Of a stretch of DNA of 64,000 bases, positions 1 through 64,000 are shown in pieces. Each line of letters opens with the position of its first letter. Within the stretch, counting starts at the first letter, position 1. The position numbers and the translations under genes are program-made. The notes beneath the pieces were generated by a model. It searched no databases. It was not told the origin of the DNA and saw nothing but the letters and a program-made list of their open reading frames with translations. The stretch comes from an uncultured Subdoligranulum sp. (lineage in GTDB: Bacteria; Bacillota; Clostridia; Oscillospirales; Ruminococcaceae), in the NCBI GenBank assembly GCA_904390925.1, contig CAJFMB010000003.1:1-64000 (forward strand), written 5' to 3'.

Positions 1-1017
1 GGCCAGGGCCAGCAGCTCGTCCTCGCCGGGGTAGACGGTGATGGGGGCGATCCAGCCGATGCTCTCGGTCAGCTTGTCCACCGTCAGCTGGGCGTAGGCA
101 ATGCCGCCGGTCAGGATGATCTGATCCACCTTGCCGTGCAGGACAGCGGCCATGGCGCCGGCGTCCTTGGCAATCTGATAGTAGAAGGCATCCTGAATGA
201 GCTTGGCGTACTCGTCGCCTTCCTCCACCATCTTTTCCACCACGCGGGCGTCATTGGTGTGCAGGTAGGCGTTGAAGCCGCCGTTGCCGCAGATCTTCTT
301 GTAGATTTCCTGCTGGGTGTACTTGCCGGAGAAGCACATCTTGATCAGGTCGCCCACCGGCACGGTGCCGGCGCGCTCGGGGCTGAAGCAGCCCTCGCCG
401 TCCAGGATGTTGTTCACATCCACGACCTTGCCCTTGCTGTGGGCGCCCACAGACACGCCGCCGCCCATGTGGATGACGATCAGGTTCAGTGCCTCGTAGG
501 TGGTGCCGTGCTCCTTGGCGTAACGGCGGGCCACGGCCTTCTGGTTCAGCGCGTGGAAGATGCTGCGGCGGGGCAGCTCCGGCATGCCGGAAATGCGGGC
601 CACGTCGGTCAGCTCGTCAACCACGACGGGGTCGACAATGTAGGACGGCTTGCCGATGGCATCGCCGATCTCACGGGCCAGGATGCCGCCCAGGTTGGAG
701 GCGTGCTGACCCTGGACGCCCTTTTTCAGGTCGGCCAGCAGTTCGTCGCTGACTGCGTAGGTGCCGCCGGGAATCGGCTTGAGCAGGCCGCCGCGGCCGA
801 CAATCACATCCAGCGAATGGACATCGCAGTTTTTCTCCTTCAGGAAATCCAGGATGATCTGCTTGCGGAAATCCTTCTGGTCGATGATGGAGGCGTACTT
901 GGCGATCTCCTCGGTGGGGTGGCGCAGCGTTTCCTCAAACAGCAGCGTCTCATCCTCGAAAACGCCCACCTTGGTGGAGGTGGAACCGGGATTGATGATC
1001 AGACTCTTGATGGACAT
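1..1017 (-). CDS. buk: Butyrate kinase (C-terminal end runs off the window start)
   Basis: Reverse-strand translation reads [34 protein letters not shown]..., an acetate/butyrate kinase N-terminus. It is open to the window edge and adjacent to ptb. Absent from the ORF track because it is partial. Confidence 0.93.
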
Positions 1018-1060
1018 GAAATTCTCTCCTTCTTTTGCCGCACAAAAACCGGCAGAATCC

Positions 1061-1984
1061 TTACTGCTTGGTGTTCTTCAGGGCCTCGGCCACCACGGCG
1101 GCCAGAGCGATGGAGTTGACCTTGGTCTTGAACGAGTCGGAGCGGCTGGTCAGGATGGCGGGAACCTTGGTGCCCACCAGGATGCAGCCGTTCTCGCACT
1201 CGGCGGTGTGGACCAGCGTCTTGTAGCAGATGTTGCCGGCCTGGATGTCCGGGAACAGCAGGATGTCGGCATGGCCGGCAGCCGGGCGGTCCTGGGCGCC
1301 CTTGTGGGCGGCGGCCTCCGGCTCAATGGCAATGTCCATGGACAGCGGGCCGTCCACCACACAGCCGGTGATCTTGCCCTCGACGTTCATCCTGCGCAGC
1401 TCGTCGGCATCGACGGTACAGGGCATCTTGGGGTTGACCACCTCAACGGCGGCCAGCGGGGCAACCTTGGGGCAGGCGACGCCGCAGGCATGGGCCACCT
1501 CGACGGCGTTGTCGATCAGCTGGACCTTGTCCTCCAGGGTGGGGTAGGTGACAAAGGCCACGTCGGTCAAGAACAGCAGCTGGTCAATGCCCTTGACCTG
1601 GAACACCGCCACATGGCTCAGCATCCGGCCGGTGCGCAGACCCACTTCCTTGTCCAGAATGCTCTTCAGGAAGGTCTTGGTGTCGATCAGGCCCTTCATG
1701 TACATGTCGGCCTCGCCGTCATGGGCCAGCTTGACCGCCTTCAGCGAAGCCTGGACCTTGTCCGGCTCGTTGATGATGCGCCAGCCGGTCAGGTCGATGT
1801 TCAGACCTGCGGCGATCTCACGGATCTTGGCCTCGTCGCCCACCAGAATGGCGTCGGCAATGCCCTGTGCATGGGCGGCGCTGACAGCCTCCAGCACGGC
1901 GTCGTCCTCGGCGGCAGCCACGGCGACGACCTTCTTGTCGCATTCCTTCACGCGGGAAATCAGATCATCAAAACTTGCACTCAT
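1061..1984 (-). CDS. ptb: Phosphate butyryltransferase
   Basis: [54 protein letters not shown]...; phosphotransacetylase-family sequence directly upstream of buk. Start set at the internal Met (MSASF). Confidence 0.92.
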
Positions 1985-2102
1985 CTTTATGCACCTCATT
2001 CTGTTACCAGTTCAACGGCCCGGCCGCCGCAGCAACTTCGGCAGCCTGAAAAGCCGCAGCCCCTCCCTTATAAAAGGAAAAGAGCAGCACGGGTCTGTTA
2101 AT

Positions 2103-2131
2103 AAAATAACACTTGCGCCCACAGGGGTCAA
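2103..2131 (-). promoter_or_regulatory. Predicted sigma-A promoter for ptb-buk (TTGACC-17-TATTTT)
   Basis: Minus strand reads TTGACC CCTGTGGGCGCAAGTGT TATTTT, with a 17-nt spacer. Confidence 0.6.
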
Positions 2132-2226
2132 GCCATAAACCGAGAAAAAAGAAAAAACAGACCCTGGAACGGAAAATCAACCAGAATTCCGCCGCAAAAA
2201 CAGCCGGATTTTTATCCGTTTCCCCC

Positions 2227-2255
2227 TTGACAGCCGGCAAACCAGGGGATATAAT
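2227..2255 (+). promoter_or_regulatory. Sigma-A promoter for infC-rpmI-rplT (TTGACA-17-TATAAT)
   Basis: TTGACA at 2227-2232 and TATAAT at 2250-2255, 17-nt spacer; perfect consensus. Confidence 0.85.
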
Positions 2256-2386
2256 ATTGCACGTAAAAAAAGCAGCGACCGGCATCTGCCGTCGGCTCAC
2301 CTTGCGGGCACAGCGCCCCGGGTCATAACGCACAAGGTCATTAAGGTGGCTTCCACCCGGGTGACTGCGTCTTTATGTGGAGTCAG

Positions 2387-2412
2387 GCGGCTGCTTTCGG
2401 GCAGCCGCTTTT
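2387..2412 (+). terminator. Leader terminator/attenuator hairpin upstream of infC
   Basis: GCGGCTGC-TTTCGG-GCAGCCGC followed by TTTT, inside a 5' leader of about 190 nt and before the infC RBS; resembles an L20/infC leader attenuator. Confidence 0.7.
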
Positions 2413-2451
2413 GCATACCATATCACAAGATTTGTTTGGAGGTGTATCCCA

Positions 2452-2982
2452 ATCGCCAGCAACAGCAATTCCAAGGAACTGGAAATCAATGAGCGTATCC
2501 GAGACAAGGAAGTCCGCCTGATCGGTGCCGACGGCCAGCAGATGGGCGTCATGAGCCCCCGCGATGCACTGCGCATTGCCCGGGAGCGCGACCTGGACCT
2601 GGTCAAGGTTGCCCCGCAGGCAAAGCCCCCGGTCTGCAAGATCCTCGATTACGGCAAGTACCGCTTCGAGATGCAGAAGAAGGAGAAGGAAGCCCGCAAG
2701 AACCAGAAGGTTGTCGAGCTGAAGGAGATCCGTCTGTCTCTCAACATCGATACCAACGACTTCAACACCAAAGTGAACCAGGCTGCCAAGTTCCTGCAGC
2801 AGGGCCACAAGGTCAAGGTCACGATCCGGTTCCGCGGCCGCGAGATGGCGCACACCAATCTGGGCGTTGACGTGCACAAGCGCTTTGCCGAGGCTCTGGC
2901 CGGCCAGGCTGTGGTCGACAAGCAGCCCAAGCTGGAAGGACGCAGCATGATGATGTTCCTTTCGCCCACCCCGAACAAATAA
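2452..2982 (+). CDS. infC: Translation initiation factor IF-3, probable ATC start
   Basis: ...ASNSNSKELEINERIRDKEVRLIGADGQQMGVMSPRDALRIARERDLDLVKVAPQAKPPVCKILDYGKYRFEMQKKEKEARK: IF-3. GGAGG at 2438-2442 lies 9 nt before ATC 2452. The upstream in-frame ATG (2377) falls just before and reads through the terminator hairpin. Confidence 0.9.
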   Translation: MASNSNSKELEINERIRDKEVRLIGADGQQMGVMSPRDALRIARERDLDLVKVAPQAKPPVCKILDYGKYRFEMQKKEKEARKNQKVVELKEIRLSLNIDTNDFNTKVNQAAKFLQQGHKVKVTIRFRGREMAHTNLGVDVHKRFAEALAGQAVVDKQPKLEGRSMMMFLSPTPNK

Positions 2983-3060
2983 ACTCAAACAAGGAAGCAC
3001 CGCCACCACCCCCTGCCAGCCGGCAGCGGCAGCGCTTCCCAAATTTAGGAGGAAACTGAA

Positions 3061-3267
3061 ATGGCTAAAATGAAGCTGAAGACCCTTTCCGGCGCCAAGA
3101 AGCGCTTCAAGATGACTGCCAGCGGCAAGATCAAGCGCAATGCGTCCAAGCGCCGCCATATCCTGACCAAGAAGACCACCAAGCTCACCCGCGGCCTGCG
3201 CATGAACCACTATGTGGACAAGACCAACGAGGCCACTGTCCGCAAGATGATGCCCTACGGCGGCTGA
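3061..3267 (+). CDS. rpmI: 50S ribosomal protein L35
   Basis: MAKMKLKTLSGAKKRFKMTASGKIKRNASKRRHILTKKTTKLTRGLR... Confidence 0.97.
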   Translation: MAKMKLKTLSGAKKRFKMTASGKIKRNASKRRHILTKKTTKLTRGLRMNHYVDKTNEATVRKMMPYGG

Positions 3268-3324
3268 TCCGCGCAAACACGCAACAGGAACTGATTTCGA
3301 GAGTTATAAAGGAGATAGAATACC

Positions 3325-3681
3325 ATGGCACGTATTAAAGGCGCTACCATGACGCACAAGCGTCGCACCAAGACCCTCAAGCTCGCCAAGGGCTACTACG
3401 GCAGCAAGAGCAAGCATTTCCGCATGGCCAAGCAGGCCGTCATGAAGAGCGGCAACTACGCTTTCATCGGCCGCAAGCTGAAGAAGCGCCAGTTCCGCAC
3501 CCTGTGGATTGCCCGCATCAACAACGCTGTCCGTCCCCAGGGCATGAACTACTCCACCTTCATGAACGCCCTGAAGAAGTCCGGCATCGAGCTGAACCGC
3601 AAGATGCTGAGCGAGATGGCCATCCACGATCCCCAGAGCTTCAGCGCTCTGGTCGAGACCGCCAAGAAGGCCCTGGCCTGA
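3325..3681 (+). CDS. rplT: 50S ribosomal protein L20
   Basis: [66 protein letters not shown]... Confidence 0.98.
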
Positions 3682-3697
3682 ACAATGTAAAGAAGCT

Positions 3698-3725
3698 GAC
3701 GCACGCGCCCGCGTGCGTCGCTTTT
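3698..3725 (+). terminator. Rho-independent terminator after rplT
   Basis: GACGCACGC-GCCC-GCGTGCGTC followed by GCTTTTGT. Confidence 0.8.
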
Positions 3726-3802
3726 GTGTATATGGGGAATTTGCAGCCCGGCAGGGGGCATTCTCCTGTATGACAGCCTCTGTGCAGAAAGGCAGACAAA
3801 CC

Positions 3803-4600
3803 ATGCTTTCCCCCATTTCCAGCCGCGACAATGACAAGATCAAGCAGGCATGCCGCCTGCGGGACAACGAATCCGCCCGCCGGCAGGCCGGACTCTTCTT
3901 TGCCGAAGGTCCCAAACTCTGCCTGGAAGCTGCAAAATCCTGCCGCTGTGCCACACTGTATGCCACCCGCCGGGCGCTGGACCATACCCCGGAACTGGCC
4001 GCGCTGGATGCGGTGACGGTGCCGGTGTCCGACCCGGTGGCGGACAAGCTCTCCTCCACCAAAAACAGCCAGGGGGTTTACGGGCTGTTTGTGCTGCCTG
4101 TGCCCGACCCGGCCACCCTCGGCACCGCCCGGCGGATTCTTGCGCTGGAACGGGTGCAGGACCCGGGCAATGTGGGCACCCTGATCCGCAGTGCGGCGGC
4201 CTTCGGCTTTGACGCGGTGCTGCTGGGACCCGGCTGCGCCGCCCCCTATGCCCCCCGGACGCTGCGGGCCTCGATGGGCGCCGCGGTGCGGATGCCAGTG
4301 CTGGAAACCGATGACCTGCCCGCCGCCCTGACGGAACTGCGGGGCAGGGAAGTCACCTGTCTGGCCGCGGCGCTGCGCCATGCGGTCAGCCTGGATGCGG
4401 TGGGCCGCAGCTTCCCGCGGGGGCTCTGTGTGGTCATCGGCAGCGAGGGCCAGGGCCTGACCGACGCCGCCATCGACGCCTGTGACCGGGCGGTGCGCAT
4501 TCCCATGACCGACCTGGCCGAAAGCCTGAACGCCGCGGTGGCCGGCAGCGTGCTGCTGTGGCATTTCCGCGGTCTGCCGGCGGCGGACGGCACTGTATAA
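3803..4600 (+). CDS. TrmH/SpoU-family RNA 2'-O-methyltransferase
   Basis: MLSPISSRDNDKIKQACRLRDNESARRQAGLFFAEGPKL...ERVQDPGNVGTLIRSAAAFGFDAVLLGPG...GSEGQGLTDAAIDACDRAVRIPMTDLAESLNAAVAGSVLLW: SpoU motifs. Confidence 0.9.
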   Translation: MLSPISSRDNDKIKQACRLRDNESARRQAGLFFAEGPKLCLEAAKSCRCATLYATRRALDHTPELAALDAVTVPVSDPVADKLSSTKNSQGVYGLFVLPVPDPATLGTARRILALERVQDPGNVGTLIRSAAAFGFDAVLLGPGCAAPYAPRTLRASMGAAVRMPVLETDDLPAALTELRGREVTCLAAALRHAVSLDAVGRSFPRGLCVVIGSEGQGLTDAAIDACDRAVRIPMTDLAESLNAAVAGSVLLWHFRGLPAADGTV

Positions 4601-4650
4601 AGCGGGATGCCGCGCATCCCGGCCCGGTTTGACCGGGGAGGGGGAAGACC

Positions 4651-5775
4651 ATGGACGACATTCTGTACTGGATGTGGATGGCTGACGTGCTGGGACCCGG
4701 CAGTCCCCATTCCGGCGCGGCACTGGCCTGGTGCGGCGATGCCCGCAATTTTTATGCGGCAATCCGGGCCGGGCACCGGCCCGCCTTTCTTCACCGCCAT
4801 ATGCGGGAGCGGGCGGCGCAGCTGGAACCCGGCGACCTGCAGGCCCGTCTGGATGCCTGCATTGCCGCCGGCGCTGCCGTGCTGACCCCCGATGACCCGG
4901 ACTATCCCCGGCGGTTTTTGCCGCTGTCCGACCTGCCGCTGGTGCTCTATCTCACCGGCAGCAGTGCCTGCCTTAACGACCGCCGCTATGTGGCAATGGT
5001 GGGCACCCGGCGGCCCACCCCATACGGCCAGCGGGCCTGCCGGGAACTCTCCCGCCAGATGGCCGAGCAGGGGGCGGTGATTGTCAGCGGCATGGCCGAC
5101 GGCCTGGACGGGGTTGCCCAGGCAGCCGCCGTGGAGGCCGGCGCCCCCACCATTGCCTTCCTCGGCACCGCCATCGACCGGACCTATCCCGCCGCCCATG
5201 CCCCGCTGCGGGCCGCCATTGAGCGGCTGGGCGGCGCGGTGGCCAGCGAGTACCCGCCGGGCTTTTCCGGCCGGATGCAGGGAACCTTCCTGGCCCGCAA
5301 CCGGCTGATTGCCGCCATGGGGGAGGTTCTCTGCGTGGCGGAGGCCGGCAAACGCAGCGGCACCATGAACACCGTCAGCCATGCCCGGCGCTACGGCCGG
5401 CCGGTGCTGGCGGTTCCGGGCAGCATTTTCAGCCGTGCCAGCGAGGGCACCAACGCCATTTTGCAGGACGGCAGCGCCCGGATGCTCTGCGGGGTCCAGG
5501 ACATCCGCCAGGCAATGGGGCTTGCACCGGAGGAAAATCTGTGGCACAATGACCCAGAGGACCAGGCATCAGTTGCTGCCCCGACGGCGGGCATTGCCCT
5601 GTCACCGGTGGCCAGACAGGTGCTGGCGGTGCTGGGCCCCGACCCGCAGTATCTGGAGGAGATCTGCCGGGCCACCGGGCTGCCCGCCCATCAGGTCCTG
5701 GCCGCCTACACCGAGCTGGAACTGGCCGGCGCCGCCATCCCCGGCCCCGGCCGCAGCCTGACGGCGGCACAATAA
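4651..5775 (+). CDS. dprA: DNA-processing protein DprA
   Basis: VAMVGTRRPTPYGQRACRELSRQMAEQGAVIVSGMADGLDGVAQAAAVEAGAPTIAFLGTAIDRTYPAAH: DprA Rossmann core; immediately upstream of topA. Confidence 0.93.
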   Translation: MDDILYWMWMADVLGPGSPHSGAALAWCGDARNFYAAIRAGHRPAFLHRHMRERAAQLEPGDLQARLDACIAAGAAVLTPDDPDYPRRFLPLSDLPLVLYLTGSSACLNDRRYVAMVGTRRPTPYGQRACRELSRQMAEQGAVIVSGMADGLDGVAQAAAVEAGAPTIAFLGTAIDRTYPAAHAPLRAAIERLGGAVASEYPPGFSGRMQGTFLARNRLIAAMGEVLCVAEAGKRSGTMNTVSHARRYGRPVLAVPGSIFSRASEGTNAILQDGSARMLCGVQDIRQAMGLAPEENLWHNDPEDQASVAAPTAGIALSPVARQVLAVLGPDPQYLEEICRATGLPAHQVLAAYTELELAGAAIPGPGRSLTAAQ

Positions 5776-5835
5776 CAGACACAACGATTCCCCGTGCCCT
5801 GCATGCCGGGGCACTACGAACAGGAGATACACAAC

Positions 5836-7914
5836 ATGGCAAAGTTAGTGATTGTGGAATCCCCCGCCAAGGCAAAGACCATCGGCAAATACCTTGGCAA
5901 GGGGTACAAAGTCACAGCAAGCATGGGCCATATCCGGGACCTGCCGGCCTCCCAGCTGGGCATCGACGTGGAAAATGGCTACAAGCCGCACTATATCACC
6001 ATCAAGGGCAAGGCCAAGCTGGTGCGGGAGCTGAAGGACGAGGCCAAAAAGGCCGACGGCGTCCTGCTGGCAACCGACCCGGACCGGGAAGGCGAAGCCA
6101 TCAGCTGGCATCTGGCCAACGTGCTGGGCCTGGACCCGTCCGCGCCCAACCGGGTCACCTTTGACGAGATCACCAAAAAGGGCGTCAAGGAGGGCATGGC
6201 CCATCCCCGCGCCATCGACATGAATCTGTTCAACGCCCAGCAGGCCCGGCGGGAGCTGGACCGCCTGGTGGGCTACAAGCTGTCGCCGTTTCTCTGGCGC
6301 AAGGTGCGCCGGGGCCTTTCCGCAGGCCGTGTCCAGAGCGTGGCGGTGCGGCTGATCCGCGACCGGGAACTGGAGATCGATGCCTTCCAGCCGGACGAGT
6401 ACTGGAACATTGACGCCGAGCTGGGCCGTGGCAAGGAAGCCTTCACTGCCCGGCTGGCAGCCTCCGCCGACGGCAAAAAGCTGACCGTCACCAGCAAGGA
6501 CCAGGCCGACGGGATTCTGGCCGCGCTGGACGGCAAGGGCTATACCGTCACCCAGGTGGACAAGGGACGCCGCCGCCGTGTGCCGCCGCCGCCCTTCATA
6601 ACCTCCACCCTGCAGCAGGAGGCCAGCCGCCGGTACGGCTTCTCGGCCACCCGCACCATGCGGGCCGCCCAGACGCTGTATGAAGGCGTCGAGATCGCCG
6701 GCCACGGTGCCATCGGTCTGATCACCTATATGCGTACCGACTCGCTGCGCGTCTCGGACGAGGCCGTCGCCGCCGCCAAGGAGTATATCGGCGGCCGCTG
6801 GGGCGAACGGTATATCTGCCCCATCAAGCGCAAGTACAAGTCCCGTTCCGCCACCGCCGCCCAGGATGCCCACGAGGCCATCCGTCCCTCCACCCCCGGC
6901 CTGACCCCCGACGAGGTGGAGCAGAGCATCTCCGGCGACACCGCCAAGCTCTACCGCCTGATCTGGAGCCGCTTCATGGCCAGCCAGATGGCCGACTGCG
7001 AGCAGGACACGGTGTCGGTGGGCATCACGGCAGGAAACTACCTGTTCCGCGCCAGCGGCTACCAGGTGGCCTTTGACGGCTATACCGCCCTCTATGAGGA
7101 AGCCACCGACGACAAGGAAAAGAAGGAAACCGCCCTGCCCCCGCTGGAACAGGGCCAGCAGCTGGAACTGGCCAACCTGCATGCCGACCAGAAATTCACC
7201 CAGCCGCCACCGCTCTACACCGAGGCGACGCTGATCCATGCGCTGGAGGAAAACGGCATCGGCCGTCCCTCCACCTATGCGCCCATCATCACCACCATTG
7301 TGGACCGCGGCTATGTGGAGCGGGACGGCAAAAAGCTGCGCACCACCCCGCTGGGCCAGGCGGTCAATCAGGTCATGCTGGAACAGTTCCCCGACATTGT
7401 GGACGTGACCTTCTCCGCCGGCATGGAGAAAAAACTGGATACCGTGGAAAACGGCTCCGCCAACTGGGTGGACACGGTGGACGAGTTCTACAAGGGCTTT
7501 GAGAAGAGCCTGGAACAGGCCGAAAAGAATATGGAGGGCAAGCGGGTCAAGGTGGCGGACATCCCCACCGACGAAATCTGCGAAAAATGCGGCAAGCCGA
7601 TGGTCATCAAGTCGGGCCGCTACGGCAAATTCCTGGCCTGCAGCGGCTTCCCCGACTGCAAGAACACCCGCCCGCTGGTCAAGGATACCGGCGGTCTCTG
7701 CCCGCTGTGCGGCGGCCACATGCTGCTGCGCAAGAGCGCCAAAGGCCGCGTCTACTACGGCTGCGGCAACTACCCTGACTGCAAGTTCATGACCTGGGAC
7801 GAGCCGGTGCCGGAAAAATGCCCCAAGTGCGGCGCGACCCTGTTCAAAAAACGGGGCATGCTTTACTGCGCCAAGGAAGGCTGCGGCTTTGAAAAGCCGG
7901 TGGAGAAAAAGTAA
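5836..7914 (+). CDS. topA: Type IA DNA topoisomerase I
   Basis: MAKLVIVESPAKAKTIGKYLGKGYKVTASMGHIRDLP...; C-terminal Cys4 zinc modules (CEKCGKPM..., CPLCGGHM..., CPKCGATL...). Confidence 0.97.
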   Translation: MAKLVIVESPAKAKTIGKYLGKGYKVTASMGHIRDLPASQLGIDVENGYKPHYITIKGKAKLVRELKDEAKKADGVLLATDPDREGEAISWHLANVLGLDPSAPNRVTFDEITKKGVKEGMAHPRAIDMNLFNAQQARRELDRLVGYKLSPFLWRKVRRGLSAGRVQSVAVRLIRDRELEIDAFQPDEYWNIDAELGRGKEAFTARLAASADGKKLTVTSKDQADGILAALDGKGYTVTQVDKGRRRRVPPPPFITSTLQQEASRRYGFSATRTMRAAQTLYEGVEIAGHGAIGLITYMRTDSLRVSDEAVAAAKEYIGGRWGERYICPIKRKYKSRSATAAQDAHEAIRPSTPGLTPDEVEQSISGDTAKLYRLIWSRFMASQMADCEQDTVSVGITAGNYLFRASGYQVAFDGYTALYEEATDDKEKKETALPPLEQGQQLELANLHADQKFTQPPPLYTEATLIHALEENGIGRPSTYAPIITTIVDRGYVERDGKKLRTTPLGQAVNQVMLEQFPDIVDVTFSAGMEKKLDTVENGSANWVDTVDEFYKGFEKSLEQAEKNMEGKRVKVADIPTDEICEKCGKPMVIKSGRYGKFLACSGFPDCKNTRPLVKDTGGLCPLCGGHMLLRKSAKGRVYYGCGNYPDCKFMTWDEPVPEKCPKCGATLFKKRGMLYCAKEGCGFEKPVEKK

Positions 7915-7928
7915 GAAAGGGACCCATC

Positions 7929-9224
7929 ATGCAAATCAACATCCTGGGCGCCGGCCTGGCCGGCTGCGAGGCGGCGCTGTGGCTGGCGGACCGCGGCGTT
8001 GCCGTGGACCTGTACGAGCAAAAGCCCACCCGTTTTTCCCCTGCCCACAAAAGCGCCGGTTTTGCCGAGCTGATCTGCTCCAACTCGCTGAAAGCCGAGC
8101 GGCCGGACTCTGCTTCCGGCTTGCTCAAGCTGGAAATGCGGCAGATGGGCTCCCATCTGCTGGATGCCGCCGAGACCGCCCGCGTGGCGGCCGGCGGAGC
8201 CCTGGCGGTGGACCGGGACCGGTTTTCCGCGGCGGTCACCCAACTGGTGGAGTCCCACCCCAACATCACCGTCCACCGGCAGGAGGTCACCGGGATTGAC
8301 GACAGCCAGCCGGTGCTGGTTGCCACCGGCCCCCTGACCGACGGCAAACTGGGCGAGGCCATCGCCGCCCTCACCGGCAGCCACCGGCTGAGCTTTTTTG
8401 ATGCGGTGGCGCCCATCGTCACCGCCGAAAGCCTGGACATGGACAAGGTATTCGCCGCCTCCCGCTATGGCCGCGGCGAGGCCGACTATCTCAACTGCCC
8501 CTTCAACCGGGAGGAGTACGAGGCCTTCTACAACGCTCTGATCACCGCCGAGCGGGCCCCGCTGCACGACTTTGACACCCCCCTCACCGTCTACGAAGGC
8601 TGCATGCCCATCGAGGTCATGGCGGCCCGGGGCGCCGATACCATCCGCTACGGCCCGCTGCGCCCGGTGGGGCTGCGGGACCCCCGCACCGGCCACCGCC
8701 CCTGGGCCAACGTCCAGCTGCGTGCCGAGAACACCGGCCGCACCATGTACAACCTGGTGGGCTTCCAGACCAACCTGAAATGGGGGGAGCAGAAGCGGGT
8801 CTTCTCGATGATCCCCGGCCTGGAACATGCCGAGTTCGTGCGCTACGGCGTCATGCACCGCAATACCTTCCTGGACAGCCCGGTGGTGCTCACCGACGCG
8901 CTGTGCCTGAAGGAACATCCCAATGTCTTTTTCGCCGGCCAGATCACCGGCTTTGAGGGGTATATGGAAAGCGCCGCCTGCGGCCTGCTGGCCGCCCGCA
9001 GCATCTACGCCCGCCTGACCGGGCAGGCCTGGACGCCGCCGCCGGAAACCACCATGTGCGGCGCGCTGCTGCGCTATATCACCACCCCCAACAAGGACTT
9101 CCAGCCGCTGGGCGCCAACATGGGCATTCTGCCGCCGCGGCATGAGATCCGGGACAAGCGCGCCCGCTATGCCGCGCTGTCCGAGACCGCCCAGGCCGAC
9201 ATGGCCGCGTGGGCCGGCCGCTGA
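7929..9224 (+). CDS. trmFO: Methylenetetrahydrofolate--tRNA-(uracil-5-)-methyltransferase TrmFO
   Basis: MQINILGAGLAGCEAALWLADRGVAVDLYEQKPTRFSPAHKSAGFAELICSNSLKAE...; follows topA. Confidence 0.95.
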   Translation: MQINILGAGLAGCEAALWLADRGVAVDLYEQKPTRFSPAHKSAGFAELICSNSLKAERPDSASGLLKLEMRQMGSHLLDAAETARVAAGGALAVDRDRFSAAVTQLVESHPNITVHRQEVTGIDDSQPVLVATGPLTDGKLGEAIAALTGSHRLSFFDAVAPIVTAESLDMDKVFAASRYGRGEADYLNCPFNREEYEAFYNALITAERAPLHDFDTPLTVYEGCMPIEVMAARGADTIRYGPLRPVGLRDPRTGHRPWANVQLRAENTGRTMYNLVGFQTNLKWGEQKRVFSMIPGLEHAEFVRYGVMHRNTFLDSPVVLTDALCLKEHPNVFFAGQITGFEGYMESAACGLLAARSIYARLTGQAWTPPPETTMCGALLRYITTPNKDFQPLGANMGILPPRHEIRDKRARYAALSETAQADMAAWAGR

Positions 9225-9263
9225 ACCGAAACCAACCGATCCAACCGAAAGAGAGGGAATACC

Positions 9264-10295
9264 ATGAAGATTCTTGTGGATGCCATGGGCGGCGACAACG
9301 CGCCGCTGTGCGTTTTGCAGGGCGCTGCCGATGCCCTGCGTGAGTTCGGCGAGGGAATGCAGCTGGTGCTGCTGGGCCAGCGCGAAGTGATCGAACAGAC
9401 CGCCGCGGAGCATGCCATCTCTCTGGACGGCATGGAGATTGTGGACTGCCGCGAGGTGGTCTCGATGCACGACGACCCGGTCAAGGCCGCCCGCCAGAAA
9501 AAGGATTCCAGCATGGTGCGGGGCCTGACCATGCTGAAAAACGGCGAGGGCGACGCCTTTGTCAGCGCCGGTTCCACCGGTACGCTGCATGTGGCCTCCA
9601 GCCTGATTGTGCGCACCGTCAAGGGCATCAAGCGCCCGGCCCTGGCCACCCCGATGCCCGGCCTGAAGCAGAACTTCCTGCTGCTGGACTGCGGCGCCAA
9701 TGTGGAATGCCGTGCCACCACCCTGAATGCCTTTGCGGTCATGGGCAGCGTCTATGCCGAAAAGGTCATGGGCCGGACCAACCCGTCGGTGGCACTGGTC
9801 AACAACGGCACCGAGGACACCAAGGGCACCCCCATCTACCGGGAGGCCCACGGCCTGATGCGGGACAACCCGGTCATCCACTTTGTGGGCAACATCGAAC
9901 CCCGCGAGGTCCCCAACGGCGAGGTGGATGTGGTGGTCTGCGACGGCTTTGTGGGCAATGTGATCCTGAAGCTGATGGAAGGCATGGCCAAAACCCTGTT
10001 CGGCATGCTCAAGGATGTGTTTCTGGAAAACCTGGTCACCAAGCTGTGCTTCCTGGGCATCAAGAACGGCCTGCGTGGCATCAAGCACAAGATGGACTCG
10101 GAGGAAGTGGGCGGCGCGCCGCTGCTGGGCACTGCCCGCCCGGTGATCAAGGCCCACGGCTCCAGCACCGCCAAGGGCATCAAGAATGCCATCCGTCAGG
10201 CCCGCCAGTGCGTGGCCGAGGACCTGTGCGGCACCATGGAGTCCGCCCTGGCTGCACTGAACGCCAACGACACCAAGGCAGAAAAGAGCGAATGA
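9264..10295 (+). CDS. plsX: Phosphate acyltransferase PlsX
   Basis: MKILVDAMGGDNAPLCVLQGAADAL...SAGSTGTLHVASSLIVRTVKGIKRPALATPMPG. Confidence 0.95.
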   Translation: MKILVDAMGGDNAPLCVLQGAADALREFGEGMQLVLLGQREVIEQTAAEHAISLDGMEIVDCREVVSMHDDPVKAARQKKDSSMVRGLTMLKNGEGDAFVSAGSTGTLHVASSLIVRTVKGIKRPALATPMPGLKQNFLLLDCGANVECRATTLNAFAVMGSVYAEKVMGRTNPSVALVNNGTEDTKGTPIYREAHGLMRDNPVIHFVGNIEPREVPNGEVDVVVCDGFVGNVILKLMEGMAKTLFGMLKDVFLENLVTKLCFLGIKNGLRGIKHKMDSEEVGGAPLLGTARPVIKAHGSSTAKGIKNAIRQARQCVAEDLCGTMESALAALNANDTKAEKSE

Positions 10296-10296
10296 G

Positions 10297-10986
10297 ATGA
10301 AATTTCGGAACCCTGCCCAGCTGGAAGACAAGCTGGGATACCATTTCAAGGATAAAACGCTTCTGGACATTGCGCTGACCCACACCAGCTACGCCAACGA
10401 AAGCCGCACCCCGGTGCAGCACAACGAGCGGCTGGAGTTTCTGGGGGACAGTGTGCTGTCGGTGGTGGCGGCGGATTACCTGTTCCACCACTCCACCCGC
10501 CCCGAGGGCGAGCTGACCCGCATGCGGGCCAGCCTGGTCAGCGAGGATGCGCTGTTCCAGTTTGCCCAGGAGATCGAGCTGGGCAGCTTTCTGCGGCTGG
10601 GCCGCGGCGAGGAGCTGGGCGGCGGCCGTACCCGTCCCAGCGTGGTGTCGGACGCCTTCGAGGCGCTGATCGCCGCACTTTACCTGGACGGCGGCCTGGA
10701 GACCGCCCGCGGCTTCATCCTGCCCTTTTTGACCGAGGGCAAGACTGCCGAGGAGGACTACAAGACCCGCCTGCAGGAGGTCATCCAGCAGAACCCCGAG
10801 GAAAAACTCCACTATGAGGTGGAGAGCGAGTCCGGCCCCGACCACGACAAGCGGTTCGGGGTGGCGGTCTACCTGAATTCCAATTGCATCGCCCGCGGCG
10901 AAGGCCGCAGCAAAAAGATGGCCGAGCAGCACGCCGCCCGGGAGGCTTTGCGCCTGATGGGGCTGATCGACAAGGCCGAAACCTGA
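10297..10986 (+). CDS. rnc: Ribonuclease III
   Basis: LTHTSYANESRTPVQHNERLEFLGDSVLSVVAADYLF...; C-terminal dsRBD. Confidence 0.96.
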   Translation: MKFRNPAQLEDKLGYHFKDKTLLDIALTHTSYANESRTPVQHNERLEFLGDSVLSVVAADYLFHHSTRPEGELTRMRASLVSEDALFQFAQEIELGSFLRLGRGEELGGGRTRPSVVSDAFEALIAALYLDGGLETARGFILPFLTEGKTAEEDYKTRLQEVIQQNPEEKLHYEVESESGPDHDKRFGVAVYLNSNCIARGEGRSKKMAEQHAAREALRLMGLIDKAET

Positions 10987-11023
10987 GCATTCCCGCCAAA
11001 AAGAAGGAGAGAACCCCACCCCT

Positions 11024-14000
11024 ATGCGCTTGAAAGAACTTGAAATCCAGGGCTTTAAGAGCTTTCCGGACAAGACCCGCCTGACCATCGGCGAGGGCAT
11101 CACCGGCATCGTCGGCCCCAACGGCAGTGGCAAAAGCAATATCTCCGACGCCATCCGCTGGGTCATGGGCGAGACCAGCTCCAAGCAGCTGCGCGGCGCA
11201 GGCAAGATGGAGGATGTCATCTTCGGCGGCACCCAGACCCGGGGCGCCATGGGCTATGCCTCGGTCAGCCTGACCATCGACAACACCGACCACGGCCTGG
11301 ACATGGACGCCGACGAGGTCACCATCGGCCGCCGGTACTACCGCAGCGGCGAGAGTGAGTACAGCATCAACGGCCAGAGCGTACGTCTGAAGGACATCTA
11401 CGAGCTGCTGCTGGACACCGGCCTGGGCCGGGACGGCTACGCCATTGTGGGCCAGGGCCGCATCGCCGAGATCGTCGCCGCCAAATCCGGCGAGCGCCGG
11501 GAGATCTTTGAGGAGGCCTCCGGCATTGCCCGCTACCGCTACCGCAAAAACGAGGCCGAGCGCCGCCTGGCCGCCGCCGAGGGCAACCTGGAACGGCTGC
11601 GGGACATCCTGGGCGAACTGGAACGCCGGGTGGGTCCCCTCAAGCGGGACAGCGAGAAGGCCCAGCAGTTCCTGGAACTGTCGGAGCAGCGCAAAAGCCT
11701 GGAAGTCACCCTGTGGGTGGATGCCATCCGCCGGGCCAAGGACACCGTCCGGGACCAGCAGCGCAAATACGAGGCTGCCCAGGCCGACTATGACCGGCTG
11801 AGCCGCAGCCTGGACGAATACGACGAAAAGACCGAGGCGCTGCGCGCCAAGGCCCAGCAGCTGATGGTGCAGGTGGAACAGGCCAACGCCGAGATCCGCG
11901 CCGTCACCGAGAAAAATGCCGGCAGCGAGAGCGAGATCGCGGTGCTCAACAACGAAAACGAGCACAGCCGCCGCCAGATTGAGGACGCCCAGGCGGAACT
12001 GTCCCGGGCCGGCGAGGGCCAGAAGGACCTGGAGCTGGAGGCCGAGGGCCACCGCGCCGCCATGGAAAAGCTGGACGCCCGGATTGCTGAGGCAGACAAG
12101 ACCGCCCAGGAGCTGACCCGCCAGCTGACCGAGCTGGAACAGCAGGCTTTGCAGGGCGGCCAGCAGAAGGACCTGCTCAACGCGGCCATTCTGCGCTGCC
12201 AGCAGGCGGCCACCGCCGCCCGGGTGCAGGCCGCCACCGCCGAGAGCGCGGCCAACGCCGCCGAGGCCCGGCTGCAGGATGCCCGTGCCCAGAAACAGCA
12301 GCTGGAAACCGCATCGGCGGAATCCGACCGCCAGCGGGCGGAGGCTGCCGACCACCTGAAACAGGCGGAGGAGGCGGTGACCCGGCTGGACAACATCCGG
12401 GCCGGGCTGCGCCTGAAACTGGAAAGCCGCAAGCGCCAGCAGGCGGAAGCCGCCGACGCATTGCAGCAGGCGGAGCGCAGCCTGAGCGCCGCCACCCAGC
12501 GCATCCACATCCTGCAGGATCTGGAGCGCAACCTGGACGGCTACCAGCAGAGCGTCAAAACCGTGATGCGGGCCGCCGGTTCCGGCCGGCTGCGGGGCAT
12601 CATCGGCCCGGTGGCCGGCATCCTGACGGTGCGCAAGGGCTACGAGGTGGCCATCGAGACCGCCTTGGGCTTTGCCCTGCAGAACATTGTGGTGGAGGAC
12701 GAAAAGTCCGCCCGCGCCGCCATCGGTTTCCTGAAAGCCGAAAAGGGCGGCCGCGCCACCTTCCTGCCGCTGGACACCATGCAGGGCAACCGGTTCAACG
12801 GCCGCCTCACCGGCACCGCCGAGGTGGCAGCCGACCTGGTGGAGGCCGACCCAAAATACCAGAACATTGTCAATAACCTGCTGGGCCGCATCATCGTGGT
12901 GGAGGACCTGGCCGAGGCCTCCGCGGTGGCCCGCAATCTCGGTTACCGCAACCGGATCGTCACGCTGGACGGTCAGGTCATCAACGCGGGCGGCAGCTTC
13001 ACCGGCGGTTCCACCGCCCGCAGCGTGGGCGTCTTCAGCCGCAAGCAGGAGCTGGAGGAACTCCGCGCCCGCCTGACCACTTTGCAGAAGACCCGGGACG
13101 ATGCCGCCCAGGCCGCCCACGACCGCAAGGCGGAGGCGGATACCCTGCAGGCACAGCTCACCGGCGCCGACAGCGAAAGCATGACCGCCGCCGCCGACCG
13201 GCTGCGGGCCTCGCTGGAGGTGGACCGCCTGGCGGCCGCCGCCGACAACGCCGCCAAGGAGCGGGAACGGCTGGACGGGGAAATCACCCTGTTTGAGGCC
13301 CAGCTGGCCGAGAGCCGCGCCGCCGCCGAGCAGGCGGGCAAGGACCGCGCCGCCGCCGAGAGCGAGCAGACCGCCCACGAGCAGGAGCTTTCCGCCCTGG
13401 GCGAGAGCACCGACAGCCTGACGGCAAAGCGGGAACAGCTGACCGCCGCCGTCAACGACAACCGGCTGGCCCGCCTGACCGCCGAGAAGGACCGCAGCCT
13501 GCACCAGGCCGCCCTGGAAACCCTGGCCGGCCGCACCGGCGAGGCCCAGGCCCGCGCCCGGGAACTGGACGCCGCCATCGAGGCCTGCCGCCAGCGGATT
13601 CGCGCCAACGAGCTGAGCATCGAGAACATCCGCCGCCAGCGGGAGGAAAACAAGCAGCACATCGAAGCCTGTGAGCAGGCCATCCGGGACGCCAACGCCG
13701 CCCGGATGCAGACCGAGGCCGAGTCCGCCCGCATGGCACAGGAAAACCGTGCCCTGACCGACCAGCGGGAGCGGATGAGCGGCGAGATGGCCCGCCTGGC
13801 CGAGCGCCGCGCCGCCGCCGAGACCGAGCTGAACACCACCGCCGCCAAGCTGTGGGAGGAGTACCAGCTGGCCGAGAGCGAGGCGGAAAAACTCTGCGTG
13901 GCGTTTTCCAATGTCACTGAGCTGCGCCGCCAGGTCACCGAGGTCCGCGGCAAGATCCGCGCTTTGGGCAATGTCAATGTGGGCGCCATCGACGAGTACA

Positions 14001-14581
14001 AGGAAGTCAAGGAGCGCTACGACTTCATGAAGGCCCAGGTCACCGACGTGGAAAAATCCCGCGCTGAACTGCGCCGCATGATCGGCGAACTCTGCGACGA
14101 GATGCGTACCCTGTTCTCCGACAGCTTCAAGCGCATCAACGAAAACTTCATCCATATCTTCCGGGAACTGTTCGGCGGCGGCAGCGCAAAACTCTACCTG
14201 TCCGACCCCAACGACGTGCTGGAAAGCGGCATCGAGATTGAGGTATCGCCCCCCGGCAAGGTCATCAAGAACCTGTCGGCGCTGTCCGGCGGCGAGCAGG
14301 CACTGGTGGCCATCTCCATCTACTTTGCCATTCTGGCGGTCAACCCCTCGCCCTTCTGTATCCTGGACGAGATCGAGGCTGCCCTGGACGATGTCAATGT
14401 GGTGCGCTACGCCCAGTATCTGCGCCGCCTCACCGACAAGACCCAGTTCATCGTCATCACCCACCGCCGCGGCACCATGGAGGCCGCCGACGTTCTGTAC
14501 GGCGTCACCATGCAGGAGGACGGCGTCTCCAAGATCCTGCGCCTGGATCTGAACAACGTCTCCGCCGACCTGATTTCCTGA
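11024..14581 (+). CDS. smc: Chromosome segregation protein SMC
   Basis: MRLKELEIQGFKSFPDKTRLTIGEGITGIVGPNGSGKSNISDAIRWVMGE...LSALSGGEQALVAISIYFAILAVNPSPFCILDEIEAALDD; long coiled coil and hinge. Confidence 0.98.
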   Translation: MRLKELEIQGFKSFPDKTRLTIGEGITGIVGPNGSGKSNISDAIRWVMGETSSKQLRGAGKMEDVIFGGTQTRGAMGYASVSLTIDNTDHGLDMDADEVTIGRRYYRSGESEYSINGQSVRLKDIYELLLDTGLGRDGYAIVGQGRIAEIVAAKSGERREIFEEASGIARYRYRKNEAERRLAAAEGNLERLRDILGELERRVGPLKRDSEKAQQFLELSEQRKSLEVTLWVDAIRRAKDTVRDQQRKYEAAQADYDRLSRSLDEYDEKTEALRAKAQQLMVQVEQANAEIRAVTEKNAGSESEIAVLNNENEHSRRQIEDAQAELSRAGEGQKDLELEAEGHRAAMEKLDARIAEADKTAQELTRQLTELEQQALQGGQQKDLLNAAILRCQQAATAARVQAATAESAANAAEARLQDARAQKQQLETASAESDRQRAEAADHLKQAEEAVTRLDNIRAGLRLKLESRKRQQAEAADALQQAERSLSAATQRIHILQDLERNLDGYQQSVKTVMRAAGSGRLRGIIGPVAGILTVRKGYEVAIETALGFALQNIVVEDEKSARAAIGFLKAEKGGRATFLPLDTMQGNRFNGRLTGTAEVAADLVEADPKYQNIVNNLLGRIIVVEDLAEASAVARNLGYRNRIVTLDGQVINAGGSFTGGSTARSVGVFSRKQELEELRARLTTLQKTRDDAAQAAHDRKAEADTLQAQLTGADSESMTAAADRLRASLEVDRLAAAADNAAKERERLDGEITLFEAQLAESRAAAEQAGKDRAAAESEQTAHEQELSALGESTDSLTAKREQLTAAVNDNRLARLTAEKDRSLHQAALETLAGRTGEAQARARELDAAIEACRQRIRANELSIENIRRQREENKQHIEACEQAIRDANAARMQTEAESARMAQENRALTDQRERMSGEMARLAERRAAAETELNTTAAKLWEEYQLAESEAEKLCVAFSNVTELRRQVTEVRGKIRALGNVNVGAIDEYKEVKERYDFMKAQVTDVEKSRAELRRMIGELCDEMRTLFSDSFKRINENFIHIFRELFGGGSAKLYLSDPNDVLESGIEIEVSPPGKVIKNLSALSGGEQALVAISIYFAILAVNPSPFCILDEIEAALDDVNVVRYAQYLRRLTDKTQFIVITHRRGTMEAADVLYGVTMQEDGVSKILRLDLNNVSADLIS

Positions 14582-14631
14582 CCTGCCCGCAGTTTGCCGT
14601 TTTCCGCCACCCACCAAAGGAGGTGCCCGCA

Positions 14632-15585
14632 ATGGGCTTGTTTGATGCATTCCGCAAGAAAAAGATCAATGACGGCCTGGAAAAGACCCGCACCGGCTTT
14701 TTCACCAACATTGTCAATACCCTCACCCATTCCCAGATCGACGACGACCTGTACAATGATCTGGAAGAACAGCTGATCCTGGCCGACGTGGGGCCTGACT
14801 GTGCCATCCGTCTGGTGGATGACCTGCGGGACAAGGTGCAGCAGGATCACCTGAAAACCGGCGAGCAGGCCCTCAAGGCACTGCGGGAGCTGATCCGCCT
14901 GGAAATGAGCCCCACCGACGACATGGACATCTCCGGCAAACCGGCGGTGATCCTGGTCATCGGCGTCAACGGTGTGGGCAAGACCACCACCATCGCCAAG
15001 CTGGCCTACCTGTACAAGGACCTGGGTCGCAAGGTAATGCTGGCCGCCGGTGACACCTTCCGCGCCGCCGCCAGCGAGCAGCTGGAACTCTGGGCCGAGC
15101 GGGCCGAGGTGCCGCTTGTCAAGGCAGGGGAGGGCGCCGACCCCGCCGCCGTCATCTTCGATGCGGTGAAAAGCGCCAACGCCCGCGGCTATGACATGGT
15201 CATCGCCGACACCGCCGGCCGCCTGCACAACAAGAAGGGCCTCATGGACGAGCTGTCCAAGATTGCCCGCAGCGTCAAGAAGGCCAGCCCCGAAGCCAGC
15301 CTGGAGGTGCTGCTGGTGCTGGACGCCATCACCGGCCAGAACGCCATCAGCCAGGCGCAGGAATTCTGCCGTGCCGCCGGCGCCACCGGTGTGGTGCTGA
15401 CCAAGCTGGACGGCACACCCAAGGGCGGCTGTGTCATCGGCGTCAAGCAGAAGCTGGGCCTGCCCATCCGTTTTGTGGGTGTGGGCGAAAAGATTGACGA
15501 TCTGCTGTTCTTCTCGGCCACCGACTTTTCGGAGGCACTGCTGCCGGAACTGCCCAAACATGACAAGGAGGCCGACGACCAATGA
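14632..15585 (+). CDS. ftsY: Signal recognition particle receptor FtsY
   Basis: MGLFDAFRKKKINDGLEKTRTGFFTNIVN...GVNGVGKTTTIAKLAY...DTAGRLHNKKGLMDELSKI. Confidence 0.96.
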   Translation: MGLFDAFRKKKINDGLEKTRTGFFTNIVNTLTHSQIDDDLYNDLEEQLILADVGPDCAIRLVDDLRDKVQQDHLKTGEQALKALRELIRLEMSPTDDMDISGKPAVILVIGVNGVGKTTTIAKLAYLYKDLGRKVMLAAGDTFRAAASEQLELWAERAEVPLVKAGEGADPAAVIFDAVKSANARGYDMVIADTAGRLHNKKGLMDELSKIARSVKKASPEASLEVLLVLDAITGQNAISQAQEFCRAAGATGVVLTKLDGTPKGGCVIGVKQKLGLPIRFVGVGEKIDDLLFFSATDFSEALLPELPKHDKEADDQ

Positions 15586-16217
15586 AAGTGCTTGCAGCCA
15601 CCAACAATGCGGGCAAGCTGAAGGAACTGCGCCGCATTCTGGAACGGATGGGCCACACCGTCACCAGCCCCCGGGAGCTGGGCCTGAACCTGGACCCGGA
15701 GGAGACCGGCACCACCTTTGCCGAGAATGCCCGCATCAAGGCCGAGGCCTTCTGCCGAGCCACCGGCCTGCCCACCGTGGCGGATGATTCCGGCCTCTGC
15801 GTCGATGCGCTGGACGGCGCCCCCGGCGTCTACAGCGCCCGCTACTGCGGCCACCACGGCGACGATGCCGCCAACAACCGCAAACTGGCCGCCGAGATGG
15901 CCAATGTGCCGGAAGGCCGGCGCGCCGCCCGGTTTGTCTCGGCGGTCTGCGTGCTGCTGCCCGGCGGGACCTGCCATATCTTCACCGGCGAATGCCCCGG
16001 CCGCATCGGCTTTGAGGAGCGGGGAGAAAACGGCTTCGGCTATGATCCGCTCTTCATCCCGGACGCGGTGGGCCTGCCCGACGGCAGCACTGCCCCCAAC
16101 ACGCGGGGACGCACCTACGCCGAACTGGCCGACGGGGAAAAGGATGCCATCAGCCACCGCGGCCGTGCCATGGCTGCCATGGCACAGGCGCTGCCGGATA
16201 TTCTGGCCGAGGCATAA
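15582..16217 (+). CDS. rdgB: RdgB/HAM1-family XTP/dITP diphosphatase
   Basis: MKVLAATNNAGKLKELRRILERMGHTV...FAENARIKAEAFCRATGLPTVADDSGLCVDALDGAPGVYSARYCG; 4-bp ATGA overlap with ftsY. Confidence 0.95.
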   Translation: MKVLAATNNAGKLKELRRILERMGHTVTSPRELGLNLDPEETGTTFAENARIKAEAFCRATGLPTVADDSGLCVDALDGAPGVYSARYCGHHGDDAANNRKLAAEMANVPEGRRAARFVSAVCVLLPGGTCHIFTGECPGRIGFEERGENGFGYDPLFIPDAVGLPDGSTAPNTRGRTYAELADGEKDAISHRGRAMAAMAQALPDILAEA

Positions 16218-16332
16218 ATTCCGACAAAGACCCAAAATTTTCAACTTTGTCATAATTTCGTCATTTTTATATGATTAACTGAAAAACAGCTGCGGTCATA
16301 CTGCATCTGCTTCCCACAGCAAAGGAGAAACC

Positions 16333-16638
16333 ATGCTCACAAGCAAACAGCGCGCCGCCCTGCGCGCCGCAGCCAATCCCCTGGAACCGGTGTTCCAGAT
16401 CGGCAAGGGCGAAATTGACGAGACCCTCACCGCCGCGGTGGCCGACTGCCTGGCCGCCCGGGAACTGATCAAGCTCAAGGTGCTGGAAACCAGCGAGTAT
16501 TCCTCCCGCGAGGCTGCCGACATCCTCTGCCAGGCCACCGGCGCCGACTGCGTGCAGGTCATCGGCCGCAAGTTCGTTCTCTTTCTGAAAAAGAAGAAGG
16601 ACTCTGCCTTTGACGCAGTGCTGGCCAAAGTCAAATGA
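16333..16638 (+). CDS. yhbY: YhbY-family CRM-domain RNA-binding protein
   Basis: MLTSKQRAALRAAANPLEPVFQIGKGEIDETLTAAVADCLAARELIKLKVLETSEYSSREAADILCQATGADCVQVIGRKFVLFLKKKK. Confidence 0.93.
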   Translation: MLTSKQRAALRAAANPLEPVFQIGKGEIDETLTAAVADCLAARELIKLKVLETSEYSSREAADILCQATGADCVQVIGRKFVLFLKKKKDSAFDAVLAKVK

Positions 16639-17243
16639 AACTGCTTCTCTACGGCGGTACCTTTGACCCGCCCCATCTGGGCCACATGAACAATCTGCGC
16701 GCCGCCATGGACGCGGTGAAGCCTGACCGGGTCATTGTCATGCCGGCGGGCATCCCGCCCCACAAGGCGGCCAGCGCCACCCCGGCGCAGCACCGCCTGG
16801 CCATGTGCCGCTGCTTTGCCGACCTGGACCCCCATGTCACCGTCAGCCGGTGGGAGATCGACCATGCCGGCCGCAGCTACACCGTCAACACGCTGGACAT
16901 GCTCCGGCAAAGCTGGCCGGACGCGCAGCTGTATCTCAGTGTCGGCAGCGACATGCTGCTGACCTTCCGGCAATGGCGGCAATGGCAGCGCATTTTGCAG
17001 ATGGCATGCCTGGTGGTGGAAAGCCGCCGCACCGGGGACGACGCCCAGCTGCAGGCTATGGCCGACAGCCTGGCGGCAGACGGCGGGCGGATTCTCTTTG
17101 CCCGGGCGCCGGCCTTTGTCTGTGCCTCCAGCGAGCTGCGCGCCCGCCTGGCGGCAGGGGACCGGGACGCACTTGCTCTGGTGCCCGCCACCGTGGCTGT
17201 CTATATCCAGAAGCACGGGCTGTACCGGCCGGCCGGAAACTGA
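16635..17243 (+). CDS. nadD: Nicotinate-nucleotide adenylyltransferase
   Basis: MKLLLYGGTFDPPHLGHMNNLRAAMDAVKPDRVIVMPAGIPPHK. Confidence 0.95.
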   Translation: MKLLLYGGTFDPPHLGHMNNLRAAMDAVKPDRVIVMPAGIPPHKAASATPAQHRLAMCRCFADLDPHVTVSRWEIDHAGRSYTVNTLDMLRQSWPDAQLYLSVGSDMLLTFRQWRQWQRILQMACLVVESRRTGDDAQLQAMADSLAADGGRILFARAPAFVCASSELRARLAAGDRDALALVPATVAVYIQKHGLYRPAGN

Positions 17244-17368
17244 ACCCCAAGCATCCGGGAACCGGTCCGGGATCCCCTGCTGAAAACAGGTGCCGGGGCC
17301 GGATTTGCCCGGCAAAAACGATACATTTTGAAAATATAGTCAAGAATATTACAGAAAGGAAAACCTGC

Positions 17369-17944
17369 ATGACCTGCAAGGAAGCCAAGGCGCTGGTGAA
17401 AGGCCGGCTGAGCGAAAAGCGCTACCGGCACACAATCAATGTAAAAAAGATGGCGGTGGCTCTGGCCGAACACTGGGGCGCCGACCCGGAAAAGGCCGAA
17501 CTGGCGGCACTTTTGCATGACAGCGCCAAGGAGCTGCCCAAGGCGGAGCTGTTGCAGATTTTTGCCGATAATGCTATAATAGCAAATAATGCTGCCCAGA
17601 GGCCCGCGCCCATCTGGCACGGGCTTGCCGCGGCCATTTTGTGCCAGACCCAATGGGGGGTCACCGACCCCGAAATTCTGTCTGCCATCCGCTGCCATAC
17701 CACCGGCAAACCGGGGATGAGCAAGCTGGACAAGATCCTCTATCTGGCGGACATGACCAGCGCCGAGCGGGACTATCCCGGTGTGGAACAACTGCGCAAG
17801 CTGGAGTTTGAGGACCTGGACAAGGCCATGTGCGCGGCATTGGAACAGTGCATTCAATTTGTCAAGGACGGCGGCAAACCGGTGGACCCGGAAAGTCAGG
17901 CCGCATTGGACGACGTGCGCCGGATTCTGGCGGCACGCAAATAA
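17369..17944 (+). CDS. yqeK: YqeK-family HD-domain hydrolase
   Basis: MTCKEAKALVKGRLSEKRYRHTINVKKMAVALAEHWGADPEKAELAALLHDSAKELPK; HD motif; follows nadD. Start moved from the ORF-track ATG. Confidence 0.9.
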   Translation: MTCKEAKALVKGRLSEKRYRHTINVKKMAVALAEHWGADPEKAELAALLHDSAKELPKAELLQIFADNAIIANNAAQRPAPIWHGLAAAILCQTQWGVTDPEILSAIRCHTTGKPGMSKLDKILYLADMTSAERDYPGVEQLRKLEFEDLDKAMCAALEQCIQFVKDGGKPVDPESQAALDDVRRILAARK

Positions 17945-17984
17945 AACCGACAACCCCATGTAAAAAATCAGGAGGAGCCAGCCA

Positions 17985-20006
17985 ATGAGCGAGCCTCGCA
18001 AGATCAATATCAGCGGCAACCATACCAGTGCCGGCGCCGCGGATGCCTATGCCGACCCCCGTATGGAGGAGGCCCGCGCCCGCGCCCGCGCCAATGCCGA
18101 GGCTGCCCGTCTGCGCCGCAGCCAGCAGTTTCCGCGGGTGACCCATCAGCAGGTCTCGGCTGCCAATGCCCAGGTGCGGCGTCTGGACCTGAACCGGACC
18201 CAGGGCAGCCGTGCCGCCTACGATATTCACAACGACGCCGAATTTGCCGAGCGTCAGCGCCGCAAGGCGGCCCAGGCTGCACAGTCTGCCGCCCGTCCGG
18301 TGCAGCAGGTCAGCCGTCCGGCCCAGCCTGCCGCCCGTCCGGTGCAGCAGGTCAGCCGTCCGGCCCAGCCTGCCGCCCGCCCGGTGCAGCAGCCCAGCCG
18401 TCCGGCCCAGCCTGCCGCACACCCGGCACAACAGGCACCGGCTGCCCAGGCTTCCGCGCCGCGGCAGATTCACCGTTCCTCCAATACCACCGGCCGCACC
18501 ATTCACCGTGCCCAGCCGGCCACTGCAGCCGTCACCGCTGCATCGGTTCAGCCCGCCGCTCCGGCGGCGGAACAGGCCGTCACCCCCCATCCCGAGGTGG
18601 CTCAGGCCAGCCGCTATGGCCGCAGCTCCATCCGCATGGAAGGCTCTGCCTCCGGCAGCAGCCGCAGCGGTTCCGGACGCTCCGGCGGCGCGGGCGGCAA
18701 ACCGCCCCGGGGTCCCGGCCGCGGCAAAAACGGCGGGGGAGATTCCGCCTCCGGCCGCGGTAAGCGGGGCAAGAAAAAGGCCAAGGGCCTGTGGTGGAAA
18801 ATTCTGCTTGGCACCGTGGCGGTGATCGCCCTGATCATCGGCGGCGCCTACGCCATCGTCATGAATCAGCTTCGCCCGGAGGGCAGCTCCATCTCCATCA
18901 GCGACCTGATCAACACTCCCAAGGCCTATGCCGACAAGGAATTCAACGTTCTGCTGGTGGGCATTGACCGCTCCACCGAGGGGGAAAATCAGTCGGACGC
19001 TGCCGTCAATGACGGCATGACCGATATGATCATGTGGCTGCATTTCAACAATGAGACCGGTGAGCTGAAGATGCTGCAGATTCCCCGCAACATCTTTGTC
19101 ACCACCGACGCCAGCTACTCGGGCAACTATCAGATCAACGCCATCGCCAAGACCCAGGGCAGCGCCGGCTACAATGACATCGGCGCTTTGTGCGATTATG
19201 TGGCCGATATGTTGAAAGTTCCCATTGACGGCTATGTCACCATCCGGCTGGAAAAGCTGGTGGAACTGGTGGACATTCTGGGCGGTATCACCGTCTATGT
19301 GCCGCAGGATATGTCCTACGACGGCAGCTCTCTGACCCAGGGCGTTCATAACCTGAACGGCGCTGCCGCCGAATTCTTCCTGCGCAACCGACATAGCTAT
19401 GCAAACTCCGACATCGGCCGTCTGAACACCCAGCGGTACTTCTATGCCGCCATCTTTGCCCGCCTGCGTGCCATGAGCGTGTGGGACATCGCCAAGAACC
19501 TGCCCTTCTATCTGAGCATGGTGGACACCAGCCTGGATGCCTCCGAGCTGGTCAGTGTGGCAGTCAGTCTGCTGAACGTCTCCAGCGACAAGATCCTGCT
19601 GGCCCAGGTGCCGGTGTATATGGGCGGCCTGAAGTATCCCCAGAATGTGGCCCATCCCAACGACGTTGTGGTGGCGGCCCGCCAGGAAACCGCCGATCTG
19701 CTCAACACCTATTACCGGGAGAACACCGGCCCCGTGGATGCCAGCGAGCTGAATATTAAGGACGATGTGCTTGATGTCAGCGGCATGACGCCCACTGATC
19801 CCAATGTCCAGTACATGGCAACCCTGAACGAGAACGTGGTGGATGCCGTGGATTCCGGCAATGCGGATATCGGCATCAGCGATGAGTATTCCTACGATCT
19901 GCCGGAACCCACCCCGACACCGGACGCCGGTACCACCGACGGAACCGACGCTGCCGACGGCAGTTCTGATTCCACCGACAGCAGCGAATCCGACAACGCG
20001 GCGTGA
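17985..20006 (+). CDS. LytR-CpsA-Psr (LCP) family protein with long low-complexity N-terminus
   Basis: TM segment LLGTVAVIALIIGGAYAIV, then FNVLLVGIDRSTEGENQSDAAVNDGMTDMIMWLHFNNETGELKMLQIPRNIFV...NDIGALCDYVADML...DIGRLNTQRYF: LCP domain. Confidence 0.9.
   Translation: MSEPRKINISGNHTSAGAADAYADPRMEEARARARANAEAARLRRSQQFPRVTHQQVSAANAQVRRLDLNRTQGSRAAYDIHNDAEFAERQRRKAAQAAQSAARPVQQVSRPAQPAARPVQQVSRPAQPAARPVQQPSRPAQPAAHPAQQAPAAQASAPRQIHRSSNTTGRTIHRAQPATAAVTAASVQPAAPAAEQAVTPHPEVAQASRYGRSSIRMEGSASGSSRSGSGRSGGAGGKPPRGPGRGKNGGGDSASGRGKRGKKKAKGLWWKILLGTVAVIALIIGGAYAIVMNQLRPEGSSISISDLINTPKAYADKEFNVLLVGIDRSTEGENQSDAAVNDGMTDMIMWLHFNNETGELKMLQIPRNIFVTTDASYSGNYQINAIAKTQGSAGYNDIGALCDYVADMLKVPIDGYVTIRLEKLVELVDILGGITVYVPQDMSYDGSSLTQGVHNLNGAAAEFFLRNRHSYANSDIGRLNTQRYFYAAIFARLRAMSVWDIAKNLPFYLSMVDTSLDASELVSVAVSLLNVSSDKILLAQVPVYMGGLKYPQNVAHPNDVVVAARQETADLLNTYYRENTGPVDASELNIKDDVLDVSGMTPTDPNVQYMATLNENVVDAVDSGNADIGISDEYSYDLPEPTPTPDAGTTDGTDAADGSSDSTDSSESDNAA
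18291..18437 (+). repeat. 42-bp in-frame tandem repeat (3 copies plus degenerate partial) in LCP gene
   Basis: GCCCGTCCGGTGCAGCAGGTCAGCCGTCCGGCCCAGCCTGCC at 18291, 18333 and 18375 (third copy slightly diverged), encoding ARPVQQVSRPAQPA. Confidence 0.95.
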
Positions 20007-20035
20007 CGCGTAATTTCACAACAAGGGGGACACCC

Positions 20036-20419
20036 ATGGAAAGCAAAGAACTCGCTATCCGTCTGGCCCGGGCGCTGGACGCCAAGAAGGCCCGCAACAT
20101 TCGCATCCTCCGGGTGCATGACCTGACCACCGTAACCGACTACTTTGTCATTGCCACCGGCACCTCCACCACCCATGTGGCGGCGCTGGCGGACGAGGCG
20201 GACTTCCAGCTGGGGCGGCAGGGCGTCAACGTCCTGCGCACCGAAGGCCACGAGGGCAAGCGCTGGATCCTGCTGGATTACGGTAGCGTCATTGTCCATG
20301 TCTTCACCCCGGAAGCCCACGATTTCTATGATCTGGAACATCTGTGGGCGGACGGTGAGCCGCTGCCCGAGAGCGAGTGGCGGCAGCCGGAGCCGGCTGA
20401 GCCGGCCGAACAACAGTAA
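20036..20419 (+). CDS. rsfS: Ribosome silencing factor RsfS
   Basis: [56 protein letters not shown]... Confidence 0.95.
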
Positions 20420-20427
20420 ACCTGCGC

Positions 20428-20546
20428 GGCAGGCCCCGAAACACGCAACGGTGCGCGGGGGCCTGCCTCGTTGCGTCCAAATAGAGCTTCCGGCCTGCAT
20501 GGCACGTCCGGAAACACCAGTACAACAGCGGGATCAGCCCGCTTTT
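20428..20546 (+). promoter_or_regulatory. Structured leader between rsfS and leuS, with alternative helices and a terminator-like hairpin
   Basis: GGCAGGCCCC(20428-37)/GGGGCCTGCC(20458-67) interleaves with ACGCAACG(20443-50)/CGTTGCGT(20469-76); GCGGG-ATCAG-CCCGC-TTTT at 20528-20546. Confidence 0.5.
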
Positions 20547-20564
20547 GGGGGAGAGAGAGCAATC

Positions 20565-23108
20565 ATGAAATACGACTTCAAAGCAGTAGAGGCCAAATGG
20601 CAGAAGGTGTGGGAGGATGAAGATACCTTCCATGTCGAGATCGACCACAGCAAACCCAAGTTCTATGCCCTGGTCGAGTTCCCGTATCCTTCCGCCGCGG
20701 GTCTGCATGTGGGCCATCCGCGCAGCTACACCGCGCTGGACATTGTCGCCCGCAAAAAGCGCCAGTGCGGTTACAACGTGCTGTATCCCATGGGCTGGGA
20801 CGCCTTCGGCCTGCCCACCGAGAACTACGCGCTGAAAAACCACATCAATCCCGAGATCGTCACCGCCAAGAATGTGGCCCGCTTCAAGAGCCAGCTGAAA
20901 TCCCTGGGTCTGTCCTTTGACTGGGACCGTGAGATCAACACCACCGATCCCGAGTATTACAAGTGGACCCAGTGGATCTTCCTGCAGCTGTACAAGAAGG
21001 GGCTGGCCTACAAGAAGGAAATGACCGTCAACTACTGCACCGGCTGCAAGGTGGTTCTGGCCAACGAGGAGGTCGTCAACGGCGTCTGCGAGCGCTGCGG
21101 CAGCCCGGTCATCCACAAGGTCAAGAGCCAGTGGATGCTCAAGATCACCGCCTATGCCGACCGCCTGATTGACGATCTGGACGGCCTGGATTTCATCGAC
21201 CGCGTCACCACCCAGCAGAAGAACTGGATCGGCCGCAGCCACGGCGCCGAGATTAACTTTGACACCACCGCCGGCGATGTGCTGACCGTCTATACCACCC
21301 GCGCCGACACGCTGTTCGGCTGCACCTACATGGTCGTCAGCCCCGAGCATGCCTTCCTGAAAAAGTGGATGGATGCCGGCCTGCTGAAGAATGTGGACGA
21401 GGTCAAGGCCTACCAGGCCGAGGCCGCTCGCAAGTCGGATTTTGAGCGCACCGAGCTGAACAAGGAAAAGACCGGCGTCAAGATCCAGGGCGTCGAGGCC
21501 ATCAACCCGGTCAACGGCAAGGTGGTGCCCATCTTCATCTCCGACTACGTCCTGGCCACCTACGGCACCGGCGCCATCATGGCTGTGCCTGCCCACGATG
21601 ACCGTGACTGGGAGTTTGCCCAGAAGTTCGGCCTGCCCATCATCGAGGTCGTCAAGGGCAACACCCCCTCCGACCTGAGCAAGTCCGCCTTCACCGATGT
21701 GGCCACCGGCACGCTGGTCAACTCCGGCTTCCTGGACGGCCTGTCTGTGGAGGACGCCAAAAACAAGATGTACGCCTGGCTGGAGGAAAACCACAAGGGC
21801 TGCAAGAAGGTCAACTTCAAGCTGCGTGACTGGGTCTTCAGCCGTCAGCGCTACTGGGGCGAGCCCATCCCCATGGTCTATTGCGAAAAGTGTGGCTGGC
21901 AGCCTCTGCCGGAAAGCTCGCTGCCGCTGCGCCTGCCCGAGATCAAGGACTTTGAGCCGGGTCCCGACGGCGAAAGCCCGCTGGCACGCCACACCGAGTG
22001 GGTCAACACCACCTGCCCCTGCTGCGGTGGCCCTGCCAAGCGGGAGACCGACACCATGCCCCAGTGGGCAGGGTCCAGCTGGTACTTCCTGCGCTACTGC
22101 GATCCCCACAATGACAAGGAACTGGCCAGCAAGGAGGCTCTGGAATACTGGAGCCCGGTGGACTGGTACAACGGCGGCATGGAGCACACCACCCTGCACC
22201 TGCTGTACAGCCGGTTCTGGCACAAGTTCCTGTACGACATCGGCGTGGTTCCCACCAAGGAGCCCTACCAGAAGCGCACCAGCCACGGCATGATCCTGGG
22301 CCTGAACCCCCACGCCTACGAGAACCTGTCCGATGCTGACCGCAAGCAGCTGCTGGCCGAGTTCGGCAGCGAGAAGGCGGTCCGGGAGCATCTGGTGGAG
22401 AAGTTCGGCGAGATGGCCGAGCATCCCATTGTCAAGATGTCCAAGTCCCTGGGCAACGTGGTCAACCCGGATGACGTGGTCAATGAGTACGGCGCCGATA
22501 CCCTGCGCCTGTACGAGATGTTCATCGGCGACTTTGAGAAGGCTGCCCCCTGGAACACCTCCTCCATCAAGGGCTGCAAGCGCTTCCTGGAGCGTATCTG
22601 GGGTCTGTCCGACAAGATCGTCGAGGGCGACGGTATCCGTCCCGCCCTGGAGGCGACCGTCCATCGCACCATCAAGAAGGTGGGCGAGGATATTGACGCC
22701 CTGAAGGCCAACACCGCCATTGCCCAGCTGATGATCTACGTCAACGCCCTGTACGACAACGGCGGCGCCACCCGTGCCGAGTTCGAGGTCCTGCTGCAAT
22801 TGCTCAACCCCTTTGCCCCCCACATGACCGAGGAACTGTGGCAGCAGTTGGGCCATACCCAGCAGCTGGCCTACTACCCCTGGCCCAAGTATGACGAGGC
22901 CAAGTGCGTCGAGCAGACCATCCAGATCGCCGTGCAGGTCAACGGCAAGGTCAAGGCCCGCATCAATGTCCCTGCCGACATCGAGCAGGCGGATGCCATT
23001 GCCCAGGCCAAGGCAGAACCCGCTGTTCAGGAGGCTCTGGCCGGCAAGACCATCGTCAAGGAAATCTACGTCAAGGGCAAGCTGGTCAACCTGGCTGCCA
23101 AGGGCTGA
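20565..23108 (+). CDS. leuS: Leucyl-tRNA synthetase
   Basis: [22 protein letters not shown]...[53 protein letters not shown]...[15 protein letters not shown]. Confidence 0.97.
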
Positions 23109-23157
23109 GCGGGTTTTGAACGTTTTGTAAATATTCGCCCGCATAGGGCAAATATGG

Positions 23158-23187
23158 TTGACATTTGTATGGCAGGTATAGTATAAT
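23158..23187 (+). promoter_or_regulatory. Sigma-A promoter for rpsU (TTGACA-18-TATAAT)
   Basis: TTGACA at 23158-23163, TATAAT at 23182-23187. Confidence 0.8.
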
Positions 23188-23328
23188 TACCAATACTGGT
23201 TGACTAGTAGCCGATGCAAACCAAACCCTGCGTTGAGCGGCCCAAAACCGCCGTCCGGGACCCTGCATTCCGAGCTGAAACATTGACCGGCAAACTCCTG
23301 TCAGTAGGACCAAGGGAGGGAAAGCAAG

Positions 23329-23505
23329 ATGTCGGAGATCCGTGTCAAGGAGGGCGAATCCCTCGAGAGCGCGCTGCGCCGCTTCAAGCGCAGCACTGCT
23401 CGCAGCGGTGTGCTCGCCGAGGTGCGCAAGCGCGAGGCTTACGAAAAGCCGTCCGTTCGCCGCAAGAAGAAGTCCGAAGCCGCCCGCAAGCGCAAGTATA
23501 AGTAA
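23329..23505 (+). CDS. rpsU: 30S ribosomal protein S21 (below the ORF-track length cutoff)
   Basis: [58 protein letters not shown], 58 aa, with GGGAGGG RBS. Confidence 0.97.
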
Positions 23506-23546
23506 GCTTTCGGCTTACCGATCTGCGTAAACTGCGCAGCGACTGG

Positions 23547-23576
23547 GCAGGCCCGCATGGTCGGGCCTGCTTTTTT
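23547..23576 (+). terminator. Rho-independent terminator after rpsU
   Basis: GCAGGCCCG-CATGGT-CGGGCCTGC-TTTTTT. Confidence 0.92.
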
Positions 23577-23610
23577 GTTGCCGTCATACCCCGCAAAGGA
23601 GGGCTGTCCC

Positions 23611-24120
23611 ATGCTGCTCACCCCGGAATATATCTTCAAAAATGTGGAGGCCATCACCCCGGCATTCCTGCAGCAGCTGGGCGTCACCGCACTGGTGCTG
23701 GATGTGGACAACACCCTCACCGGCGACGGCAGCCAGCAGCTGGATGACTCGGTCTCGGCCTGGCTGGATACCATGCGTGCGTCAGGCGTCAGCCTGACCA
23801 TCGTTTCCAACAACACCGACAGGCGGGTCCGGCCCTTTGCCACCCGCATCGGGCTGGCCTGGGTGCCCATGGCCTGCAAGCCGCTGCCCATCGGTCTGAT
23901 GGTTGCCCGCAGGCGTCTGGGGGTCACCAGGCATCAGATGGCCATGGTGGGGGACCAGATCTTCACCGACCGGCTGGCCGCGGGGCTGTTCGGTATCCGC
24001 TGCCTGTATGTGATGCCCCGCACCCCCCACGAAAAGAATCGCGGGGTACGCCTCAAGCGCAAGCTGGAGCCTCCCTTTATCCGCAAATACTTTGAGAAAG
24101 GCGGCAAACTCTATGAATGA
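23611..24120 (+). CDS. YqeG-family HAD (IIIA-type) phosphatase
   Basis: MLLTPEYIFKNVEAITPAFLQQLGVTALVLDVDNTLTGDGSQQ...MVGDQIFTDRLAAGLFGIRCLYVMP. Confidence 0.88.
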   Translation: MLLTPEYIFKNVEAITPAFLQQLGVTALVLDVDNTLTGDGSQQLDDSVSAWLDTMRASGVSLTIVSNNTDRRVRPFATRIGLAWVPMACKPLPIGLMVARRRLGVTRHQMAMVGDQIFTDRLAAGLFGIRCLYVMPRTPHEKNRGVRLKRKLEPPFIRKYFEKGGKLYE

Positions 24121-24967
24121 TACGCCCCGCTTTGGCGCTGCCGGTCTGTCCGACAGCTTTGCCGCCGGCGGCTACAAAAGCCCCCGGGACATTGCGGCCT
24201 ACCACACCTCCTTCGGGCTGACCGCCTTCGAGGTGCAGTGCGGCCGGGGTGTCCGGATGGCGCTGGACAAGGCCGCACAGCTGGGTGCCCAGTGTGCCGA
24301 ACAGGACATTGCCCTGTCGGTGCACGCGCCCTACTACATCAGCATGAGCAGCCTGGAGGAGGACAAGCGCCTGCACAGCGTGGACTACCTGCTGCAAAGC
24401 TGTGCGCTGGTCAAGGCACTGGGCGGGAAACGGGTGATCTTCCATGCCGGCAGCTGCGGCAAGCAGAGCCGGGAAGCCGCGCTGGAAAAGGCGCTGGACA
24501 CCATGCGCCGCGCGGTGGAGGCGGTGGACGCCGCCGGATACGGCGACTGCGTGCTCTGCCCCGAGACCATGGGCAAGGTGAACCAGCTGGGCACGCTGGA
24601 CGAGGTGCTGGCGCTGTGCAGCGTGGACAGCCGCATCACCCCCTGCATCGACTTCGGGCATCTGTACGCCCGCACCCAGGGAGGCATCACCGGCGCGGAG
24701 GACTACGCCGCAATTCTCGACCGGATGGCCGAGCAGCTGGGGGATGACCGGGCGGTGCATTTCCACAGCCATTTCTCCCGCATTGAGTACACCGCCGGCG
24801 GCGAAAAGCGGCACCTGACCTTTGCCGACACCCGGTTCGGTCCGCCCCACGAGCCGCTGATGCAGCTTTTGAAGCAGCGCGGCCTTGCCCCCACCATCAT
24901 CTGCGAATCGGCCGGCACCCAGGCCGAGGACGCCCGCACCCTGAGCCAGGCATACGCCCGGGCGTGA
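24113..24967 (+). CDS. TIM-barrel protein, AP endonuclease IV (Nfo)-like
   Basis: DIALSVHAPYYISMSSLEEDKRLHSVDYLLQSCALVKALGGKRVIFHAGS...CPETMGKVNQLGTLDEVL...CIDFGHLYART...VHFHSHFS: AP2Ec-type metal-ligand motifs. Confidence 0.75.
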   Translation: MNDTPRFGAAGLSDSFAAGGYKSPRDIAAYHTSFGLTAFEVQCGRGVRMALDKAAQLGAQCAEQDIALSVHAPYYISMSSLEEDKRLHSVDYLLQSCALVKALGGKRVIFHAGSCGKQSREAALEKALDTMRRAVEAVDAAGYGDCVLCPETMGKVNQLGTLDEVLALCSVDSRITPCIDFGHLYARTQGGITGAEDYAAILDRMAEQLGDDRAVHFHSHFSRIEYTAGGEKRHLTFADTRFGPPHEPLMQLLKQRGLAPTIICESAGTQAEDARTLSQAYARA

Positions 24968-25046
24968 CAGGGCCCCGCACCGCTCCGATCTTAACGGTTA
25001 GCGGCTGCTTTTTGACGAAAAAAGTGCCAAAACCTGGCCGCAGGGC

Positions 25047-25075
25047 TTGCAACGGCGGGCCTTTTCGGGTAAAAT
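25047..25075 (+). promoter_or_regulatory. Predicted promoter for efp (TTGCAA-17-TAAAAT)
   Basis: TTGCAA at 25047-25052, TAAAAT at 25070-25075. Confidence 0.6.
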
Positions 25076-25127
25076 ATATTACAGGTATGCACTATTCAAC
25101 TAATATTACACATGGAGGAATTTCAAT

Positions 25128-25685
25128 ATGATCTCTGCAGGCGAGTTCCGCAACGGCGTTACTTTTGAGCAGGACGGCCAGGTTCTTCAGGTCGTCGAGT
25201 TCCAGCACGTCAAGCCCGGCAAGGGCGCGGCTTTCGTGCGCACCAAGACCAAGAACGTCATCACCGGCGCCGTGACCGAAACCAGCTACAACCCCACCGC
25301 CAAGTTCCCCCAGGCGTTCATCGAGCGCAAGGAAGTAACTTACAGCTACGCTGACGGTGATCTGTATCATTTCATGGATAACGAGACCTACGACGATATC
25401 CCGGTCAACGCTTCCGATGTGCCGGACAACTTCAAGTTCTGCAAGGAGAACGAGGTCTGCAAGCTGCTGTCCTACAAGGGCAAGGTTTTCAGCGTTGAAA
25501 TCCCCAACTTCATCGAGCTGGAAGTCACCGAGACCGAGCCCGGCTTCAAGGGCAACACTGCCACCAACACCCTGAAGCCCGCCAAGGTTGAGACCGGCGC
25601 CGAGATCCGCGTGCCCCTGTTCATCAACGAGGGCGACAAGATCCGCATCGACACCCGTACCGGCGAGTATATGGAGCGCGTCTGA
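25128..25685 (+). CDS. efp: Elongation factor P
   Basis: [93 protein letters not shown]. Confidence 0.97.
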
Positions 25686-25805
25686 TCTGCCTTACCCTGC
25701 CTTTGATGCAGTTTCCGCCGGCGGTTGCCTGCCGGTGAGGGAAAAAGACGGATCGTCACTGTTTCCGGGCTTTGTGCCTGCTTTCAAAAAGGAGGGGAAA
25801 CCCCT

Positions 25806-26270
25806 ATGGCTATGGATCTGAACGCAAAGGCCGCCTACATCCGCGGCCTGATGACCGGTATGGAATTTGACCCCAACTCCAAAAACGGCAAGATCATCGC
25901 TGCGATGATGGACCTGCTGGAGGAGATGGCTTCCACCGTCACCGAGCATGACGAGGCCCTCGACCAGGTGTACGAGGACGTGGACACCCTCGACGAGGAT
26001 CTGACCGATCTGGTCAACTTTGTCTTTGACGTGGACGATGAGGACGAGGAAGACGACGAGGACGCCAGCGACGAGGATGCCGCCTATGAGGTGACCTGCC
26101 CCAACTGCGGCGCTGTCAGCACCGTGGGCGAGGACGAGCTGCTGAACAATGAGCTGGTCTGCCCCAACTGCGGCGCGTCCTTTGACATTGAACTGTCGGA
26201 GGATGACGAGGACGAGGAGGCAGCAACTGCTCCCGAGGCCCCGGCAGACGGCGAAATCCCCATCGAATAA
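25806..26270 (+). CDS. Acidic zinc-ribbon protein (CD1247-type N-terminal domain family)
   Basis: MAMDLNAKAAYIRGLMTGMEFDPNSKNGKIIAAMMDLLEEMA... with CPNCG...CPNCG and D/E-rich linkers; directly downstream of efp. Confidence 0.75.
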   Translation: MAMDLNAKAAYIRGLMTGMEFDPNSKNGKIIAAMMDLLEEMASTVTEHDEALDQVYEDVDTLDEDLTDLVNFVFDVDDEDEEDDEDASDEDAAYEVTCPNCGAVSTVGEDELLNNELVCPNCGASFDIELSEDDEDEEAATAPEAPADGEIPIE

Positions 26271-26361
26271 TTTCAGATACGGCTTCTGCCCCGGCAGGCT
26301 GCTTGCATGAGCGCCTTCCGGGGCAGTTCTGCTTTCCGGCAGAAACCCGAAAGGAGATTGT

Positions 26362-27609
26362 ATGACACAGCAGACAATGGGCATGGTTCTGGCCGGGGTC
26401 AGTGCGCTGCTTTTCCTGGCGGCGGCCGGCATCGGGCTGTGGCGGCTGTTTCTGCATCCGGTGGGGCAGCTGCCGGGCTGCGGCCGGCCTTTGCCTGTTC
26501 CTGATGGCCGGGGCCAGCGGCTGGCTGTGGCGGGTGCGCTGGCCTGGTGCCTCTTCCTGCTGACAGCGCTTTGCATTGCCGCCCACCGCTACGCGCCGGA
26601 CCAGACGCCGCTGCAGGCGGTGGCCTCCACCCTCTGCGGCGGGCTGGATGCCCGGCATTACCTGGACCTGGCCCGCTGGGGCTACGGCGCCGGTGAGAGC
26701 GGCTTTGCCGAACAGTATCTGATGATTGTCTTTTTCCCGCTGTGGCCCTGGCTGCTGCGCCCCTTTGCCCTGCTGGGGCTGAACCTGTGGCTGGTGGGGA
26801 CGGTGCTGTCCATCGGTCTGACCGCCGTGGGGACCCTGTTTTTGTACCGCTGTGTCTATCGGCTGTCCGGCAGCGGCAGGACGGCGGCGTTTGCCTGTGC
26901 GGTGCAGCTGTTATTGCCCGGCAGCTTCTTCTTTGTGCTGCCCCAGACCGAGGCACTGTTTTACTGTCTGAACTTTGCCTTCCTGGATGCGATGCAGCGG
27001 GACAAACCCGGCCAGGCCGGGCTGTTCGGGCTGCTGGCCTCCCTCTGCCGGGCAAACGGGGTGCTGCTGACCGGGTACGCGGTGCTGTGGGCAATTCTGG
27101 CCCTGCGCCGCAATCGCCGTCTGCGGGTGAGCTGGCTGCTGCCGATGGCGGGGCCGGTGGCCGGGCTGGCGGTGTATCTTGGCATCAACTGGGCGGTATA
27201 CGGCAATGCCTTCCAGTTTACCATCTATCAGCAGCAGCACTGGAACCACAGTTTCTGCCTGTTTCCGCAGGCGGTGGCCATCATGAGCCGCTACATCGGC
27301 GGCGACAGCGTGGGCATCTATATCGGCCTGTGGACGGTGGTGCTGGTCTTTGCCGAGTTGCTGCTGCTTTTGCTGGCTTCCCGCCGTCTGCCGCCCGACT
27401 GGCTGCTGCTGGGGCTGGCTGGCGTCGCCATGATGAACGGCCAGACCTGGCTGATCAGCGCCCAGCGCTATGCTTTGGGCATGCCGGCGTTGGCCCCGGC
27501 GGCAGGGATTCTGGCCCGCCGCTGGCAGAAAGCCGTCCTCCTTGCCGTTCTGGCCGTGTTGTGGGGGATTTACTTCGCCGCCTTTGTGAACCATGCGCCC
27601 ATCTACTGA
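26362..27609 (+). CDS. Multispanning membrane glycosyltransferase, PIG-V/mannosyltransferase-like
   Basis: ARHYLDLARWGYGAGESGFAEQYLMIVFFPLWPWLLRPFALLG...YRCVYRLSGSGRTAAFACAVQLLLPGSFFFVLPQTEALFY; many TMs, PIG-V-like motif. Confidence 0.7.
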   Translation: MTQQTMGMVLAGVSALLFLAAAGIGLWRLFLHPVGQLPGCGRPLPVPDGRGQRLAVAGALAWCLFLLTALCIAAHRYAPDQTPLQAVASTLCGGLDARHYLDLARWGYGAGESGFAEQYLMIVFFPLWPWLLRPFALLGLNLWLVGTVLSIGLTAVGTLFLYRCVYRLSGSGRTAAFACAVQLLLPGSFFFVLPQTEALFYCLNFAFLDAMQRDKPGQAGLFGLLASLCRANGVLLTGYAVLWAILALRRNRRLRVSWLLPMAGPVAGLAVYLGINWAVYGNAFQFTIYQQQHWNHSFCLFPQAVAIMSRYIGGDSVGIYIGLWTVVLVFAELLLLLLASRRLPPDWLLLGLAGVAMMNGQTWLISAQRYALGMPALAPAAGILARRWQKAVLLAVLAVLWGIYFAAFVNHAPIY

Positions 27610-27620
27610 TTTCCAGAACA

Positions 27621-27660
27621 AAACCGGCACAGCTCCCAAAAGGAACTGTGCCGGTTTTTC
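27621..27660. terminator. Bidirectional terminator between convergent genes
   Basis: AAAACCGGCACAG-CTCCCAAAAGGAA-CTGTGCCGGTTTTT. Confidence 0.88.
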
Positions 27661-27673
27661 TGTCTCGGATCTT

Positions 27674-27967
27674 TCAGGACTTGTTGCCCTTCAGCTGGCC
27701 ACGCAGCATGATGTCGCCAAAGCTCAGGGCATTGTACAGCCCCACCTTGTTTGCCTGGCGGACGATGCGCTCGGGCAGCGGCTTGGCGGTGTCGGTGGAC
27801 AGCAGCACAATGTGGACCTTGTCCGCCACATCAATGCCCTTTTCCTTGCGGGTGTTCAGAACCTGCAGATAGATGACGTAGGGCTCTTTCAGGGAGCCGT
27901 AATAAATGTCATTGCCGCAGCGCACCAGCGGGCGGCCCTTATAGGTCAGTTTGGGAGTATATGCCAT
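27674..27967 (-). CDS. Conserved hypothetical protein (97 aa)
   Basis: MAYTPKLTYKGRPLVRCGNDIYYGSLKEPYVIYLQVLNTRKEKGIDVADKVHIVLLSTDTAKPLPERIVRQANKVGLYNALSFGDIMLRGQLKGNKS; own promoter and terminator. Confidence 0.75.
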   Translation of the reverse strand: MAYTPKLTYKGRPLVRCGNDIYYGSLKEPYVIYLQVLNTRKEKGIDVADKVHIVLLSTDTAKPLPERIVRQANKVGLYNALSFGDIMLRGQLKGNKS

Positions 27968-28070
27968 GGCGAGATACCATCCTTCCTGTATGCCCGTCCC
28001 TGTGGACGGGTTGAATTGTCTGGCACCGGATGCACAGACCAAAATGGATTCCAACGGTAGATTATTCTTT

Positions 28071-28099
28071 ATTATAGCAGATTTGGCCCTCTATTACAA
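28071..28099 (-). promoter_or_regulatory. Sigma-A promoter for the 27674-27967 gene
   Basis: Minus strand TTGTAA-17-TATAAT. Confidence 0.75.
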
Positions 28100-28132
28100 C
28101 ACGGTAACAGAAATAGGTCACCGCTTTCCGTC

Positions 28133-28179
28133 AAAAAAGCCGCCTCCCTTGCCGCAGGATACCGGCAGGCGGGGGCGGT
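28133..28179 (-). terminator. Terminator of the surface-glycan operon
   Basis: Minus strand CCGCCCCCGCCTGCCG...GCGGCAAGGGAGGCGGC-TTTTTT. Confidence 0.8.
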
Positions 28180-28220
28180 CTGGCTTTTGCAGGACAGCTG
28201 TCGGGGGCGGGACGACAAAT

Positions 28221-28580
28221 TTACAGATCCAGTTTGTCCCGCTCGGACTTTTCCTCATTCAGGGCAATGCGCTGGGTCAGGATGCGGACTTTCGAGTCCA
28301 GCTGGCTGATCTTGATCGCCATGAAAAACTGCTTGACGATGAGGAAAAAGATGATGACGATGTAGACAAAATTGATGGGGCTGACAAAGCCCAGCAGCCG
28401 GGAAGCCCAGAAGGCAATGTCCGGGAAGATGGCCAGGATCAGCAGCACAAAGGCCACGGCAAGCCAGTAGATGGTATCCTCGATCTGCACCTTGGCCTGG
28501 CGGATGCGCCGGAGCACAAAAAATGCGGTCAGGATGCTGCCCAGAATCAGGCAGACACGGATAATTGGCTGGTCCAGCAT
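28221..28580 (-). CDS. DUF2304 membrane protein
   Basis: MLDQPIIRVCLILGSILTAFFVLRRIRQAKVQIEDTIYWLAVAFVLLILAIFPDIAFWASRLLGFVSPINFVYIVIIFFLIVKQFF. Confidence 0.85.
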   Translation of the reverse strand: MLDQPIIRVCLILGSILTAFFVLRRIRQAKVQIEDTIYWLAVAFVLLILAIFPDIAFWASRLLGFVSPINFVYIVIIFFLIVKQFFMAIKISQLDSKVRILTQRIALNEEKSERDKLDL

Positions 28581-28583
28581 GGA

Positions 28584-29303
28584 TCACATCCTCCTTTCCG
28601 GGTAAGGGTTCTCGGTGTCGCGCTTGCGGAACCACTGAATCAGCAAAATCGAGATGGACATCTTGACCATATACTGTACGCTGTTCCACAGGTTCAGATA
28701 ACTGTGACCGGCGGTGCGCTCGGCCATGGAAACCTGAACCTCCTTGACCTTGGCGCCGTTTTTGATCAGGTAGCTGATGGTATCCGGCTCGGGGCCGTAA
28801 TTCAGGTTCTGGGCAAACTCCTCCACCATGGCACGGTTGAACATCCGCATGCCGCTGGTGGGGTCGCAGATGGCCCGGCCGGTGGTCAGGCGGATGGACC
28901 AGCTGATGATATAGCTGCCCAGCATCCGCAGGGTCTTGGGCTTCTTCACCGTCAGAAACCGGCTGCCGATGACAATGTCGGCACCGCTTTCCAGCGCCTC
29001 CAGCATGGGGGCGATGTACTCGGGCAGGTGCTGGCCGTCGGCGTCCAGCTGCATGGCGCAGTCATAGCCGTTCTCGGCGGCGTAACGCAGCCCGGTCTGG
29101 AAAGCACCGGCCAGGCCCAGATTGATGGGCAGGTCGATCAGGTGAAATCCGCGGGCACGGCAGATGGCGGCGGTCTTGTCCCGGCTGCCGTCGTTGACTA
29201 CCACATAGTCATATTGCGGGTATTTGGAGGTCAGTTCACCCACCACGCGGGCGATATTGCTCTCCTCGTTGTGGGCCGGAATGACGATCAACAGTTTTGA
29301 CAT
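28584..29303 (-). CDS. Family 2 glycosyltransferase (dolichyl-/polyprenyl-phosphate glycosyltransferase type)
   Basis: MSKLLIVIPAHNEESNIARVVGELTSKYPQYDYVVVNDGSRDKTAAICRARGFHLIDLPINLGLAGAFQTGLRYAAENGYDCAMQLDADGQH. Confidence 0.92.
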   Translation of the reverse strand: MSKLLIVIPAHNEESNIARVVGELTSKYPQYDYVVVNDGSRDKTAAICRARGFHLIDLPINLGLAGAFQTGLRYAAENGYDCAMQLDADGQHLPEYIAPMLEALESGADIVIGSRFLTVKKPKTLRMLGSYIISWSIRLTTGRAICDPTSGMRMFNRAMVEEFAQNLNYGPEPDTISYLIKNGAKVKEVQVSMAERTAGHSYLNLWNSVQYMVKMSISILLIQWFRKRDTENPYPERRM

Positions 29304-29362
29304 CTTGACTCCTTCGGGTGTGGGGCAGGTTTTCCGGGCATCCGCCCGGCGGCCGCCACACA

Positions 29363-30490
29363 TCAAGTGTTCTGTATCAGTTTAGCAAACACCGCGTCCC
29401 ATGTAAAGTGGGCCAGTGCATTTTGACGGGCAGCATCCGCCCGGCGCGCCGCCCCGGCAGGGTCATCCAACAGCCTTTGCAGCGCGGTGCGCAGTGTGTC
29501 GGACTGTGTATCCGACAAAAACAGGGCGCTGTCCCCGGGCAGCAGTTCCTCGGTGCCGGCGGTGGGGGTGCACAGGATGGGGCAGCCGCAGCCCGCTGCC
29601 TCCAGCAGCGTGGTGGGCAGGCCCTCGGCGTACCGGGTGGGCAGGCAGTAGCAGTCGGCATCCGCCAAAAGCCGCACCGCGTCCCCGTGGGCGACGGCGC
29701 CGGGAAAATGCACGTTCCCGGGGGCCTTTGCCCGCAGCGCTTCCAGCAGCGGGCCGTCGCCGGCGGCCACCAGCACCACCCCCGGCAGGGAACGGACTGC
29801 CTCCACCAGTTCCCGGATGCCCTTTTCCGGGATCATACGGCCCAGAAAAACCACCAGTTTTTCGCCGCCCGGGCAAAGATGCTCCCTCGTCAGGGCAGGG
29901 GACCGGGGACCGGCCTGTTCGGCGGCCAGGGCGGCCGGGTCAATGGCGTTGGGCATGGTGCCTGCCGCCTGGATGCCAAAGGTTTTCAGCCACCGGCAGC
30001 TGGCCAGCGACACCCCGTAAAAGGGCGCGCCGGTGCGACGGATCAGGGCGCAGGCCGCCTGCTCATAGATCCGTCCGGCCAGGCCGGTCAGGCCCCCGCC
30101 CATGGGCATGTAACCGGTGGAGTGGTCGATCACCACGGTGGGAATCCGCCTCCGCCAGGCCGCCCGCGCCGCCCAGATGCTCTCGGTGTACATGCGGGTC
30201 TGGACCACGCACAGGTCGATGGGGCGGGAAAAGATGTGCCGGGTCAGGTCCGCCAGGCGGCTGCCGGGACGCAATACCGGAAACCGCCCGCCCATCACCG
30301 GCCAGACCGGCAGACGAACGATTTCAATGCCGTCGGGGTCGGTTTCCTGCTCCGGCAGGCCGGGCAGGGCGCTGGTCACCACAAGGGCGCGGCAGCCATG
30401 CTGTACTGCCTTGCGGGCCAGGTTCCAGGTATACCGCTCCACCCCGCCCGGCGTGGGCAGGTACTGGGCGGAAAAAAAGCAGATGGTCAA
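29363..30490 (-). CDS. GT4-type glycosyltransferase
   Basis: MTICFFSAQYLPTPGGVERYTWNLARKAVQHG...VVFLGRMIPEKGIRELVEAV...YCLPTRYAEGLPTTLLEAAGCGCPILCTP. Confidence 0.92.
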   Translation of the reverse strand: MTICFFSAQYLPTPGGVERYTWNLARKAVQHGCRALVVTSALPGLPEQETDPDGIEIVRLPVWPVMGGRFPVLRPGSRLADLTRHIFSRPIDLCVVQTRMYTESIWAARAAWRRRIPTVVIDHSTGYMPMGGGLTGLAGRIYEQAACALIRRTGAPFYGVSLASCRWLKTFGIQAAGTMPNAIDPAALAAEQAGPRSPALTREHLCPGGEKLVVFLGRMIPEKGIRELVEAVRSLPGVVLVAAGDGPLLEALRAKAPGNVHFPGAVAHGDAVRLLADADCYCLPTRYAEGLPTTLLEAAGCGCPILCTPTAGTEELLPGDSALFLSDTQSDTLRTALQRLLDDPAGAARRADAARQNALAHFTWDAVFAKLIQNT

Positions 30491-30527
30491 AGTGTGCCTC
30501 CAGCAAAAATTCTGATCCGCCCCCGCC

Positions 30528-33125
30528 TTACAGTGCCAGGACAGCCAGCATGACGTTCAAAAGGACACCGGCATTCACCACGCACAGCGCGCAGATCAGG
30601 CCCGCCCCGGTGCGTTGGCCATCGGCGGCCTGCAGTCTGCGGGGCGTCAGCGCCGCCAGCAAAACCGGCAGCACCGGCAGGAAATAGCGGCCCTGCAGCC
30701 CGTACAGCGTGTCGTAGCTGATGGGGGTCCAGGTCAGGCAGCCGGCCACCGACAAACCGCAGCACAAAAGCCCTGTCACCAGCATGGCAAGGCGGGCAGC
30801 ACGGCCGGGCAGCAGTTCGACGGCAGCCGGAATTGCCGCCCAGGCAAGCAGCAGGTAGAGCGCCACCACCCAGAACCAGGCCAGATCCATGGTGTAGTAG
30901 CCCAGACTGCCGCCCACCAGGGTGCGCAGATAATGGTCGCCGTTTTGAATCACAGAGTTGATCAGCAGACGGATCGTCTGCGGCAGATGGGTCAGCAGGT
31001 ATCCGGGGGTGTAGCAGATGGCGTCGTCGCCGGTGGCCACACTCTGGCTTTCGCGGATGGCTGCAGCCTGCTGTACATCCTCGGCCAGCTGCTGCCGGTC
31101 CAGCGGGTAATGCTCAGAATCCTCGATGCCGATGGTCACCCCCAGCGGGTCAAAGATCCGATGCAGGAAGGTGCCGCCGTACAGCTCCTTGAACACCATC
31201 TGCAGCCCTTTTTCGGGGATACTCTGCGCGTAGCCGGCACAATTTTCCTCCGGCGGGTCGAGGTTGTACAGGCACAGAATCATGGCCCGTACCGTATCGT
31301 AATTGCTCAGCCGGGGGGATTCCATTGCCTCCGGGCTGAAGAAAAAGCTCTGGGCCAGCACCACAGCGGTGGTGTCGCCGGAACGCAGCGCATCCGACCA
31401 GAATTCCGTCTCGGCGTCGGAGGGCTCGGTGCCCTCCGCATACCAGAACAGGCGCCGCACATAGTTTTCTACGGTGTTTTCCGAAAGATCTTTCCGGTAG
31501 ACCAGGGCGGATTCTGCTGACTCGGAGGAGGCTTCCTCCGCATCCGGGGCTCCGTGGACGGAACGTTGGCTGCCGGTGGAGTCCGCCGAGAGGGTCACGG
31601 CCGTGTCGGTTGCCGGAACGGTGGTATCGCTGCCCACCGCAAAACGAAGCATCGACCCGTTGAGCAGCAGCGTCAGCGCCACACAGGCAGCCAGGAACCC
31701 GGCCTTCCAGGCGGCGGGTTTCGGTAGGGGAAGGCGTTTGCCGGGAATCCACAGTACCAGGGCTGCCAGTGGCAGATATACTGCCTTGCCCGGGCAGAGC
31801 AGCAGCCCTGCCGCCGCCATGGCAAGCAGCATCCGCCGGCTGGGCCGTTCCTTGCCGAAGGCTGCCCGCAGCGCCAGCGACGCAAAGGCAAAGCAGAGCC
31901 CCAAAAGCAGCGCATCCCGGGAGAAGGAGGCTGCCAGATGCAGCGTCATGGGCAACAGTGCTGCCGCGGCAAACACCCGCCGGCCAAAAGGAGCGTATTT
32001 GATTGCCGCCATGGCCAGTAGCGCAAAGCAGACCAGGTTGGCCAGCCGTCCCAGCGCCAGCGCCGGGACAAAGCCCAGATGCAGCACAAAGGAGACAAAG
32101 ACCGCAGCGGCGCTGGGCAGATACAAAATCGGGTTCTGGTCGGTCTGGGCCTCCTGGTATTCAGTGTGGCTGTCAAAGCTGTCGGGGGACAGGGTGAACA
32201 GATTGTCGGCGTAGGCCTGCCAGGCCCAGACGGTGGTGCCGTTTTCCTGGTTTTGCAGGGTGGCATTGGTGTCGTGTTCCCGGCGGTAGCTGGAACTGAT
32301 GGGGACAGTGCCCATCTTCCAGTCATCATCCGACAGGACGTTGGCCCAGCGACAGGCCAGTGTAAAGGACTGGTTGATGTGGTATTTCTCGTCGGGGGCA
32401 CCGTAGGGCGGCAGCGCAAAGGAGTAGGTGATGCCCAGCACCAGCACCAGCAGGCAGACCAGCCGGTGCAGTGCCAGCTTGCCCCGCAAGGCGCTGCGCA
32501 CCCCGAAAAAGACCGCTGCCAAAGCCAGTACCGCCACCAGCCAGTAATACCGGGTCAGAAAGCCGCCGATCTGCCGGTAGGTGATCAGCAGCGCCAGGGT
32601 GCCGTTCAGCTCGGTGCCGTCAATGACGGCATTTTGCTGCCACAGCGCGGTGCCGTCGGAATGTCCCATGCTCAGCCGGCCGCTGCCCTCGTAGTGGGGG
32701 GTCAGTGTCACGGTGTAGCTGCGCCCGGCGGTGGCGGGAACTGTCCGGTCCAGGCCCAGTCCGGTGTACTGTCTCGGCAGAATGCTTGCCATGTCGCCGA
32801 TGCTCCGGGCCAGGACCTCGCCGGTGTCGGTGTCGGTGACCACCAGTTCCAGACTGCCCTGGGGCTGCTCCCCCTCGGCGCCAAAGACAAAGGCCATGGC
32901 AATCAGGCTGTCGTCATAGCTAAAGGTCTGGCTGACACTGGTTTCCACCGTGGTGTAGGCGGAATAATCGTCGCAGATACTGCTGGACAGTGCCTTGCTG
33001 CCCTGGCCCCGCACCGCGGTCCACCAGACCAGCGCAAAAACCGCAAAGCACACCGCCGCGGCCGCCAGTGCCACGAAGGTGTGCTTGTGCTGTGCAATTG
33101 TCTGTTTCCAGTTCGGTTTTGTCAT
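30528..33125 (-). CDS. DUF2142-type large polytopic membrane protein
   Basis: MTKPNWKQTIAQHKHTFVALAAAAVCFAVFALVWW...ITYSFALPPYGAPDEKYHINQSFTLACRWAN: large membrane protein with a GAPDE-x-H type motif. Confidence 0.75.
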   Translation of the reverse strand: MTKPNWKQTIAQHKHTFVALAAAAVCFAVFALVWWTAVRGQGSKALSSSICDDYSAYTTVETSVSQTFSYDDSLIAMAFVFGAEGEQPQGSLELVVTDTDTGEVLARSIGDMASILPRQYTGLGLDRTVPATAGRSYTVTLTPHYEGSGRLSMGHSDGTALWQQNAVIDGTELNGTLALLITYRQIGGFLTRYYWLVAVLALAAVFFGVRSALRGKLALHRLVCLLVLVLGITYSFALPPYGAPDEKYHINQSFTLACRWANVLSDDDWKMGTVPISSSYRREHDTNATLQNQENGTTVWAWQAYADNLFTLSPDSFDSHTEYQEAQTDQNPILYLPSAAAVFVSFVLHLGFVPALALGRLANLVCFALLAMAAIKYAPFGRRVFAAAALLPMTLHLAASFSRDALLLGLCFAFASLALRAAFGKERPSRRMLLAMAAAGLLLCPGKAVYLPLAALVLWIPGKRLPLPKPAAWKAGFLAACVALTLLLNGSMLRFAVGSDTTVPATDTAVTLSADSTGSQRSVHGAPDAEEASSESAESALVYRKDLSENTVENYVRRLFWYAEGTEPSDAETEFWSDALRSGDTTAVVLAQSFFFSPEAMESPRLSNYDTVRAMILCLYNLDPPEENCAGYAQSIPEKGLQMVFKELYGGTFLHRIFDPLGVTIGIEDSEHYPLDRQQLAEDVQQAAAIRESQSVATGDDAICYTPGYLLTHLPQTIRLLINSVIQNGDHYLRTLVGGSLGYYTMDLAWFWVVALYLLLAWAAIPAAVELLPGRAARLAMLVTGLLCCGLSVAGCLTWTPISYDTLYGLQGRYFLPVLPVLLAALTPRRLQAADGQRTGAGLICALCVVNAGVLLNVMLAVLAL

Positions 33126-33141
33126 AAAAACCCCCTGTGAA

Positions 33142-33648
33142 TTACACTTCGGCGCCAAAGGCCTTGCGCACTGCCTCCGGCCAGCGGCCGTCCCGGCGCA
33201 GAATTGCCTCCACGGCACCGCGGACCGCGCCCTCGCCGCCTTTCTGGGGCAAGCGGCAGGTGGCCCGGGCGGCCACCTCGGGGGCGGCATCCGCCGGGCA
33301 GGCCACAAAGCCGCAGAGTGCCATGGCGGCCAGATCATTCAAGTCGTCGCCGCAGTAGGCCACCTCGCCGGAGGTCAGCCCGTGCTCCGCCATGAAACTC
33401 CGCAGAAAGTCAGCCTTGCCATGTACGTTCTGGTACAGGTATTCCACCTTCAGCTCCTCGGCCCGGCGGCGCACCGCCTCGCAGGCGCGTCCGGTGCAGA
33501 TCATGATCTGCATGCCTGCGGCGTGGGCCAGCACAATGCCGGCACCATCCTTGATGGCAAATTTCTTCAGTTCGTTGCCGGAGGCGTCATAGTAGACACC
33601 CCCGTCGGTCATGGTACCGTCCACATCCAGAACCAGCAGCCGGATCAT
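33142..33648 (-). CDS. KdsC-like HAD phosphatase (3-deoxy-ulosonate-8-phosphatase family)
   Basis: MIRLLVLDVDGTMTDGGVYYDASGNELKKFAIKDGAGIVLAHAAGMQIMICTGRACEAVRRRAEELKVEYLYQNVHGKADFL...GEVAYCGDDLNDLAAM. Confidence 0.88.
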   Translation of the reverse strand: MIRLLVLDVDGTMTDGGVYYDASGNELKKFAIKDGAGIVLAHAAGMQIMICTGRACEAVRRRAEELKVEYLYQNVHGKADFLRSFMAEHGLTSGEVAYCGDDLNDLAAMALCGFVACPADAAPEVAARATCRLPQKGGEGAVRGAVEAILRRDGRWPEAVRKAFGAEV

Positions 33649-33683
33649 GGCTTCACATCCTTTGTCACAGGTATTTTGCCGCA

Positions 33684-35261
33684 TCAAGCCTGCTGGTAAG
33701 CGCTGGGGGTGACAAAGGTCACGTCCAGCCCGCAGGCGCGGATGGCCTGGGCCATGGCGGCGTGGAAGGCCGGGCCCCGGTCGGTGTGGGTGTGCAGGCT
33801 GGTGTCGGCGTAGGCAGGTTTGCCTTCGGTGTAGCCGTCGGCACCGGCTAGCAGGACGGCTTTTGCCCCGCACAGTGCCAGCAGCCGCAGCAGCATGACC
33901 ACGCTGTTGCTGCCCTGGGCAAAGGCACCGGCCAGGCGGTCATAGCCCACCACCGTGCAGTGTTCCGGCGGCTGTTCCGGGCGCAGATTGCTGGTCAGAA
34001 TGGCAGGGCAGGGGAAGGCGCCCATCTTGTCCAGACGCTTGCTGTTGGTAAAGAAGGCGTAATCCGGCGTCAGGAAGTCCGGCACAAAGTTGGCGGAAAC
34101 CATCAGGTCGGCGCCGTCCTCCTGGCCGCGCAGCGCCGCCACGCGGGCCTGGGTGGCCGGGTCGGCCAGTGTGGCACCGGGGGCCAGCACCAGTACCCGC
34201 CTGCCGGCAAAGGTGGATTTCAGCTGTTCCAGCGCGGCGGCGTCATCCACCCGGCGGCCCTGATACTCGGCATACAGCTGGTCGGCGTAGGCCGGGTCGT
34301 AGGCGGTGGCCTTGGAGCGGTCAAACACCGACAGAATGTGGTTGATGTCCCGGTTGGTCAGGTCGCCCTTGGCCAGATAGTGCTCGGCATAGTCCCGGTG
34401 CAGGTTGAACCGCGCCGACAGGAAATAGGCCGGCGTGTAGCCCCATTGGGTTTCCCCCTTCATGGGGGCGATGTAGTCCTGGATGGCGTCCATCAGTTCG
34501 TCGATGTCGTAATGGTCGCCCAGAACCTCGTTCATGTAGTCAGCCACCAGCTCAATGGGCAGGTTGCCGGGAATCCGGCCCATGCCCATCAGGCTGGCGT
34601 CCACGGTGGTGTCCCGCAGCAGATGCTTGTCAATGAACTCCTGCGCCAGGCAGAAGCTTAGGGCCATGTTCTCGTGCAGATGCAGCCCCACCCGGATGCT
34701 GGGGTCCAGATTGTGGTCCACCAGACTGACAATCCGCTCCAGGTCCCGGCGGCGCATGCTGCCGAAGGTGTCCACGATGGAGAACTGATAGGGCAGAATG
34801 GCGTTGACCTGGTCCAGAATCCACAAAATGTCCCGGTCGCTGTAGCCCATGATGTTGATGGGATTGATGGACAGCTTGTAGCCCCGGGCCTTGACCTCCC
34901 GGGCAAAATCCATGCCCTCCTTGATGTCGTAGTCGTGGGCGGTGATGCGGATCATCTCGATGCCCTTGCCCGAATATTCGCTCAGCTTGGCAATGTCGTA
35001 GTTGGAGCGCATCGCCATACCGGAATACATGGTGTGGCCGGGATTGTCCGGCAGCAGACGGTTGAGCTCCTCGATGGTGTTGCAGACGGTCACGTCGGGG
35101 TCATACTGTTCCACATTGCGCAGAAAACCCACCTCGACAATGTCGGTGCCGGCACGGGTCAGGGTGCGGATGATCTCCCGCGCCGAGGCAAAGCCCCAGC
35201 GCCAGTTGTTCACATAGCCGCCGTCGCGCAGCGTGCAGTCCAGCAGTTTTACGTTGGGCAT
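33684..35261 (-). CDS. HMGL/DmpG-like aldolase domain fused to a C-terminal MptE/DUF115-like domain
   Basis: MPNVKLLDCTLRDGGYVNNWRWGFASAREIIRTLTRAGTDIVEVGFLRN...VGLHLHENMALSF...VDASLMGMGRIPGNLPIELVADYMNE (HMGL TIM barrel), then RRVLVLAPGATLADPATQARVAALRGQEDGADLMVSANFVPDFLTPDYAFFTNSKRL (MptE/DUF115-like Rossmann). Confidence 0.82.
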   Translation of the reverse strand: MPNVKLLDCTLRDGGYVNNWRWGFASAREIIRTLTRAGTDIVEVGFLRNVEQYDPDVTVCNTIEELNRLLPDNPGHTMYSGMAMRSNYDIAKLSEYSGKGIEMIRITAHDYDIKEGMDFAREVKARGYKLSINPINIMGYSDRDILWILDQVNAILPYQFSIVDTFGSMRRRDLERIVSLVDHNLDPSIRVGLHLHENMALSFCLAQEFIDKHLLRDTTVDASLMGMGRIPGNLPIELVADYMNEVLGDHYDIDELMDAIQDYIAPMKGETQWGYTPAYFLSARFNLHRDYAEHYLAKGDLTNRDINHILSVFDRSKATAYDPAYADQLYAEYQGRRVDDAAALEQLKSTFAGRRVLVLAPGATLADPATQARVAALRGQEDGADLMVSANFVPDFLTPDYAFFTNSKRLDKMGAFPCPAILTSNLRPEQPPEHCTVVGYDRLAGAFAQGSNSVVMLLRLLALCGAKAVLLAGADGYTEGKPAYADTSLHTHTDRGPAFHAAMAQAIRACGLDVTFVTPSAYQQA

Positions 35262-35295
35262 GGCAGTTCTCCTTATTCCAATGGGTGAAATTGCG

Positions 35296-36048
35296 TCAGG
35301 ACTTGGCGGGCTGACGGCTCTCGCCCCGCTCGGTCAGGATGCGGGCCACCAGTTCCAGGTCCTTGGGAGTATCCACGCTGACGGTCTTGTAGGGGCTGAC
35401 GATGGCATGCACCTTGTGGCCGTTTTCCACAAAGCGCATCATGTCGTTTTCCTCTGCCTTCTCCAGCATGGATTTGGGGGTGTCGTGGTAGAAGGCCAGC
35501 GCCTGCCGGCTGTACAGCTGGATGCCGGTGACCTTCTCATACTCAAAGTCCAGGGTTCCCTTCGGGTAGGGGATGGGGCTTCGGGAGATCATCAGAATCT
35601 CCCGGGCTGCATTGGTGACCACCTTCTGGTTGGAAAAGTCGATCACATCGGCGGGGTGCTCCATGATGTTGGTCAGCACTGCCACATAGTACGGGTCCTC
35701 CGGCAGCGTCTTGGGCAGAATCAGGTCAAAGGAGGCCACGTTGATCAGCGGCTCGTCGCCCATCACCTGCAGGTACAGGTCGGCCTCCAGCTTGGTGCTG
35801 ACCTCCCAGATGCGGCCGGTGGGGGTGTCGTGGTCGGGGCTGGTCATGCAGTAATCCATGCCGTAGGTCTCGCAGGCCCGGGCGATGCGCTCGTCGTCGG
35901 TGGCAATGACCACGCCGTCCAGCGCCTTGCATTTTCTGGCTTCCTGCCAGACCCACCAGATCATCGGACAGCCCAGAATATCCGCCAGCGGCTTGCCCGG
36001 CATGCGGGAACTGTGATAGCGGGCGGGAATGACTGCAATGGTTTTCAT
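35296..36048 (-). CDS. KdsB-like CMP-ulosonic acid cytidylyltransferase
   Basis: MKTIAVIPARYHSSRMPGKPLADILGCPMIWWVWQEARKCKALDGVVIATDDERIARACETYGMDYCMTSPDHDTPTGRIWEV...LYLQVMGDEPLI. Confidence 0.9.
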   Translation of the reverse strand: MKTIAVIPARYHSSRMPGKPLADILGCPMIWWVWQEARKCKALDGVVIATDDERIARACETYGMDYCMTSPDHDTPTGRIWEVSTKLEADLYLQVMGDEPLINVASFDLILPKTLPEDPYYVAVLTNIMEHPADVIDFSNQKVVTNAAREILMISRSPIPYPKGTLDFEYEKVTGIQLYSRQALAFYHDTPKSMLEKAEENDMMRFVENGHKVHAIVSPYKTVSVDTPKDLELVARILTERGESRQPAKS

Positions 36049-36109
36049 ATCCGTTACACCTCGGAAAAACATTTTGGAATTGTGTCTGCTGCCCGGCTGC
36101 GGGCAGAAA

Positions 36110-37096
36110 TTACCGCTGAATCAGGGCCTTGGCCTCCTCCAGCGAAAGGAAGATATTCTCCTCCGCTGCGGTAAAGCCCCGCAGCACCCAGCTTTGCACG
36201 GTGACCGCCCGGCGGAATTTGCCCGGCAGGCAAAAGTTCAGCACCTCGCTGGGCATGGTCCGTTCCAGAACCACCGCCCCGGGGAACAGCGCCTGGTAGT
36301 CGGTGATGTCCCGCGGATGGGTCTTGATATACAGCGGCCCGTCGGCGTACTTTGCCGCCACCGCCCGGAACATCGCATCCTGGGTATCCTGGTCCATCAG
36401 ACCGTCAGCCACAAAGCTGCGGGTCAAAAGCAGGGTGGCGTTTGCCAGCGCGGCGGGGTCCTCCGGCAGCGGCCGGGTGAGAAACACCCCGCGCACCGCT
36501 GCCTTCTCGGCGGGGGTCAGGCTTTCCAGCAGTGCTTTTTTCGAGAAGGTCGCCAGCTTTTCCGGCGGAAACAGGGTGCACCGGGCGGCGTCCTCGCTCT
36601 CCACAAGCCGGCAGCAGGGGCTGTCGCCCCAGTAGAGATACCCGTGTCCTCGCTGCTTGGCGGCAAAATCCGGGGCTGAGCGCTGCTGGTCCAGCAGGTG
36701 CTGGTCCGGGTCCAGGGTGCCGCCCACCGTGTCCTCACAGAGAATATAGGGTGCCCGGCAGTCCTGCAGGTAGCGGCCGGTGACACTCCAGTCGTTGCAG
36801 ATGTAAATGTTGCGGAACGCATCCCTGGCAAGGCTTACACCCAACGCCTTCTCAAAGGCGCGGCGGTTGCGGCAATGGGCAAAGGGCCCGGTCACAACGC
36901 CAGGCCAGCGGGATTCCTGCAGTACGCAGATGGTGGAAAAAATGCCGTCCAGCTTGTGGGAGGCCGCCAGGGCCCCGGCGTTGGGGATCTGCCCGCTCAG
37001 CCAGACAGCCTGCCCGCCGCCCGCCCGCAGCGCCCGTACGATGGCGATCAGCAGGTGATAGGCGGTGTGGCAGATGTAAAGATCCGGTTTAGCCAT
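36110..37096 (-). CDS. GT52/polysialyltransferase-like glycosyltransferase
   Basis: MAKPDLYICHTAYHLLIAIVRALRAGGGQAVWLSGQ...LYIKTHPRDITDYQALFPGAVVLERTMPSEVLNF: N-terminal CHTAYHLLIA and KTHPRD motifs typical of these families. Confidence 0.72.
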   Translation of the reverse strand: MAKPDLYICHTAYHLLIAIVRALRAGGGQAVWLSGQIPNAGALAASHKLDGIFSTICVLQESRWPGVVTGPFAHCRNRRAFEKALGVSLARDAFRNIYICNDWSVTGRYLQDCRAPYILCEDTVGGTLDPDQHLLDQQRSAPDFAAKQRGHGYLYWGDSPCCRLVESEDAARCTLFPPEKLATFSKKALLESLTPAEKAAVRGVFLTRPLPEDPAALANATLLLTRSFVADGLMDQDTQDAMFRAVAAKYADGPLYIKTHPRDITDYQALFPGAVVLERTMPSEVLNFCLPGKFRRAVTVQSWVLRGFTAAEENIFLSLEEAKALIQR

Positions 37097-37098
37097 GG

Positions 37099-38388
37099 TC
37101 AGCCCTCCGCCTCGGTGGACAGCAGCTTGACGGCGGGGAAGTGGACCCGGCCCCAGCCGGACGCCCAGGTGGGCATCGACAGGTCGGCGCTGGTCACCTC
37201 AAAGGCAAACTCGGTCACCGGCTTGTCCAGACAGACCGCCTGGGCCAGTGCGCCGTCAAAAATGTCCAGATAGAAGAAATACTGGCCCTCGCCCAGCAGC
37301 GACGGGTCAAATTCAAACTCCGTCACATACAGATGCCCCGGCTCGGCGGAGCCCAGGTTCACCGGATGGGTGATGCCCACCGGCGAGGAATCCCGGTAAT
37401 GCAGGTTCATTTTCAGGTTCACGCCGGCGAACGGCTCCGACACCCGCCAGGCAATGCGGATGCGCATCTTTTCGGTGTCGGCAAAGACACTGGATTCCTT
37501 GCCCACAAAGTCCAGCGATTCCAGTCGCAGCCGTTTGCCGGCGCTCTGGTTCATGCGGGAGACATCCTTCAAATCATAGTGCACCACGTTCACGTCGGTG
37601 GTGTCCATGTAGATGGCAATGGCCTGTTCCACGTCGCCGTCAAAGATGACGCGGCCCTTGTCCAGCACCACGCACCGGGTGCACAGCTGCCGGATGGTGG
37701 ACATGTTGTGGCTGACATACAGGACGGTGCGGCCTTCCTGGCCGGCCACATCGCTCATCTTGCCCAGGCATTTCTGCTGGAACTTCATGTCGCCCACCGC
37801 CAGGACCTCGTCCATGACCATGATCTCACTGTCCAGGTGGGCGGCCACGGCAAAGGCCAGCTTGACAAACATGCCGCTGGAATACCGCTTCACCGGCGTG
37901 TCGATGAAGTCGCCGCACTCGGAAAATTCGATGATCTCATCCACCTTGGCGTCGATCTCGGCCTTGGTCATGCCCAGGATTGCACCGTTCATGTAGATAT
38001 TCTCCCGCCCGGTCATCTCGTTGTTGAAGCCGGTGCCCACCTCCAGCATGCTGGCCACACGGCCCTTGAGGCGGATTTCCCCTTCGGTGGGGGCGGTGAT
38101 GCGGGAGAGAATCTTCAACAGGGTGGACTTGCCGGCGCCGTTGCGGCCGATGATGCCCAGCGCCTCGCCCTGGTAGACGGTCAGGTCCACGCCGTTGAGC
38201 GCCATGAAGGTCTGGCCGAACAGCCGCTGGTCGGTGCCGATGACGGTGTTGGGGTCCTCCTTGCCGCGGACACGGGCCCACCAGCTCTGCAGGTCGTGGG
38301 TCAGGGTGCCGCCGCCGATCTGTCCCAGCTTGTATTGCTTTTTCAGTCCCCGCACTTCAATGACGGGATTTTTCTCAGACAAAGACAT
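37099..38388 (-). CDS. Polysaccharide ABC exporter ATPase with Wzt-like C-terminal domain
   Basis: ALNGVDLTVYQGEALGIIGRNGAGKSTLLKILSRITAPTEGEIRLKGRVASMLEVGTGFNNEMTGRENIYMNGAILGM...; C-terminal extension of about 150 aa as in Wzt. Confidence 0.93.
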   Translation of the reverse strand: MSLSEKNPVIEVRGLKKQYKLGQIGGGTLTHDLQSWWARVRGKEDPNTVIGTDQRLFGQTFMALNGVDLTVYQGEALGIIGRNGAGKSTLLKILSRITAPTEGEIRLKGRVASMLEVGTGFNNEMTGRENIYMNGAILGMTKAEIDAKVDEIIEFSECGDFIDTPVKRYSSGMFVKLAFAVAAHLDSEIMVMDEVLAVGDMKFQQKCLGKMSDVAGQEGRTVLYVSHNMSTIRQLCTRCVVLDKGRVIFDGDVEQAIAIYMDTTDVNVVHYDLKDVSRMNQSAGKRLRLESLDFVGKESSVFADTEKMRIRIAWRVSEPFAGVNLKMNLHYRDSSPVGITHPVNLGSAEPGHLYVTEFEFDPSLLGEGQYFFYLDIFDGALAQAVCLDKPVTEFAFEVTSADLSMPTWASGWGRVHFPAVKLLSTEAEG

Positions 38389-38398
38389 GGCTGCCCCC

Positions 38399-39274
38399 TT
38401 ACACGGTATCCATAAAGGTCTTTTCAATCCGGCTGAAGAGAATCACGCCGATGAACAGCGCCACCGCGGTAAACACCAGGCTGTAGACAAACATGCCGAT
38501 GTCCGCCGAGCCGGTGCCCAGTGTTGCGGTGCGGAAAATCTCCACCGGCGCCGTCATGGGGTTCAGCCGCATCAGGAATGCCAGCCGGGGGCTGTTGCCC
38601 AGGGTGGACAGCGGATAGACCACAGGGGAAATGTACATCCACAGCTGCACGCCGAAGCTGACCGCAATGGCCAGGTCCCGGTACTTGGTGGTCAGGCTGG
38701 AGACAATGATGCCCACGCCCAGGCCCAGCAGCATCACCTGCAATACCACCACCGGCACTGCCCACATCCAGACGGTCAGGTGCATCTGCGCTCCGGTGAG
38801 CCAGAAATACAGCCAGAAGATCACGAACATGGCCGCCTGGATCAAAAAGTTGATCAGACTGGTCAGCACCTGGCTGATGGGGGTGGTCAGGCGGGGAAAA
38901 TACACCTTGCCGAACACCTGGCTGTTGGCCACAAAGGTGTTGGCGGTGTTGTTGATGCAGGTGGAAAAGAAGGTCCACACGGTGTTGCCCGCCATGTAGA
39001 ACAGAAAGCTGGGGGTGCCGTCGGTGGACAGACCGGCGATGCCGCCGAACACCACATTGAACAGCACGGTGGTCAGCAGCGGGTTGAGCAGCACCCAGGC
39101 GGGGCCCAGGATGGTCTGTTTGTACAAAACCGCAAAATTGCGCTTGACGAACATGATGATCAGATCGCGGTAGCGCCACAGCTCCCGCAGGTCGATATCA
39201 AACCAGCCGGTGCGCGGGCGGATGATGGTGGTCCACTCCCCCTGGCTGCCGCTGTTTTTGGAAATGTTTGGCAT
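38399..39274 (-). CDS. Polysaccharide ABC-2 permease (Wzm/TagG-like)
   Basis: MPNISKNSGSQGEWTTIIRPRTGWFDIDLRELWRYRDLIIMFVKRNFAVLYKQTILGPAWVLLNPLLTTVLFNVVFG. Confidence 0.94.
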   Translation of the reverse strand: MPNISKNSGSQGEWTTIIRPRTGWFDIDLRELWRYRDLIIMFVKRNFAVLYKQTILGPAWVLLNPLLTTVLFNVVFGGIAGLSTDGTPSFLFYMAGNTVWTFFSTCINNTANTFVANSQVFGKVYFPRLTTPISQVLTSLINFLIQAAMFVIFWLYFWLTGAQMHLTVWMWAVPVVVLQVMLLGLGVGIIVSSLTTKYRDLAIAVSFGVQLWMYISPVVYPLSTLGNSPRLAFLMRLNPMTAPVEIFRTATLGTGSADIGMFVYSLVFTAVALFIGVILFSRIEKTFMDTV

Positions 39275-39379
39275 ATCGGATTCTCCTGGTCTTGTCAATT
39301 TGGGTCCCGGTCTGCGTCCGGACAACCGGCTTTGCAGCGCCGCTGTTTTACCGGCACGGGAAAAATTCATACACGCCTT

Positions 39380-39408
39380 ATTGTACCATGCACAGCGGAA
39401 AAATACAA
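39380..39408 (-). promoter_or_regulatory. Predicted promoter of the surface-glycan operon (TTGTAT-17-TACAAT)
   Basis: Minus strand TTGTAT TTTTCCGCTGTGCATGG TACAAT. Confidence 0.65.
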
Positions 39409-39440
39409 ACCCGTCCGCGGGCATTGCCGGGCCCGGACAG

Positions 39441-39476
39441 AAAAAAGCCGCCCCGGCCAAACAGGGCCGAAGCGGC
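39441..39476 (-). terminator. Terminator of degV gene
   Basis: Minus strand GCCGCTTCGGCC-CTGTTT-GGCCGGGGCGGC-TTTTTT. Confidence 0.85.
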
Positions 39477-39490
39477 AAAACAGAACAAAG

Positions 39491-40393
39491 TTACGGCAGC
39501 GGCGGCAGATAGTCGCACAGGCGGCGGGGCTTGCCCTCAAAGACGATGGCCACCGCGTCGGGGCCGGTGTTGGCGCTGACGGCAGCGCCCAGCTGGAAAG
39601 TGCACATCGGTGCATGGCCGAATTCCTTCTTGCACAGCTTGACCAGCTCGTCCCGGCGGTCGGTGGATTCGGTGTAGGCGACCATGTAGGGGGTGTCCTT
39701 CAGGTTTTCCACCCGGGTGCGGATCCACTTCAGCATGGCGGGCATGACGTTGTTGTCACCGCGGACCTTGGCCTCCACCTTGCTGATGCCGTCATTCAGG
39801 CTGATGATGGGGCGCAGGCCCAGCAGTTCCCCGGCAAACGCCGCGGCGGCCGAGATGCGTCCGGATTTCTTCATCTGTTTCAGGCTGAAGGCAGCCAGGC
39901 AGACTTCCACTTTGGCAAACTTTTCTTCCATCTCCAGCACGGCATCGGCCACGCTGGCACCGTTGCGCACCTTGCGGGCGCACTCACAGACATACCAGCC
40001 GAACACCATCGAGTAGGTGTGGCTGTCCACCAGACGGATCTTCATGGTGCAGTCGGGGCGTTCCTCGTACAGCATCTTCGCAGCGGCGATGGCGTTGTCG
40101 TAGGTGCTGGACCCTGCCGAGTTGATGGAGGCATGCACCACGTCGGTGTATCCCTCGTCGGCAAACCGGGTATAGAATTCCAGCCACTGCAGTGAGGTGA
40201 TGGCGGCGGTGGTGGGGCATCCGGTTGCCTCGCGCATCATTTTGTAGAACTGGTCGTTGGTCATGTCCTTGCGCTCGATGTACTCCTTGCCGTCCAGATT
40301 GACGGGAAAGCAGGCAATCTCAATGCCGTACTTTTCCGCCAGATCAGCAGGGATATCGCAGCTGGAGTCGGTCAGAAAGGCTACTTTGCTCAT
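39491..40393 (-). CDS. DegV-family fatty-acid-binding protein
   Basis: MSKVAFLTDSSCDIPADLAEKYGIEIACFPVNLDGKEYIERKDMTNDQFYKMM...ASINSAGSSTYDNA. Confidence 0.93.
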   Translation of the reverse strand: MSKVAFLTDSSCDIPADLAEKYGIEIACFPVNLDGKEYIERKDMTNDQFYKMMREATGCPTTAAITSLQWLEFYTRFADEGYTDVVHASINSAGSSTYDNAIAAAKMLYEERPDCTMKIRLVDSHTYSMVFGWYVCECARKVRNGASVADAVLEMEEKFAKVEVCLAAFSLKQMKKSGRISAAAAFAGELLGLRPIISLNDGISKVEAKVRGDNNVMPAMLKWIRTRVENLKDTPYMVAYTESTDRRDELVKLCKKEFGHAPMCTFQLGAAVSANTGPDAVAIVFEGKPRRLCDYLPPLP

Positions 40394-40429
40394 GATTTTC
40401 ACATCCGTTCCTGTTGTTGTGGGACAAGC

Positions 40430-40954
40430 TTACTCGCCCCAGGTATATTGTGTCAGCTGGCCGTGGGTTTCCAGTCCGGCAAAATCCCACTGCCGCAGTA
40501 CCTCGTAAACGCCTACCGCCACCGAATTGGACAGATTCAGGCAGCGCTCCCCCCGACGCATGGGAAACCGCACACACTGGTCGGGGTGTGCGGCCAGCAG
40601 CGATTCCGGCAGGCCGGCGTCCTCCCGCCCGAACACCAGATAACAGCCGTCGGGATATTGGACATCGGTATGTCGGTGCAGACCCTTGGAGGTGAAATAG
40701 AAAAACGGGCCGGAATTTTTCTGCAAAAAATCCGCGTAGTCCTGATAATATGTTATATCAAGCTGACCCCAGTAGTCAAGCCCGGCGCGCTTGAGTTTCC
40801 GGTCGTCAATGGCAAAGCCCATCGGCCCCACCAGATGCAGCCTGGCCCCGGTCACCGCACAGGTGCGGGCCACGTTGCCGGTGTTCTGGGGAATGCGCGG
40901 TTCCACCAGAACAATGTTCAATGTATTCAGATGCTCGTTTGTGGGTTGGTTCAT
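40430..40954 (-). CDS. trmL: tRNA (cytidine/uridine-34-2'-O)-methyltransferase TrmL
   Basis: LNIVLVEPRIPQNTGNVARTCAVTGARLHLVGPMGFAIDDRKLKRAGLDYW...LVFGREDAGLPESLL...MRRGERCLNLSNSVAVGVYEVLRQ. Confidence 0.93.
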   Translation of the reverse strand: MNQPTNEHLNTLNIVLVEPRIPQNTGNVARTCAVTGARLHLVGPMGFAIDDRKLKRAGLDYWGQLDITYYQDYADFLQKNSGPFFYFTSKGLHRHTDVQYPDGCYLVFGREDAGLPESLLAAHPDQCVRFPMRRGERCLNLSNSVAVGVYEVLRQWDFAGLETHGQLTQYTWGE

Positions 40955-40990
40955 TCTTTTTTCACGTCCTGAAACAATATTTTGACCGGG

Positions 40991-41812
40991 TTACCGGCCT
41001 GCCAGCATCGGCAGGGCACTTTCCAGCCAGACGCCCAGCCGCTCATCGGCGCCCTCCGGCGTGGCGCGGATACAGTCCGCCACAAAGGCGGCGGCAGCCT
41101 GCACGGCGGCCTCCGGCACATTGCCCTGCATCAGCCGGCCGCAGACCACCGCGCCGAAAATGTCCCCGGTGCCGTGGTACATCCGCGGAATCAGCGGGGT
41201 GCGCACCACAAAGCTGCTGCCGTCCCGCCCGGCACCCACACAGGCAATGCTGCGCCCGGCGGGCACGCCGGTGACCACCACCTGGGGGCACAGCCGGGTC
41301 AGCTGTGCAGCCTGCCGGCAGGCGGATTCCAGCGTGACCGTCTCGGCGGGGGCTTCACCCAGCAGCAGTGCCGCCTCGGTGGTGTTGGGCAGTATCAGCC
41401 CGGCCTTGGCGCACAGCGACCGCATGGCAGGGATCATGTCCTCCGAAAGTCCGGCGTACATCCTGCCGTGGTCGCCCAGAACCGGGTCCACCACCGCCAA
41501 TGCCCCGGGCCAGGATTCCATGGCCTGCTCCACCAGTTTGGCCTGATTGGCGTCCGCCAGGTAACCGGAATAGATGCAGTCAAACCGCAGCCCCAGCCGC
41601 TGATAATGGGCCAGCGCCGCGGGCCCGTAGCCGGGATTGGACATCCGGGCCGGGGTGCCCAGTCCGCCGGTATGGGTGGACAGGATGGCGGTGGGCAGCG
41701 CCACCGGCTGCACCCCCAGCGCCGCCAGCACCGGGGTGATGACCGAAAGGGCCGCCCGGCCGAAGCAGGGCAGATCATGGATGCAGAGAACAGTTTTGGG
41801 GGCAGAGATCAT
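40991..41812 (-). CDS. Pyridoxal/pyridoxamine kinase
   Basis: VLCIHDLPCFGRAALSVITPVLAALGVQPVALPTAILSTHTGG...DPVLGDHGRMY...YHGTGDIFGAVVCGRL. Confidence 0.9.
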   Translation of the reverse strand: MISAPKTVLCIHDLPCFGRAALSVITPVLAALGVQPVALPTAILSTHTGGLGTPARMSNPGYGPAALAHYQRLGLRFDCIYSGYLADANQAKLVEQAMESWPGALAVVDPVLGDHGRMYAGLSEDMIPAMRSLCAKAGLILPNTTEAALLLGEAPAETVTLESACRQAAQLTRLCPQVVVTGVPAGRSIACVGAGRDGSSFVVRTPLIPRMYHGTGDIFGAVVCGRLMQGNVPEAAVQAAAAFVADCIRATPEGADERLGVWLESALPMLAGR

Positions 41813-42048
41813 GGCAACAACGCTCTTTTCTATCAGTCAGAAATGAAGGAAAAGCCCGGCCGGTAGGACGGGCCCTTCCGAAAAATCTGACACGATTTTA
41901 CCACATCCCGCCTGGCAAAAAAAGGCGCAACCCGGCGAAAGCAAACTTTTTGTCTGCAAACGGCCCGGATTGCGGGTAAAACAGGCAGCACAGCCCCTGA
42001 CGCATAATACAGGCGAAACGGGGCAAAGTAGCTACTGCGGGGGCAGGG

Positions 42049-42300
42049 TCAACGGTCGTTCAGACTTTCCCCGCAGTAAGGGCAGCAGTCGGTGGTGGAG
42101 CTCAGGTAATGAAGCAGGTGGCCGCAGTGCGGGCAGCGGTGAAAGATCAGGAAAAACACATAATCCGCGACGCACAGACCGATGGCGGTCCACCCCGGAA
42201 CAGGCAGGTCCTGAACGGAACCCATCAGGGCGATCAGTGCGGCGATGGTCAGCACAATCCAGAAAATCCAGCGGACCAGGCGGAGCTTGATTTTTTTCAT
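42049..42300 (-). CDS. Small two-TM zinc-ribbon membrane protein
   Basis: MKKIKLRLVRWIFWIVLTIAALIALMGSVQDLPVPGWTAIGLCVADYVFFLIFHRCPHCGHLLHYLSSTTDCCPYCGESLNDR. Confidence 0.75.
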   Translation of the reverse strand: MKKIKLRLVRWIFWIVLTIAALIALMGSVQDLPVPGWTAIGLCVADYVFFLIFHRCPHCGHLLHYLSSTTDCCPYCGESLNDR

Positions 42301-42449
42301 GATATCCCTCCTCCCGAAAAACGGGCAGCCGACAGTCTTATTTTTCTAGTTTACCATATTTTCTGCCGGAAGGACAAGGCAGGGCAGAGGCTCTGCCCGT
42401 CCTTTTCCCATAGATCATTCCCGAAAACAGAACAAAGGAGGAAACGCCG

Positions 42450-42626
42450 ATGAAATCCATGGCACAGGCAGCCGCCATTGCAGCAGGCATGGCGGCAGGC
42501 GCCGCGGTGGCCTACACCGTCACCCGCGACCAGAATACCATGCGCAAGACCGTGCACAAGATGACCCGCAGCGCTGAAAAGGCGCTGGAAGACCTTGACC
42601 GCATGGTTGCCCGCTACACCCGCTGA
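42450..42626 (+). CDS. Small alanine-rich membrane-associated protein (58 aa; below the ORF-track cutoff)
   Basis: AAAGGAGG RBS 8 nt upstream; MKSMAQAAAIAAGMAAGAAVAYTVTRDQNTMRKTVHKMTRSAEKALEDLDRMVARYTR; followed by a strong GC hairpin. Confidence 0.7.
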   Translation: MKSMAQAAAIAAGMAAGAAVAYTVTRDQNTMRKTVHKMTRSAEKALEDLDRMVARYTR

Positions 42627-42632
42627 TGCCAG

Positions 42633-42682
42633 CAAGGCCTGGCCGGCGGTGGAGGAGATGCTCCTCTGCCGCCGGCCGGGCC
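42633..42682 (+). terminator. Probable terminator hairpin after the small ORF
   Basis: GGCCTGGCCGGCGG...CCGCCGGCCGGGCC followed by TGTTTGC; weak U-tract. Confidence 0.5.
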
Positions 42683-42720
42683 TGTTTGCAGTATAAAAAG
42701 GTATCTCGTGAGAATGAATT

Positions 42721-43881
42721 TTACAGAATCCGCACCCGGATGATCGGCTCGGCAGCCGCCAGCCGCTCGGCCAGGCCTGCATCCAGGCTGCCGGTCACAT
42801 CCAGCATGGTGTAGGCCACATCCTTCCGGCTCTTGTTGACCATGTTCTCAATATTCAGGTTGGCACTGGTCATGACGCTGGTGATGGCGGAAATCACGCC
42901 GGGCTCATTCTTGTGGATGACACAGATCCGGCGGCCGCCGGCGCGGGGCTGCTGGACATCCGGCAGGTTGACGCTGTGCAGGATGTTGCCGTTTTTCAGG
43001 TAGTCGCTCAGTTCCGCGGCAGCCATGACGGCACAGTTGGTTTCGCTCTCCGGGGTGGAGGCGCCCAGGTGCGGCGTGCAGCAGACGCCCTTGACCCCCA
43101 GCAGCTCCTCGCTGGGGAAGTCGCAGAAATACTGGGCCACTTTGCCGCTGTCCAGCGCGGCCAGAATGGCGGCATTGTCGGCCAGCTCACCGCGGGCAAA
43201 GTTCAGCACCCGGACCCCGTCCTTGCACATATTCAGCGTCTGGGCGTTGATGGTGTGCTTGGTGGAGGGCATATAGGGCACGTGGATGGTCAGGTAATCG
43301 CACCGGGGCAGCATATCCGCCAGCGAGATGCAGTGCTGGACGCTGCGGGACAGACTCCAGGCCGCGTCAATGCTGATGTAGGGGTCGTAACCCAGAACCT
43401 CCATGCCCAGCGAGATGGCGGCGTTGGCCACCCGGGAGCCGATGGCGCCCAGGCCGATGACGCCCAGCGTCTTGCCGCGCAGCTCGGGACCCACAAACTG
43501 CTTTTTGCCCTTTTCCACATCCTTGGCCAGGGTGGGGCTGCCCTTCAGACTCTGTGCCCAGACAATGGCGTCGGACATGTTGCGGCTGCCCGCCACCAGG
43601 GCACCGATGACCAGTTCGGCCACGGCGTTGGCGTTGGCACCCGGCGTGTTGAAGACCACAATGCCGGCCTCGGTGCACTTGTCAATGGGAATGTTGTTGG
43701 TGCCGGCGCCCGCCCGGGCGATGGCCAGCAGGCTTTCGGGCAGAGGCTTGTCGTGCATGTCGGCGCTGCGCACCAGAATGCCCTGGGGAGCGTCGGTATC
43801 GTTATCCACCTCGAACAGGTTGGGGGCCAGCTTGGCCAGGCCCACCGGCGAGATGGCGTTGAGTGTTTTAATGGTATACAT
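42721..43881 (-). CDS. serA: D-3-phosphoglycerate dehydrogenase
   Basis: MYTIKTLNAISPVGLAKLAPNLFEVDNDTDAPQGILVRSADMHD...LGVIGLGAIGSRVANAAISLGMEVLGYDPY...HKNEPGVISAITSVMTSANLNIENMVNKSR (ACT domain). Confidence 0.94.
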   Translation of the reverse strand: MYTIKTLNAISPVGLAKLAPNLFEVDNDTDAPQGILVRSADMHDKPLPESLLAIARAGAGTNNIPIDKCTEAGIVVFNTPGANANAVAELVIGALVAGSRNMSDAIVWAQSLKGSPTLAKDVEKGKKQFVGPELRGKTLGVIGLGAIGSRVANAAISLGMEVLGYDPYISIDAAWSLSRSVQHCISLADMLPRCDYLTIHVPYMPSTKHTINAQTLNMCKDGVRVLNFARGELADNAAILAALDSGKVAQYFCDFPSEELLGVKGVCCTPHLGASTPESETNCAVMAAAELSDYLKNGNILHSVNLPDVQQPRAGGRRICVIHKNEPGVISAITSVMTSANLNIENMVNKSRKDVAYTMLDVTGSLDAGLAERLAAAEPIIRVRIL

Positions 43882-43912
43882 GGGAATGCACCTCGTTGCG
43901 TTTCAGTTTTGG

Positions 43913-45010
43913 TCAGGCGTTTTCCTTGCGGAACTGTTCCATAAAGGCCACCAGTTTGTCCACGCCCTCCGGCGGCATGGCGTTGTAGATGGAGGCCCGC
44001 ATGCCGCCCACCAGGCGGTGGCCCTTCAGGTTGACAAAGCCGGCCTCGGTGGCGGCGGCGCAGAATTTCTTGTCCATCTCCGGGTCGGGGCTGGTGAAGG
44101 TCACATTCATCAGGCTGCGGTACTTGTTCTCCACAGGATTCTTGTAGAAGTCCTGGCTGTCCAGATAATCATACAGCACCTTGGCCTTGGCCTCGTTGAT
44201 CTTTTTCATCTCGGCCAGACCGCCGATGTCGTGCTCCAGATAGTCCATCACCAGCCCGGTCATGTAGATGCACCAGCAGGGCGGAGTGTTGTACATGCTG
44301 TCCTTGGCCAGCAGGGTGGTGTAGTTCATCATGGTGGGGATCTGTTCCGGCGTGATGCCCTTGGCGCTCTTGCCCAGCAGGTCCTCCCGGATGATGGCGA
44401 TGGCCATGCCGGCGGGGGCGACGTTCTTCTGCACGCCGAAATAGATGCAGCCGTACTTGGTCACGTCCACCGGCTCGGAGAAGATCATCGAGCTCATGTC
44501 CGCCACCAGCGGCAGACCGGGCACTTCGGGCACCTCCACATACCGGGTGCCGAAGATGGTGTTGTTCTGGCAGATGTGCACGTAGCTGGCGTCGGCGTCG
44601 TACCGGATGGCCTTCACGTCGGGAATGCAGGTGAAGTTCCGGTCCTTGCTGGAAGCGACGATGCTGGCCTCACCGAATTTGGCGGCCTCCTCCGCGGCCT
44701 TCTTGGAGAAGTTGCCGGTCACCAGATAATCGGCCTTGCCGGTGGTCATGAAGTTCAGCGGGACCATGGCAAACTGCTGGGTGGCGCCGCCCTGGAAAAA
44801 GCCGATTTTATAGTTGTCAGGCACATTCAGAACCCGGCGGATGGCTGCCTCGGTGTCCTGGATGATCTGGTCAAACCACTTGCTGCGGTGACTCATCTCC
44901 ATCACGCTCTGGCCGGAGCCGTGGTAATCCAGAAGCTCTGCCTGGGCACGCTGCAAAACCGGAAGCGGCAGCATCGAAGGCCCCGCGCTGAAGTTGTAGA
45001 CACGATTCAT
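43913..45010 (-). CDS. serC: Phosphoserine aminotransferase
   Basis: MNRVYNFSAGPSMLPLPVLQRAQAELLDYHGSGQSVMEMSHRSKWFDQIIQDTEAAIRRVLNVPDNYKIGFFQGGATQQFAMVPLNF. Confidence 0.96.
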   Translation of the reverse strand: MNRVYNFSAGPSMLPLPVLQRAQAELLDYHGSGQSVMEMSHRSKWFDQIIQDTEAAIRRVLNVPDNYKIGFFQGGATQQFAMVPLNFMTTGKADYLVTGNFSKKAAEEAAKFGEASIVASSKDRNFTCIPDVKAIRYDADASYVHICQNNTIFGTRYVEVPEVPGLPLVADMSSMIFSEPVDVTKYGCIYFGVQKNVAPAGMAIAIIREDLLGKSAKGITPEQIPTMMNYTTLLAKDSMYNTPPCWCIYMTGLVMDYLEHDIGGLAEMKKINEAKAKVLYDYLDSQDFYKNPVENKYRSLMNVTFTSPDPEMDKKFCAAATEAGFVNLKGHRLVGGMRASIYNAMPPEGVDKLVAFMEQFRKENA

Positions 45011-45106
45011 GGTATGACTCCCTCTCTTGCATGGTTTTCGGCGGCCGGAAATTTCCCGGCGGCTGGCTGCGGCAGGCAACCGTCTGTCTGCCGTGACGAT
45101 ACAACC

Positions 45107-45136
45107 ATTATACGACCCTGCCACCGGCGGATGCAA
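45107..45136 (-). promoter_or_regulatory. Predicted promoter for serC-serA (TTGCAT-18-TATAAT)
   Basis: Minus strand TTGCAT CCGCCGGTGGCAGGGTCG TATAAT. Confidence 0.6.
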
Positions 45137-45300
45137 CGGCCAAACCGCCGTCACACTGCCGAAAAAACCGCCCCAAACCGGGCTTGTGCAGACAAAACGC
45201 ACAACTGTTTTTGAAACGAATACATTATCTTTTACAAAAACCGCAGAAAATACAGCGAGAATTTGGCGTCATCCGGACAGGACGCTGCCAAACAAACCAC

Positions 45301-45330
45301 TTGACAAAATATCTGCGGCAAATGTAAAAT
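45301..45330 (+). promoter_or_regulatory. Sigma-A promoter for the BlaI-like gene (TTGACA-18-TAAAAT)
   Basis: TTGACA at 45301-45306, TAAAAT at 45325-45330. Confidence 0.7.
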
Positions 45331-45371
45331 AAAAACCAGAAAAATTAAGACAAATATGGGAGGAAAACACC

Positions 45372-45793
45372 ATGCCACAAGCCAGTTCTTCTGCCCCCCT
45401 GCCACTGCTGCCCCCCAGTGAGGAGCAGGTCATGGCCGCCCTGTGGGCCTGCGGGGGGGGGCTGCCACCCGGCGCCGCATCGCCGCCAACCTGCCCGGGG
45501 GCTGCCGCTGGGCGGACTCGACACTGCTCAACTTCCTGTCCCGGCTGGAAGGCAAGGGCTTTGTGCGCAGCGACAAGCAGGGCAACAAAAACGTCTATAC
45601 ACCGCTGGTGCGCCGGGCCGACTACTGTGCCCGGGCGACCGCAGCCCATCTGGACACCCTCTACGGCGGGGATGTGCGGGGTCTGGTCATGACGCTGGCC
45701 GACGCCGGACGCCTGAGCTTTGCCGAGATGGAGACGCTGGCCCGCTGGCTGGATGCCCGCGCCGCTGAAAGTCCGGAATATGACTACGACTGA
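45372..45793 (+). pseudogene. BlaI/MecI/CopY-family transcriptional regulator, frameshifted at a G9 homopolymer
   Basis: Frame at 45372 gives MPQASSSAPLPLLPPSEEQVMAALWACGGG; the wHTH continuation RRRIAANLPGGCRWADSTLLNFLSRLEGKGFVRSDKQGNKNVYTPLV is in another frame after GGGGGGGGG (45453-45461). Confidence 0.82.
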
Positions 45794-45817
45794 CCCGGCA
45801 GGGCGGAGCCCGCATCG

Positions 45818-45841
45818 TTGAACATTGTGCATAATGTTCAA
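45818..45841. promoter_or_regulatory. Near-perfect 24-bp palindrome upstream of rnf promoter
   Basis: TTGAACATTGTGCATAATGTTCAA; 9-bp perfect arms. Confidence 0.6.
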
Positions 45842-45882
45842 AACCTGTGGATTGTTTCTGTGCAGGGTGGGCAGGGGCGCGG

Positions 45883-45911
45883 TTGACTTCTTTCCCGTGA
45901 ATGCGTACAAT
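45883..45911 (+). promoter_or_regulatory. Sigma-A promoter of rnf operon (TTGACT-17-TACAAT)
   Basis: TTGACT at 45883-45888, TACAAT at 45906-45911. Confidence 0.75.
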
Positions 45912-45997
45912 AGATACTGTATTTTACCCTGCCCCGCTGTGCCTGTTTTTTGGCCGGCGGGGCAGAGGGGATTGTGATAAAAAGAGGAGGAACCTCT

Positions 45998-47338
45998 ATG
46001 CTGAAAGGACTCAAGCGTTCCGCCAAGGGCGCGCGGGTGCCGCACGAGAAGGCCACTGCCGGCATGGAAACGGTGCAGATGCCGTTGCCCCGGCATGTGG
46101 TCATTCCCATGCAGATGCACATTGGTGCCCCGGCCGAGCCGGTGGTCAAAAAAGGCGACACCGTCATGGTGGGCACCCTGATCGGCAAGGCCGGCGGTTT
46201 TGTCAGTGCCGACATCCATTCCAGCGTTTCCGGCACGGTTCTGGATGTGGCGCCCATGCGGATGGTCAACGGCGCCGTCTGCAAGGCGGTGGCCATCCAG
46301 ACCGACGGCAACCAGACGGTGGACCCGGCCTGTGTGCCGCCCGTTGTCACCGACAAGGACAGCCTGCTGGCGGCCATCCGGGCCTGCGGCCTGGTGGGCG
46401 TGGGCGGCGCAGGCTTCCCCACGGCGGTCAAGCTGGCAGCCAACACCATTGACACGCTGATCATCAACGCGGCCGAGTGCGAACCCTACCTGACCACCGA
46501 TGCGCGGGAAATGCTGGAATGCAGCGACACCATCCTGTCCGGCATTGCCGCTGTGATGAAGTACTGCGACATTCCCCGCTGCATCATCGGCATCGAGCGC
46601 AACAAGCCCGAGTGCATTGACCTGATGTTCTCGCTGACCCGGGAGATGAAGGGCGTGTCGGTCAAGCCGCTGCCCATGCGGTATCCCCAGGGCGCTGAGA
46701 AAACCCTGATCGAGACCTGCACCGGTCGGGAAGTGCCCCAGACGGCCCCCAACGGCAAGGCGGGCATTCCTGCCGACTGCGGCTGCGTGGTCATGAACGT
46801 CACCAGCGTTTCCACCCTGGGCAAGTATCTCAAGACCGGCATGCCGCTGGTCACCAAGCGGGTCACGGTGGACGGTGACGCCATCGCCAACCCCTGTAAC
46901 ATCGAGGTCCCCATCGGCACCCTGTACCGGGATGTGATCGAAGCCTGCGGCGGCATCAAGCCGGAGGTGGAACTGGGCAAGATCATCTTCGGCGGCCCCA
47001 TGATGGGCGGCGCCGCTCCCAGTGCCGATTTCCCGGTGCTCAAGCAGAACAACGGCCTGCTGCTGCTCAGCCGCAAGGCCGCCATCCTGCCGGAAGCCCA
47101 GGCCTGCATCCGCTGCGGCCGCTGCATCGAGGCCTGTCCCATGGGCCTGGAGCCGGTGGTCATTGCCGGCGCCTTCAAGCGCAAGGATTTTGATGCCCTC
47201 AAGGCGCGCTGCATTGACCTGTGTGTTGCCTGCGGCAGCTGTACGTATGTCTGCCCGGCCAAGCGGCCGGTGTCCCAGACCATGGCGCTGGCCAAGGCCT
47301 GGTACCTGAAAGAGAAAAACGGAAAGGCAGGGAAGTGA
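45998..47338 (+). CDS. rnfC: Rnf electron-transport complex subunit C
   Basis: MLKGLKRSAKGARVPHEKATAGMETVQMPLPRHVVIPMQMHIGAPAEPVVKKGDTV...IRCGRCIEACPMGLEP...CVACGSCTYVCPAKRP. Confidence 0.96.
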   Translation: MLKGLKRSAKGARVPHEKATAGMETVQMPLPRHVVIPMQMHIGAPAEPVVKKGDTVMVGTLIGKAGGFVSADIHSSVSGTVLDVAPMRMVNGAVCKAVAIQTDGNQTVDPACVPPVVTDKDSLLAAIRACGLVGVGGAGFPTAVKLAANTIDTLIINAAECEPYLTTDAREMLECSDTILSGIAAVMKYCDIPRCIIGIERNKPECIDLMFSLTREMKGVSVKPLPMRYPQGAEKTLIETCTGREVPQTAPNGKAGIPADCGCVVMNVTSVSTLGKYLKTGMPLVTKRVTVDGDAIANPCNIEVPIGTLYRDVIEACGGIKPEVELGKIIFGGPMMGGAAPSADFPVLKQNNGLLLLSRKAAILPEAQACIRCGRCIEACPMGLEPVVIAGAFKRKDFDALKARCIDLCVACGSCTYVCPAKRPVSQTMALAKAWYLKEKNGKAGK

Positions 47339-47340
47339 CT

Positions 47341-48303
47341 ATGGAAGAACAACGCCTGATTGTGACTGCCTCGCCGCATATCCGGGACAATTCCACCACC
47401 CGCGGCCTGATGGGCAATGTGGTTATTGCTCTGGTCCCCTGTATCGTGGCAGCTGCCTTCATTTTCGGCATGCGCGCGCTGCTGGTGACGGGGGTCACGG
47501 TGGCAGCCTGCGTGGGATTTGAATATCTGTACACCCTGCTGCTGAAAAAGCCCAACCCGGTGGGGGACCTGTCCGCCGTGGTCACCGGCATCATCCTGGC
47601 CATGAACCTGCCGGTGAACATGCCGCTGTGGATCTGCGTGGTGGGTGCCTTTATTGCCATTGTGGTCATCAAGCAGCTGTTCGGCGGCATCGGCTGTAAC
47701 TTTGCCAACCCGGCGCTGATCGGCCGTATCGCCCTGTTCCTGGGCTTTGCCACCCGCATGACCGACTACGTCTATCCCGACGTGGCGGTGGATGCACTGG
47801 CCACCGCCACCCCGCTGGCGGCCGATTCCGGCGCTGTCAGCCTGGTGGATATGTTCCTGGGCCTGCATGGCGGCATGATGGGCGAGGTCTGCACCCTGGC
47901 CATCCTGCTGGGTCTGGCCTATCTGCTGGCCACCCGCACCATCGGGTTTGCCATCCCCGGCAGCATCCTGATCACCATGTTTGTGCTGACCTTTGCCGTC
48001 ACCGGCGACCTGCACAGCACGCTGGTGGAAATGATGGGCGGCGGCCTGCTGTTCGGTGCCGTCTTTATGGCCACCGACTACGTCACCAGTCCCTTCACCA
48101 CCAAGGGCCGGATCATCTACGGCATTGCCATCGGCCTGCTGACCTTTGTCATCCGCAACTTCAGCTCGATGAATGAGGGCATGAGCTTTGCCATCCTGCT
48201 GGGCAACCTGCTGACTCCCTGGTTCAACGCCTGGAGCCATCAGATTCCCCTGGGCCGCACCAAGGCCCGCAAGGCCGTGAGCAAGAAGGGAGGGGCAGCA
48301 TAA
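47341..48303 (+). CDS. rnfD: Rnf complex subunit D
   Basis: MEEQRLIVTASPHIRDNSTTRGLMGNVVIALVPCIVAA...FATDYVTSPFTTKGR-type motif (MATDYVTSPFTTKGRIIYG). Confidence 0.95.
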   Translation: MEEQRLIVTASPHIRDNSTTRGLMGNVVIALVPCIVAAAFIFGMRALLVTGVTVAACVGFEYLYTLLLKKPNPVGDLSAVVTGIILAMNLPVNMPLWICVVGAFIAIVVIKQLFGGIGCNFANPALIGRIALFLGFATRMTDYVYPDVAVDALATATPLAADSGAVSLVDMFLGLHGGMMGEVCTLAILLGLAYLLATRTIGFAIPGSILITMFVLTFAVTGDLHSTLVEMMGGGLLFGAVFMATDYVTSPFTTKGRIIYGIAIGLLTFVIRNFSSMNEGMSFAILLGNLLTPWFNAWSHQIPLGRTKARKAVSKKGGAA

Positions 48304-48893
48304 TGGCCAAGAAAACAAACGCCGACCGCCAGGAAAACGCCTTCCAGGCCATGATCTGGCCGGTTCTGGTTCTTGTGATCATCTGCATTGTCTGCAGTGC
48401 AGCGCTGGCTGCCCTGAACAAGGTCACAGCCCCTGTCATTGAGGAAAACACCCGCATCCGCACCCTGGAATCCTACGTGGCGGTTCTGCCGGAGGGCACC
48501 AGTGCCGACAGCCTGACCGAACTGACGGTCAGCGAGGCCAGCCTGTCCGCCGGCGTCACCGGTGCCGTCAGTGCACCGGACGGTTCCATCGCCGTGCAGG
48601 CTGCCGCCGCCGGCTATTCCGGAAAGGCAGTCAACGTCTATGTGGCGTTTGACGCTTCCGGCAGCATTGCCAACCTGCTGGTGGATGCCTCCACCCAGAC
48701 CGCGGGCATCGGCTCGGCGGTGGGGGAGGACTCCTTCACCTCCGGGTTTGCCGGCTTCTCCGCCTCCGGGCATGTGTCGGACGGCACGCCGGTGGATGCG
48801 GTGGCCGGTGCCACCTACTCCTCCAACGCCGTCTACAATGCGGTCAACGCAGCCATCGACTGCTACAACAATGATCTGAAGGGGGCGGCATAA
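48303..48893 (+). CDS. rnfG: Rnf complex subunit G (FMN-binding)
   Basis: Single N-terminal TM; ...SDGTPVDAVAGATYSSNAVYNAVNAAI: FMN-binding S(T)GAT-type motif; positioned between rnfD and rnfE. Confidence 0.93.
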   Translation: MAKKTNADRQENAFQAMIWPVLVLVIICIVCSAALAALNKVTAPVIEENTRIRTLESYVAVLPEGTSADSLTELTVSEASLSAGVTGAVSAPDGSIAVQAAAAGYSGKAVNVYVAFDASGSIANLLVDASTQTAGIGSAVGEDSFTSGFAGFSASGHVSDGTPVDAVAGATYSSNAVYNAVNAAIDCYNNDLKGAA

Positions 48894-48894
48894 C

Positions 48895-49590
48895 ATGGCG
48901 GAAAAGCAAAGCAAGTGGAAAATTTTCACCGCCGGCATCATCCGGGAAAACCCGGTGCTGCGCCTGGTGCTGGGCTGCTGCTCGGCGCTGGCCATCACCA
49001 CCACCGTCACCGGTGCGCTGGGCATGGGCCTGTCCATGACCTTCGTGCTGGTCTGCTCCAACATTGTCATCTCGGCACTGCGCAAGGTCATCCCCGACAA
49101 GGTGCATCTGCCCTGCTACATTGTCATCATCGCCACCTTCGTCACCGTTGTGGACATGGTGCTGCACGCCTACATGGCGGATTTGTACCAGACACTGGGT
49201 GTGTTCCTGGCGCTGATCGTCGTCAACTGCATCATCCTCGGCCGTGCCGAGATGTTCGCCTGCAAGCACACGGTGGTGGAATCGGCCCTGGACGGTCTGG
49301 GCATGGGCCTTGGCTATATCCTGACCATGTTCCTGATGTCCTCCATCCGTGAGATCATCGGCAGCGGCAGCTGGCTGGGCATCCAGCTTCTGCCCGAAGG
49401 CCTGGACAAGTTCACCCTGATGAATCAGGCCCCCGGCGGCTTCTTTGTCTTTGGCTGCCTGATGGCGCTGTGCATCTGGATCGAGCGCAAGACCAACCAT
49501 CCCATTGAACGCAAGACCTGCGGCGAAGTGCTCCTGGAGGACCAGGACGCCGCCAAGGCCAACGACGCGGAAGGAGGTGCTGACCAGTGA
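48895..49590 (+). CDS. rnfE: Rnf complex subunit E
   Basis: KIFTAGIIRENPVLRLVLGCCSALAITTTVTGALGMGLSMTFVLVCSNIVISALRKVIPDKVHLPCYIVIIATFVTVVDMVLHAY. Confidence 0.95.
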   Translation: MAEKQSKWKIFTAGIIRENPVLRLVLGCCSALAITTTVTGALGMGLSMTFVLVCSNIVISALRKVIPDKVHLPCYIVIIATFVTVVDMVLHAYMADLYQTLGVFLALIVVNCIILGRAEMFACKHTVVESALDGLGMGLGYILTMFLMSSIREIIGSGSWLGIQLLPEGLDKFTLMNQAPGGFFVFGCLMALCIWIERKTNHPIERKTCGEVLLEDQDAAKANDAEGGADQ

Positions 49591-50228
49591 GCGCGAACAT
49601 TGCAACGTTTGCCACCATCCTGTTCAGCATGATTCTGGTCAACAACTACGTGCTGGTACAGTTTTTGGGCATCTGCCCCTTCCTGGGCGTCTCCAAAAAG
49701 CTGGATTCCTCGGTGGGCATGGGCGTGGCGGTCATCGTCGTCATGGTCATTGCCACTGCCGTGACCTTCCCGCTGCAGATCTTCCTGCTGGATGCCAACA
49801 ACCTTGGCTATATGCAGACCATCATCTTCATCTTGGTCATCGCCGTGCTGGTCCAGCTGATTGAAATCACTCTCAAGCGGTATATCCCGGCGCTGTACAA
49901 TGCGCTGGGTGTTTACCTGCCGCTGATCACCACCAACTGCTGTGTGCTGGGCGTGGCGATTCTGGCAGTGCAGGATTACAGCGCGGACGTGACGGCCCGC
50001 GGCTTCGGCTTTGCCTACGGTGAGGCACTGATCTGTGCGGCAGGCGCCGGCATCGGTTTCCTGCTGGCCATGGTGCTGTTCTGCGGCGTGCGCCAGCGCG
50101 TGGAGGAGGCCGAACCGCCCGAGTGCTTCAAGGGCCTGCCCATCACGCTGGTGGCGGCTGCCGTCACCTCGCTGAGCTTCATGGGCTTCGGCGGCGTGGT
50201 GGAAAACATCATCGCTGCGCTGCTGTAA
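49587..50228 (+). CDS. rnfA: Rnf complex subunit A
   Basis: FSMILVNNYVLVQFLGICPFLGVSKKLDSSVGMGVAVIVVMVIATAVTFPLQIFLL...YLPLITTNCCVLGVAIL. Confidence 0.95.
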   Translation: MSANIATFATILFSMILVNNYVLVQFLGICPFLGVSKKLDSSVGMGVAVIVVMVIATAVTFPLQIFLLDANNLGYMQTIIFILVIAVLVQLIEITLKRYIPALYNALGVYLPLITTNCCVLGVAILAVQDYSADVTARGFGFAYGEALICAAGAGIGFLLAMVLFCGVRQRVEEAEPPECFKGLPITLVAAAVTSLSFMGFGGVVENIIAALL

Positions 50229-50241
50229 GGGGGATAGGAGT

Positions 50242-51081
50242 ATGAGCAATCCGATCGTTTTTGCGGTGATCGTTCTGACACTGCTGGGACTGGTGGGCGG
50301 CCTGGTACTGGTGCTGGCCTCCCGGTTCATGGCAGTGAAGGAGGACCCCCGCATTGCTGAGATCACCTCCTGCCTGGCCGGCGCCAACTGCGGCGGCTGC
50401 GGCTATGCCGGCTGTGCCGACTACGCCCGTGCCATTGTCCAGGACGGAGCACCCATCCATAAGTGCGCCCCCGGCGGTGACAAGACCGCCGATGCCATTG
50501 CTGAGATCATGGGCGAGGAATCCAGTGACCGCCCCGCTATGCGGGCGTTTGTCTCCTGCAACGGCGGCGCCAACTGCGGGGTCCGGTTTGATTATTCCGG
50601 CATCAAGAGCTGCGCCGCTGCGGCCAGCGTGGCCGGCGGCCCCACTGCCTGCGCCTTTGGCTGCCTGGGCTACGGCGACTGTGTCAATGCCTGCAAGTTT
50701 GGCGCCCTGAGCGTACAGAACGGTGTGGCAGTGGTGGACCGGGACAAGTGCACCGGCTGTACCGCCTGCACCCGTGCCTGCCCCCGCGGCCTGCTGAAGA
50801 TGAAGCCGGTGGCACCCCAGCCTGCGGTCCTCTGCCGCAACAAGGAGCGCGGTGCTGCGGTGGTCCATGCCTGCAAGACCGGCTGCATTGCCTGCGGCAT
50901 CTGCGTCAAGAACTGCCCCCAGCAGGCGATCTTCCTGCGTAACAACGTGGCCCGCATCGACTACACCAAGTGCAACGGCTGCGGTATCTGCGTGGAAAAG
51001 TGTCCCAAGAAGGTCATCCATTTCATGGACGGCGGCCCCACCAGTGTGGATGCTCCCGTCCCTGAGTACGCCGTGCTGTGA
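50242..51081 (+). CDS. rnfB: Rnf complex subunit B (multi-FeS)
   Basis: EITSCLAGANCGGCGYAGCADYARAIVQDGAPIHKCAPGGDKT...CTGCTACTRACPRGLLKM...CIACGICVKNCPQQAI...CNGCGICVEKCPKKVI. Confidence 0.96.
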   Translation: MSNPIVFAVIVLTLLGLVGGLVLVLASRFMAVKEDPRIAEITSCLAGANCGGCGYAGCADYARAIVQDGAPIHKCAPGGDKTADAIAEIMGEESSDRPAMRAFVSCNGGANCGVRFDYSGIKSCAAAASVAGGPTACAFGCLGYGDCVNACKFGALSVQNGVAVVDRDKCTGCTACTRACPRGLLKMKPVAPQPAVLCRNKERGAAVVHACKTGCIACGICVKNCPQQAIFLRNNVARIDYTKCNGCGICVEKCPKKVIHFMDGGPTSVDAPVPEYAVL

Positions 51082-51104
51082 CGGCATTCTGAAAGCATAG
51101 AACA

Positions 51105-51155
51105 GGCCCCCGGCCGCGGATTTTTGCCCGGTGCAAAAAATCTGCGCCGGGGGCT
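51105..51155 (+). terminator. Long imperfect inverted repeat at the end of rnf operon
   Basis: GCCCCCGGC-cgc-GGATTTTTGC-ccggt-GCAAAAAATC-tgc-GCCGGGGGC. Confidence 0.55.
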
Positions 51156-51184
51156 TGACTTTCGGATGGTAGCTGTGCTATAAT
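51155..51184 (+). promoter_or_regulatory. Promoter for tRNA-Val (TTGACT-18-TGCTATAAT, extended -10)
   Basis: TTGACT at 51155-51160, TATAAT at 51179-51184. Confidence 0.75.
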
Positions 51185-51198
51185 CTCTTTGTTGTCAC

Positions 51199-51275
51199 GG
51201 AGGATTAGCTCAGCTGGTTAGAGCATTTGCATCACACGCAAGGGGTCTGGGGTTCGAGTCCCTAATTCTCCACCA
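51199..51275 (+). tRNA. tRNA-Val, anticodon CAC, CCA encoded
   Basis: GGAGGAT acceptor pairs with ATTCTCC; D stem GCTC/GAGC; anticodon loop ATCACAC; T arm TGGGG-TTCGAGT-CCCTA; ACCA 3' end. Confidence 0.95.
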
Positions 51276-51281
51276 GACAGT

Positions 51282-51310
51282 ATGGCCGACAGAAATGTCG
51301 GCCATTTTTT
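51282..51310 (+). terminator. Terminator after tRNA-Val
   Basis: ATGGCCGACA-GAAA-TGTCGGCCAT-TTTTT. Confidence 0.9.
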
Positions 51311-51312
51311 GT

Positions 51313-51531
51313 TGTATCCACACAGGTGGACAGGGGGATAACAAACCGCTGCTTTTGGCTGTCTGGCAATTCTCCTGCCATTGGGCGCCGTGTTTGCCAT
51401 AAGACGGATTGTCTTGCCCGGCCGGCATACGCGGAACAACTTGGATGCACACAATAAAACAGATCCGTATGCCAGCGGCTGCGGAAAAAAATTTCCCCGG
51501 ATGTGGTAATGCCTCATCCGGGGAATTTTTT
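51313..51531 (+). ncRNA. Candidate structured intergenic RNA/element ending in an orphan terminator (strand uncertain)
   Basis: Hairpins TCCAC-ACAG-GTGGA (51317-30), TGGCA-ATTCTCC-TGCCA (51364-80), AAGAC-GGATT-GTCTT (51401-15), GGCATACG...CGTATGCC (51424-31/51466-73), then AATTTCCCCGGATG...CATCCGGGGAATTTTTT. Confidence 0.35.
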
Positions 51532-51606
51532 CTGTCATTAAAGGCAATGCAACAGGTGCGCAAATCGAAAGAATACACCGCTGCTTTTTGTTTGAAATTT
51601 ACAATG

Positions 51607-51625
51607 TTGCGCTATTATTGCGCAC
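51607..51625. repeat. Operator-like inverted repeat, copy 1
   Basis: TTGCGCTATTATTGCGCAC; near-identical to the reverse complement of 51725-51742. Confidence 0.7.
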
Positions 51626-51724
51626 GATTCTACACAAAGATTCTGTAATTCTGCAAAAAACGCTGGATTTTGTTAACATTTGTGCTATAATTGCCTTAAT
51701 TCGGGTAAGAAAAAAAGGCGGAAA

Positions 51725-51742
51725 GTGCGCAATATAGCGCAA
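51725..51742. repeat. Operator-like inverted repeat, copy 2 (opposite orientation)
   Basis: GTGCGCAATATAGCGCAA = reverse complement TTGCGCTATATTGCGCAC. Confidence 0.7.
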
Positions 51743-51788
51743 TGAAAATGCCTGCCGGAGCCACACTTGCATAAAGGAGGACAACACC

Positions 51789-54536
51789 ATGAACAAGCCA
51801 AACGGCGCTCTGGTCCGCCGGGGCGGTGCTCTTTTGGCGGCGGCATCTTTGCTGCTGTCGCTGTCGGTGGGCACTGTGTCTGCAGAGGGCACGGGCACTT
51901 CCACAGGGGAGACCGCCCGCAATAGCAGCCAGTACGGCGTGACCGTCACGGCCAGCGATACCGAGGTGATGCCGGGCGATACGGTCACGCTCACTGCTAC
52001 GGTGACCTGTGACGGTGAGACGGTGACCGATCTGGCTGCCGCGGGATTGAACCTGACCACCTGGCTGGATTACTATGATGCCAACGGCCACGGGGACGGC
52101 AACAGTGATGCGGCGATCAGCACCCCCAATGACCTGAGCACCGCCGTCACCCTGCCCACCGAGGGCACCTATTATCTGGTCACCGAAGTCTATGATACCG
52201 GCTGGAACAAGCTGGCCTCCGCCACAACAACCCTGACGGTAACCGAAGCGCCTTCCCAGGGGGAGGACACCGCGGTGGAAGCCGCCGTCAACGTGGAAAA
52301 GGTGGAAAATCTGCCCGATGATTTCATCATGGGTGTGGATATTTCCTCTGTCATGTCGGAGTTTGCCAGCGGTGTCACCTATCAGGACTACCAGGGCAAC
52401 ACCATTGACAACATCAGCGACTTCTGCAAGTTTCTGGCCGACTGCGGTGTGACCCATGTGAGGGTGCGCATCTGGAACGATCCCTATGATGCGGACGGCA
52501 ACGGTTACGGCGGCGGCAACAACGATGTGGCAACGGCAGCGGAAATTGCCAAAGGCTGCGCTGATGCGGGTCTGAAAATGCTGCTGGATTTCCACTGCTC
52601 GGATTTCTGGTGTGACCCGAGCAAGCAGCAGGCCCCCAAGGCCTGGTCCGACTTTACGCTGGAACAGAAGGAAGAGGCGCTGGCGCAGTTCCTGACCAGC
52701 TCTCTGGAGACCATCTCCGCCACCGGCGCCGATATCGCCATGGTACAGGTGGGCAACGAGACCACCGGCGGCTTTATCGGCGAGAGCGGTTCCGCCAATA
52801 TGTGCGCCCTGTTCAGCGCAGGTGCTGCTGCTATCCGCAGCTTTGACCCGGACATTCAGGTGGTCATCCACGTCACCAACCCGGAAAAGTCCACCATGAC
52901 CAGCTGGGCGGCCAATCTGGCCCGCTACGGTGTGGATTATGACGTGCTGGCGACCTCCTACTACCCCTCCTGGCATGGCACGCTGGCCAACCTGAAAAAA
53001 CAGCTGGAGACGGTGCGCACCACCTACGGCAAACAGGTCATGGTGGCGGAAACCAGCTATGCCTACACCCTGGACGATACCGATGGTCACGAGAACACCA
53101 TCCGCCAGGGCAACAACGATACCATGATGACCGAGACCAGCTATCCCTTCAGCGCGCAGGGCCAGGCCAGCTATCTGCGGGATCTGATCGACACTGTCAA
53201 CCAGGCAGGCGGCATCGGTGTCTATTACTGGGAACCTGCCTGGATCACGGTGGGGGACACCACCGGTCTGACCGGCGCAGAGTATGACGCCCGCGTTGCC
53301 GCCAACAAGCAGCTGTGGGAACAGTACGGTTCCGGCTGGGCAGCCAGCTATTCCGCCCAGTATGACCCGAAGGATGCCGGCGTCTGGTACGGCGGCTCGG
53401 CAGTGGACAACCAGGCGTTGTTTGATGCTGACGGCGCGCCGCTGGCCAGTGCCGAAATCTGGAAACTGGTGCGCACCGGCGCCTACTCCAACCAGGTTGC
53501 GGTGGAATCCATCAAGCAGCCGGAACTGACCATCGAGGAGGGTGACAGCTTCACGCTGCCGCAGACCGTTGCCGTCACCTACACAAACGGCACGGCGCAG
53601 GACCCGGTTGTCTGGGATGCCCAGGAGCTGGCCGCTGTGGATGCCGATACCGCCGGCAGCTATCTGGTGCACGGCACTGTGACCTTCTCCAAGACGGTCA
53701 ACACCGGCAGCTATGCGGGGCAGACCACCGCACCGGTGACCTTCTCCTTGACCGTCAAGGCACCCAACCTGATCCCTGCCGGGGATGCAGGCTTTGAACA
53801 GACCAACAAGGCAAACTTTACTGTGGAAGGCAACGGCATCACGCTGCCCGCCACCGATGACCCCCGGGAAGGCAAGTACAGCATGCACTGGTACTGGGCC
53901 TCGGCAGGAATCTCCACTGTGACCTATCAGTCGCTCTCGCTGGAAGCCGGCAGCTACACCTTCCAGGCGGAGGCCCAGGGCATGGAAGGGGACAAAGTGA
54001 CGCTGCAGGTGCTGGATGCCGAAGGCAATCTGCTGGCAGAGGGAACCCCTGCCGTCCTGGCTGCCTGGTGCAACTGGAAAACTCCGTCGGTGCAGTTCAC
54101 CCTGACCGAAGCTGCCACGGTTCAGCTGCGGATTGTGGTGGAGATGCAGGCCGGCGGCTGGGGCACACTGGACAGCATGTATCTGTATGCCATGCCCGCC
54201 GAGGAGACGGACCCCGATGAGCAGCCGGAGAATCCCCCGCAGGCAACGCCTGAGGAAACCCCGGGCAGTGATCCGGAAGATCAGCCGGGTGACAAACCGG
54301 CCTCGCCCGTGCCTACTCCCGGCACTGCGGGAAATACCACTGTCACGGTAACTTCGGAAGCTACCGCGGCCCCGGGCCAGACCACGCCCACACCCACTCC
54401 CACGGCAGGGATCGGCACCGTGCCCCAGACGGGGGATGCGGCGCAGCCCGCCCTCTGGACCGCGTTGCTGCTGTTGTCCGGCGTTGGATTGCTGATCTGC
54501 ACGGCAGGACGCCTGGCAATGTCCCGGCGCAGATAA
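51789..54536 (+). CDS. Secreted GH53 arabinogalactan endo-beta-1,4-galactanase with Ig-like/CBM-like domains and VPQTG C-terminal anchor
   Basis: Signal peptide; MGVDISSVMSEFASGVTYQDYQGNTIDNISDFCKFLADCGVTHVRVRIWNDPYDADGNGYGGGNNDVATAAEIAKGCADAGLKMLLDFHCSDFWCDPSKQQAPKAW...QVGNETTGG; C-term TVPQTGD-TM-RLAMSRRR. Confidence 0.9.
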   Translation: MNKPNGALVRRGGALLAAASLLLSLSVGTVSAEGTGTSTGETARNSSQYGVTVTASDTEVMPGDTVTLTATVTCDGETVTDLAAAGLNLTTWLDYYDANGHGDGNSDAAISTPNDLSTAVTLPTEGTYYLVTEVYDTGWNKLASATTTLTVTEAPSQGEDTAVEAAVNVEKVENLPDDFIMGVDISSVMSEFASGVTYQDYQGNTIDNISDFCKFLADCGVTHVRVRIWNDPYDADGNGYGGGNNDVATAAEIAKGCADAGLKMLLDFHCSDFWCDPSKQQAPKAWSDFTLEQKEEALAQFLTSSLETISATGADIAMVQVGNETTGGFIGESGSANMCALFSAGAAAIRSFDPDIQVVIHVTNPEKSTMTSWAANLARYGVDYDVLATSYYPSWHGTLANLKKQLETVRTTYGKQVMVAETSYAYTLDDTDGHENTIRQGNNDTMMTETSYPFSAQGQASYLRDLIDTVNQAGGIGVYYWEPAWITVGDTTGLTGAEYDARVAANKQLWEQYGSGWAASYSAQYDPKDAGVWYGGSAVDNQALFDADGAPLASAEIWKLVRTGAYSNQVAVESIKQPELTIEEGDSFTLPQTVAVTYTNGTAQDPVVWDAQELAAVDADTAGSYLVHGTVTFSKTVNTGSYAGQTTAPVTFSLTVKAPNLIPAGDAGFEQTNKANFTVEGNGITLPATDDPREGKYSMHWYWASAGISTVTYQSLSLEAGSYTFQAEAQGMEGDKVTLQVLDAEGNLLAEGTPAVLAAWCNWKTPSVQFTLTEAATVQLRIVVEMQAGGWGTLDSMYLYAMPAEETDPDEQPENPPQATPEETPGSDPEDQPGDKPASPVPTPGTAGNTTVTVTSEATAAPGQTTPTPTPTAGIGTVPQTGDAAQPALWTALLLLSGVGLLICTAGRLAMSRRR

Positions 54537-54552
54537 TCCCTTCTGATGGCTT

Positions 54553-54590
54553 ACAGATGCCCCGGATGCAATGTCCGGGGCATCTTTCTG
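54553..54590 (+). terminator. Terminator after GH53 gene
   Basis: GATGCCCCGGA-TGCAATG-TCCGGGGCATC-TTTCTGTCTTT. Confidence 0.75.
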
Positions 54591-54670
54591 TCTTTGCGCC
54601 AAAAGTGCCTCTTTCCCAACACAGAAAAATGCCGTATACTGAAAAAAACACCGCAGCCAGGGAGGCAACC

Positions 54671-55516
54671 ATGCAGATCACGGTTCTGATTGAAAATACC
54701 ACCCAAAACCCGGCCCTGACACCGGAGCACGGTCTGTCGCTTTTCATCCGGTATGGCGGACATCTCTGGCTGCTGGATGCAGGGGCCAGTGGTGCCTTTG
54801 CTGCAAATGCCGACGTGCTGGGCCTGCCGCTGGATTCGGTGGAGGCGGCCATCCTCTCCCACGGGCACTATGACCACGGCGGCGGCCTGGCGGCATTTTT
54901 TGCCCGCAATGCCCATGCACCGGTGTACGCGCTGCGGGCGGCAGGAGAGGCGTATTCCTCCGGGGACGGCACCGCCCGGCACGAGATCGGGCTGCCGGAC
55001 ACCGTGCTGCCCCGATATGCCCCGCGGTTTGTCTGGCTGGACAGTGCGACGCATCCCGCCCCGGGGGTGACGCTGCTGCCCCATGCCACGCCGGGACTGG
55101 ATGCAGTCGGCGCGCAACGGCACCTGTACCGGGGCAGGGGAGGCGCTGTCCGCCCGGATGATTTCCGCCACGAGCTGACCGCCGTGTTTGAGACCGAAAC
55201 CGGGCTGGTGGTCATCAACAGCTGCAGCCATGCCGGCCTGCCGGTGATTCTGGACGAGGTGGCGGCCCGGTTCCCGAACCGGCCGATCCGTGCCTTTGTG
55301 GGAGGACTCCACATGCGGGGCAGGAAGGACGGGCAGGAAATCTGCGTCTTTTCCCGGGCCGAGGTCCAGACGCTGGCGGACAGTGTGCACCGGCACGGGG
55401 TGCAGGCCGTCTATACCGGGCATTGCACCGGCGGTGCCGGGTACGCCGTCCTGGCACCCTGTTTGGGAAAACTGCTGCACCCGCTTTCCACGGGAGACTG
55501 CATCGAGCTTGCATAA
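54671..55516 (+). CDS. MBL-fold metallohydrolase
   Basis: MQITVLIENTTQNPALTPEHGLSLFIRYGGHLWLLDAGASGAFAANADVLGLPLDSVEAAILSHGHYDHGGGLAAFF: HxHxDH motif. Confidence 0.9.
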   Translation: MQITVLIENTTQNPALTPEHGLSLFIRYGGHLWLLDAGASGAFAANADVLGLPLDSVEAAILSHGHYDHGGGLAAFFARNAHAPVYALRAAGEAYSSGDGTARHEIGLPDTVLPRYAPRFVWLDSATHPAPGVTLLPHATPGLDAVGAQRHLYRGRGGAVRPDDFRHELTAVFETETGLVVINSCSHAGLPVILDEVAARFPNRPIRAFVGGLHMRGRKDGQEICVFSRAEVQTLADSVHRHGVQAVYTGHCTGGAGYAVLAPCLGKLLHPLSTGDCIELA

Positions 55517-55860
55517 AGTCCCGCTGGACCACCACAATCAGATAAACTGCACAAAGACAAGAAAAACACATTGTGCAACTCATCCAAAAAATAAGCGGAT
55601 TCCGCCGGGATGGCATTGACAAAGCGTGGAAAAATGTCGATGCCGCTTACATGACCGAGGGCACTTGTGCTACAATACCATCTTGCAGATGGTTTGATTG
55701 GCAACGCACACTCCTTCCGGGTGATAACGAACAACACAGACTGCACTTCACCCCCGCATTGCGGCGCATACCCGGGCAGACCGGGCAGCAACATGCAGGG
55801 CTGAATCGCATCACTGCCGGGTATGGCCCGGAATCTGTTTCACTCAGGGAGGAAATCATC

Positions 55861-56340
55861 ATGCCGAAAACTTTGTTCCAGAACATCGTCTTTACCGCCA
55901 TCATGGCCATCTTCATGGTCTATGGCATGATCGTCTACAACATTGCGCTTGCCACCGGCGGCGTCTCCAATGCCACCTTCGTCATGGCACTGGGTGAGCT
56001 GCGCATCATGGCGCCCATCGCTTTCCTGCTGGAGTTCTTCATCGTGGACAAGGTCGCCCACAAGCTGGCTTTTACCTTTGTCAAGCCCACCGATCGTCCC
56101 ACCGTCATCGCCTGCTCCATCAGCTTCTGCATCTGCTGCGTCATGTGCCCGGTCATGAGCCTGATCGCCACCCTGCTGTTCAAGAAACCCAGCTTCGGCA
56201 CCTGGGTCCAGACCTTCGGCATGAACCTGCCCTGCGCTCTGCTGTGGCAGCTGTGCTACTGCGGCCCTCTGGTTCGTCTGATCTTCCGCACCCTCTTCCG
56301 GGAAAAGAAGACCGCTGAAACCACCGAGAAGGCTGCCTGA
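55861..56340 (+). CDS. DUF2798-type membrane protein
   Basis: MPKTLFQNIVFTAIMAIFMVYGMIVYNIALATGGVSNATFVMALGELRIMAPIAFLLEFFIVDKVAHKLAFTFVKPTD. Confidence 0.75.
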   Translation: MPKTLFQNIVFTAIMAIFMVYGMIVYNIALATGGVSNATFVMALGELRIMAPIAFLLEFFIVDKVAHKLAFTFVKPTDRPTVIACSISFCICCVMCPVMSLIATLLFKKPSFGTWVQTFGMNLPCALLWQLCYCGPLVRLIFRTLFREKKTAETTEKAA

Positions 56341-56360
56341 CCCTGCTTTTCTTGAAACAT

Positions 56361-56412
56361 ACGCCCCGGCGTTACCCGTCCGTTATCCGGACCGGAAACG
56401 CCGGGGCTTTTT
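56361..56412 (+). terminator. Terminator, copy A of a duplicated sequence
   Basis: ACGCCCCGGCGTTACCCGTCCGTTATCCGGACCGGAAACGCCGGGGC-TTTTTT. Confidence 0.88.
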
Positions 56413-56487
56413 TGTGCAGAATGTCCCTGTAACATTTTTGGACGACGGACGACAGATGAGCAAAAGCAGCAAGGAGGTGATGCGGAT

Positions 56488-56976
56488 ATGCGCGCTGTGG
56501 AGGAACTGTACCGGGCCTATCGGGATGACGTATACCGGTATCTCTGTAGCCTGACCCGGGACCCGGCCCAGGCGGAGGACCTGCTGAGCGAAACCTTCCT
56601 GAAGGCGTTGCAGGGGGCGGCAAGCTTCCGCGGCCAGTCCAGCGAAAAGACCTGGCTGTTCGGTATCGCCCGCAACCTGTGGCTCCAGTCGCTGAAGCGG
56701 CGCAAACCCACAGTATCCTATGATGATCTGCTGGGAATCTACGTGGAGGACCGCATGTCCGACACCGCCGCCGACCGGCAGCTGCTCGACCGGGTGCGCC
56801 AGCTGATGGCAACCCGGGAGGAGCGCGCCCGCCGGGTCATGGCCCTGCGGGTGCAGGGAATGCCGTTTGAAGAAATCGGCCGGCGGCTGTCCATCAGCGC
56901 CGGGTCCGCCCGGGTCATTGAGTGCCGCACCCGTCAATGGCTCAAGCAAACTTTGCACAAGGAGGGATTATTGTGA
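56488..56976 (+). CDS. ECF-type RNA polymerase sigma factor
   Basis: MRAVEELYRAYRDDVYRYLCSLTRDPAQAEDLLSETFLKALQGAASFRGQSSEKTWLFGIARNLWLQ...FEEIGRRLSISAGSARVIECRTRQWLK. Confidence 0.93.
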   Translation: MRAVEELYRAYRDDVYRYLCSLTRDPAQAEDLLSETFLKALQGAASFRGQSSEKTWLFGIARNLWLQSLKRRKPTVSYDDLLGIYVEDRMSDTAADRQLLDRVRQLMATREERARRVMALRVQGMPFEEIGRRLSISAGSARVIECRTRQWLKQTLHKEGLL

Positions 56977-57566
56977 ACAATCGTGATTTGCCCTGCGATG
57001 TCTGCCGGGACCTGATGCCGCTGGTGCGGGACGGGGTGGCCAGCGACGCCAGCCGGAGGATGGTGGAACGGCATCTGGCCGGATGCCCGGCCTGCCAGGC
57101 CATCTGGCGGGGGGAGGAACCGCCGCCGCCCGATGACCGCCGGATTCTGGGCCGGATTCAAAGCCGGATCCGCCTGTGGATGGGCGGGGTGCTGGCGGCG
57201 GGGCTGTTGCTGGGCCTGCTGTTCAGCAGCTATGGCGAGGGCCTGCCCTGGAATGCCGTGGTCATGCCGGTGCTTGGCGTGCTGTTCTGGTTTTTCGGCG
57301 GGCGTTACCGCCTGTTGCTGCCGCCGGGAACCGCTGTGCTGGTTTTTCTCTTCAATCTGGCACTGCTCTGGTCGGACAGCTGGCGCAATGCCTATGATGT
57401 GGGCGGAGCCTTTTTGCAAAACGCCATCTATGCCCTGCTGATTGGGGGCTTTTGCCTGGTGCTGTGCAGCCTGGGCATGCTGGCCGGCGCACTGCTGCAG
57501 TACGGGTTTTCCCGGCCCGCCGAAACCGAGACAAAGGAAAAGGAGAATCGCCATGAAAAACAATAA
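56973..57566 (+). CDS. Anti-sigma factor with zf-HC2 domain, GTG start
   Basis: MNNRDLPCDVCRDLMPLVRDGVASDASRRMVERHLAGCPACQAIW (C..C...HxxxCxxC) followed by TM helices; GGAGG precedes GTG; 4-bp overlap with sigma gene. Confidence 0.9.
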   Translation: MNNRDLPCDVCRDLMPLVRDGVASDASRRMVERHLAGCPACQAIWRGEEPPPPDDRRILGRIQSRIRLWMGGVLAAGLLLGLLFSSYGEGLPWNAVVMPVLGVLFWFFGGRYRLLLPPGTAVLVFLFNLALLWSDSWRNAYDVGGAFLQNAIYALLIGGFCLVLCSLGMLAGALLQYGFSRPAETETKEKENRHEKQ

Positions 57567-58287
57567 AGCCGCCGCCCGTTCCAGGCCGCGCCGCCGTCTG
57601 GCTGCTGCGGCAGGCATTGCCCTGCTGGTTGTGCTGGGACTGTTTGCCGCCTCGCTGCTGGGCGACCCGCTGAGCAGGGCCTATTCGGTCCATCATGCGG
57701 TGGACTACGCCAACGAAACCTGGCCCGGGCAGGACTTTCAGGTGACGGAGGTCAGCTTCAGCCCGGGCTGGAGCTATCAGGTGACGGTGCAGTCCTCCAC
57801 CAGCCAGGACACCCATTTTTCCCTCCGGGTGGAACTGGGCGTGGTGCGCTCCACCGACTATGCATCGCAGGTGGAAACGCTGAACAACACCCGCAGCCGC
57901 ATTGATGCGGCTTTGACGGCGGATGTACGTGCTGCCATGGAGGCAGCCGGGTTTGCCCCCTTTGGCGCCACCGACTTTGCGATCGGTTATGGCGGGGAAG
58001 GACAGGAGGGGGCCACCCTGGCGGAACAGGGCTTTGCACTGGATATGCCTTACGACAAGGCCAATCTGCCGGTGGAAGTCAGTCTGGAAATCTTCGGCTT
58101 TGACAACCAGCCGGGGCAGGAACTGGGCCAGCAGATCCTGCACGACGCCAAGGCGGCCATGGAGGCTGCCGGTATCCGAATTGACCGGTACAGCGTGGAC
58201 ATTTACGACGCCCATGCCCCGTATGAGAAAAGCTCCACCGACAATACCTGGTCCAGTGGACAGGTTCCTGCCGACCAGATCCCCTGA
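57553..58287 (+). CDS. Membrane-anchored YfjL-like protein of the ECF operon
   Basis: MKNNKAAARSRPRRRLAAAAGIALLVVLGLFAASLLGDPLSRAYSVHHAVDYANETWPGQDFQVTEVSFSPGWSYQVTVQSSTSQDTHFSLRV; overlaps anti-sigma gene. Confidence 0.65.
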   Translation: MKNNKAAARSRPRRRLAAAAGIALLVVLGLFAASLLGDPLSRAYSVHHAVDYANETWPGQDFQVTEVSFSPGWSYQVTVQSSTSQDTHFSLRVELGVVRSTDYASQVETLNNTRSRIDAALTADVRAAMEAAGFAPFGATDFAIGYGGEGQEGATLAEQGFALDMPYDKANLPVEVSLEIFGFDNQPGQELGQQILHDAKAAMEAAGIRIDRYSVDIYDAHAPYEKSSTDNTWSSGQVPADQIP

Positions 58288-58295
58288 AAAACAGT

Positions 58296-58348
58296 ACGCC
58301 CCGGCGTTACCTGTCCGTTATCTGGACCGGAAACGCCGGGGCGTTTTT
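58296..58348 (+). terminator. Terminator, copy B of a duplicated sequence
   Basis: ACGCCCCGGCGTTACCTGTCCGTTATCTGGACCGGAAACGCCGGGGC-GTTTTT; differs from copy A at two bases across the hairpin. Confidence 0.88.
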
Positions 58349-58356
58349 GGCAATGG

Positions 58357-59007
58357 TTACGCGGCAGGCAGGATCATGTCGATGCCCTGCTGCAGAATCT
58401 CGGCATTCAACGCGCCGCTGGCATAGGCTTCCAGATACCCCTCACTGTCAATGAAGAAGGTGGTGGGCAGGCCGGTGACGCCGTAAGCGGCCGAGGCCTC
58501 AAAGTCGGTGTCATACCAGGCGGGGAAGGTGTAGCCGTTTTCCGCAAGGAACTCGGATGCGGAGTCCACCGTCTCCTGGTAGCCGTCGGTGGAATTGACC
58601 ATCACAAACTGGATGTCCTCACCGTACTGGGCGTATGCCTGCTCAAATTCCGGCATCTCGCTGCGGCAGGGGCCGCACCAGCTGGCCCAGAAATTCAAAA
58701 TCACCGGCTTGCCTTCAAAGTCCGACAGCTTGGTGGGGTTGCCGTCGGCGTCATAGACGGTGAAGTCCGGCGCCTCAATGCGGGGTTCCTCGGTCTGTTC
58801 GGGGGTGGCGGTGTTTTCCGGCAGGGGAGTGGCCTCCGCGGAAGGGGCAGAATCCGGCGCCGGGGAGGATTCCGAGGTGCTGGCGCCCGGCTCCACCACC
58901 AGGCCCGGCTGGGCGTCGCCGGCCAGACGCTGGTACAGCAGGTAGGCGCCGGCGATGACTGCCACAAAGACGATCAGAAGAATCAGGGGAATCAGTTTGC
59001 GTTTCAT
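58357..59007 (-). CDS. TlpA/ResA-like membrane-anchored thioredoxin
   Basis: ...KLSDFEGKPVILNFWASWCGPCRSEMPEFEQAYAQYGEDIQFVMVNSTDGYQETV: WCGPC active site. Confidence 0.93.
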   Translation of the reverse strand: MKRKLIPLILLIVFVAVIAGAYLLYQRLAGDAQPGLVVEPGASTSESSPAPDSAPSAEATPLPENTATPEQTEEPRIEAPDFTVYDADGNPTKLSDFEGKPVILNFWASWCGPCRSEMPEFEQAYAQYGEDIQFVMVNSTDGYQETVDSASEFLAENGYTFPAWYDTDFEASAAYGVTGLPTTFFIDSEGYLEAYASGALNAEILQQGIDMILPAA

Positions 59008-59019
59008 GGCAAAATCCTT

Positions 59020-59682
59020 TCAGCTCAGGGCACTCAGCAGGCGGCCCAGAAGCCCGGTGGCCATTGACAGGCCGATGAGCACCAGCAGCCAGCCGCAGAC
59101 CAGGTTGATGACGGTATAGTGGCGTTTGATCCAGTCAAAGGTGGATTTCAGCCGGTCAATGAGCACCGCACTGAGCAGGAAAGGAACCCCCAGTCCCAGC
59201 GAATAGCACAACAGCATCGCCATGCCTTCCAGCGCGTGGCCCCGCTGGGAGGCCAGCATCAGTGCCGAGCCCAGAAAGACGCCGACGCAGGGAGTCCATC
59301 CCACCGAGAACACCACCCCGAACAGGAAGGAGGAAAAGAAATTCAGGCTGCTGGTGTCCACCGTCCGGCGGCTGCCGGAAAACAGGTTGAATTTCAGGAT
59401 ACCGGCAAAATTCAGTCCGAACAGGATCACCACCGCGCCGCAGATCAGGTTGACGGCGGTCTGGTATCGGGTCAGAAAACTGCCCACCGTGCCGGCCAGG
59501 CCGCCCATGGCAACAAACAGCACGGTAAAGCCCAGCACAAACCCGACGGCACAGCGCAGGGTCTTGGCCAGCGAGCGCTGCCCGCCGCCGGCAAAGTAGG
59601 TCAGGTAGATGGGCAGCATGGGCAGCAGGCAGGGGGAAATGAAGGTGATGATGCCTTCCAGAAAGGAAATCAGGTACTGCAT
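59020..59682 (-). CDS. CcdA-family thiol-disulfide transmembrane protein
   Basis: MQYLISFLEGIITFISPCLLPMLPIYLTYFAGGGQRSLAKTLRCAVGFVLGFTVLFVAMG...GVVFSVGWTPCVGVFLG. Confidence 0.94.
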   Translation of the reverse strand: MQYLISFLEGIITFISPCLLPMLPIYLTYFAGGGQRSLAKTLRCAVGFVLGFTVLFVAMGGLAGTVGSFLTRYQTAVNLICGAVVILFGLNFAGILKFNLFSGSRRTVDTSSLNFFSSFLFGVVFSVGWTPCVGVFLGSALMLASQRGHALEGMAMLLCYSLGLGVPFLLSAVLIDRLKSTFDWIKRHYTVINLVCGWLLVLIGLSMATGLLGRLLSALS

Positions 59683-59771
59683 GGGTCCTCCGTTTTGGGG
59701 GGCGGGCATGCCGCCCGGTTTGGTTTACTTTCCGGCAACGCCGTGGTACAATCGGAATATGCTGCTGCCGG

Positions 59772-60656
59772 TCAGCAGATGGCAGGCCGCTTGATCACCA
59801 GGCAGGGCAGCGGGGCGGTGTCCGCCCAGTTGGCAAAGCGGCAGACCAGCACCGTGTATCGGGTCAGCGGCAGGTGTTCCAGATAGTCCAGCACCGCGGT
59901 CTTTTCGCTCCGGCCGATGACCTTGCCGCTGTACAGCACAGCGCTCAGTACCCCGCCGGGTTTCAGGGCTTCCAGCGCCGCCCGCACCGCCTCCAGCGAT
60001 GCCTCGGCCTGGCTGTGTACCTCGTGGGGGGCACCGGGCAGCCAGCCGAAATTGAACATGACGCAGTCCGCGGAACCGGCCGCCGCAAAGCGCAGCAGTT
60101 CCCGGTGGTCTGCCAGAATGGCCTGGCCCACATGCTCCATGCCGTTCTGGGCCAGCAGCGTGTTGGTGGCCTGCACCGCCATCGGCTGGATGTCCAGCCC
60201 CAGCACATGGCCCTGGGGACCAGCCAGCCCGCAGAGAAACAGCGTGTCATGGCCATTGCCGCAGGTGGCGTCAATGTAGAGCCCGCCCGGCTGGAGCAGG
60301 CTGGCCAGCAGGTTCTGTACCAGCCGCACCGCGGTCAGGTCGGGCAGGTGATGGCGGCACAGCCTGTCACCCTGGCGGACAAAGCCGAACCGCTTTGCCA
60401 GGGCCCAGGCCGGCCGGTTGTCCGGGTCAGGCAGCGCCGTGGTAAAGCAGGTCTCGGCGGCAGTGTCAAATCCGCCGTTGGCACGCAGAACCTCCTTGAG
60501 CAGATAGCTGCCGTAACCGCGGCCACGCCAGTCGGCGGCCACCTCCAGCCCGGTCAGCTGCCCGCCGGATATTTCTGCCTGGCCGATGGCTTCCTGCTCC
60601 TTGTACAGCCGGTACCGCTGCCGGCCGATTTCTTTTTCGCACGCAATGCGCATTCC
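59772..60656 (-). CDS. GNAT-like N-terminal domain fused to MnmM/YtqB-type SAM methyltransferase
   Basis: MRIACEKEIGRQRYRLYKEQEAIGQAEISGGQLTGLEVAADWRGRGYGSYLLKEVL (GNAT) + VRLVQNLLASLLQPGGLYIDATCGNGHDTLFLCGLAGPQGHVLGLDIQPMAVQATNTLL...MFNFGWLPGAPHEVHSQAEASLEAVRAALEALKPGGVLS (YtqB-like). Confidence 0.82.
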   Translation of the reverse strand, partial: GMRIACEKEIGRQRYRLYKEQEAIGQAEISGGQLTGLEVAADWRGRGYGSYLLKEVLRANGGFDTAAETCFTTALPDPDNRPAWALAKRFGFVRQGDRLCRHHLPDLTAVRLVQNLLASLLQPGGLYIDATCGNGHDTLFLCGLAGPQGHVLGLDIQPMAVQATNTLLAQNGMEHVGQAILADHRELLRFAAAGSADCVMFNFGWLPGAPHEVHSQAEASLEAVRAALEALKPGGVLSAVLYSGKVIGRSEKTAVLDYLEHLPLTRYTVLVCRFANWADTAPLPCLVIKRPAIC

Positions 60657-60877
60657 GGCCACCGTCCTTCCGTAAAATATATCTGTATTGTACGAAAAGC
60701 AGGCTGCGCTGTCAATCGCAGCGGCGCGAAACCCGAAAATCCGGCGACAGAATGGGTTTTCACAGTTATTTCACGGGGAGAAAAAACGTATTTCACAATT
60801 GCCGCCTATACTTTAGGCACAGGTTGAGGAAAGAACCACATCCTCCCTCCACCCGCAACAAAGAAAGGAAGATCTGT

Positions 60878-62503
60878 ATGGGAAACGAATTTGATTATTC
60901 GGGCCTTTACCATAATACGAACAACACCGGCGGTCAGCCGGAATCCCAACCCTCTGCCCAGCCGCAGGCTTCTGAGCAGTCTGCCGCACAGCAGTCCGCC
61001 AATGCACAGCCTGCAGCCGGTGCCCAGCCCGCCGGACAGGAGCAGGCCGGGGCGCAGAACAGCTATCCCAATGTGGGCAGCAGCGGCATGAACACCGCCA
61101 ACACTGCCCGCACCGATTACTCGCAGCAGGAAGCCCAGGCAGGCAGTGCGGCACAGCAGCAGGCATCTCAGCCCAATGCGGGATACCAGCAGCAGGGTGC
61201 GGCCTACACGCGGCCGAATGCCGGCAATTACAACTATCAGGGCCAGGGCGCCGGTTACACCAGCACCATGCACGGCGGCGCAGCCAACGGTTACAGCTAC
61301 ACCAGTGCACCGTCCCAGCCCCAGCAGCCTCCCAAGAAGAAGAAAAAGGGCGGCGCCAAAAAAGTGGTGCTGCGGGTGGTTGCCTGCCTGGGCGTTGTGG
61401 TCCTGGGCTTTGGCGGCGGCCTGGGCGGTGCCATGGCGGCATCCCGGCTGGGCTTGACCAGCGGCAGCGTGGTGATGCAGACTGTCGTGCGCAATGATTC
61501 CACCGACGCCAGCAACGCCGATGCCTCCGATACCTCCGGCAGTGCCAACGGCACCGCATTGTCCACCTCGGATGTTGCCAAGCTGGTCAGCCCCAGCGTG
61601 GTGGTCATCACCACGGAGCAGATGGTCAGCTCCAACAACCTGTGGTTTGGCGGCAGCTATGTGCAGAGCGGTGCCGGTTCCGGCGTCATTGTCTCGTCGG
61701 ACGGCAACATTCTGACCTGTGCCCATGTGGTGGATGGCGCCACCAACATCAAGGTCCAGCTCAATGGCAGCGATACCGAGTACACCGCCACGGTGGTGGG
61801 CTTGGACAGCGTTTCCGACGTGGCCATGCTGAAGATTGACGCCGGTGACACCACCCTGACCCCCGCCGTCATCGGCGACAGCGATAAGCTGGTCGTGGGT
61901 GAGGAGGTCGTGGCCGTGGGCAACCCGCTGGGTACCCTGGGCGGCACCGTCACCAACGGCATCATCAGCGCCCTGAACCGTCAGATCACGGTGGAGGGCA
62001 ATGAGATGACCCTGATTCAGACCAACGCGGCAGTCAGCCCGGGCAACTCGGGCGGCGGCCTGTTCAATGCCAACGGCGAACTGGTCGGCATTGTCAACGC
62101 CAAGAGCGGTGACAGCGAGGCCGAGGGCCTGGGATTTGCCATCCCCATCAACACCGCCACCGATGTCGCCAAGCAGCTTGTGGAGAATGGGTATGTGCCC
62201 CGTCCGGTGCTGGGCATCCAAGTGCTGGCCATCAATGATGAGCAGACTGCCATGCAGTACGGCGTGTCCAGCTACGGCGTGTATATCATGTCGGTGAACC
62301 AGGGCAGCGCTGCCGAGTCTGCCGGACTGAAGGCGGGCGACCGCATTGTCTCGGTGGATGACGTGGCTGTGTCGGAAAATACCGACCTGACCGGGTATCT
62401 GCAGAACAAGAATGTGGGTGACACCGTCCAGATCCAGGTGGAACGCGACGGCAAACTGATGAGCTTTGATGTGGTGCTGGGTGCTTCTACCTCCGCACAG
62501 TAA
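60878..62503 (+). CDS. HtrA/DegP-like serine protease with PDZ domain and long low-complexity N-terminus
   Basis: TM VVACLGVVVLGFGGGLGGAMA; GSGVIVSSDGNILTCAHVVDGA...SDVAMLKIDAG...TNAAVSPGNSGGGLFNANGELVGIVNAK; C-terminal PDZ. Confidence 0.95.
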   Translation: MGNEFDYSGLYHNTNNTGGQPESQPSAQPQASEQSAAQQSANAQPAAGAQPAGQEQAGAQNSYPNVGSSGMNTANTARTDYSQQEAQAGSAAQQQASQPNAGYQQQGAAYTRPNAGNYNYQGQGAGYTSTMHGGAANGYSYTSAPSQPQQPPKKKKKGGAKKVVLRVVACLGVVVLGFGGGLGGAMAASRLGLTSGSVVMQTVVRNDSTDASNADASDTSGSANGTALSTSDVAKLVSPSVVVITTEQMVSSNNLWFGGSYVQSGAGSGVIVSSDGNILTCAHVVDGATNIKVQLNGSDTEYTATVVGLDSVSDVAMLKIDAGDTTLTPAVIGDSDKLVVGEEVVAVGNPLGTLGGTVTNGIISALNRQITVEGNEMTLIQTNAAVSPGNSGGGLFNANGELVGIVNAKSGDSEAEGLGFAIPINTATDVAKQLVENGYVPRPVLGIQVLAINDEQTAMQYGVSSYGVYIMSVNQGSAAESAGLKAGDRIVSVDDVAVSENTDLTGYLQNKNVGDTVQIQVERDGKLMSFDVVLGASTSAQ

Positions 62504-62525
62504 GTGACATCTTCCCCAAAAACAG

Positions 62526-62582
62526 GCAGCAGGGCTGCCCGGATGGATTTTCCAAAATCGTCCGGGCAGCCCTGCTGTTTTC
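62526..62582 (+). terminator. Strong terminator after htrA-like gene
   Basis: CAGCAGGGCTGCCCGGA...TCCGGGCAGCCCTGCTG-TTTTC. Confidence 0.9.
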
Positions 62583-62585
62583 TAT

Positions 62586-62619
62586 ATTGTATCCGGAAAA
62601 CGATTGTATCCGGAAAACG
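62586..62619. repeat. 17-bp tandem duplication
   Basis: ATTGTATCCGGAAAACG ATTGTATCCGGAAAACG, perfect. Confidence 0.95.
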
Positions 62620-62648
62620 GCGTCACGCTTTTTACGGGGCGCCGTTTT
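62613..62648 (-). terminator. Terminator for the 62653-63429 gene
   Basis: AAAACGGCG...CGCCGTTTTT; read on minus strand it ends ...CGCCGTTTTC. Confidence 0.6.
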
Positions 62649-62652
62649 TGGA

Positions 62653-63429
62653 TCAGCCCAGGTTGGCTTCGTATTGCTTGATGACCTCCACATTCTGCTG
62701 TTCCAGAGCACTCAGAACATTGTAGTCAAAATCGTCGGCGTCAATGGTGCCATGGTACCAGGAACAGCTGTCAAAGTGTGCCTGCAGATCCGGGTCATTG
62801 AAGCGGCGGCCGTGCCGCGCCAGAATTTCGTTGCGGGCGACGCGGGCTTCCCAGGCAGACAGGCCCTGCAGATCCTCCAGGGTGATGGCCTCGGTGTCGG
62901 AGTGAGGCAGGATATACTCGCTCTCGGTGACGACCGGCGGCAGGGTGGCAGCCGGAACAGGGGTGGTGGCTGTGCCCGGAATCGGGGTGGGAGGCACTGC
63001 CGGTGCAGGGGCCGCGGTGGGCAGCGGCGTTGCAGTGGGGGCAGGCGATGGGGTGGGCGAAGGCGTCGGTGCCGCTGTGGCAGCAGGGGCGGGCGTTGGT
63101 GTCGGCTGGGTGGCTTCTGGCTCCTCAAATTCCTGGGGCCCTGCCTCCGCCGAGACTTCCGCAGCCGCTGCCGGTGTCAGGTCCAGCTGCCGCATCAGCA
63201 ACAGAACCCCCAGCGCGGCGCCTGCGGCAAGCAGTACGGCCATCAGCAGCAGCAATACCACTAGCAGGGCACTGGTGCGGTGCTGTACCCGTCCGGTCTG
63301 CGCAGGTGGAGCAGCTGGTGCAGCTTCCGGGAGCGGCGGTTCCGTTTTCTCCAAAGGCGCGCCGCAGACAGTACAGAAACGGGCGTTTTCCTCCTCCACC
63401 CGTGCGCCGCAATGCGTACAGAAATACAT
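62653..63429 (-). CDS. Zinc-ribbon, TM, Pro/Thr/Ala-rich linker and YARHG-domain protein
   Basis: MYFCTHCGARVEEENARFCTVCGAPLEKTEPP...; C-term SEYILPHSDTEAITLEDLQGLSAWEARVARNEILARHGRRFNDPDLQAHFDSCSWYHG: YARHG. Confidence 0.88.
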   Translation of the reverse strand: MYFCTHCGARVEEENARFCTVCGAPLEKTEPPLPEAAPAAPPAQTGRVQHRTSALLVVLLLLMAVLLAAGAALGVLLLMRQLDLTPAAAAEVSAEAGPQEFEEPEATQPTPTPAPAATAAPTPSPTPSPAPTATPLPTAAPAPAVPPTPIPGTATTPVPAATLPPVVTESEYILPHSDTEAITLEDLQGLSAWEARVARNEILARHGRRFNDPDLQAHFDSCSWYHGTIDADDFDYNVLSALEQQNVEVIKQYEANLG

Positions 63430-63602
63430 GAAGATCTCTCCTTCCTCTGTTTCTGTTTTACCATACCGATAGTTCAAATGCAATGGGCCCGGATGAATGC
63501 TTTCCCTTTACTTTGGCGGAAAACTTCCTTATAATAAAACTTCATGGCCCTTCGCCTGCGCTCTGACAGCGGGACGGGGCAAACATGACAGGAGGAATCA
63601 AG

Positions 63603-64000
63603 ATGAAACAGATCAGAAGACCCGTCGCCCTGATGCTGGCTGGACTTGCGGCCCTCTCCCTGACAGCCTGCGGCGGCGCCGGCAGCTCTGCCGCCACCGG
63701 GGAGACTGCCGAGATTGCGGAGGCAGCGGCAGAATCCTATACCGGGCCACTGTACCAGGTATCGCTGGTGAATCTGCGGGAAAATGGTGCGCCGGATTTT
63801 TCCGAGCTCAGCACCGGAGAACCCGGCCAATACCTGGGATATTACAAGGGCATCGTTCTGTGGAAGAACTTCCGGGAAAATGATACCTTCCGGATCTGGT
63901 CCGACTATCAGGACGGCGCGTATGAGAGCAAGTTCTGCGATGCCGACCTGCAGGAGCTGCCGCTGACGGGAAAGCTGACCCTGATGACCGGCTACCAGGG
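63603..64000 (+). CDS. Lipoprotein of unknown function (runs off the window end)
   Basis: MKQIRRPVALMLAGLAALSLTACGGAGSSAATGETAEIAEAAAESYTGPLYQVSLVNLRENG...; lipobox LTAC; no stop before the window end. Confidence 0.8.
   Translation, partial: MKQIRRPVALMLAGLAALSLTACGGAGSSAATGETAEIAEAAAESYTGPLYQVSLVNLRENGAPDFSELSTGEPGQYLGYYKGIVLWKNFRENDTFRIWSDYQDGAYESKFCDADLQELPLTGKLTLMTGYQ

Follow-up and report, generated by a model that had tools for sequence, protein, structure and literature searches.

The window, a 64,000-nucleotide stretch of a contig from an uncultured Subdoligranulum sp., carries on its minus strand a gene set that is predicted from its profile matches to be a surface-glycan operon. 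Within it lies a single open frame of 525 aa (33684..35261, ATG to TGA), which consists of an HMGL barrel of the DmpG/3dxi type and a C-terminal domain (CTD) of 180 aa. In order of transcription, the genes and the two domains of the fusion are as follows.

38399..39478, minus strand: export ABC permease, TagG/Wzm-like (PF01061, 2e-17); the true start is probably internal, the homologues having about 290–304 aa
37099..38427, minus strand: polysaccharide/teichoic-acid export ABC ATPase, TagH/Wzt-like (PF00005, 3.1e-22; PRK13545, 1.3e-57)
36110..37096, minus strand: GT52/polysialyltransferase-like glycosyltransferase, candidate user of a CMP-ulosonate (PF07922, 1.3e-5, just under the cut-off; PF07388, 0.014)
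35296..36072, minus strand: KdsB-like CMP-ulosonate cytidylyltransferase (PF02348, 1.7e-38; PRK05450.1-5, 214.7 bits, cut-off 193)
33684..35261, minus strand: HMGL-type aldolase with a sialyltransferase/MptE-like domain, 525 aa, with the ribosome-binding site AAGGAG ahead of its start codon
34362..35261, minus strand: N-terminal TIM barrel of the fusion, residues 1 to about 300 (PF00682; Foldseek matches to 3dxi and 1nvm; conservation over 76 sequences)
33687..34226, minus strand: CTD of the fusion, residues 346–525, with a sialyltransferase/MptE-like Rossmann fold (AlphaFold, Foldseek, and hhalign)
33142..33684, minus strand: KdsC/KDN-9-phosphatase-like HAD phosphatase, 180 aa (NF058599, 146.6 bits; TIGR01670, 127.7 bits)
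30528..33338, minus strand: DUF2142 membrane protein (PF09913, 1.5e-35), syntenic in relatives; the upstream start of this ORF is probably over-extended
29363..30490, minus strand: GT4 glycosyltransferase (PF00534, 1.3e-24)
28584..29366, minus strand: GT2 glycosyltransferase, polyprenyl-phosphate-sugar synthase-like (PF00535, 1e-27)
28221..28580, minus strand: DUF2304 small membrane protein (PF10066, 1.9e-27)

The original prediction had described the 525-aa protein as an HMGL-type barrel with a separate C-terminal domain, encoded between KdsB-like and KdsC-like genes, and the profile searches and the predicted structure agree with it on all three points. The KdsC-like gene scored above the cut-off (106.95 bits) of the KdsC subfamily model TIGR01670. 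The KdsB-like gene exceeded its PRK05450 subfamily model but scored 123.7 bits against the KdsB equivalog TIGR00466, below the cut-off of 155.2. The stop codon of the fusion overlaps the start of the phosphatase gene in the sequence TGATG, which fixes the phosphatase start at 33684 and makes translational coupling of the two genes likely. Of 35 genomes from the genus (Gemmiger/Subdoligranulum), 28 carried the fusion, full-length or cut by a contig end, with E values below 1e-190; it is thus neither a chance product nor an assembly artefact. The operon order also recurs throughout the genus and in further genera of the family, and the operon is present in Gemmiger formicilis ATCC 27749 (L087).

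The barrel was analyzed by profile and structure searches. A Pfam profile search matched residues 4–257 to the HMGL-like family PF00682 (5.4e-16; 59.2 bits; cut-off, 29), and found no match in the fusion protein to the KdsA/NeuB-type profiles PF00793 and PF03102. The predicted structure of the full-length protein had a pLDDT of 92.6 and a pTM of 0.83. The best solved relative of the barrel was 3dxi, a "putative aldolase" (5.6e-22), and 4-hydroxy-2-oxovalerate aldolases came next; Foldseek likewise gave 3dxi (E value, 4.7e-14) and the aldolase DmpG (1nvm; 1.7e-13). The score against TIGR03217, the model of the DmpG 4-hydroxy-2-oxovalerate aldolase, was 60.8 bits, under the equivalog cut-off of 286. 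The 3dxi protein, BVU_2661 of Phocaeicola (Bacteroides) vulgatus, has in common with the fusion the barrel and the signature LDCTLRDGGY...H-x-H-x-N...GMGR-x-x-GN, but the identity is about 24%, the N-terminal domain alone has been solved, and the protein is a putative aldolase by name. DmpG (1nvm, 8ih7) is a metal-dependent pyruvate aldolase of the HMGL superfamily, and the Arg and Asp of its RDG motif and both HxH ligands are kept in the fusion. In contrast to DmpG, the window protein has Tyr in place of H21, an additional CTD, and a biosynthetic surface-glycan context, and no acetaldehyde dehydrogenase partner occurred among the fusion neighbors examined.

The original prediction depended on the retention of the HMGL catalytic residues, and the metal ligands and the enolate Arg have been kept. 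R12, D13, H194, H196, and N233, which include the metal ligands and the enolate Arg, were invariant in 76 of 76 homologues, as expected of working metal-dependent enolate chemistry. Position 16, which corresponds to H21 of DmpG, was Tyr in 66 of the 76 sequences, including the window protein (Y16), His in eight, and Phe in two. His21 of DmpG is the catalytic acid/base. H288, which was also invariant across the 76 homologues, could take over this role, judging by its conservation.

To our knowledge, every bacterial surface ulosonic acid with a familiar biosynthesis (Kdo, sialic, legionaminic, and pseudaminic acids) is made by a PEP-dependent synthase. The distribution of the fusion was followed in the best 80 loci (1.2 Mb in total, from several phyla) that were obtained by searching a single genome for each species. 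These loci span Lachnospiraceae, Oscillospiraceae, Paenibacillus, Synergistaceae, Spirochaetaceae, Bacteroidales, Akkermansia, and Gastranaerophilales, taxon labels that are tentative since many of the 80 records are metagenome bins. A CMP-sugar cytidylyltransferase of the PF02348 type was encoded within six genes of the fusion in 76 of the 80 loci and directly upstream in 62, and 63 of 65 upstream genes selected by size matched PF02348 in Pfam, both KdsB-like and PseF-like kinds being represented. The commonest downstream gene was an HAD phosphatase, and a recognized one lay within six genes in 55 of the 80 loci. Glycosyltransferases resembling sialyl- or polysialyltransferases were also present in fusion operons. 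Across genera, the order KdsB–fusion–KdsC persisted down to about 35% protein identity, which rules out chance juxtaposition and argues for a functional unit. The fusion family is old and widespread. No NeuB or KdsA was found near the fusion in the best 80 loci; a single DAHP-synthase ORF lay at the edge of one locus (L113).

These features suggest that the fusion is the ulosonic (2-keto-3-deoxy) acid synthase of a CMP-ulosonate pathway, in which it would replace the PEP-dependent KdsA or NeuB, and we regard this reading as fairly probable. The linked cytidylyltransferase and phosphatase, found across phyla, the invariant catalytic residues, and the lack of both KdsA and NeuB in 16 of 31 carriers make the aldolase the best candidate for the synthase, and they favor the role that the original prediction had assigned to it. 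The fusion would occupy the same place in the pathway as KdsA (Kdo-8-P synthase) and NeuB (sialic/legionaminic acid synthase), ahead of KdsC- and KdsB-type enzymes, but it is unrelated to them in sequence, and they use PEP irreversibly, whereas pyruvate is proposed as the substrate of the fusion family. Several points count against a synthase, among them that some carriers have no recognizable phosphatase and the catalytic H21 of DmpG is replaced by Tyr in most family members.

From the fold, the residues, the synteny, and the absence of KdsA and NeuB in many carriers, as given by sequence and structure prediction, we infer a catalytic direction, a substrate, a product, and a role of the CTD. 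The barrel would hold a divalent metal through D13, H194, and H196 and form the enolate of pyruvate with R12. The enolate would attack the aldehyde group of an aldose, free or phosphorylated, to give a 4-hydroxy-2-keto-3-deoxy acid or its phosphate. Another point against the proposal is that the aldol addition of pyruvate has a weaker thermodynamic drive than PEP condensation; later steps must therefore draw the reaction forward. The HAD phosphatase, whose translation is probably coupled to that of the fusion, may do so by stripping the phosphate from the product of the reversible aldol reaction; this phosphate-first order is suggested by the KdsC-type gene. The KdsB-like enzyme would then form the CMP-sugar, the GT52-like transferase would consume it, and the Wzm/Wzt-type ABC transporter would export the glycan, while the CTD may bind a nucleotide or the CMP-sugar for feedback control or hand-over.

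Firmicute carriers had no D-arabinose-5-phosphate isomerase (KdsD); carriers with LPS had one. With both KdsA and KdsD missing from the Firmicute carriers, canonical Kdo was downgraded as the product, and arabinose-5-phosphate, one of the substrates that had been put forward for the aldolase, is disfavored. KDN was not chosen either: the phosphatase scores best against KDN-9-phosphatase but below the cut-off, which is too thin a basis.

The absence of a KdsA/NeuB-type synthase from the window had been noted in the original prediction, and profile searches indeed reported no NeuB or KdsA match on the contig. The synthase-type matches listed for the window genome belonged to a DAHP-synthase-like ORF of 357 aa on a different contig; this ORF scored far below the cut-off of the KdsA model. 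It had also been proposed that a kdsA or neuB gene be sought elsewhere in the carriers, and here the outcome was divided. KdsA is absent from the genus, and of 61 relatives none gave a TIGR01362 score above the cut-off, the control genomes being positive, which agrees with the proposed replacement. NeuB co-occurs with the fusion in most congeners, which is in part the outcome that the original prediction had named as refuting it, though this NeuB is encoded in a separate cluster of legionaminate type, and none was seen in the window genome (85% complete). This NeuB could in principle feed the fusion operon, which is a further point against the synthase reading. The keto acid might accordingly come from another enzyme, either NeuB or a pyruvate aldolase of catabolic type. 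The HMGL protein would then modify or degrade it, for instance regulating the pool as a retro-aldolase. A catabolic function is the norm for DmpG-type enzymes, in keeping with such a role. However, in a Gemmiger genome (G026) NeuB lies about 120 kb from the fusion, beside an Epimerase_2 gene and a CTP transferase of its own. The whole cluster (L044:7033-14589) comprises a DegT-like aminotransferase ORF (identified by eye), NeuB, Epimerase_2, Gfo-like ORFs, and the CTP transferase, and by its gene content looks like a self-contained legionaminate-type pathway.

Further evidence against synthesis elsewhere came from 31 sampled fusion-bearing genomes, in a survey that covered KdsA and NeuB: ten had a true NeuB (at least 199 bits), five had KdsA, and 16 had neither. 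The five KdsA-positive carriers were three Gastranaerophilales-type genomes, one Bacteroidales genome, and one Akkermansia bin, in which LPS explains the enzyme. The 16 carriers with neither synthase include the isolates Niameybacter massiliensis, Mediterraneibacter glycyrrhizinilyticus, Proteocatella sphenisci, and two Paenibacillus, and two of the 16 were rated 99–100% complete. In these 16 carriers, with KdsA and NeuB surveyed, the HMGL protein is by sequence the sole linked candidate for keto-acid formation. Nor would one expect a degradative enzyme to lie, in several phyla, between the genes for activation and dephosphorylation, and we therefore consider it unlikely that the keto acid is made elsewhere.

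Related HMGL proteins were found in other settings, and these bear on the chemistry of the subfamily. In one genome (L071:7882-13391, G049), a stand-alone HMGL protein of 35% identity has a CTP_transf-like/PEP-mutase fusion on one side and a TPP decarboxylase with an Fe-ADH on the other, in a phosphonate-type cluster. In another (L072:5785-7536, G061), an IspD/TarI-type cytidylyltransferase is fused to HMGL in a protein of 583 aa that adjoins a 2-hydroxyacid dehydrogenase-like ORF. These relatives indicate that the subfamily is chemically versatile and that the substrate is not readable from homology. They would also fit a different C–C bond formation by the HMGL protein, such as a Claisen-type or phosphonate-type condensation, whose CMP-activated product would not be a classical ulosonic acid. 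Against this, KdsB/PseF-type (PF02348) and KdsC-type enzymes are the partners in the window operon and in the fusion family, and no PEP mutase was recognized among the operon genes examined, so that we hold such chemistry to be rather improbable.

Additional HMGL arrangements were seen within the genus. A second cluster in one genome (L070:5848-13784, G011) encodes a triple fusion HMGL–CTD–HAD of 802 aa, the HAD-like part being identified by eye, and this direct joining to an HAD-like domain favors the synthase reading. The cluster further contains a stand-alone HMGL protein, a KdsC-like gene, three genes for KdsB-like cytidylyltransferases, and a TPP enzyme that is divided between two ORFs. 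Two fusion-less genomes of the genus (L074:8703-11949 in G028, and L073 in G018) carry other HMGL proteins of 347–355 aa adjoining large ORFs; the HMGL neighbor in L074 is a TPP enzyme, with a GtrA-like gene ahead.

The CTD (residues about 346–525) was predicted with a pLDDT of 94.6. A direct sequence search of the window CTD against Pfam and the PDB gave nothing significant. The original prediction had taken the CTD to be MptE/DUF115-like. This likeness has remote support, hhalign giving a probability of 90% against a profile of MptE-like domains from large Maf-type proteins and Foldseek matching MptE (8sd5; probability, 0.99; TMq, 0.47), but the window CTD gave no match to PF01973 (MptE-like) over the curated cut-off. 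PF01973 matched 10 of 73 relatives weakly (best, 0.0083) and, in another search, one of ten (0.0015). Foldseek also matched ST3Gal-I (2wnb) with a probability of 1.00 but an E value of 5.7e-3 and a TMq of 0.57. Overall, the matches (sialyltransferases, MptE, and SteA) had probabilities of 0.95–1.00, E values of 4e-3 to 5e-2, and TM values of 0.47–0.57, and they include mammalian ST3Gal-I and ST8SiaIII crystallized with CMP or a CMP-sugar. The motifs PG, two Asn, Arg (N/R), TSN, and GxDG(Y/F) were kept across the 76 sequences. In its predicted fold the CTD resembles GT29/GT42 sialyltransferases and the MptE-like domain that Maf flagellin glycosyltransferases carry, but at 180 aa it is shorter than the GT29/GT42 enzymes and is without their conserved catalytic His: position 500, equated by eye with the GT42/GT29 base site, is Asn in 62 of 76 sequences and His in three. 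The GT42 profile PF06002 matched nothing in 300 genomes of the phylum, the controls being equally silent. Among 291 genomes of the class, full-strength CTD matches occurred only in frames of fusion length. Meanwhile, two Blautia-type operons (L115 and L116) encode the aldolase without the CTD, next to the same genes as in the Lachnospiraceae operon L108.

The missing catalytic His and the natural absence of the CTD in L115 and L116 fit an accessory or sensing role better than transfer. From the fold matches, the CTD is probably not the main transferase but an accessory domain to which a nucleotide or CMP-sugar would bind, in the service of feedback or hand-over. Least probable of the alternatives is a bifunctional synthase–transferase whose CTD, as an active Maf/GT42-related enzyme, would transfer the product of the same polypeptide: the CMP-liganded sialyltransferase matches, the remote MptE likeness, and the conserved pocket-like motifs speak for it, but the lost His, the shortness of the domain, its absence from L115 and L116, and the separate GT52/POLYST-like gene in the operon all speak against it, as they do against the transfer function that had been suggested for the domain.

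No description of the fusion family was found in the open-access literature, subscription papers lying outside the coverage. We put at about even the chance that the family represents a third class of biosynthetic ulosonic acid synthase, one that does without PEP, in which an HMGL-type metal pyruvate aldolase carrying a CMP-sugar-sensing domain of sialyltransferase fold would make a CMP-activated ulosonic acid for exported surface glycans, in Gram-positive gut bacteria, where it is widespread, and beyond. Genome annotation predicts ulosonic acids by looking for KdsA or NeuB. If the proposal is true, searches of this kind overlook acidic CMP-activated sugars made by many gut Firmicutes, and biocatalysis gains from the family a reversible and stereochemically useful enzyme for 2-keto-3-deoxy acids.

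Lachnospiraceae operons of one type (L108:2557-16273, L101, L106, and L109) combine the fusion with a POLYST-family protein and two hexapeptide acyltransferase-like genes, and L115 and L116 are similar. All six operons also encode two large proteins of about 690 and 900 aa that have no Pfam match.
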